This document shows, piece by piece, positions 1 through 64,000 of a DNA stretch of 64,000 nucleotides. Made by a program: the position numbers and the translations under genes. Each line of letters begins with the position of its first letter. The stretch's first letter is position 1. The DNA is from Dioscorea cayenensis subsp. rotundata (lineage: Eukaryota > Streptophyta > Magnoliopsida > Dioscoreales > Dioscoreaceae): NCBI RefSeq assembly GCF_009730915.1, contig NC_052475.1, forward strand, positions 22,564,285 through 22,628,284, read 5' to 3'. Under the pieces are notes generated by a model. It worked only from the letters and a program-made list of their open reading frames with translations, was not told where the DNA came from and searched no databases.

Positions 1-445
1 CACATGCACAAAAATTTTATGATTGTTATTAATATTAATAAATAATAATTATTATTTTGAAAAAAAAATAAAGTTTCAATTTTAAATCATTTAATTTGAT
101 CGATATTGATGAAGCTAAACTATGGTTACATCAAAGAAAATTTTTTCTTTCCTACTTAATATTTTTTTAAAAAAATTCCTAATCATAAATTTTGGTCTGA
201 CAATTAAAAACCCCAAAATAAATAAATAAATAAAAGAAATAGAAAAAAAAAAAGAATATTTTGGACTCTCGGACAAAAACAAGAGCAATTATAGTTTTCG
301 TACTTCTCGAGAAAACATCGAAACAAAACTACAAAACGCATGCGCCCATCGATTCGTCAAAAGTGGAAACAGTCGCCTTCGCTTCAAGATCTCCGCCGAA
401 TTTGCAAACCAAGGCGATACCACGAAGCTCGAGGACAAGCACGCC
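1..445. other. AT-rich region upstream of the MraY gene
   Basis: No gene is visible in this stretch. It is dominated by A/T runs up to about position 250 and becomes more mixed just before the ATG at 446. It presumably contains the promoter and 5' leader of the MraY-like gene, but I see no TATA box or transcription start that I would place with confidence. Short open frames on both strands here are not supported by any family resemblance. Confidence 0.5.
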
Positions 446-3400
446 ATGAATCCCTTCATACCTTCGATCTCCAACTCCGTCCCTTCTTCTCCTAATCCTC
501 TCTCCATGTCTTCCTCTCTTCCTTTTTTTCTCCGGCTCGCTCCTCTCCGTCAATCTATCATCAGATCCACGATCCCAAATCACACTAGGGCGCCAGCATA
601 CTCTTGGTTCTCCAAGGTACAGCCGTTGCGTTTTTCTCCAGCTTGATCTCTTGATTGATTTTTCTTTTTGGTGTTTCTAGCCATCCGGATTGCGCATTGA
701 TCGGCGGGGATGTACTTCGAGCGGTTTCCCCATCCGCGTCTCCGCCATGGACGACGTATGTCTTTTTAATGATGAAATGAGGTTCCTTTGTTGATAATCT
801 TGTGAAGTCTTTAATTTTTCTTGTGTATTTTTTTAAAAAAATGATAGGATCCGATGGATGTTTATTCCATTTTCGATGAGAATGATGTGGTTTCTGGAAT
901 GAATTCTTCGTACATGATGTCTTCTAGTGAGGGCGAAGATAGTGATAGCGATCCGTTCCTGGATCCTAACAGGGATGTTGACTTACCGCCCAGGAAGGAT
1001 CAAAAGGATATTCCAGATGCTGCATTAACTATGGCTGCGCATAGATTTGCTTCGATCAACAGAGGGCACAGAAAAAGGAGGTGAATGGATTTCTTGAGTT
1101 TGGAATTTTGGTATTTTTGTTGGATTATTTTTAAGATAATGAATATCATGAAAGATGACACTTAGCTTAGTTTTAGTTGAGATCTTCGTTTAGTTTCCAT
1201 GATCAACTGATATAGTGTGGTTGCAATTGTGCTATAAATTTGCAATCTAATAAATTTTCTTTTGCCAAACGCAAGAAAATTTCAAATAAATAAATATGAT
1301 ACTGCACTTGAACCTGAGGCTCTCATACTTATGTTGAAAAAATTTCATTTTGTCGGCAATGAATTGTTTATGAAGTGCTGAAGGTTAGAACTATTGTTAT
1401 GCACTCCAGTTTCAGTTTGGTTTTAAATCAAATGTATTGGATTCAAGTAATTTCAAATTTAAAAGTAATAATTTTACCTAAAAAGAATGCTCAAAAGAAT
1501 TTCTATGTAGTTTCCCTGATGTTTTTAAGCTTTTACCTTCTGCACCACCCTACATTCCCCTCTCTGGGCAGGGGGCACTGAGGCTGAGGATGCCCCTAAT
1601 TGAGTCAAATCCACTATATCTGATTTGAGTTCAGCTGAACTCAACCTGATTGGCCACAACATTGAATTGATTTTGGTTAGCTATGATCAAAATTAACTTT
1701 GTTGGTTAATTCAAAAGGCATGGGTTGACCATGATTAAGTTTCAGATCCTTCTGGACAGGTGTCGTCAATTTGGCAACATATTTTTGAGTTGGTAATGCC
1801 TTGGGTTAGACTTTAGAGAATCAAACTGTGAAAATCCAGTTGTGATAACAAAAATAACTCTTATGATTGAGTCTAGATTATACAGCCCGCTTTAGCAGGC
1901 CATACCTTCTCTGTGATCATCAGTGTTTTGTTCGTAATTCTTTTTCTAACACACAAGGTGGATCATGATATACTCATCTTGAAACATTCAATGAGAGATT
2001 AAGATATGTGTTAAATATGATGGTATCATATCTTAGATTAAGTATACTCCCTTTCAAAGAGTGTGCATCTGCCCTTTTTATGAAACTTTATAATCCAAAA
2101 TTTTCCTATCTTTTTCATGGTTAAAACAAATTAAACGGTTGTGACAATGTTTTAAAAGTTGGCTGTCACTAGCATTTCTATAGGAGAGTAGTTGCTCTTG
2201 TAGAAAATCAAGACATATTTGTACTTAGGTTCTTATATATTAGCAACCTTTGCATCGCATGATCCTTTTTATTATGTATCAGTGAATTAGCTCTACTTTA
2301 GGCTATGGTATGTGATGTCATGTGCTTATTTTAAGAAGAAAATAAAGATGAAGAAGACCTAGCCGTAGCATATACTGTTATTGAACCCGGTGGGATTAAG
2401 AATAAAAATGAAACTAGAAGATCCCGGTGATGTGTGGACTTCGAAGGAAGCGGTAGCGACCGGATGGTGAAGTTTGAAACTGTTGTAATCTATGTATATT
2501 TCCCGTATTCTATGATATATATGTAATTCCCGATATATTATATGATGTTGTTCCTTTCAAGATAAATCTGCATTTAATATGTTAAAACATATTTAAATAA
2601 ATCACATATAACAAACATGATTTGATTATATTTGTACAAATAAAACTGGACTTGGGCCGAGTTATCTACAGAAAATATATGTTTCTCGAACCGGGCCACG
2701 AAATGTTTAACAGCTTTAATTACAGAATTAATAGAAATAACTCCAAAACTATTAAGGAAATTTAAAACATTACATCTAAATACATGAAGAAAATTTTTTG
2801 TATGTGGGCGTAGTGTAGTCCGTCTACGGAAGAATAACCAACATTTATTGATACGTAGAGCTCTACGTAGATTACAGTTGAATCTTTATCTCCATTGTTA
2901 TCCGGTTCCAGTTGTTGTAGAACAGTCTGCCTATGTGCTCCTTCACCTGGAAGTACAAAGGATTACGTAGTTCCCAGTAAAATACATGTATTTGCCTACT
3001 CTTCTGTGAGTATTTCTCCGGTTCTACTATCCATTGTTAGGTAGAATAACCGGATGAAGGACTTGTGTTACTATCTTGGGCTTGGGCCGTATTGAACAGA
3101 GGCTCATAAAGGAACTCAAACTGGGCATTTTTCAAGGTCCAATCCCGCAGGCCCACATTTTCAGACTTGTCAAGGAATTCCTTATAACTAGAATCACAGC
3201 CCGGGTTGCATAAAATAATAAACGGTATCCCACCTCTAATTCGAACAGGTTTCCCGTATTTGCAATTGGTTTGTCAATCTCTCTGTGCGCCGATGAGCTC
3301 CTTCCAGTGTTTTATACGTAGATAACTTGGTGCCACGTCATCAATAACATTGTATAAAACATCTTGGTGAAATGTTGCTTGATTGAAATCCAGATGGCCA

Positions 3401-6400
3401 CAGATGTAATTATGTTTACCCAGAGAACGGGCCCATGCAGTTTTACCAATACGACTTGGGCCTTCAATAATCAGACTAGTGGGTCGAATACACTCCTCCT
3501 TATGTATTATTATATTCCCATATGGCCGTGCAGCGTCAGTCTGAGCACGACCATGCTGAGACTGTGTCGATCCTGAAAGTTCCTTATTAACCCTCAGATT
3601 TAGGTCTTCTTAGTATCTTTTGTTCGGGAGTCTTCTTCTTCCATTCGTATGAATTCATGAGGGGACAACCGTTCCACGGTGCTCCAAGATTGTGAACTAT
3701 GTTATCTCTCATACTTTGACTACTTGAGTTTTAATGGCTATGGAGTTCTATTATTTTCTTGTGCAATTCATGTGCTGCGTAACATGACGTGCTTGATTTG
3801 CTTAGATGCTTGCGTAAAACTTGGCGTTTGTGGAATACTGTAGTTGTGACCACCTATTGTAGTTGCAAATTTTGGTATGTATGAAGCCTATAGTTATACT
3901 TGAATAACTTGGTATAGTTGATAGCCATAGATGCAGTAAATCTTTTGAGCACCCACAAGGATCTTAGAATGTACTTTAGTAGGCATTACACTCAAGTCAG
4001 TATCTTAGGCACTTGGGAATCATCCTGGGGCATTGCTAACTTGTTATCAAAACTCAACCCTAGTCTACTTGGTTCTTGCATCCCCTTCATTCTTTAGTTT
4101 TATTTAGTAGTTAACTTCTTTATCACCCTTTCAGTTTGATTAGACATTAGAAAATCAACTAGTACTAGAAGTCCAGTCTCTAAGGTTCGACAACTCTACC
4201 CCTGTGTGGGGTACTACTTAATTACTAGAGTCTTCTGTTATTTATCATCCAGTCAGCAAAGTCCAGTGAAGATGTCAGAGCGTATATAGAAAAGGAAGGT
4301 GATTACGTGGATTGGGGTATATTCCAAGGAGACTCCAGGTCAGCAAGACATGGAAGACAGTCATTAGCTGATATTTATGATGATCCTCTAAATTCAGGTT
4401 AAACAGATGAGGCATTAAAGATTATCAGAAAGAATGATCCTAGGAATTTTACATTACAATACCATAATCTAAGACCTAATTATGAAAGAATTTTTTTCAA
4501 ACTTCTAGGTCCTTACACGTCTTTCTGGGCTTATTCTACATTTAAGATTACAAGGATTATGAATGATTGGCTTGAACATAATTTCCTGGTTAATGACGCT
4601 ACGCGGCCAGATGGGAATATAATAATACATAAAAAGGAGTGTATTCGGCCCACTAGTCTGATTATTGAAGGCCCAAGTCGTATTGGTAAAACTGCATGGG
4701 TCCGTTCTCTGGGTAAACATAATTACATCTGTGGCCATCTGGATTTCAATCCAACAACATTTCACCAAGATGTTTTATACAATGTTATTGATGACGTGGC
4801 ACCAAGTTATCTACGTATAAAACACTGGAGGGAGCTCATCGACGCACAGAGAGATTGACAAACCAATTGCAAATATCGTTTATTATTTTATGCAACCCGG
4901 GCTGTGATTCTAGTTACAAGGAATTCCTTGACAAGTCTGAAAATGTGGGCCTGCGGAATTGGACCTTGAAAAATGCCCAGTTTGAGTTCCTTTATGAGCC
5001 TCTGTTCAATACGGCCCAAGCTCAAGATAGTAACACAAGTCTTTCATCCGGTTAATCTACCTAACAATGGACAGTAGAACCAGAGAAATACTCACAGAAG
5101 AGCAGGCAAATACGTGTGTATTTTACTGGGAACTACGTAATCCTTTGAACTTCCAGGTGAAGGAGCACATAGACAGACTGTTCTACAACAACTGGAACCG
5201 GATAACAATGGAGATAAGATTCAACTGTAATCTACGTAGAGCTCTACGTATCAATAAATGTTGGTTATTCTTCAGTAGATGGACTACACTACGTCCGCGT
5301 ACAGGGAATTTTCTTCATGTATTCAGATGTATTGTTTTAAATTTCCTTAATAGTTTTGGAGTTATTTCTATTAATTATGTAATTAAAGCTGTTAAACATT
5401 TCGTGGCCCGGTTCGAGAAACATATATTTTCTGTAGATAACTCGGTCCAAGTCCAGTTTTATTTATACTAATATAATCAAATCATGTTTGTTATATGTGA
5501 TTTATTTAAATATGTTTTAACATATTAAATGCAGATTTATCTTGAAAGGAACATCATATAATATATCGGGAATTACATATATATCATAGAATACGGGAAA
5601 TATACATAGATTACAACAGTTTCAAACTTCACCATTCAGTCGCTACCGCTATCTTCGAAGTCCACACATCACCGGGATCTTATAGTTTCATTTTATTCTT
5701 AATCCCACCGGGTTCAATAACAGTATATGCTGCGGCCAGGTTTTCCTCATCTTTATTTGTACTTGCGGCTACGCGTAACATACGGTACACCGCTTCTTCG
5801 TGTTTGTGCAATGCGTTGACGAACACCAGGAGTAGTTCGAGATTCTTTTTTACTGCCTGTGCTATCATATACCATGGATGCATTTAATGATCTTTGTCTG
5901 GCTGTAGCGGAGAAACAATAAATATACTGACATTATATCTTCTTTGTTCATCTTCTATAACAAGCCATCTGTCTCTGGTCATATATATAGTGGTTAGCAT
6001 TACTGGGTTAGGTTGCATTCTTCTTATCTACACATCACAAAGGTCATCATATGAACAACGGCCGACATGTAGAGTCCAGGTCATATACCTAATTGGTAGA
6101 TCCATAATTATTTTAATAAAGCTTGTCGGCCAATTATTCATTTCTCTTACGAGAAATATTATTTAATTTCTTTCTCTGACGAGATATATTAATTAATTTA
6201 TTTCTCTGGCAAGAAATATTATTTAATTCAGTAGTGGGACCCACTAGTTTGAATTCTCGGAGAAGAATTCGAGGCGCCGGATTTAATTTTTATTTGAAAT
6301 TTCAGAGAAAGATTCCAGGACATCAACTTTAATTAAAACTGACCAATCTGGAGATGCCACATGGCGGAATATCTTTTTCATGGTTAAAACAAACTGAACG

Positions 6401-9400
6401 GTTGTGACAATGTTTTAAAAGTTGGCTGTCACTAGCATTTCTATAGGAGAGTAGTTGCTCTTGTAGAAAATCAAGACATATTTGTACTTAGGTTCTTATA
6501 TATTAGCAACCTTTGCATCTCATGATCCTTTTTATTATGTATCAGTGAATTAGGTCTACTTTAGGCTATGGTATGTGATGTCATGTGCTTATTTTAGTAA
6601 TTGCAAAATTGCAGGTTTTTACATAACTAATTTAAAGGTCTACTTGTAGTGATAATTGTTGCTGGTAATGGTGACCATTGAAATTTTCCAACTTGCTTTG
6701 AAATAATATGAGAATAGTTACTTTAATTTAGTGGCAACTTAGAGAAATGATCTTTTGAAAATGCTGAGCATGTTTTAATAGGTAATGACTTTTGCATATA
6801 TTGCATTTTTGCTAACTACACCCATTTATGAATTCGTGCTTTCTGGTGAAATAAATAAACTAACTTGAGTCTATTTGTGTTTTTATTATCAGAATTCGTA
6901 GAGGAGTCTGGAATAATATGGGGTTGATTGCTTTTGTCATATTGTTCCTCTTATTTGTTGACTGGTGTTCATGGAGAATTGTTAGAATTCCACTTGAATC
7001 TTTTTACTTGACACACCCTTTTTGGGTATCAACATCTTTATCAGCTTGTGCTGGATGGATTTATATACCTCTAGTTGATAGCATGAAGTTACATCAAATT
7101 CAGAGTAAAGGAGGTCCTAGCGCACCCTCCTCTAAAAGGGGTATTCCAACAATGGGTGGATTATTTTTCATTCCTGTTGGAGTTATTGTTGCAAGATGCA
7201 AAGCTGGTAGCCATTCCTACCCGGTGTATGGGTCAGTGTTAGCAACTCTAGCATGTGCTGCAGTTGGATTGCTTGATGATGGTTTAAGTTTGGTTAAAAA
7301 CCGCAGTTATGGATTATCAGGATGGACAAAATTCTTTTTGCTGGTAAGCAACTAAGACAATTCTTTATGCCTACAATTTATTATTGCTTGTATTATTTGT
7401 GTTTTCTTAAATATGTTGAAATCACTAACTGTTTACTTATGGTCAGCAGGTAGTTGTGGGGGCATCATTTTCCGTTTGGATGAACTCTGCAAATTTACCA
7501 ACACCTTACAACATGTATACTTACCTGTAACCAATATGATGAACAGTTATGATGGTAACATATATTGATAAATTCTTCTATTGTTGTGTTATTAATAAGT
7601 TTTCCGTGTATGTTCAATGATATTTTACAAATGGAAGGCAAGGAGAGATGGATAGCAAGGCTAGGGGATTTTTTAGTCCACCAAATAGTTGATGGTAGAG
7701 TGGTCAATTTTATTATTATTATTATTTTATTTTATTTTATTTTTTTTAAGATAATGGAATGAGGCTACATTATAGACATATACTAGCTTCTAATAAAATT
7801 TGATCACTATTAGATGCAACCAAGCACTTATTATTTGGGCACGATTAAACCCAAAAGCATAAGCTGATAGGATGAGACTCAGGCTTGTATGTTCAGTCCA
7901 TATTTACCCACTTAACTTGTGTGAGACTATTAGTTGCTCTTAACATTCTCCTCCTTCCCAATTTCTAGTTTTTTTTTATATATTCCTCTGTAGGTTGCAC
8001 TGTGTTTAGCTGCCCCTAGATTGATAGTTGCAGTTATGTCCGTAAAAGCATGAGGAACATGTGAATCAGCATGTCGTTGCTGTTTTCCTTTACCATCTCT
8101 TTTTTTTTTACTTTGTTTGACCTTGTTTGAAGTTGAAGTAGCTGGATCTTATCCAATAGTCCCTCCCAAGTTCAATTGTTGATTATGGGACTTATATCCG
8201 GTGATAAACTTAATAAAGAAAGAAGGTTCCCATGTGACTGACAACCAATTTTTTCGCTAGTTGCATCTGTGTGTAAGTTTAATCAGTCATCTAACTATAA
8301 CTATAGCAGTCCTCTTAATGTTGTGAGTTTTCCCCATTTTCTGTATTATGCGACTTCTCTAGCAATGTGATTGGGAGAGATAATTGGAAATGGATCAAAG
8401 GTGATACAAAATGATAGTGACATGAAAGTGGACATATTATTTAATATTTAAAGAAATATGGTAATTACTTGTCATCTGTCTTAGGACGACTGTTATGGAG
8501 AGTGCAAGTGGGTGCTATGGTTTCACCATAATGTTGTTTCCCCTTAAATATACAATTCCATGCCTTTCAGTGGTCAAGCAGGTTGAACAGTTTCTGAACC
8601 ATATAAATGTCATGCTGATAAGTTTCCCCTAGTATTGCTTTGATTCTTAAAACCTATTTCAATTTAGTTTGGAAAAAAGGAGTATCATAGCATGCCTTCA
8701 TGCATCTTCATACAAGCATTGTACTAGAACTTATCCGCATCTTCATTTCTACAGATACTCAGAGAACTGAAGTTGGTTTTGCATCCTTTTGCTAAAATAT
8801 CAATGGAATTTGGTGGTTGTCTATACTCCCTGCGGCGGAATTTAGGCCAGAATTGGGATGCAGAAGGATCACATGTATAACATTATTTCTTCTTCATTTC
8901 TTTTTAGTCAGGTGTGTCATTTGGTCCCTGAACTTTGAGAAATAGAGTGAATTACAGTCCCCATTAAGCCCAAAATATTAGGGATTCATTAATTTGGGAT
9001 AAACTCATAGAGCTCAGCTTGGCCTTGTTCAACCCTTTTGGATAAACTGATCAATGATTGTGGTGAATCATATCACTAAAATTTAAATTTTACTGATTGA
9101 ATCTGGACTTTCTAATTAGTTGCTATAGATGCATTGCTTCAGAATTTTCATCAGCTAGCCATTTCTTGCTGAGTTGGCCTATGAAGCCACATTATACTCA
9201 TGCAAGGACAAAAGCATCATTTATATTTTCATATTATCCTGCAAAGAAGTTAAGATTTGTTGGCAAGGAAAAAAAATAATGATGATTTTGTCCTTACATG
9301 GTGCCATATGATGCAATATGAAGTATGAATGCAGCAAGATATAACTGGTTGGTGGTAATTCTGATGGAAGGTATGCATTGCAACAGATTAGTAAGTGCAA

Positions 9401-11706
9401 GGTTTTAGTTGGGCAAATTTTAAAATTTAGGGGCTTGTGGTGATTAAGCTTTAAGTGCAGGGGCCATTAGGTAATCTACCCTATATTTTTTCATCCATGT
9501 CGCAATTTTTTTTCTAGAAGTTTAGTAAATAATTTCTACCCATGACAAACTATATTTTTTGGTGCCTCTTGAATTTGGCAATCTATTGCTCCTGGATTTT
9601 TTATATTCATCTGGATTGGAGCTTGTCCATTGTAATTTACTGGTCGGAGGATCTCTTACAGAATTCCAAAAAGAGACTGCTGTTGTTTTTTCTGCACAAC
9701 ATTTTCTGTTGGATTGCTAATTCATTATTTATAATAAGCCGATCTTCCTGCATTTATTTTGTCTTTATAATATGCAATACTCTTTGATAGCTGTGGGATG
9801 GATGGTAGTGGGTAGAAAGAGAAATGTAGGAAATGAAACTGCAATATCTCAGTGTTTCCACTCTCTTGTTGGTGATAAGAGCTGGATGAATTTGGATGTA
9901 TGTATTATAGATGAAATCAATTGTTAAATTTGGATATTTCTAACTGTCCTGGAAAGAAAGGGTCATAGCATGAGTGAAGATCCAGATTTGGTGGTGAATA
10001 GATGGAAAAGGACCACATTGCAACGGACAAATTAGTAGTGCAAATGCATCAAATCTAATGATCTGATAGTTCTCATTTTGTATGAGTGGTTGTAGAGATA
10101 TTAGAGGGTTTATAGAATGAAGACTAGTTTTATAAATACGTGGACATTTTTGGTTGGAGTTGGTCCAATCCTCTATTAGGGTTTGGCCATCTTGCTTGTT
10201 TACACTCTTGATCACATTTGAGTTCTTGCTCCTCTGCCAGAGATATCAGAGAGTTGCATGTGCCTCTACCATAATTCTTGTGATGCCCTTTTTATATTTC
10301 CAGGAGATATTCTATTTTATTTATGTGATGCATTAGTCAGAAAAAATCCTTTCATCTGCCGAGAAGTGATCTTTAATCGGTAGCTTACATTGTTTTCCAA
10401 AGAAAGCTTTAACTATGCAAATCAACAACCTACTATGTAAATTAATTTTCATTTGTCCTACTTGTTGTCTTCTACTAATTACTATTTAATATTTTTATGT
10501 TGTAGGAAATTTTTGGTTCCTTTCCCTGCACCACTCGGCCTGGTATATTTTGGAAAATTCTACCTGGCTTTGACAACGTTCTGTTTTGCTTCCATTGGGA
10601 CTGGAGTTAACCTCGCTGACAAGCTTGATGGCTTGGCTGGCGGAACTGCTGCTTTGGCTTTCTTAGGGATGGCCGTTGCTATTCTTCCAATATGCCCTGG
10701 TCCGTGTGGTTGATGTTTTGTTCAATTATAGCTGTCAGTCACTTGAACCAGTATCTAGAGTTATTATACCCTTTTTGTGTGTGTGTGTTTTGCTGAGCCC
10801 TTTGTATGTTTGAAAAGTCGGAAGCCATTGGTGGAGAAAAATAATTTTTTGGCCTAGCATCATGAAATTCTTGTTGTGCCATTTAATTTTATGGTTTAAT
10901 GATGTCTTGTTTTGAATTTTCTTGCAGAACTGTCTATTTTTGGAGCATCAATGGCTGGAGCATGTGTTGGCTTTCTTGTTCACAATCGTTACAGAGCTTC
11001 CATATTTATGGGTGATACTGGATCCCTGGCACTAGGTGGAGCTCTCGCTGCAATGGCTTCATGCACAGGAATGTTCCTTCCCTTGTTCATATCTTCTGGT
11101 GTGTTTATCTTGGACGCCGTGTCGGTCATAGTACAGGTATTGTAACCTGCCATTTTAGTTTGATTATGCTAAACTATTCACCTCAAACTATTCATTCCCT
11201 TGTTCATATCTTCTGATTTTCTTAACTTCACCATTGAACAACTATATACTATGCTCACTCATGCATCCCAGACCATGGTATGCAACAGCTATTAACTTGC
11301 AGGATGTCCAGTAGAGGACACTCTGGACAGATATTACAATAGTTCTTAATGCTATGACAGGGATGGTTGCAAAATCTGTCATCCTCCAAGTATTGCAGAC
11401 ACTATAGGACAACTCAAGATCTTAATTATATTTTTCTTATATTTTTTAAGATCAACATATTGTTATTGTTGTATCTGGTATTGAGGATTCACTTTGCTTG
11501 TGACTTTCCTGTTTGTATGATAGGTACTTACTCTAAGGGCAACCAGATGTATACATGGAACAAGTAAATACATTCGTCGGATAGCACCCATGCACCGTAT
11601 CCTTGAACTATGTGGGTTGAAAGAACCAGTGATTGTTGCAATTGCTTATGTTATATACTGCAGCATGGCCATGTATGCTGGATATGTTGGCCTGATCTCA
11701 GCTTGA
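446..11706 (+). CDS. MraY: Plastid-type phospho-MurNAc-pentapeptide transferase (MraY / translocase I homologue), 8 exons
   Basis: Exons: 446-616, 681-755, 848-1080, 6893-7343, 7450-7514, 10506-10699, 10928-11136 and 11524-11706. All borders are GT-AG and the phases agree, giving 526 residues. MraY enzymes are polytopic membrane proteins that transfer phospho-MurNAc-pentapeptide to a polyprenyl phosphate in peptidoglycan synthesis; plant homologues are thought to act in the plastid envelope. Residues 1 to about 160 look like a plastid transit peptide plus a Ser/Asp/Glu-rich linker, followed by many hydrophobic segments. Family motifs are visible: a KGGP...GIPTMGG loop (about 232-249), the acidic pair in LLDDG (288-289), [12 protein letters not shown] (about 367-378) with catalytic-type aspartates, [12 protein letters not shown] with Asp426, and PMHRILEL with His490. 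The ATG at 446 opens the frame; Met20 (ATG at 503) is an alternative start. The gene is convergent with the bZIP gene. Intron 3 (1081-6892) contains the endogenous geminivirus and intron 5 is about 3 kb. Confidence 0.93.
2107..2333 (+). repeat. Left copy of the 227-bp direct repeat flanking the geminiviral insert
   Basis: These 227 bases recur in the same orientation at 6370-6596. By eye the two copies have the same length and differ at only four positions (AAATTAAACGG against AAACTGAACGG, GCATCGCATG against GCATCTCATG, and TTAGCTC against TTAGGTC). The sequence looks like ordinary MraY intron DNA. The viral insert sits exactly between the copies, so the repeat is best read as a duplication of the host target made at integration. 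That is far longer than a transposase or integrase target-site duplication. Confidence 0.92.
2340..3540 (-). mobile_element. Endogenous geminivirus, left (inverted) arm with broken REn and Rep remnants
   Basis: This stretch is the reverse complement of about 4594-5757, with scattered substitutions. On the minus strand it holds the 3' part of a geminiviral Rep region (about 3540-3045) followed by a REn region (3034 to about 2636). REn is dead here: its 13th codon is TAG at 2998-2996, and a one-base length difference from the right arm breaks the frame further on. The Rep part keeps about 31 bases (near 3226-3256) that the right arm has lost. It shares the in-frame TGA found in the right arm (3276-3274 here). 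Rep homology stops shortly upstream of the Walker A region, where unrelated sequence begins. Many arm differences look like C/T or G/A transitions, as expected for methylated, silenced DNA. Confidence 0.9.
3541..4249. other. Non-viral spacer between the viral arms, possibly an LTR fragment
   Basis: This 0.7-kb segment separates the two viral arms and replaces the Rep N-terminal coding part and origin region expected upstream of position 4250. I recognise no geminiviral sequence in it. Its right end (about 4185-4230) has the sort of GGTTCGACAACTCTACCCC sequence found in the R/U5 part of many plant Ty3-type LTRs, so a truncated or solo LTR is possible. I found no matching terminal repeats or target duplication. 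It could equally be host DNA captured during integration. Confidence 0.3.
4256..5055 (+). pseudogene. Rep: Endogenous geminivirus Rep (replication initiator) pseudogene, 5'-truncated
   Basis: Rep nicks and ligates viral DNA at the origin and is a superfamily 3 helicase. The visible reading begins near the catalytic-tyrosine motif III (residues VRAYIEK). It continues into the oligomerisation region and then the helicase domain, with Walker A GPSRIGKT (about 4672-4695) and Walker B VIDDV (about 4786-4800). The N-terminal motifs I and II are absent because non-viral sequence abuts at about 4250. The frame has a TAA at about 4398-4400 and a TGA at 4856-4858. A deletion of about 31 bases near 4875, relative to the left arm, shifts the frame of the C-terminal part, which ends at the TAA at 5053-5055. 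No functional Rep can be made from this copy as it stands. It has the same strand as the host MraY gene. Confidence 0.9.
4594..5757 (+). repeat. Right arm of the geminiviral inverted repeat
   Basis: About 1.16 kb that pairs as an inverted repeat with about 2340-3540. The spacer between the arms is about 1.05 kb. Stretches compared by eye are roughly 90-95% identical, with one clear indel of about 31 bases. The arm includes the Rep helicase and C-terminal part, all of REn, and the 3' end of the virion-sense side. If transcribed from the MraY promoter it would fold on the left arm as a long imperfect RNA duplex. Confidence 0.88.
5067..5471 (+). CDS. REn: Open geminiviral REn (replication enhancer, C3/AC3-type) frame, 134 aa
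   Basis: REn is a small geminiviral protein that binds Rep and boosts viral DNA accumulation. The frame begins 11 bases after the Rep stop, the expected Rep-then-REn order on one strand, and runs 134 codons, the usual family length. Family-typical features are an N-terminal MDSRT start, a central [20 protein letters not shown] stretch and a hydrophobic, basic C-terminal half. It has no internal stop, whereas the left-arm copy stops at codon 13. A one-base indel between the arms near 5219 means that one arm's downstream frame is altered. The open length here argues that this arm keeps the original frame, though amino acids after about residue 85 should be checked. It lies in sense orientation in MraY intron 3; translation is unproven. 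Confidence 0.8.
   Translation: MDSRTREILTEEQANTCVFYWELRNPLNFQVKEHIDRLFYNNWNRITMEIRFNCNLRRALRINKCWLFFSRWTTLRPRTGNFLHVFRCIVLNFLNSFGVISINYVIKAVKHFVARFEKHIFSVDNSVQVQFYLY
5680..5883 (-). CDS. Small unidentified ORF on the virion-sense side of the endogenous geminivirus, 67 aa
   Basis: This minus-strand ORF converges on REn, with about 200 bases between them. This is where the 3' end of the coat-protein gene lies in geminiviruses. It starts at the ATG 5883-5881, directly after an in-frame TAA, so it may be the tail of a broken longer frame. The product is mixed helical and ends in a lysine-rich KNKMKL tail. I do not recognise a coat protein or any other family in it. The final third of the ORF is repeated in the left arm (about 2341-2415). 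Its origin as viral is inferred from position only. Confidence 0.35.
   Translation of the reverse strand: MHPWYMIAQAVKKNLELLLVFVNALHKHEEAVYRMLRVAASTNKDEENLAAAYTVIEPGGIKNKMKL
6141..6230. repeat. Three tandem 30-bp units, the first forming a clear small hairpin
   Basis: Units start at 6141, 6171 and 6201 with an exact 30-bp period. Each begins TTTCTCT and has a GAGAAAT-like complement a few bases on, followed by an ATTATTTAAT-like tail. The first unit can fold as ATTTCTC-TTAC-GAGAAAT (6140-6157). The others are imperfect. The location suggests a viral intergenic region, but the iterated motif is not one I know. Confidence 0.7.
6232..6270. promoter_or_regulatory. Palindrome TAGTGGGACCCACTA plus an adjacent GAATTCT foldback
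   Basis: 6232-6246 is a perfect 15-base palindrome with a central A. It contains GTGGGACC, which fits the GTGGGNCC-type binding consensus of plant TCP factors and resembles the geminiviral conserved late element (GTGGTCCC). A second foldback, GAATTCT with AGAATTC, spans 6251-6270. Their place in the intergenic-like part of the insert makes a promoter role plausible, but this is inference. Confidence 0.4.
6370..6596 (+). repeat. Right copy of the 227-bp direct repeat flanking the geminiviral insert
   Basis: This is the partner of 2107-2333 (same orientation, same length, four differences by eye). After 6596 the sequence runs on as normal MraY intron to the acceptor AG at 6891-6892. Removing one copy plus the intervening 4036 bases would leave a plain intron of about 1.5 kb. 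Confidence 0.92.
8906..9485. mobile_element. Possible degenerate MITE in MraY intron 5
   Basis: The left end (GTCATTTGGTCCCTGAACTTT) loosely matches the reverse complement of the right end (TTACCTAATGGCCCCTGCACTT) about 580 bases away. This is the style of many plant miniature inverted-repeat elements. I could not find a convincing target-site duplication, and the terminal match is weak. The rest of intron 5 (7515-10505) is AT-rich and holds no gene that I recognise. Confidence 0.25.
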
Positions 11707-12379
11707 TCACAAGTCTTTAACCTTATTCCTCTATGAAAATTATAATCACCGCGATGTCGTGGCATAATTTCTGCTTTTGATTGCACTGAGGTCACAAGAA
11801 AAAATGCTGGAGATGGTTAAGTCTCAAGGCCCGAAGTCGTCTTCTTTTTGGGTTATTTTAAAGTTTGCAGCCTGCTGGTGATTTTTTGCTGAAGTTTCAG
11901 GTGCCATTCTTTTCTGTTGAATGATATGATCATGGCCAACTGATGAGTTCATTAAAACTTACAGTATATGTGTTTTAGATTCATTATTTCACTAGTATTA
12001 ATATAAAAGCAATTTTCAACGTTCTCTTGTGCGCATTGGGAATTCTTTACATATTATTTACTTGTTTTACTTTTGCAAAGCTCTGGCAAATTTAGGAATA
12101 ATTTTTACTAGAATTCACTTCTCATGTTGTACTTGAGACGTATAGAAAGAACAAATACTTACAATTAAGGAAACCTGTAAAACAAAACAATATCAAAATT
12201 TACTCTAATTTCTTTTTTAATCAACAAGACAACAGCTCTTGCAGCCATTAAATAAAAAAAAAATGTTAATGTTACAATTCTTAAGAAAACATAAGAGTAA
12301 TCAAATCACAATGATAAATTAAATAAATTCTAATAAAATCTCACACACAATTAACTCAAGAAAACAAGCAATTCCTTCC
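11707..12379. other. Intergenic 3' ends of the convergent MraY and bZIP genes
   Basis: This 673-bp gap lies between the MraY stop (TGA at 11704-11706) and the bZIP stop (TAG, 12382-12380 on the minus strand). It is AT-rich and should hold both 3' UTRs. No additional gene is visible. Confidence 0.6.
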
Positions 12380-13350
12380 CTATTCAACCATATTTTCCGT
12401 ACTCTGCTGGTTGTAAATATTCCTTAGTCTCTCAAGTTCCTTCTTCAGTGCCTCCTGGTGAGCTACATTATGCCATTCATTCCCCAAATCAAATGAAAAC
12501 ATCAAATTAAACCAACCCATTTAATAACACTAATTAAAAAGTAAATACTTCTAATTAATTACCATCTTTAAAGATCTTGTCCTGTGTCAATGCAGCAATC
12601 CGTTGCCTGAGATGGCTGTTCCCGGCCGTCAGCGCCGAGCGCTGGTGGTCGAGAAACGCTACCCGCGGAGACAATGCCGACACCTCCGTCTTCATCATCA
12701 TCATCATCACCATGTATATATATATATATAACAAAGCCATCAAATACCATAATATTATGATTTCATGCATGCAAAAATTAAAATTAAAAAAAAAAAAATG
12801 AAAAACCTGCAACGTTGTGACACTCCGTTCCAACTCGGAGATATACTGCAACTTCCTGACTCTAGACCTCTGAGCAGACTGTCTGTTTGCCAATATCCTG
12901 TAAAACTCAAAAGAACACAGAGATTTTTCTTTTTTAAGTAAATAAATCACAAAGAAATTACTAATTAATTATGTAAGTAAGTAATTACTCATATATATAT
13001 ATGCAAAAGTCTGACCTTTTAACTCTCTTTGGATCCAAAGGAGAAGATATTTTGTCTTCAACCTTGCAACCTGCAGGAACAAGAGTAATACTACTGTCCT
13101 CCATGGCAGGAAGAAGTAGTTTCTCATCATCAGAAGGTGATGAAACTGAAGGTGGAGGAGCATCATTGTCCAACAAGGACAAGAGTTGGTCAGCATCAAA
13201 GTCATCATCAGGATCAAGGAAGGCGATGGAGTCACTGGAGGAACGGCGGTGTGAGGAACGTTTGGCGGATGAGAAGTCAAGGAAGTCATCAAAAGAGTAG
13301 TTTGTAGTAGCCATGGATGGGATCTTGGGTGGTAATAAGTACTGTTCCAT
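12380..13350 (-). CDS. Group E bZIP transcription factor (bZIP34/61-like), 4 exons
   Basis: Exons in order of transcription are 13350-13016, 12897-12807, 12689-12563 and 12462-12380. GT-AG borders and phases agree, giving 211 residues. The basic region runs from about residue 109, with RILANRQSAQRSRVRK carrying the invariant Asn116 and Arg124 (N-x7-R) that contact DNA. The leucine-zipper region then continues to about 190. A proline at residue 150 (SALSPRVAFLDHQ) interrupts the zipper, a hallmark of plant group E members such as bZIP34 and bZIP61, which favour heterodimers over homodimers. The N-terminal 110 residues are Ser/Asp-rich with a FDDFLDF motif. The start at 13350 is the first ATG in frame; Met13 (MATTNYSFDDF) is a possible alternative. 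Group E members have been linked to pollen and reproductive development. A nuclear location is inferred. Confidence 0.93.
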
Positions 13351-15808
13351 AAGTGCTAATTAACTGTCTCTATATATATATATATATAGTGTGAGTGTCT
13401 CTTGTTTCCTTCTTAATTTCTCTGTGCTACACTACTACTAGCTATAGATCTTCTAATTTCTCTTGTTGTTGTTGTTGTTGCTGTTGTTGTTGTTGTTTTG
13501 ATGGCATAGTTAGTAAGTAGTGTGTATGTATGGATCATATGTTGAGAAGGAGGTGGATCAAGAGACAGCAAGCGACAGCTGGGAATGGGAATGGAGGGAC
13601 GTTGGGAATGAAACGATTGGTTGACATAAGGGGAAGCATGTGCCACTGTGACTGTCTTTAGAATCTTTGTGAAGGGAACCACTTGTTTTTATTTATTTAT
13701 TTTATTTATTTATTTTTAATGGAGTTTGGTGCAAATGTTCATCGTTGAGAAATTTTTTGTGTGTGTGTATATATATATATACACACATTTATAAAATTTA
13801 GCGAGTAGTTGAGGGACATTGAGAAATGCATTAATCGTTCACCCGTTGCGATGGTGGTAATGATAATTTATATATATAATTCTTTTAATAAAATAGATAA
13901 TTGTACATGAATTATATTATATATCTTTATCCTGTTTTTTTTTTCAGAAGAGTTAATATTTAATTTTTATTTACAAATAAAAGATTCAGTTTCCATAAAC
14001 TGAAGTCATGTCGGTGTTTTGTAACTAAATATAATAAAGAACTTAAAATTATATATATATATATATATATGCATTTCTAATGAGAATAATAATAATATTT
14101 AAGTTTATGGAGGGTGGTGGGAAACCAAAAGAAAGATCAAAGATAGGATGGAGAGAGAATGAGAAAAATGTTTGGACTTTGGATATGAATGATGCGTTTT
14201 CCATGTGCACGGATCCCATTGCTGTGTCTGTCCGACTGTCCCCATAACTCCATTGCCTCCCCCCCTCACATGCACATTGCACACCCCACCCCCCCTCATG
14301 CATATGCATCACTACTGTTTCCTTCTTCTTCTCTTCTTTTTTAGCTTTTCTTTTCTTTTCTTTTATTTATTTATTTATTATTATTATTCGCTAACATTCT
14401 TTGATTTCTCTTTTCTTTTTTTAAAAAAATTTCTTGTTATTATATTATATGTATATTTGATTGCTTGGTGTGGTGGGTTCAGAGCTGTCTTTCATGTTGC
14501 ATGCTTTTGAAGGAATGAAGATATACTCAACCACTCATCATTCACGTTGTAAAGAGTATGCCATCACGTTTTGTTTTGGTTTTTTTTTTTAAATAGTTAT
14601 ATATTTGTACCATTATTTTGCTTGTGAGATTTTTTTTTTATTTAGAAAAACTTGTGAGAATTTTCAAATAATAGAACTCGAGTGGTTAATAAATAAGTTG
14701 TACTCGCGAGCTAGTATTAGTATCTCAAAATATTTGGAGTTGATGCTTAAACGACTTGTTGAAGTTTGGATAGAAATAGTTGATTTTAATGTAATATAAT
14801 ACAATAAATATGAAATATGTGATATATATATATATATTTAAATTTAAAGCTGAACTTTTATGTTTAAGCCATGCTAAACACTAAAAAGTATTTTTAAAAG
14901 TTTTAAAATTTAAATTTTATTTACTAAAAATTTAAAGCGGTTTTAAATTTTATTAAAACAAAACTAGATTTAGGAGGATTTGGCAAAGATGGGTTTCCAT
15001 GAAAACATATCACTGCAAAAAAGAAAAAAAGTAATTATTATTATTATTGTTGTTGTGGTTGTTATTAAAGCAAAGCTAGAAATGTTTAGCATTTGTTGCA
15101 AAAGGTTTTTTTTATTTTTTTTTTAAAAAAAAAGAAAAGCTGATGAAAATAACGTATAACAAAGAGCCAAAATTTAGAGATTATTTAGCATTTTAACTTT
15201 TACCAGTAGCATTAAAATGCCAATTTTAAAGATTTTAACTTATTAAATGTGTTGGGGGCGCTGGTGAAGCAACTGAGAATGTCTGTGGAGTGGTCCATGA
15301 ATGGGCGGCCCATGTTATCTGTCATATAGGCCATTTACACCTTCGGATTTTTTCATACATAAATTATTATTTTATTCATCACAAATCTACGATAATTAAA
15401 ATGAGAATCTTTTAAGTCATCAATCTACGATCACTTAAAACATAAAATAATTAAAAATCAATTTGTGAAATATTTTATTTTTGCTCGGCTTTATTAGAAT
15501 TAGAGTCAATCGGTATGGAATTATATATATATATATATTCTCTAAAATAACTTATTTTAAATATTTTAAAAAACTAAATATTTATTTTCATAAGCGGAGT
15601 CATCAGTATTGAGACGATCCTTTTAAATTGGGTAATTACATAGGTATAAAAAAAGTTTTTTTATAATTTTATTTTTAATAAAATGAGATAAACGATGTGT
15701 CAGAGACGTGCATGGAGTTAACCCCTCAACACATCTATATCCTGATCTTATATGAGCGATTTTTTTCTGCAATACATAAACACCCTATGTGAGGGATTTG
15801 ATGCTAAT
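13351..15808. other. AT-rich intergenic spacer upstream of the bZIP gene
   Basis: The first few hundred bases should be the bZIP promoter and leader. They contain a (TA)n tract at 13371-13388 and a GTT repeat at about 13461-13497. More (TA)n tracts occur at about 13766-13780, 14051-14070 and 14822-14837. Several long pyrimidine runs produce short open frames that look spurious. No gene is recognised. Confidence 0.55.
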
Positions 15809-15816
15809 AGATCAAG

Positions 15817-16637
15817 TCCAGTGGTGTCAATTGGGCCTGCACGACGCTGTGTGTGTCCAGGTTAGTACAACCTGTCAACATGGGATGGTCGGCCCAGCAC
15901 GAGACACGGCCCACTTTGGGTGGGCTCATGCCGTACCGACCCACATATTAATATTTTATTATTTTTAATATAAAATTTTAAAAATAAAAATAAAAATTTA
16001 AAAACTCAGAAAAATTGAAAAAAAAAGTTAAAAAAATTGATAAAATATAAATGTACATTCTCAACAAATTATCAATTAATTTATCAACTAATTTATAATT
16101 TTATTTTCTCATTCTCCATCATACTAATAGAAGATGTATCATGTTGAGGGAACTAAAAAGTCAAAAGAGAATTAGATTGAGGGATGATAGAGTTTGGTGT
16201 GAAAATTTTAGTTTGAATTTAGGGGTATTTATAATTTTTGTAAAATATTTTTAATTCTAAAAATGCCCTCAAAAACTAGCAGTTTATTATTGTAAAGGGC
16301 AAAAATATCATTTATATCAAAAGTGACTAAAATACTTATAAAACTAGCGTTAATTGTTGGGATGGGTAAAAGTGTCTTTCCGACAAAGCAAAAAAAAAAA
16401 TCAAAATTTTAAATTTTTAATCCCCATAAAAGGAATAAAAATAAAAATTTTGAATTATAGAGTTTTGGGCGTTGCGGGCCGGCACAGCCTGCGGGTCACG
16501 GAATTCCGCCCTGGCACGACCGAGGTTCTGAGCCGTGCCAAGCTCGAAGCACGCTACTGTAGCACCATATTTGGATTGGGCATGACCCAAATCATGCCAG
16601 ACCGTGCTGAGCCGTGCCAGGCCCCGTTGATAAGCCG
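15817..16637. mobile_element. Non-autonomous hAT-type DNA transposon, 821 bp
   Basis: The element is bounded by an exact 8-bp duplication, AGATCAAG, at 15809-15816 and 16638-16645; 8 bp is the hAT superfamily length. The left end contains CAGTGGTGTCAATTGGGCC, and the inverted right end (GGCCCCGTTGATAAGCCG on the plus strand) is an imperfect match. Both subterminal parts are rich in GGCCC, GCACG and GCCGTGCC motifs, typical of this plant hAT group. The core is AT-rich and has no transposase frame, so the element would depend on enzyme from elsewhere. Confidence 0.65.
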
Positions 16638-16645
16638 AGATCAAG

Positions 16646-16947
16646 AGATAATTAACTCTATAGATAACAATGTAACATTCAACCTATCAAAAAAAATAGA
16701 TTCATTCATCTTAATAATGAAAAAAAAATTATGTTAAAATTATTATAAAAAATAATATTTTTTTCATTAGTTTAGAGAAAACAAAAATGATTAGAAATTA
16801 ATTATAACATTAATTGCCATCATTAAAACAAAAAAATAAAAATACCTAAACAAATAAATAAATTAAACTCAATTTGTGTCCCGTTTGCACGAGAAACACT
16901 TCAGCGAGGAGGAACAATCCCGCGCGGCAGCCCCGTCGGAGAAGGCC
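16646..16947. other. Short upstream region of the DHX35-type helicase gene
   Basis: AT-rich DNA to about 16870 is followed by a sharply more GC-rich leader that runs into the helicase start codon. The frame is open upstream of the ATG at 16948 (from about 16876) but has no in-frame ATG there. I see no other gene in this gap. Confidence 0.5.
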
Positions 16948-37651
<20,704 letters not shown>

Positions 37652-38840
37652 AAACACAACATGCATCCAAGCGAGCAAATGAATTCATCGTTGAATTTTT
37701 TTGAGATGCATACCTGAACACGGGGACTGCATATTTACCTCTCAGCAAGCCGTAATTTACATCAGGGAAAAATGACTACAGATCGAAGATCATGTTAAGC
37801 AGAGATGCGACGTGGATGTTTGACGATACTAAGACTCATAACAGGGAAACCATTTTGTGAAATGTATGACAGTTGGAAGAACATCAAGGGCTTGAAGAAT
37901 AACAAGAGATGAATGAATGATGTTTATCTGTGTTTGATTTTCTCACTTATATGTTAAACATTGATTTTGACAAAATGTATCATTTTGTTTAACGAGTAAT
38001 ATATAATTTCTATTTTTAACGAAAAAGTTATTAGTCAATGTGTGTTGGGCTGGTAAGTCCTTCAGGTGATGACATTTAAATGTGCAAAAGAAATGGTATG
38101 TTTTTTCAAGCTGGAGTTTATTGTATAATTAGTTATTCATTAACCAAAATAAAAAAAATCAGAATACAGGTGAATTAAATTAATCTTGCATACAATTACT
38201 GTGTGCTGATGTCTCTGTAATTCTTCATTTTAGCATGATCAAAACAGGCATGAGGTTGTATTTCATATTTCCACTGCAAAACATGCATGATTCTTTTACC
38301 TAAATATAATTAACTCAAAATGAGCTCCATAAATCCTGTTATGGTATGTCTCTGGAGGAGAAAATAGAAGAAAATTAAATAAAAGAAGAACACATGAAAA
38401 AAAAAAACAAACACAAATAAGATGGATAATAAATGCAACAAATTATATTGATAAAAAATTTCTTCTTTCCTTCCATCACTTTGCATTTTCCCCCTTGTAT
38501 TCCCTCTATTTTAATCTCAGGATAGAAATAGAGTCCACTATTGCCTTTTACATGGAATCCTCCATTTAATACCACATATAGCTCAGATTAACTTCATTTT
38601 CTGATTTGAATGTATAGTGAGATTACTTCTTCAAATACAGACATTAAATCAATGTAGAACATACCTGAAATATATCAAATTCAAACTGCAGTTCATGAAA
38701 CAACAAACCAAGTTAAACAACAAGAAAGACATCCAGTTTTTACATTCAAACAACAGAGTGATAAACAACAACAGAATTCTGAAATAAAAATGTAAGACAA
38801 GATCTTATTCTAATTGAAGTTTTTTCCATTGCCATAAGGT
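37652..38840. other. Intergenic 3' region between the helicase gene and the SPL-like gene
   Basis: The two genes converge here. AT-rich sequence should include the helicase 3' UTR and the downstream end of the SPL-like transcript. No gene, RNA or clear element is visible. Confidence 0.55.
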
Positions 38841-40144
38841 CTATAATTTCAGATTGAGATCAATACCATCAAATACTTCACCTCTCTGTTCATTCAGCAT
38901 TGCTTCTTGAGTGTTTGTTCTAACAGGGAAGAATGCATAATAGGGCGGTGCTTGTCCCGAATTCCCGAAACTCAACTTGAAAGTATCATTATCATCATCA
39001 GCAGCAGCAACTGCAGCATTTTTCTGCAGAACAGAAGTTAATAAAACTGTGATTAAGTAGACTTGTAATTCCATCAATCAGAAATTCTAAAGTTTTTCTT
39101 GACCATCTAAATCAACCAATTGTTTATTGTTTTGCTAACAAAGACAACAAAGAATTTTTTTTTTTTTTCAAATTAAAACTGAGTGCAGAATCAAAAGAAA
39201 ATTGCCATTTTGACATTGAATCTTACATGATAAAGTGGAAAATTCAGATCAGAAGTTTGAGAATGTTTGGTTGTTGAGAAGGCCATGAATTGCTTGGATT
39301 TTGGAACAGATGGTGCAAGAGAAGGACCCAAGGAAAGGAAACCTCCATCTGAAACAGAATTCTCTTTCTTGCATATTGAAATGCTGCTTCCCTCTCTTCT
39401 AAACCATCAAAATTCATTGATTAATATCCATTTAATTAATGCAATGATAACAAAAGGAAGCTAAAACTTATAACAAGTACCTCAAAGTAGTGAGAAATGA
39501 AGGGACTTTGCAAGGATAAGAAGAGTGGAGGTTCTCCAATTGAAACGGACAAGATCTCTTCATGCCAACCATCTCAACTAGATTCTAACCAAGTGCTCAG
39601 TTAGCAAAAATTTAAAAAAAAAATAATAATGAAAAACAAAAATCAAGGAAGTGATTCAGAAGTACATACTGTGTCTTCCTCTGGCCAAGAGGAAATTACA
39701 GTGCTGTAGTTGCTGCAATAGCTTTGGTTTGAAGGGGGCTCCATCTGAAGATGAACTCCAGATGAGGAGGATGGTGTCAAGCTCTTGCTCACCTGCACAA
39801 ACTAACAAGTTAATCCAAATCAAACAATTAAAAAAAAAAAAAGTTTAAAAATTTTTTTTTCTTTTGCAAACCAGAAGAGCATTAGACAAGTCATGCTGTT
39901 GCTGCTGCAGTATCTTGTGGGAAGAAACAGAAAGAGATGATCTTTCCCATGAATTTGGTTGATTCTGATTCACAGAAGACCTGAACATGGGGTTAGGATC
40001 CAAAACAGCAGAGGAAGTCAGGCTTAGATTTTTCTGCTGTTCTTGGAGCCTGAGCTTCTCCAGCTGAGCAACACCAAGACCACGCTGTGGTGGTCTTTTA
40101 GGCTTGTTCTTCCCTTTGGAAACCACCCTCTCCTGCAACACCAT
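38841..40144 (-). CDS. SPOROCYTELESS-like EAR-motif transcriptional repressor (SPEAR/TIE type), 5 exons
   Basis: Exons in transcription order: 40144-39872, 39792-39670, 39584-39481, 39398-39227 and 39023-38841. Phases agree and give 284 residues. Residues 20-33 form the family motif QRGLGVAQLEKLRL after a Lys-rich, probably nuclear-targeting stretch. A conserved MVGMKRSCPF segment lies in exon 3. The protein ends in DLNLKL, an EAR repression motif that recruits TOPLESS co-repressors. Proteins of this SPL/NZZ-related family bind transcription factors, notably CIN-type TCPs in the TIE branch, and silence their targets. I chose the ATG at 40144 because conserved sequence begins soon after it. 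The frame stays open to an ATG at 40267 (325 residues), but that extension looks like a leader with several ATGs. The 5' side has (TA)n at 40273-40299. Confidence 0.9.
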
Positions 40145-41971
40145 GCTTGATTTCCCTTCAAATGCAACAATGCCATCTAAAAACACCATCAACAAAGCAC
40201 ACCACCATCCATGGAGAAGAAACCAAGATTCAAAGGAAAGTGACTCATTGCCATTGGTTTGTCTCAACCTCTATATATATATATATATATATATATACAA
40301 TATAGAATATATAGATATATATATAGAATATATGATGAGGATCCAAGGTGGAGAGCATGTGGCAGTATATAGAGAGAAAGATTGCTTCTTGGCTCTCTTC
40401 TTCTTCCTTGGAAGATGATGAGAAGCAGCTTATTTATATTCTCAGACTTTGGAGACTAGTTATTTGGATTTTCAGAAAATCCAAGTGATAAAAGTCTTAT
40501 AAGACTCAAATCATAATGACACATTAAAGTATAGTTTGCTTATTTTTTAGATTATTTTGTTTAATGGGATATATATATATATATATATATATATGAGGTT
40601 GCTTGCCATTTGTTTTCTTGCCACCTTTCTTTGCTTACTTTGTTTTATGCCAGTCCAAATTATGTGTCTGAACACTGAAAATATGAACCCTTACTAACAA
40701 TAGTTTCACATAAATTAAAAAAAAAATATGTATTATAGAAAATTTGAATAAATGAGTTTTTTTATGAGAAAAACAAATATTCACATCGCAAGTGATGACT
40801 TCCGTATCCTACCTTTGGGTTATTTCAATATTAAATTGTCAATGTAAATTAATCAGGTGGAAGTATGTTATTAATCTATCGAGGTAAAATCGATTTTAAT
40901 CACAAAGTGATAATAACTACATAAGAAATTCTGGTACACATAAAACCTAATTACCAAGACGGAGATGAATCATCTGCTTTAGAACAAATACTAGGAAGAA
41001 AAAAAAATTATTTAAAAATTTTTGTGCGTCCACGTTGAGTATTGAGTAGTATTATGTTAACATATGACCGCTATTGAATAGAAAAAGAAAAGCATTTTTT
41101 AATGAAAAGGTATTTAGTTATAAAAAAAAATTTATACTGTAAATACCAAAACATTCATTATATGAAAAATATAATGAGCTTTGAATATTGGGAGCAGATA
41201 GAAATGCATTTTAAGTAGAGTTTTAAAAATAGAAAGATGAAAAATAAAAGCATGGGTGTTAAGAAAGATGTCGAAATCATGAGAACGAGAACATGAAGGA
41301 TGTGTGACCATTCAACTTATCTTTCAATTATTATGTACAACATATACAATAAAAATAAATAAGAGATTTTGATGTCACCGTATCTTACTCACAAGTTCTC
41401 CCAAGATACACCCTTTACAAACCAAACCCAACTTTGCTCCCCATTAAATGGGTTCAATTCTAATGGGCTCCGGGCTTGACCTCAATTTTTATTATTTTGA
41501 TTTTAATATAAATAAATTAATTATTATTAATTATTTTGTCATGATGAAAAACAAGAAAATATTTGATATAGAACATGCATGTTATTAAAATTATCATTTC
41601 ATTTTCTCGATAGTCTCACAGTTAACACAAGAGAAAGAAATATATAATTTATTTATTGTTATTTTTTTAAAAAAATAAATAAACCACTAATATATTGGAA
41701 AACGGGAACAAGGATGGCAAAAAAGACGCAAAGAAAATGAGTACAAAACAAAAACAAGATAAAACAAGCCTTAAAAAAAAAAGAAAAAGAAGGCAAAATA
41801 CATAAATTATAGTCATATTTAAAATATATCAAATCGATCGGGTCCGAGCCCGATTTCAAAAGCCCGAGCCTAATTAAAGGAAGGGAAACTAAGGAGGGGC
41901 CTATTTGCATGTGAAGAGCCAAAAGGCAAAGAAGACATGAAGGATTTGGTCATGCATGATATAGTTGGTGA

Positions 41972-42003
<32 letters not shown>

Positions 42004-42609
42004 GTACAAACACACACATGATAATATATTAATATGGGGACATTCCATAGCCTGCCTTTGAGCATCTTTGTTGGTCTTAATCAAGAGAGTGACAACCTTT
42101 GAACCTTAATCTCTGCATGTCCATAACACAGTTTGTTGTTAATTTCATGCTCTTTGAAAACATCAACTTTGTTAATTAATTTAATTCATCATCAAGCTAT
42201 TAAAAAAATGCCGGCCTTTTTCCCTTTCAATATCATGTTACCAAATCTAGTCCGATGGATTACCTCTCTTTTTCCTTTGTTATCATCTCAAAAAAAAATA
42301 TTTTGTTATGGAACTGTTAGGACTATATATTATCTCTAATATGAAAAAACAAAATATGAAAAACATAAAAGTCCCTATTAATTAATATTTGTTTGTGATT
42401 CATTTCTATAATAGAAACAAACAATAGTTGAATGGGAAAACTAAATTTAGATGAAATCATGTGCTAAGATATCTAGTAATGGTTAAGTTGATGAAGTCCC
42501 TGAATACTTAAAAATTAACTCATGCCATGAAAAGCATGGAAAAAGATGGTTATTTGGTGGAAATGGATGAGTGAGTGTTCCCCAAAACAAACACTTTGTA
42601 AGAATAGAA

Positions 42610-42765
42610 AGCCTAAAGAAACCTTTATTATTAAGCTTGGAATCACTTGAATCCAGCACCAGCTTTCCAAGTTGTGTATGGTCCCCATGGCATCACTTCC
42701 CAACTTTGGAAGCTCATGTGTATTCCTAGTAATTCCAAAGATAAAAGGTTTCTCTGGTTGGCCAG
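42610..42765. repeat. Imperfect foldback of about 155 bp, MIRNA-precursor-like
   Basis: The 5' arm (about 42616-42675: AAGAAACCTTTATTA, then TTGGAATCACTTGAATCC, then AGCTTTCCAAGTTG) pairs with the 3' arm (about 42700-42755: CAACTTTGGAAGCT, then TTCCTAGTAATTCCAA, then AAAAGGTTTCT). The loop is about 25 bases. Pairing is good near the loop and at the base. I could not match either arm to a miRNA family that I know, and no expression is shown. A small MITE remnant is the alternative. Confidence 0.4.
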
Positions 42766-42807
42766 AACCAGAATAAGGGAAGAGCCATGTGAGGAAGGTG
42801 CAACTCA

Positions 42808-42828
42808 TTAGGGTTAGGGTTAGGGTTT
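42808..42828. repeat. Interstitial telomere-like tract (TTAGGG)3
   Basis: Three TTAGGG units followed by TTT. This is close to the plant telomere unit TTTAGGG and also contains the AAACCCTAA telobox motif on the other strand. At 21 bases it is too short to imply a former chromosome end. Confidence 0.7.
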
Positions 42829-44699
42829 GGTCATTCACATGCACTTCATGTGCATGGATCTGATCATTTTCTCAACCATAACGAAGCTTTTTATTTTTAT
42901 TTTTATTTTTAAATTTTTTTTTTATCGGTTTCCTAAGGTAAAAGTATTGGGACTGTATAAAGAAGTAGATGTCTTCAGGCAGATGCTTTTCTTGTACACA
43001 TAAATTTAAACTCAAAGCTATTTACTTAAACAACTTGAGTCTGTATTATTTGGACCAACTCGACCAGTTTGTTGAACAGTCTGTGATTGACCAAAAATAT
43101 GAGTGAATTGGTAACAACTAAACATAATTAATCTTAAAATGGAGAACAACCTCTTTAGTCAAGAATGCTTAAATGTCAATATATATACACACACGAAACA
43201 ATAAGGGCCATTATAATTGAGGACCTATCACCAAGTTGTGGAGAGGGGACCAACTCCAAATATGGCCTTTGAAAAACTTAAATTCATGACCTTATTTAAG
43301 TTGTGGATGTAATTAATTTAGGCTTCTTATATCATGTGTGAAGGGAATCAGAACTTCTTATAAGTTGTATGAGACTTCTTCCATGTTTAAAAGTTATTAC
43401 TTATTTTGGATTGTAGAGTTTTGATAATTATGAAATATTTAGTTTAATATTTCATTTTTTCATAAATAAAAATCATGTGTATCTTAAGATATATGTAATC
43501 TACTTGTCATAACTCAAATTATTTGTGTTGTATTTGCATGAATATAAATTTAAGTAACTACATGAGGCTATAAGTTAAATTTTTTTAAAAATAATAATTA
43601 GGTGAAGTTAACCTTCTAATAATGGATGATATTTAAAATTATAATTAATTAAAGCATACTTAAAGTAACTTATTTATTACCCATAGTGCATTATTAATTA
43701 TGGTATATTAACATGATATATGCATTCATCTGCACTAAATAATAAATAATGATCATATTAATATTGTTAGTGCTTACTAGATATCTACGATGATAAATTA
43801 CAATCAATAAAACAGTTTCGGTATGATAGAACGTTAATATTGCTGATTATTAAGTATTATTTTTATAAGATCTTCTCCTTAACTTTAAGTTCAGTGTTAT
43901 TGATATTTATTTGGGCCAGCCCATAGTCAAATGATATAAATATGGGCTAAATCCATACCAATGTAGGTAGTATGGGCTTCAATAACTCATTTTGTTGATC
44001 GTGCCAAATTCTAGATTAAATTAGCATCAAGTAAATTGAGAACTATTAAACCCTAAATCCAACATTCCATTTCATTAAATAAAAATTTGTAAAAACCCTT
44101 TCCCATAGAAAAAAACTTGTTAGGTAACATCTTCACTCTATTGACAAACCCAGAACAACACTTAAACACCTGAGAAAATCACTTGTATAACACTATATAA
44201 ATGAAATATTAGATAAATTTAAAAATTTTTATAGAATATCATATTTATTTTAATTATTTTTTTAAGATAGATTTATGAATATTTTTAGCATTTTAATTGT
44301 GGTGGGTATTTAAATAAAATAATAATAATTTACTAAATAACGAGAGTAGTAATAACTAATAACAACAACAAGAAGTCAGTTTTAACTAAGCTTGTTTGAA
44401 AAAGAAAAGAATTACCATATTAACCGGACAGCAGACAACAGACAACAGTTAAATTTTTATTAAAATACAATGAACAATAATTTATTAAAATAAATGTAAA
44501 ATATGGATATTATAATGATATATTAATAGTATATTAATAGGAAATAAAAAAATAAAAAAACAAACTGTATCTAAATATCAATTTTGGACGATTGGGTTGG
44601 TTTTTATCCAATCAATTATATAAAATTATGAATCTTCATTAATGATACCAATTTGTTCTTTTAAAAAGGTGGATAAAACCACTTCAATTAAAAAGAGAA

Positions 44700-46440
44700 A
44701 CGTACATGAACACCCACAAAAAACCACACCCAAACAGACCTAGGACTACAACACACACCACAAGATGTGGTAACAATAGAAGAGCAATAGGGGAACAGAC
44801 ATACATAAAACAACAACAAAACAGGCCGCCACATGGCGCCTGGAAAACTCAGAAAGACTACTCCGTGGCCAGAAGCAGTGTCTCCTCAGAAGGAACAGCT
44901 CCTCCTGACTCGTTAGAGGGAAAGACCCCTCTAATCTCCCTCTACAGGGGCCAGCAAAATCCAGACAACGTCGGATGGCATCACAGGGTTCCATCCACAC
45001 AAATCCCATCGATGGAGCCACAAAAGGAACAAACAATTTATCTCTGAAATTAACCCCTGACAGCGGCTGTCCCTGTGAAATGTCACTCCCCACCTTAGCG
45101 GCCGCTACCTCTGTAAAGGCCCCCATAGCTTTCTCCTTACTCCCATCGAGGCCCCAACAACCCGGGCTCGCCCACCACTCCTTAAATTCTCACGACTCGG
45201 TCCATTTGATGATCCACCTCACACAAAAAGAACTCGAGTCCACGTGATCACAGTCCATATCCTCAGTGGGCTCCCGACCAAAAGCAGTCCAATGGAGCAT
45301 CCAAAGACTTGTCACTAAAATTAACTTCCTTATCCTTTCCCAGCACCAATTTAAAAGAGCAATTGGTCAAGACACCTGGCCTACTATCTTGAACCGGCAG
45401 CACCTCACAAACATTGGGAGCCTTAACCAGCTCCTCTCCTTCCTTAAACCGAACTGCAGCTTCCTTAACGTGCCTCTCCACGCTCCGCTCGCCCATGCAC
45501 GCATGTACGAGCCGCCCGATTTCGACATGATGCTCCTTCGTACCCTGCGGCACCCCTCTCCCCGCTTCAAAGATCGAACGACGCTCGGGAGACCGAGCCA
45601 ACAGCGAAGGCCCTCGTTCAGGGATCGTTGGATCGACCATCGAGCCCAACGTATATGCACCGAGACGGTGAGGGAGCCTCGTCGGAACGGGCTGGGAAGC
45701 GAGGTTCGACCACCCGTTTGGAGCAAGGCTTCACCACCCCCTGCGTTACCTTCAACCTCTGAACAACCATGGACGGACATGCAGTCGTCAACGCATCTAT
45801 CCCCTCTCGCACAACCCCACCACCAGCATGGGAGCCAAGCTCCACCACTGCCGGAAATACCTCCGAAAAACCATCTTGACCGCCTTTGTGGGAGCTGTGC
45901 TCAACCATTGCCAGAATAACCTCCGAGAATGCATCTTGGGTGCCTGCGTGGGAGCTATGCTCAACTACCGTCAGAGTCTCTACTACGGGTCCAACCCTTC
46001 CTCTGCATGCTACCTTCTCCTTGCAAAGGTAAGAGAGTTGCCATTCTACCTCGGCACCGACAACACTCTTCACCACCGGCGGAACACATCTACTTCCGTC
46101 ATTGGGGCGAGAGCAAGGCTCAACCACCCTCTTGCCCTGCACGCTTGTCTGCTCTGGCCACAGTTGCTTCCCCTTCTCATCCGAGGGGATCTCATGTACA
46201 AATCTTCTCCCAGGCCCGCAACCAGTGCGTGCCGACCTAACGGCTTTGCATCCCCAAAGCTCCCTGCGAGAAGGAAGCAAAAGCGGTTAATAGACAGCCT
46301 CTCCCTCGATGGTGAACACCAGCCGAGTGCCCAACCTCTCCCTCAATGGCAAGGAATGACCAACGTCATCTTCCTCCTCGTCATCAAGTAACGGGAAGGT
46401 CCAGTCCTCCTCGACGTCTTCCTCCATTTGTTCATTTTTG
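44700..46440 (-). other. GC-rich decayed block with long open frames and 60-bp repeats; unidentified
   Basis: This block stands out from AT-rich surroundings. On the minus strand, open frames at 46280-45618, 45649-45263 and 45126-44746 follow each other with frame changes, as in a broken gene or retroelement. The first of these has a roughly 20-residue unit repeated (VEHSSHAGTQDAFSEV, VEHSSHKGGQDGFSEV, VELGSHAGGG). An overlapping plus-strand frame (45266-45919) is probably a shadow. I see no catalytic motif, LTR or target duplication. A degraded retroelement gag or ORF1 region is possible, but I do not recognise it. Confidence 0.35.
45830..45972. repeat. 60-bp tandem repeat, about 2.4 units
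   Basis: Units start at 45830, 45890 and 45950, each beginning GGGAGC, then GCTC, then an AACCA- or CCACC-like run. The period is exactly 60 bases. This gives the 20-residue repeat seen in the minus-strand frame. Confidence 0.75.
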
Positions 46441-46746
46441 TTACTATTTCAATAATAAAAATTTCATATAATATTAATAACCTATGGGTCTCACTGAAGA
46501 GGTGAGTTTGATCCTTAACTCATTCAAGATAAAAGTATACGTTTCTTGTCCACTTTGTGTGTATATATATAGGATATGTCAACGTTCGTAGTTGGGAGCC
46601 GTGGTAGTGATAGAGAAAGATAGAGACGAAAATGGATGATGGGTGGGTGTTTATGATTAATTGAGTTACCGTTATGATCACAATCTAATGATTCAGATTT
46701 TTATTGTACAACTATTTATAAGAACAACAAAGATACAGTACATACA

Positions 46747-46884
46747 AAATTTGAATTGGACGGCGATCTAAGAATATTTGTGGATAAAGAATCTACTAAC
46801 GTTCGTAGATGAAACAAATTTGAATTGGACAGCGATATATGAACATTTATGTATAAAGAATCTACTCATGTTCGTAGATGAAAA
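46747..46884. repeat. 69-bp tandem duplication
   Basis: Two units (46747-46815 and 46816-46884) begin AAATTTGAATTGGAC and end GTTCGTAGATGAAA, with about ten differences. They lie about 0.6 kb upstream of the X8 gene. The remaining sequence from 46441 to 47200 is AT-rich with no gene seen. Confidence 0.8.
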
Positions 46885-47206
46885 TGTATTCTGGCAACGT
46901 TCATAGAACTTCCCTAGTATTTAAAAAAAGTAAGTGTGAGAAATCAGATGAGACAGATAGGAAGAAATAGATGTATAACAATTGCATGAACAGAAATAAA
47001 TACCTTGTACTACTGAAGCATGGGTGGGTGTGGTGTTTTTGTTTGTTGTCATTACTGATAATACTGTATAGATTTGATTTAGATTAAAATACTATACAGA
47101 TGTTATTGTTCATAACCATAATAACAAAAAAAACAAAAGATCATCATGAGTGTTGGATTTCTATTCAATAGTCCACTACGCGCATGCACAGATGATCCCG
47201 CCTTTT

Positions 47207-47233
47207 TTATATATATACCATCCTAAACCCTAA
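47207..47233 (+). promoter_or_regulatory. Candidate TATA region and telobox upstream of the X8 gene
   Basis: A TATATATATA stretch (47207-47217) is followed by AAACCCTAA (47225-47233), a telobox motif common in plant promoters. They sit about 240-260 bases before the ATG, which leaves room for a typical leader. This is assigned on motif and position only. Confidence 0.35.
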
Positions 47234-47466
47234 ATAAATAAATAAATAAAGCCAGCGTGGAGCTGACTAGGACTAGGTGGGCCCCAACTCTTTCCCGAAT
47301 CTAGTATACACCATAAAGATAAGTTGGTCCGAATAACTCGAGCCCAAAAGGATCAAGTCGGGTCCTACATCACGATTCGATTGTCTAAAGCCCAGCCCAC
47401 ACCAACTTCTTCAGCCACCTCGAAGCTCTGCTCTCACTCTCACCCTCCGCTTTCCATCTCCTCACA

Positions 47467-47827
47467 ATGCCAACTCTTTCGCTCCTATTCCTCTTCTTCA
47501 TCTCATCTCTCTGCGCCCGAGCCCATCCCCATCCCCAGGAAAAGGACGATGCCAGCGCCGGAGCTTCCGGAATGCCGCTTTGGTGCGTCGCCAAGAACAA
47601 CGCCGAGGACAGCGCGCTGCAATCGGCGCTCGATTGGGCCTGCGGTCAGGGCGGAGCTGATTGCAGTCAGATCCAGCCGGGCGGGCCATGCTTCCAGTCC
47701 AAGGACGTCCAATCCCTCGCTTCCTTCGCCTTCAACGACTACTTCCTCCGCCGCGGTTCCTCCCCATCCGACTGCGACTTCGCCGGCTCCGCCGCCCTCA
47801 CCTCCCTCGATCCCAGTACGCCCTTCT

Positions 47828-47873
<46 letters not shown>

Positions 47874-50800
47874 TATCTTTCCCAAATTTTCAGCTGGTTT
47901 TAGGGCATATTTGGAATTTCAAGTATAATTATATGCATTTTTGTTTTTATTTTCTTTGGAAATTGCAGCCAGTGGCAGCTGTCGATTCCCCTCCAGGTCA
48001 GTGTCTTCGAATTTCTCTTCCAATTTTCTTGGTTTTTCTAGTTTTCGTTTTTGCTTGGATTGAACCTCAGTGATGAAGATTATTACCGATTAATGCCACT
48101 TAATTAGAGATTTAATGTGTCTTGAGATGTGGAACACGGTGAAGTTGGACCCCACTAACATGATTCAAGTGCCCCATGTGCGTGCAATCTGTTCAATGTC
48201 GGTGCAAACGATGAAGTGCGGATCTAGATGCAATGGTCCACCTTTTTTGTTTGAGTTTAATCTGGATACAGAGTGGTCCATTTCTTTGGATTGAGACATA
48301 TAGAAGAGATGGTCATTTACTATTGATTTTAATACTGATGTTTGATGTTTGTTTAGAGGTAGGTGATTGTAGTGTGGAATGAGAAGAGTTTAACTTCTGA
48401 GAAGTGGATGAAGTGTCAATTTTTCAATTTAGGTAGAGTACCCATATTAGTCTCTATACTCTTTTCATTTTGCTCTTTTAGTTCTCCTATTTCAATTTAA
48501 GTCTTTTTAATCCCTCTCTCTTTGAATGAGTGCAATCAAGTCCCCCATATACACTTTGAATATACCAATTACTAATTTTTATTGCTCATATATTTTATAA
48601 ATCATATAATAAAATAAAAAAATTGTATTATTTCCCTGAATTGTGTATATTATAATGATTATTATGGATGAATTGTGTAGTATATTAATTATTTGTATGA
48701 TTAGAACAGTCTTAGGGGACTTGGTTGCACTCATTCAAAGAGCAGAGAGATTGAAAGAGTTTAAATTGAAGTAGGAGGACTAAAAGGGCAATATGAAATA
48801 AGTACAGTGGATTAACATGGGTATTCTACCTTCAATTTAAATCAAGTTGGAAACTTTGTTTTTCTTATTTGGTTGGTGAGACACTTTCTTGGAGAGAAAG
48901 AGATAAGGAGTGTGATAACTAGTTCATTTGATTGTCCTGCTAACTAGTTCATTTTAGTAAATCCATAAGCAAAGAAGAGAGTTGGTCTGCTAATTGTCTA
49001 TTTTGACAAATGAGTTGACAACTGGACTTAAATTTGATTAGTTAAACAAATGAATACATTGTTTAGAAACCTTTAGTGCAACACGACATCACACTAGTCT
49101 AGGATCCTAAACTAAGCGGAGGAATAACAATTAGCAAGAGGAAGATAAGGTCGTCCAAGATAGATAAGAGAAAATATTAGAATACAATTTGGGATATCCC
49201 CAACAAAAAATCAATGATTTAGTGTACATATCCCTGGGGAATGTACATACACCTACACATAAGTAAGCCTCTTGCAAGTTTTTAGAACCAAAAATTAACT
49301 TAAATTTAAACTTACATAGTAAGAGGTGATAACCATTCCATCTGATATTTGTATTTTTGGGTTTAATGCTCTGTGCTCATTTATAGTGATGCCTGGATTG
49401 AGTGATCCTGAAATTTACCATCATCCCACTTTTTCACATTTGTGCAAATGTAAGTAGTAAAAACAGTAGTTAGATCCCTGAAACATACTTAATGGCGCAC
49501 AGGGTATATTCATAACAGCGTAACAGACATAACAAAAATATGGGCAATATGTCATTCTATGATGTCTACTGCTCATTTGATAGCAACCTAAGAAGTTGAC
49601 TAAAGGGTTCCATTCAAGGTGTTTATTGCCTGAAAATTAAAACTCAAGGGGAGATACTGGTTTTAAGCTAAACTTGCAGAAAAATACACTATTTGCAATC
49701 AAGCAGAGGTTTTTCAAGCCATATCTGAATATTCCAGACAATTAATGAAGTTACTTGATTGAACGTACTTTAGCATCTTATGATGAAATTTGTCTGCAAC
49801 CAAGACTGAATATTGGGACCTCAAAGAATTTCCCTGTTGTAATCTTATTGGTCATATGTGTTTATATGGGATCATCATTCACCAGTATAGTTGATTTGAT
49901 TGGGACAATTTGTCGATTTACTTCAGGAAATCTCCTTGGTGTTTATATGGGATAGGTGGCTAATCTTCCAATAGCGCAAATACAAAGTCTCAATCAATGT
50001 TGACATGTAACTTCTCAAAAGCAAATTTAGGTGGCACTCCTTGCCTCTTCTATTTGTCCATTCAGATCGTTGTTCATTAGCTATAAAAACCACCTCAGGT
50101 GCTCATCTGCCTCTGACGTTTTATCTGACTATGCATCACTCATTTATAGGTCTGCAACATTGTTGTGAACTCTCCAGTGAAGATTTTTATCAAGCAGTTA
50201 GGAAGACAAATGGGGCTATAGTCCTTTAGCTTGCCCAAACTTTTTTATTTAATTGCGTAAATGAAAGAATTGTAGAATAGTTGATTTTATCCAGTGCATG
50301 TGTGTCCTGATATATCTCATCAGCCATCGTCGATCAGCCATCCTTGCTAATTTAGTAGTGATTCCAGATGTTTCAGGTAATATTAAAACCTGCCATTTCC
50401 TCCTAACTTGTAGATACTTTCTACAGGATTTTAGTTCTGTCAGGTGTTCAGGTTTATATCTTCTTTATAATTTTATATGTTATCAGTGGTTTCATGTAAA
50501 AATTTGAGAAACTATGAACGAAAAATCTTGAGAACATGTAAGTTAAGTGTTCAACTTACTGCACATGCAAAAATTGAGATACTCTGATTGGTCAAGACAA
50601 GGAGAAGTAATCCATGTTAGATTATAATTGTACAATAGCTAAGAAGTACCCAGAGTATGAAATTTCAGATTGGCAATTATCCTAAATCAATGTTATCAAA
50701 CTCAATTCTGTAGTAAGGTTTTCAATGCTCTTAAGCTTGTGCTTAATTAGTAGGCTTAATTTTCTACATGTACTATTATTTAATTTAATGTAATGAAAAT

Positions 50801-51488
50801 TTTGAAGATATGTATTATTTCCAATCAAACGTAATACTGAAATCAGGTAGGCAGCCTAAAGTTGCATATTTGCTAAATGATTGAGGTGAAATTGAGCTTA
50901 AACTGAATTGAGAAAGTTGTTAGCAAGCAGCTTGATTATTTTGATGCACTGTTCATGTGTATCAACAGTTCAAGAATTTAACAAGTTTTTGTGGGTCATT
51001 TGGGCATCAGTTACCAGTTTTGACTTTTGTTGCAGAGTAGAATCTTCAAGATATCAAGTTGTCACCAAAAAAAAAAAAAAAATCACAATTTCCTGAATTG
51101 AAAATGTGTACAATGGGGCAGTGGATGCCATGGTGCATTGACCAATGCCCTTTGATATAAATGTCATAGCCAACCAATATATTTCTCAAGATGGGAAACC
51201 TCGCTAGTGTTACAAAAAGGAGAAATAGAAATGTCATATATATATAACTCACAAAACATAAAATACATTAGCATATTTGTATTTCACTTATTTCAGCATC
51301 AAACTTATGTTGAGCGACATTTTTGCAGCTCATTGGCTGGGAATGGCAACTTTGTTGGATCAACAAACACCAGCCTGGGTCCATATGGAGCTGATTTGAA
51401 TAGCGCTACTCCTCTCTTGTTCTGTAAATCATGGAAAGAGGTAGTCATGATGTCTTTATTATTGCTGGTCCATGCTGCTGTGAGGTAA
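47467..51488 (+). CDS. X8-domain GPI-anchored protein (plasmodesmata callose-binding-like), 3 exons
   Basis: Exons 47467-47815, 47969-47996 and 51329-51488 join in phase to give 178 residues. The first about 19 residues (MPTLSLLFLFFISSLCARA) form a signal peptide. The X8 (CBM43) domain spans about 38-122, beginning WCVAKNNAEDSALQSALDWACG and including GPCF, FNDYF and GSCRF. The six domain cysteines are visible. X8 proteins bind beta-1,3-glucan (callose) in the wall, often at plasmodesmata. A short variable linker follows, and the C-terminus ends in a hydrophobic stretch (MMSLLLLVHAAV), fitting a GPI-anchor signal. No glucanase catalytic domain is present. The 28-base middle exon is unusually small but keeps the conserved GSCRFPS sequence. 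Exon 1 is GC-rich, unlike its 3.3-kb second intron, which holds a MITE. The overlapping frame at 47324-48073 is a shadow. Confidence 0.9.
47833..47872. repeat. Compound (CT)n(CA)n microsatellite
   Basis: About 28 bases of CT repeat run directly into about 12 bases of CA repeat, 18 bases inside intron 1 of the X8 gene. It is near the donor site but leaves it intact. Confidence 0.9.
48432..48830. mobile_element. Mutator-type MITE in X8 gene intron 2, 399 bp
   Basis: Long terminal inverted repeats of about 115-120 bp (left 48432 to about 48546, right about 48713-48830) surround an AT-rich centre. The ends read GGTAGAGTACCCAT and, inverted, GGTAGAATACCCAT. An exact 9-bp duplication TTCAATTTA flanks the element (48423-48431 and 48831-48839), the length made by Mutator-like transposases. 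The arms are roughly 80% alike by eye. No protein is encoded. Confidence 0.85.
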
Positions 51489-54400
51489 CTTTCAATTATG
51501 TTTATATATTTGTAAGACACCCTAGATATATATTTTAGTTTCATGTTAAGCTCACCCTTATTAAGCAAAGAACAAATGGCGATTTAATTGGCAAAGCCTT
51601 CGCTGTCGTTGTTTAAGTTGGAGGGAGGACCATTTCTGCCAAAAAGGTTTTCGGTTGGCATATAATTTTCTACTTTCGGTGTTATTTTTCAGCAAGGAGA
51701 TGCTTTTTTCCGGGGATTAAGGGCATTAGTTTAGGAATTCACCATGTATGATGTTGTTCAAGCTGGTTTGTCTGGAGAACATCAAATTGATATCTTCATC
51801 TCATGAGTTAAAATTTTTCCCTGCCAAATTAAAGCATTTGGCCAATTCTTTTTTCATGTTTATGACCTTGTGATATTTCTGAATTTTGCACAGACATCAT
51901 TCTAAAGATTTGGCGTTACAGTTTATAGAATTGAATTTGCAGTATTAAGTTGTGAATTCATGTGCAAACATGCCAAGGGTCTCTCTATCTTTTTAGTTGA
52001 AGGGAAAAATAATTAAAAATCCCTGGTTAGTGATTCTTTTAGGTTTTCTTTTCTATTCTTAAATATCTTTATTTATTTTTTTATTTATGTGTAGCATTTC
52101 TCATTTCTAATTTAACTATTGTATCATGATCAGGGATGTCAAAGGACAAAAGGAAAATAATTGAAAATTTAAGGATCAATTGAGAATATGAAAACTTAGA
52201 ACCATCAACCAGCAAAATAAAACAATCAACTTGAAATTTAAAACTGCTTTCCATTTTGGTTATCGTGTGAGGCATTACTAATATATTTATTAATGTTCAT
52301 AATAAATGGTCCCGTTAATCATGAGGGTTCATCCACCGGAAAATATACTAAAAAAAAAAAAAGGTTCATGATATGTTCCTCACTTCTTTGTCAAAAAAAT
52401 GTGTTCTTTACTAATAAATTTAATTTTCTCTCGCCTCAAGACAGTGTGTATATGTTTGGTATGATAAACGTTTATATAATAATTTTCTTTTCTTTTTATC
52501 TGTCGCTCTCAGATTTGTAGATCTAATATAAATATAATGAAGTTATTATAAATTTTAGTATTAAAATAATAAATATACTTAATCATTTGAAATTCTTAAT
52601 CAAGAATTTAAAAAAAAAAAATCACCTTTTAAAATTTATTGTAGTGTATTTGATAATTTTGTATTTCTTTGTCTTTGATGGGAAAAATCAACTGCATGTA
52701 CATTCTTAGATGAGGAAAATATTTTTAATATTATATATATACTAACTTTGATTTATACATATTGAATAAAAACAATTACCATAATTTTTTTTTTTTTGAG
52801 TTAAAAAAAAATTTAAAAAAAAAATTGAGTTTTTCGCAGACAAGTTTTGACTGCTAGAAAAGTAGTAGTGAGGCAAAAGGGGATACTATGATAAAATCTG
52901 TGTTTCCGGCATGAACAAGAAACAAGAAACAAAGGAAAAATGAGGAGGATGGTCTCTATCAAGTAATTAATAAATGAAAAGAAGGTGGGCTGTGTTGTCA
53001 CTCTAATCTTGTTGAGCCTTTCAACTCATTTGCTACCTTCATCATTGCCTCTGCCCTGCCTTCTTGGCCTCACTTCTTTACTCCTTTCTTTCCATTTTTT
53101 TTTTAATTATTTATTTATTTATTTACATGTATATACTTTTATTTAAAAGTTTAATGGTACTTAAACTTTGGATATTCTTCTCGCTGTCAACTTTCTTTGA
53201 TTTTAAAAAAGTTTTTTTTTACTAAAAAATAAGGGAAAATGAAGAAGTATTCACTTTTTTTTTTTAAAGAAGAGATTTTACTCGAATATATATTGATACT
53301 TATTTATTTGAGAGTTTGTTTTTTTCATCGGGAGTTACGTGAGGGATTACCTCGCTCTCCTCCAGGGGTTGCGTAGGGCGGGGGATTATTCTCGGGGAGG
53401 TCATTCAATGCCCAGTGGCAGGTGCGTCTTCGTCATCGTTTGTCTTTTGCTTTTTGTCGATTTGTCGACTTTTGTCAAAAAATATATATATATATATATT
53501 CTCCAAATTAAAAAACTATTATGAGAAACTCTTATAAGATGAACTATATTATGATATAAATATCTTTATAAATATCTTCAAAAAGAAATCATGAAGATTT
53601 ACTTGTATATATCACTAGACAACTCTATACTTATAGAATTAGCAATAGAAAATTCTTGTTTACAGGTAATTCATGTTTTCTAATGTGGTTATATATATTT
53701 ATATATATTTACAAAATGGATAAATTATATTTATTAAAAACCAGAAAGAGAATATATCAAAAGAGATCATAAGAAAAATAAGAAGGAATAAAATAAAGAT
53801 TCACTAAATGTGGAACAATAAGGGATTATCACACACAACAACACTAAACAAAGGCTCATCCTAAAAAAATGGATCTTGAAAAATGCTCAAATGTACAAAA
53901 GACTATAGACTAGTATAACTATTTTAATTATGATAAATTTTGTCAATTAGATCAAGGTGGAACTATGCATGTAAAAAAAATATTTTTTAGGAAATAGAAT
54001 GGTAGATTTTTAAGAAATTAGAAATATTGACGTTGTGTTAGAATATATATATATATATAATTATAACTTTATAAGAATTATATACAACATTAAACCCTTT
54101 CTTACTTATATACATTCTCCTAATAAAGCCTATACTTTAAGTCAAAATATCCCTTTATTAGTAAATATTACTACAGTCACTATCCTCCTTTCTAAATCAG
54201 CTGAAAAATGAGGCTAAAATGCCTTTATTTATTATTTATTTATTCGCTCACTCTGGTTGACCTTTGAAACAAAGGGTAACACTATACAGTGTACACACAA
54301 AGTTTAATACTCAGCCTAAACTTTTTTATAAAAACTATGCACACAATAAAGTTTTTTTTTAATAATATATACAGATACTTAATAATATGAATATTTTTGT

Positions 54401-56274
54401 TTACATAGACGATAAACACCCATTAGTGTTTTTATTGCGCGTGAGTTAATGTTTTGAACGCGTTTTCACCTCATGAACGTGTGTCCGGAGGAATGTAACA
54501 TCATCAGTAAGGTAATTTTTCTAATAAGAATTTAAACCCTCATTACTCTGCATCAATAGACTCATATTAATGTCTTTAACCACTTGAACCAAGTGACTTT
54601 GATAAATGTCAATATTTTCGACATCCGGAAGAAATGATCAATCCTTGCACCAAAAAATAAATATATAAATATATAAATATATATAAATTTAATATAAAAA
54701 TATAATTTTATTTAATAATACTGTAATATTACAACAAAGACTAACATCACCTTCTCAAGCAATCCCATGATTCCACCAAGAGAGAGAGAGAGGTGGAAGG
54801 GGGCGCATTGGTTGATGATGCTGGGCCAGTGCACTATATTCTTCCAAAACTTCGCCTTTTGAAGAAGACTGCTATCTATATTGCTTCTTCTTGTTGCCTT
54901 CTATCTATACCACCTTCTCACCTTCCCTTTTATGAAAACCACCTCACTACCAACCTCCCTCCTTCCCTAAACACCACCATCATCATCATCATCCTTCTTC
55001 CCTCACCTTGTATGCATTGCACACACCCTGTCTTCTTCTTTACAAGGTATCAACTTTCTTCTTTTTCTTTTTTTCTTTTTTTTTTTTTCCTTTTCTTTTC
55101 TTTTAAAAAAACAAAAAGAAATTATCTTGTTTCTGAATTGTTGTGTGATGCAATCTCCTGTTGATCTGATTCTGTTTTCTAATGAATTTGTGAATGTGTG
55201 AAGGTTTCTGGATTGCCTCATTAAAAATCCTTTTTTTGGTTCTGTGAATGGAGATTTTTTTGTCATTTGATAGTGTTTTGGATGTGCGTGTTATGTTTTG
55301 GAGTGCATTTTGATTGCTAGTTTTTTATGGTTTGATTTTGTATGGAAAGTTCATATTTTGATTTGTGTGGTTTGCTGGCCTGTCTTTTTATTGATTTTTT
55401 TTGGTGGATCTGAATCTGTTTTATTGCATGATTTTGGTCATTTTGTTTATTGGAAATTCATTGTGGTTCAGAAGAAATTTAAGCAGTGTTGATGGTGTTC
55501 CTCTCTTCATTCATAAGGGGCTTGTGTTTGTTTTCAAGAAAAGGCTTCAAGTAGAGTGTTTGATTTTGATATATTTGTCTATCAAAAATCATAGGGAGGA
55601 ACAGATTTGACAGGAATAATGAAGCTGAAGTAGGCCCACTTTGCAATTTAGTTCTATCTGATCAGCCACATTCCAAGATATTTTTGTTTACAAGTACTAA
55701 AGTTTTGCTAGTAGATATTTTATCTTCTTAATTGTTTTCCGATCTTCTCTAACATTTGGTTTTTTTCTCCCATGTTGTAAAAATCCTCTGCAGACAGAAC
55801 CTTTTCATCTAAATTTATCCAATTATAGCTCCTCCTAGTTTTTTCTTTTGATTAATTAGTTCCCAAGAGGTGTGCATTTGTATATTAAATGATATTTGCT
55901 CAAATGGCAAGTAATCCAAAGTGGACTTTGATTTTTCTGTATGCAGATGTATGTATCATGATAAAATAAATAAATAAATGAATTCTTTATTCTTAGTTGC
56001 CTTAAGGTCCCTTGCCTCCTCTTTGTTTTCTCACAGATGGTCTGCTCGTGTTTGTATAAGAATACATGTCTTCTTCTCTATTTATTTATGAAGAATATAT
56101 GCTTACACTTCCCCCTTCAATCAAGTTATAGCTAGATGTAAATCCGATTAACTGTATTGATTAGAGAAAGATATTATGATTTTGGATCGATGTAACTATT
56201 TCTTTATGAGGAAAGGAACAGAAGAATAAATCATTAATCAATCCAAAAATTTAATCATTATACAGCTAAATAGA
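51489..56274. other. Long AT-rich intergenic region between the X8 and IQD genes
   Basis: The first few hundred bases should be the X8 3' UTR. The rest is AT-rich, with (TA)n near 53479-53498 and 54042-54058 and a GC-richer patch at about 53330-53450 that I cannot assign. From about 54780 pyrimidine-rich sequence begins. This probably represents the IQD promoter and leader, possibly with a 5' UTR intron whose donor is near 55046. No further gene is recognised. Confidence 0.5.
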
Positions 56275-58350
56275 ATGGGATCCGGAGATTGGTTTAAAAC
56301 AATCATCAACAGGAAGAGAAGCAAGCATGGCAAGCCAAAACAAGTCAAGGTGAGTCTGGCAATTCATCTTTATCTGCATCTTCTAAAGTTTGCTTACTTC
56401 TATTCCTTTAATAAACTGGTAAATCTTCGATTTGTACGGGAGGTAAAAATATCAAACTTGAGCATATAAGAAGAAGAAATATTGCCGCTTGAAAAGATTG
56501 AAAAGATTGAAAAGAAAGCCATCTTGTTGATTACTGTAGCTCTTAAGCTGCTATGTTGATGATTTGTTCATACATGTTTTTACTTCGTCCTGTCAGGGTT
56601 CTGCTAGTGACAAGACGAATGGATTAAAATTGAAGAAACATTCACATAAAGGGTTCAACAGCTTGTATAGAGCTGTTTCAAGTGTGAACCCTGAAGATGG
56701 GATTACAATAGAGGATATTGCTGCAACTCGCATTCAAAATGCATTCCGACGCTTCAAGGTATCATACATTTTTATCTACTCTAAATTGCTTTTTATATGC
56801 TATATATTATTAAACTCCTCGTCTTGTTTATTGATGATGATTTCTCTGTATACCTTCTTTTCCAATATTCTGTGTTCATTATTAGTTGAGTATTTGATTT
56901 TCACCATGATCTGCGATTTTTCATATAGAAATTCCCCAGCTTTCACTTCCCCGTATATTTGCAAACACCTTCGCTCTCGGATTCATATATGGTTCCTAAG
57001 GTGGATTTGGTGTTAGCCGCACCAAATGTTTTTTCCTTTGACAATTTCTAGTATTTGTATATCTTACTGCTTTTAGGGTTGATTAGTATGTATTTTCAAA
57101 ATTTTTCAGATCAATAGAATTAAATGCCAAATTTTTTTGTATTGTTTTATTAGAAAATTAGCATCTCTTACTGTAGTTCACCACCTATTTGATTTCTTTA
57201 CTATCTCCTTATCCAATTTTTTTGGCCACCTCTGAATTTCTACAATGCATATTGGCAGGCTAGGAAAACTTTGCAGAGTTTGAAAGGTGCGAAAAGGTTG
57301 CAAATTCTTTCCCAAACCCATCCTGTGAAAAAGCAGGGTTCGACCGCTTTGAATTACATCCAATCTTGGAGTAAAATCCAGTCAGAGATCAGGGCTCGCC
57401 GTGCTTGTATGGTAGCAGAAGGCCGCATCAAGCAGAAAAAACTCGACAATCAATTAAAACTAGAAGCTAAACTTCATGACCTACAGGTATTTTACCTTTC
57501 TTACTCCTGTATCTAATTTATATTGCCTTCTCATTGAGTTCTAATTGAGTAGTATCAATGAAATACTTCAAAAGACAGCTCTACCGTTCAGACACAACTA
57601 TAAGAGGAGAGTTTTTCTTTTGCATGAATTTTTCTTGACATTTATGGCCATCACTACAAGTCTACAAGTTGGATCACTACCATTTTGAATCTTCAATGAC
57701 ATACATATATATATATATACATATGTATGTATGTGTATATTCATTGCATGCAGGTAGAATGGTGTGGAGGGTCTGACACAATGGAAGAAATTCTCGCCAG
57801 GATACAACAACGAGAAGAGGCAGCAGTCAAGCGAGAGCGTGCAATGGCATATGCATTTTCTCATCAAGTAAGTAAATAAAGAAATCGAAAGTTTCGGTAA
57901 TTCAATCAAGCAGTCATTATAGTTTCACAAGATTAAATACAAAGATTTTACTGCTTCTAGTGGAGAGCAAATCAAGGCCAGGGACCTCTTGTCTATGAAG
58001 TCGGAAAAGGCAGTTGGGGATGGAGCTGGATGGAACGATGGATTGCTGCTCGGCCGTGGGAGTCCAGGCTCCCTTATCAATCTGTCAGCCCCAATAAATC
58101 GCAAAAAAAAGCTGGAGGAAACAAAGTTGCGAAGAATACGAATTCGGCAACTCGAGTATCAAATTCAGTAAAACCTTCAGCTTCTAACGGAAAAGGTGCT
58201 GCTAATAAGAAAATATCAGAATCATCAGATGAAAAACCAGCTAACCAAGAGCCAAATCCTAAGCCAGTTATTCTGCGCCCAAAGGCTAAGAATGGAACAA
58301 TGATGCAGGATCAGCAGCTCCAACCACAGGCATCTGATAATGCTGGCTAA
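56275..58350 (+). CDS. IQ67-domain (IQD) calmodulin-binding protein, 5 exons
   Basis: Exons 56275-56349, 56597-56758, 57259-57486, 57754-57867 and 57961-58350, all in phase 0, give 322 residues. The start MGSGDWFKTIINRKR is typical of the family. The IQ67 domain spans about residues 65-135 and includes ATRIQNAFRRFKARKTLQSLKGAKRLQ split over exons 2 and 3, the conserved exon junction of IQD genes. IQD proteins are basic scaffolds that bind calmodulin or CaM-like proteins and associate with microtubules or nuclei. A conserved GWSWMERWIAARPWE block (about residues 215-229) follows in exon 5, and the tail is Lys/Ser-rich and disordered. The gene is convergent with the TCP gene. Confidence 0.94.
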
Positions 58351-60440
58351 ATTGTCATCAATGAAATTGTTTTAAGTTTTTGCTTACAGTAGGTGGTGTG
58401 AAGTGGTATACCAAGTTCTTTCTATTTCACTTGAATGAAGAATAAGAAGAGACCACTTTTGTTTGGTATGTCACTCTATGATTTTGTGATATTTATGGAT
58501 TGTTATGTTTCATTCTTGCTGTAAGTTTTTTTCTGAATTATCTGTGTGTTACTGTGTAAGAAACAACAACACCATCAATGTGTGATCTTTTTTCAATGTA
58601 TAGCAATGTTTTATCTGTTTCCTTGTCTCTAAAGAAGCCAAAACTGGAATTGAAATCTCTTAAATTGATTATAGAATCCTTTTATTTTTTTTATCTCCAA
58701 TTTCAATGATTGAAGAGGGTGTGCAGTACCATTCAATCTATTTGAAAACATGCACATTATATATACCAATCAATCCCATCAGATTTTTTTTTCTTTTTGT
58801 TTTTTTCTGAAATGAAAACAAAACAAAGCCAAATTCAGAAATTTCACATTCAGAAATTGTAAAAATACTAAAATAATAATAAGTATAAACCGAAAATCAG
58901 ATTTCAGAGCATCATGTGTCACCCTCAACCCCATGAAGAATGGAATCTTTCCTTGCTGATATTAACTGTGAACTGTATCTATAAGCATGGCAGCATAAAG
59001 CAAAGCTGGAGACATCTCATTCTGGAATTTGCTGCCATGAAGACAAGGGAAGTTTCACTGAAGCACTGTGATCAATAAATACATACACCGCTAACCATAT
59101 TCCAACCCTTGTTTTCTGAGCCAATTTCATTAACTGCAAATGAAATCCACTTTCTCAATCAATGACAGTAATCCTAAACAGCTACCAAACCTTCAAATTG
59201 AATATAAATGTTGTGAGGATTAAGCCTGTTTATATATATATATATATATATAAAAGTTTTAATGCTTTATTGCTATCCTAGGAGAGAACAGCAGAGTAGA
59301 ATCAGCAGCAGAGGAAGTCTTTAATTAAACAAAACTGTTGTTTGTTGGATGTTGTTCTCCCCACTTCCACAGACAGTCAAACAACCACTCTATTATTGAA
59401 TGAAAAAGGAACCAACATAGACTTTTAATTTACACATATATGCACTTGGATTGAGTTTGTCTGTGGAATCTATCATAAAACAAAAGAAGAAAGGGAGGCG
59501 AGAAAGGAAAAAAAAAAAAAAAGAGTCCAAGATTTGATGCTTGATTCCCTAAAAGAATTTCAGAAAACTCAAATGTTGAGGTTCCCTCCAACTAAAGCAG
59601 CATTCCAAAGGGAAGGCATAGTACAGACAAAGAAACCAATCAAAGTAAAAATGTCATCAAGACACCCACCACCTGGAATAACTGTTGCAGTATCAAACCA
59701 ATTAAAGATCAAGAATTGAAGGGTCCTTATCATAAGCCTTGATTGTTATTATTTATTTATTTATTTTTACTTTTATTTCTTTTTTAGCAATCAAGATGCT
59801 CAATTAGAAAAACAGGAAGTGGTTTGTGAGCATTAAAAATAGAGATGGCAGAGCAGGCAATGAAAGCTGCTACTGTTGAGAGAAAGAGACTTATCACCAG
59901 CATCTTCATACAGGTTGTAGAGAGATGCAATCATATACAAGTGCTGTGCTATTGCTTCAATTACATACAGCACAAGCATCATGTGAATCAAGTGAGACAA
60001 GTACCAAGCAAGCATTCACAATGCAGGATGGCCCTTCTTTATCTGGCTTCAAGTGCATTGCTTTTGATTGAAAGGCCATACCTTTTATTCTCACACACCC
60101 AAATCAAAACCAGTTTCTTCAACAACACCAACAAGACCAACAAGACAACAACAACAACAACAACAACAAAACAGCACAGATAAAAAGACTGGTAGAGAAC
60201 AACACATCAAGCAAAGGAAACAGAATAAAACACCTGGATTGAAATGAAAGAAACATCTAGAAATCTCCATCTTTTTCTTCTTCCACAAAGTATGAGTAAT
60301 CCTGTGAAGTAATGGCATGGAATCAAATGTCAGAACCAGTAATTGAGCAGCAAAAAATGGTGAGTTTGTGAGAGTAAATCCATTTACCAGAGGAAACTGA
60401 TTGATGATGAAAAGGTTGCAGCTTGTCAGCTCATTCTCCA
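58351..60440. other. Intergenic 3' region between the IQD and TCP genes
   Basis: The IQD 3' UTR lies at the left and the TCP 3' UTR at the right. (TA)n occurs at 59229-59252 and a CAA repeat at about 60144-60169. Short open frames such as 59534-59719 have no family resemblance, and nothing supports a separate gene. Confidence 0.5.
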
Positions 60441-61376
60441 TCAATGATGAGAAGCAGAGGAAGCAGACGGCAGCTTCCCGGAGATACCATCTGCTTCCTC
60501 ATCGCCTTGAATCCTCGCCGGGACTCGAAAACTTGAGAATCCAGCAGTAGAAGCAAAGCCAAATGGTGCTTGCTGGTGATCAATCGGATCCATCCAAGCT
60601 CGGAGAAGCGGCGAATTACTGGACTGAAGGGGTCCCCTCTGTGCCAAAAGTTGGCTCTGGCCGTGCAACGGCACGGCATTGAACACATAAGCTCCACTCC
60701 CAACACCCTCAGCCAAACTCCAAGGAACCATCCTCTCATCGAAGGCAATAGGAAAGGCGTGAGCTTGATGGGATTCTTGGAATGTTTGGTCATGGAATGA
60801 GTGAAGAGAAAGACGAAGATCTCTAGTATTACAAGCAGGCAAAGGCGTGGATGGTGGAGCAGCAGCCATGGGGATGAAGGACTTGATAGTGTCCGCAATG
60901 GCGTCGGAATCTAGAGAGGGAGGGAGGAAGCTAAAGCTAGGGCTAGCGCCACTGAAAGCAAAGCCAGAAGAGTGATCGACGTCAGCAGGGGATGAAGCTT
61001 TCCTGGGTGATTCTTCTGGAGGGATAGGGGAATCAGAGGGGCGCCAAGGCGGGAGCTCGGCAAGCTTATCAATGGCAGGCTTGGCGTGCTTGATGAGCCA
61101 ATCAACAGCTTTGCTGGGGCGGTCATAGCCAAGTCGATCCTGGACGTCATAGAACTGGATGGCAGTGTGGGCGGCGAGGCGCACGCGGCGGTCGCGCGGG
61201 CCTTTAGCGGTGCACACCTTGCTGTGACGGTCCTTGCGGCCAGTAGCCCGCACAATGTGGCCGCCTTGGACTTCGACTATCTCGCCAGCGCCCCTCAGCG
61301 CCGCCGCGCCTCGGTACCGCGCCGGCGCGCGCTGCTGACGCGAAGACGAAGCCGTGGCCTTGTTCTCCAGGCTCAC
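60441..61376 (-). CDS. CIN-type TCP transcription factor, 311 aa, single exon
   Basis: The TCP domain spans about residues 46-108: a basic stretch [22 protein letters not shown], helix [19 protein letters not shown], a loop with RPSKAVDWL, and helix II with IDKLAELPP. This is the class II, CIN form (like TCP4 and PCF5) that restrains cell proliferation in leaf and petal margins. The rest is Ser/Pro-rich. Near residues 246-253 the protein reads QRGPLQSS, encoded by the miR319 target site. The ATG at 61376 is the first in frame, and the TCP domain follows at the usual distance. The leader upstream has GGT and other short repeats (about 61481-61499 and 61620-61640). The coding part is GC-rich and intronless, as is usual for the family. 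A nuclear location and developmental role follow from the family. Confidence 0.94.
60619..60639 (-). promoter_or_regulatory. miR319 target site in the TCP mRNA
   Basis: The plus strand reads TGGACTGAAGGG (60620-60631) followed by GTCCCC. It thus matches the miR319 sequence at its 5' and central part, with mismatches only toward the miRNA 3' end. The transcript therefore holds the standard JAW-TCP target, which codes for QRGPLQSS. Cleavage here would limit TCP levels during leaf growth. Confidence 0.9.
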
Positions 61377-62837
61377 TCGAAGTTGAAAAAGATGGTAGTA
61401 TTTCTAGTGGTTGTGCTTATCCTCTTCTTCCAAAACTCTTGCCCATCCAACTCCCAGATTTCCATCACCACTGAAAACACCACCACCACCACCACCACCT
61501 AAAAGAATGAATTTTTCATGAAACCAAAGAAAGAAAGATTGAATTTTGATGGTTTAGAGACGAAGAGGAAAGCAAGCAAGATAGCTTTGTTTGGCTTTGA
61601 GAGCAGCGTATGAAGAGAAAGAGGAGGAGGAGGAGGAGGAGAAGGAGAAGGCAAGGATGGGGAGAGGGATAGTGACTTTTAAGCACAGCTTTTGGGATTG
61701 CCAGCTCCTACACTGCCTTTGCCAAAAGGAACATCACCTTTCCCAATTATGAATTATCTCTCACTCTGTTTTTTTTTTTTTATTTTTTTATTTAGTTATT
61801 TATTTATTTACATTATACATTAACCCCCATTTTCTTTAATGTTTGTTATCCGCGGTACATTCTACGGAAGACATTCATTTGCAAAGATTTATTGAATAAA
61901 ATTTTTATAGAATATATTGCTCATAAATAATACAACCCCTACAACATATTACCTATATATGTTGTTCTTTTATCTTTTAGTAATGTTGTAGCAGGCGGAA
62001 GTACTGAAAGTTTTATAAAAAAATAGACTATTTTTTTAGTACAGATTTTTTTATATTTAAATATTTAAACTCAAAATTACTTTATTTCGATCACTCAATT
62101 TTGCCATGACAACTCTTTTAGTAATATTATTATATATTTAATTATTTAAAAATATTTTTTATATGATGTTTTTGAACATATTCGTTATCTACTTAACTTC
62201 TAAACATTTTAATTATCTGATTATCTTCACTAAATTTTAGTATTATATTAGTATTATTCATACATTTCTTAATATGAAAGACATTATTAACTTTATAATA
62301 TATATATATATATATATATATTAAAATAAAAATTTGAATTTTTTTTTGAAATTATTAAAAACTACTCAGTATATATTACTTCACATTTTTAAAAATAGTT
62401 TAAATTTTTTTTTAAAAAAATTGTGCCTCATGGATATATATAGACTCAAATAAGAATTCAAATTTTGATAAGAAAAGGTTTTTATATGATAAATGTAATT
62501 CATGCAAATATTATCACTATTTCTGCTCAACTCAGTTTAAACAATACTCACAATTCTTAAAACTATTATACAATATGTAATATATAATGATTTATATAAT
62601 TATATTTATATGAAATACTAACGTGACACAAGAATTAGTCATTTTTATACTGTGATTTTATGATAATTTTTAAATTCATTCTTTTTGTGTGTTTTTAGAC
62701 AATTCTGAATAAAAATAAATAAAAGTGTGGGTCAATCATGGTCTTCTCTTGATGCCTTGCCTTTTTCTTTGCCTCCTTTCATCAGTTTCTCTGTTTTGGT
62801 ATTCATTATTCTCATAAACATGACAATAAAATACATG

Positions 62838-62877
<40 letters not shown>

Positions 62878-64000
62878 CTTTGGCATGGAAATGGAACAAT
62901 CCTCACCATCCAAATCTTCTTGGGATATGGTTACCCCCAACATCATGGAATTAAGCAAGTGGATTGTTTCTTTTTGCCGACATATGAATTAAGGCACTAT
63001 TTTAAAGTCATATTGTTATAGAAAGAGTGTTGCTAGTGTGTAGCTCATTCATGTTTTTTCCTTAATTATGATTAGCATGTCATAATTAGGGAACTAATAC
63101 TGATATTAAATTATAATCAATTTGACCCACTATGATGGGTCACTTGGATTGCAAGTCCTAAGTGGACTCGGTTGCTAGTTTCTAGTCGAATTAGGTATGG
63201 TTTGGTGACTTTGGTCCAAATCAATAAAAGCAAATAAAAAGGACACAAAATTAATAAATATTTATTTTTCTTGTATTTAAAATTTATTTAAAAGCATGTT
63301 TTGGTTAGAGGATGTTGTCATGCATGTCTTTTGGATTTTGAGGCACATGAATTTCAAAATTTGTCTCATAATAACTTTTTTTTTAAAAAAAAAAAAGTGG
63401 ATAGTTTTATACTTGATTCATAAACCAATATTTGGATTTATGATTTTAAACCTATAGAAATATATAAATAAAATAACTAAATTTTAAATTCCATTTTAAT
63501 TATTGTCTTTGAAAAATATGAATTATTGGATAGCACCAACAAATATTAACATATAGTGTTATGTTAGATTATTTGGTTGAAAAGATTGTAAAACTTTTTC
63601 CTAGTACTATTGTAAGTATATTATTAAAATATTTTACAATTAAATTTGTTTACATGTTGAAATATAACCAAATTACAAAATTACAATAGTAATTTAATTT
63701 TGATTTAAAATTGAGAAACATAAAAATACATAATTTTTTAAGGGCTAAACACTCAAATGCATGTGTGAAATTAATAATAAAAGTTGCTGGCTTGCTTCTT
63801 TTCTTGTACCTAACATCAAGCATTGAACCAAGACATGCAGTAATTAATCATTTTCCTTCATTTGGTTTACTTTGTAGGCAATATGACTTACTATTAAAGC
63901 TAAAGCTTAGGATGGTGACTCAACTTCAACAATGAAGCACTTTTCCTTAAATACCTTCTCATAAGTCACCATCTTCTTATCTAATCACCCAAGAATCTAC
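61377..64000. other. Promoter side of the TCP gene and AT-rich flank to the window end
   Basis: About 61377-61740 is purine-rich and likely leader or promoter sequence for the TCP gene. The remainder is AT-rich with (TA)n at about 62299-62322 and 62841-62872. I see no gene, RNA or element with definable ends up to 64000. Confidence 0.5.

Follow-up and report, generated by a model that had tools for sequence, protein, structure and literature searches.

Intron 3 of the MraY gene in the yam Dioscorea cayenensis subsp. rotundata holds a 4,036-bp insert (2334–6369), in which a piece of a dispersed repeat links two inverted geminiviral (EGV) pieces. Positions are those of the window, the whole stretch of 64,000 nucleotides that was analysed. 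We lean towards the insert being an old EGV hairpin that was captured in the host intron by break repair and may serve as a passive feeder of EGV silencing.

Organisation of the insert and its host gene

The inverted repeat is confirmed as real, with a likeness of the arms far beyond chance. The arms align over 1201 columns with 93.0% identity when gaps are counted, 46 mismatches and five gap openings. Outside the gaps, 46 of 1163 aligned letters differ (96% identity). The geminiviral inverted repeat of about 1.2 kb with a spacer of about 1 kb, which had been claimed in the original prediction, is found as described; the spacer measures 1,055 bp and consists of a 690-bp repeat fragment and 365 bp of unpaired rep (Table 1). 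Its description as nearly perfect holds for the average identity, but the arms have only 524 distinct 21-mers in common, with totals of 1,145 in the right arm and 1,179 in the left, and one of the gaps measures 31 nt.

The right viral copy extends past the end of its arm (5758) to 6369, reaching the flanking duplication after 611 bp. The query 5600–6369 was matched in other EGV loci, including C218:93947–94716 at 91%, and one fetched copy (L004) aligned over 4674–6371. Letters are in common at three of the four junctions; these stretches are short, were assessed by eye and depend on the repeat or EGV copy chosen as partner. About six extra bases (2334–2339) are present at the left edge of the insert.

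The predicted presence of geminivirus Rep and REn in the arms was supported by profile matches. In the right copy, ren matched Gemini_AL3 (8.9e-27), and rep pieces matched Gemini_AL1 (1.7e-07) and Gemini_AL1_M (8.1e-17), the Gemini_AL1 match in the unpaired part spanning positions 85–112 of the 113 of the profile. In the left copy, the piece 2577–2885 (minus strand) matched Gemini_AL3 at 5.8e-14. No coat-protein domain was detected among the pieces scanned, and the v-ori nonanucleotide was absent from the insert. Neither ren nor the one rep piece compared with IMG/VR had a confirmed relative in public viral contigs, and a rep piece matched nothing in the PDB at E ≤ 0.01. The AlphaFold prediction of the ren frame, made without alignment, was poor (pLDDT 47.2) and was set aside; comparison of this model with BFVD using Foldseek returned nothing at E ≤ 0.001. 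Judging by the rep and ren domains and the many nuclear copies, the viral family is most likely that of the yam EGVs.

The host gene encodes MraY, a chloroplast-wall enzyme. Exon 4 contains a MraY_sig1 match in a domain search and matched three MraY sequences in the PDB, while the frame of exon 3 on its own gave no match in a Pfam search. Exons 1–4 form a single open frame across the insert, with GT/AG intron borders picked by eye, and the insert was therefore tolerated. Both arms are contained in intron 3, in keeping with the location initially proposed.

Table 1. Coordinates of the insert, its flanks and the MraY exons in the window
Feature	Position	Strand	Content or basis
MraY exons 1–3	446–616, 681–755, 848–1080	+	GT/AG borders by eye; frame continuous into exon 4
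MraY intron 3	1081–6892	+	5,812 bp; 1,549 bp after removal of the insert and one 227-bp copy
Left copy of 227-bp duplication	2107–2333	+	Host intron; one of two matches in the assembly
Left EGV copy (left hairpin arm)	2340–3538	-	rep 3' part and ren, broken frames
Spacer repeat fragment	3539–4228	+	High-copy dispersed repeat
Right EGV copy, unpaired rep part	4229–4593	+	End of catalytic domain, start of central domain; Gemini_AL1
Right hairpin arm	4594–5758	+	rep 3' part, ren, downstream sequence
ren open frame	5067–5471	+	134 aa, open as it stands; Gemini_AL3 8.9e-27
Right EGV copy, unpaired downstream part	5759–6369	+	No recognised domain; matches in other EGV loci
Right copy of 227-bp duplication	6370–6596	+	The other of the two matches in the assembly
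MraY exon 4	6893–7343	+	MraY_sig1, PDB matches, open frame
Downstream MraY exon	10909–11058	+	Glycos_transf_4 (PF00953), 7.3e-10; C5:22575193–22575342

Flanking duplication, spacer repeat and EGV relatives

The insert is bracketed by a direct duplication of 227 bp of intron sequence, the two copies of which differ at four positions. A search of the assembly with this sequence found two matches, which are the two flanks; the duplicated intron sequence is thus apparently unique. A direct duplication around the insert looks like the result of double-strand-break repair. Insertions with tandem target duplication were reportedly attributed by Vaughn and Bennetzen in 2014 to patch-mediated break repair. 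There too, a long single-copy target is present on either side of the inserted DNA, whereas the MraY insert is viral and inverted. Neither an empty insertion site nor the source EGV was found in the assembly.

The 690-bp spacer fragment has 1714 candidate matches in the genome, the best of the 40 scored being C10:7213307–7213991 (95%). In seven fetched copies of the repeat, the match ends at 3537–3554 and at 4224–4228, and the copies looked at extend beyond both ends of the fragment. The repeat can probably be regarded as a candidate retrotransposon.

The 584-Mb genome (584,211,761 bases) contains at least 42 EGV matches, the best 40 of 131 candidates having been scored. Four other fetched EGV loci also hold inverted pairs, with arm divergences of 3–11%, making five pairs in all. 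In a tree of 37 EGV copies, the arms of each pair are sisters, one pair being weakly supported. The arms from the MraY intron are grouped with a support of 100/99, and the C218 pair is next closest. A UTP20_N-coding stretch lies about 60 bp away from the C10 pair, and the C14 pair is downstream of a metallophosphoesterase exon; an exon on the far side was sought for both, and none could be proven. With five sister pairs in inverted orientation, each at its own level of divergence, the genome offers a natural series for asking whether viral hairpins are kept or decay.

The insert resembles the yam EGV1 and EGV2 (Filloux et al. 2015, PMC5014472) in carrying rep and ren, in the lack of a coat-protein domain in the pieces scanned and in its many copies per genome. 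The direct arrays of that study also have their like here, with units of about 2.5 kb on C18 and C5. At the MraY locus, by contrast, the pair is inverted and intronic; neither "inverted" nor "intron" occurs in the main text of Filloux et al.

Predicted hairpin RNA and drift of the arms

The RNA of the intron is predicted to form a long duplex, as was anticipated, with 1135 of the 1199 left-arm bases paired with the right arm. The predicted fold has an energy of −2244.3 kcal/mol, against −793.4, −830.3 and −766.6 kcal/mol for three control stretches of the window, which are lower in G+C (0.30–0.34 versus 0.37 in the hairpin stretch). The 46 arm differences would give 20 G:U pairs and 26 non-pairs. 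Only a part of the arm 21-mers recurs in any other fetched EGV locus (393 of 1800), with 254 and 181 of the 1800 recurring in the two C218 copies.

In engineered ihpRNA, the loop is a spliceable intron, and the hairpin is exported in its mature form. The MraY insert has in common with such constructs the inverted viral arms and the spacer, but the nesting is reversed: the intron of the construct is inside the hairpin and is spliced out, whereas the MraY intron encloses the whole hairpin, and its excision would remove both arms. The layout is thus not that of engineered intron-hairpin constructs, to which it had been equated.

Over the three codon positions, the arm differences number 6/7/6 for ren and 4/4/3 for rep, with 9 differences in 287 letters downstream; 24 of the polarised changes are in the right arm and 20 in the left. 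The divergence is 4.0% between the arms (46/1163) and 1.8% between the copies of the duplication (4/227). The duplication looks younger than the arms, without this reaching significance (Fisher p 0.12), and an inverted pair older than the insertion is compatible with these values. There is no sign of selection for the hairpin, since the substitutions between the arms show no codon bias and the arms do not resemble each other more closely than the two copies of the duplication do. Judged by its substitutions, the locus shows drift without visible constraint since the insertion.

Changes of the C-to-T type occurred at CG sites in 4 of 28 cases, CG representing 70 of the 431 scored C/G sites. This absence of an excess, which would be the scar of CG methylation in the arms, argues against CG methylation at the locus having been long-lasting and strong. 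In raw counts, the changes lean slightly to CHG (10 of 28, against 93 of the 431 scored sites), which may be a weak hint of plant methylation.

Origin and possible output of the hairpin

The insert may date back about 1–3 million years, to a single repair event at a staggered chromosome break. By copying or capture, the polymerase would have taken up a single EGV source in either orientation, along with part of a retroelement. The 227-bp duplication would have resulted from filling in the long overhang. The MraY pre-mRNA would contain the hairpin only up to the splicing of the intron, and the dsRNA would therefore be mainly nuclear. Part of it may be diced to siRNAs of 21–24 nt, acting on the locus and on its nearest EGV relatives (C218). 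Transcription, splicing and dicing of the insert are all steps that we infer from sequence. At most, the locus would be one passive source among several that feed EGV silencing, not a maintained antiviral device.

An siRNA output from the hairpin is plausible by analogy, because yam EGV siRNAs have been published, as have viral inverted repeats that yield siRNAs in tomato and soybean. PMC5014472 reports EGV1 rep and ren siRNAs of 21, 22 and 24 nt in D. alata, and ascribes yam EGV siRNAs to transcription and possibly also to tandem repeats. Inverted EGV pairs, one of them in a host gene with an open frame, would provide dsRNA more directly. In tomato and soybean, 22-nt siRNAs are produced from viral inverted repeats, according to PMC10377300. 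The tomato endogenous caulimovirids treated there (Valli et al. 2023) share with the MraY insert a rearranged viral inverted repeat and a hairpin-capable RNA; they are pararetroviral with measured 22-nt siRNAs, whereas the insert is geminiviral and intronic, with a putative siRNA output. In soybean, an inverted repeat of cucumber mosaic virus RNA1, also with a plant-derived spacer, yields hairpin siRNAs (da Fonseca et al. 2016, via PMC6256188). It differs by its RNA-virus origin and its position just 3' of a retrotransposon promoter, and the passage concerned does not describe it as intronic.

It is possible, if somewhat doubtful, that the insert is an inert relic, the intron being spliced and degraded before Dicer or the locus being silenced, so that the hairpin has no effect. 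The neutral drift of the arms, their position inside an intron and the tolerance of the insert in a gene open over exons 1–4 are all consistent with inertness. Long inverted repeats are nevertheless usual Dicer substrates. A class of hairpin-derived siRNAs, described in part of PMC6256188, also counts against an inert locus.

It is unlikely that the intron and the other inverted EGV pairs act together as heritable sources of functional hairpin RNA; in this reading, EGVs would have been repeatedly inverted in this lineage, and siRNAs made through host-gene transcription would silence both the EGV family and its close episomal relatives, if any.

The immune role against geminiviruses put forward in the original prediction was not supported by the sequence. 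It would imply that a MraY-driven hairpin is maintained by selection and that its siRNAs silence related geminiviruses, which we consider very improbable. The geometry of the arms, the strong predicted fold, the EGV siRNAs known in yam and the published precedent of siRNA-producing viral inverted repeats speak for it, as do the geminivirus entries in the relevant part of a yam virus review, which are EGV1, EGV2 and one presumably endogenous virus (PMC9501508). However, the arms are not specially conserved, their divergence not being below that of the flanking duplication, substitutions are even over codon positions, no pairing constraint is seen, and most arm 21-mers have no match in the other fetched EGV loci. 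The published Rep and REn of D. alata EGV1 are 59 and 57% identical to the closest begomovirus proteins. The hairpin is thus unlikely to protect against geminiviruses living today.

A fold-back or TIR transposon with captured viral DNA, in which the long inverted arms would serve as its termini and the 227 bp would be the duplicated target, is hardly credible and was rejected: the EGV copy runs beyond the right arm, so that the insert is not bounded by inverted repeats on both sides, no second composite copy was found, the best 40 of the 1714 spacer matches all stopping by 4228 and those of the seven fetched copies also ending at the spacer borders, and 227 bp is, to our knowledge, far beyond transposase duplications. 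False palindromes do occur in draft long-read assemblies, but an artefact in the form of a fold-back chimera or haplotype join was likewise discarded as extremely improbable, because the arms differ at 46 sites, with five gaps, and the insert has an unrelated spacer and its own precise target duplication; the four other inverted pairs, each with its own arm divergence, also argue against it.

A geminiviral inverted repeat in an MraY intron

The original prediction placed an inverted repeat of geminiviral DNA within intron 3 of an MraY gene, and both parts were confirmed. The arms are 93.0% identical including gaps, over 1201 columns with 46 mismatches. Geminiviral rep (3' part) and ren lie in sense in the right arm and as their reverse complement in the left. 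In the right copy, the ren frame matches Gemini_AL3 (Pfam, 8.9e-27) and the rep pieces match Gemini_AL1 and Gemini_AL1_M. As the Gemini_AL1 match is confined to profile positions 85–112 of 113, this rep is truncated, with most of the catalytic domain gone; it is also interrupted. In the left copy, ren is split across frames, one piece matching Gemini_AL3 (5.8e-14). The viral copy on the right is continuous beyond the arm, and endogenous geminiviruses (EGVs), including those of contig C218 in the assembly of the same genome (G000), align along it in long pieces.

Exon 4 of the host gene matches MraY_sig1 and three MraY sequences from the PDB, and a single open frame runs through exons 1–4, spanning intron 3 (borders by eye). 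The intron is 5,812 bp long; taking away the insert and one of the two duplication copies would leave 1,549 bp. A second MraY-like copy with an in-frame TGA is found on an unplaced contig (C1398:47042–47896); across 71 residues its protein is 82% identical to that of the window gene.

Features of the window (window coordinates)
Feature	Position	Strand	Basis or remark
MraY exon 1	446–616	+	GT/AG sites, borders placed by eye
MraY exon 2	681–755	+	GT/AG sites, borders placed by eye
MraY exon 3	848–1080	+	GT/AG sites, borders placed by eye
Direct repeat bracketing the insert	2107–2333, 6370–6596	+	227 bp, 4 differences between copies
Left EGV arm	2340–3538		
Dispersed-repeat piece in spacer	3539–4228		match to many genome copies
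Continuous viral copy	4229–6369		
Right EGV arm	4594–5758		
Tandem repeat	6136–6228		30-bp unit, three times, downstream tail of right EGV copy
MraY exon 4	6893–7343	+	MraY_sig1 match; GT/AG sites, borders placed by eye
Further MraY exon	10909–11058	+	PF00953 match
bZIP factor	12555–12950	-	
Reverse-transcriptase match	31006–31521	-	weak
X8-domain protein	47467–47928	+	
TCP factor	60441–61376	-	

Origin and age of the insert

In a search of the 584-Mb assembly, the bracketing 227-bp repeat matched only two places, both insert flanks, so the intron sequence that was duplicated is apparently unique. The spacer piece is a dispersed repeat, not host intron (best 40 of 1714 candidates scored). Its closest relative among the matches scored (C10:7213307–7213991, 95%) has an internal deletion in common with it, and the flanks of seven fetched repeat copies are alike past both fragment ends, by eye. 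At three of the four insert junctions, two or more letters are possibly common to the joined partners, as judged by eye and depending on the repeat or EGV partner chosen; about six extra bases, also by eye, stand at the left edge. Such an architecture resembles a break repaired with filler that was copied or captured, rather than the work of a transposase, and break repair is the most likely origin of the hairpin.

Divergence is 4.0% between the arms (46/1163) versus 1.8% between the duplication copies (4/227; p 0.12). At grass substitution rates of 6.5e-9 to 1.3e-8 per site per year, the arms would be 1.6–3.1 and the duplication 0.7–1.4 million years old. Arm differences are even across codon positions (6/7/6 in ren, 4/4/3 in rep) and, in a four-way alignment, between arms (24 changes on the right, 20 on the left, 3 of 47 unpolarised), and the 46 differences yield 20 G:U pairs and 26 non-pairs; there is thus no visible upkeep of protein or pairing. 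C-to-T type changes make up 28 of the 44 polarised changes. They are not in excess at CG sites (4/28, versus 70/431 scored C/G sites) and exceed the expected share at CHG sites (10/28 versus 93/431, raw counts). The CpG observed/expected ratio falls from 0.81–0.87 for viral sequence to 0.42 for the repeat fragment and 0.17–0.36 for four measured parts of the host intron, as expected for a fairly young insert without strong CG decay. Within its host intron, the window pair is a real and fairly old hairpin of EGV DNA that looks neutral.

EGV relatives and other inverted pairs

The published account of EGV1 and EGV2, from Enantiophyllum yams, gives them rep and ren, with coat and TrAP genes not detected, and reports D. 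alata EGV1 siRNAs of 21, 22 and 24 nt, mostly on rep and ren (PMC5014472). In a survey, D. alata has 148 copies of rep, and an siRNA-related role is suggested in a general way (PMC7758297). From their domain content and copy number, the window EGVs probably belong to this family. No inverted EGV pair or intronic EGV hairpin was found among the open-licence papers listed, judged by titles and abstract beginnings, and neither the two main EGV papers nor the macadamia paper use the word "inverted" in their main text.

With 4559–5471 as query, at least 42 matches were obtained in the 2249 contigs of G000 (best 40 of 131 candidates scored). Among the matches listed, neighbouring pairs up to 10 kb apart are inverted in 6 of 14 cases and direct in 8, by raw hand count, one direct pair involving a 144-nt fragment on C218. 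The genome holds at least five inverted EGV pairs, the window pair among them. The others compared are on C10 (C10:4923180–4927565, or L021:2681–7066 in the fetched locus; a 4.4-kb palindrome, 97.2%), C14 (fetched locus L023:2271–7703, 95.0%), C16 (93.4%) and C17 (88.9%, at a locus with three EGV copies); a sixth inverted pair among the matches listed, on C5 near 10.06 Mb, is outside the five compared. Some 60 bp separate the end of the C10 palindrome from a minus-strand stretch encoding UTP20_N, and this palindrome may be another genic EGV hairpin. The C14 pair is downstream of a metallophosphoesterase exon and adjoins a retroelement integrase. Five copies at C18:7826369–7839159 are in direct orientation, with spacings of about 2.5 kb among the first four, and resemble the EGV1 tandem arrays reported from D. 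alata.

A tree was built from 37 partial copies, namely 36 of the 42 matched places and one extra C17 copy; two C18 array copies, C18:23.4 Mb, C9:9.3 Mb, a short C17 copy and the C218 fragment are absent from it. Both arms are sisters in all five pairs compared, with support of 100/99 (window), 100/100 (C10), 100/100 (C17, outer two copies), 100/98 (C16) and 92/76 (C14, under the tool's threshold). This argues that EGV inversion was probably local and recurrent, at separate times. The closest relatives of the window pair in the tree are the two C218 copies.

Predicted fold and small-RNA reach

The 3,419-nt stretch has a predicted folding energy of -2244.3 kcal/mol, compared with -793.4, -830.3 and -766.6 for three window controls of equal length and lower G+C (0.30–0.34 versus 0.37), and 1135 of the 1199 left-arm bases are predicted to pair with the right arm. 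If transcribed and diced, the pair would work like a natural hairpin-RNA locus. Viral inverted repeats yield 22-nt siRNAs in tomato and soybean (PMC10377300; PMC6256188), and, according to a transgene study, inverted repeats that form hairpins gain methylation, which substitutions lower (PMC9263138). The arms contain 1800 distinct 21-mers, 524 of them common to both. The two C218 copies share 254 and 181, any other fetched locus at most 34, and all fetched loci together 393. Hence siRNAs from the arms, if made, could target the arms themselves and C218, and little beyond among the fetched loci.
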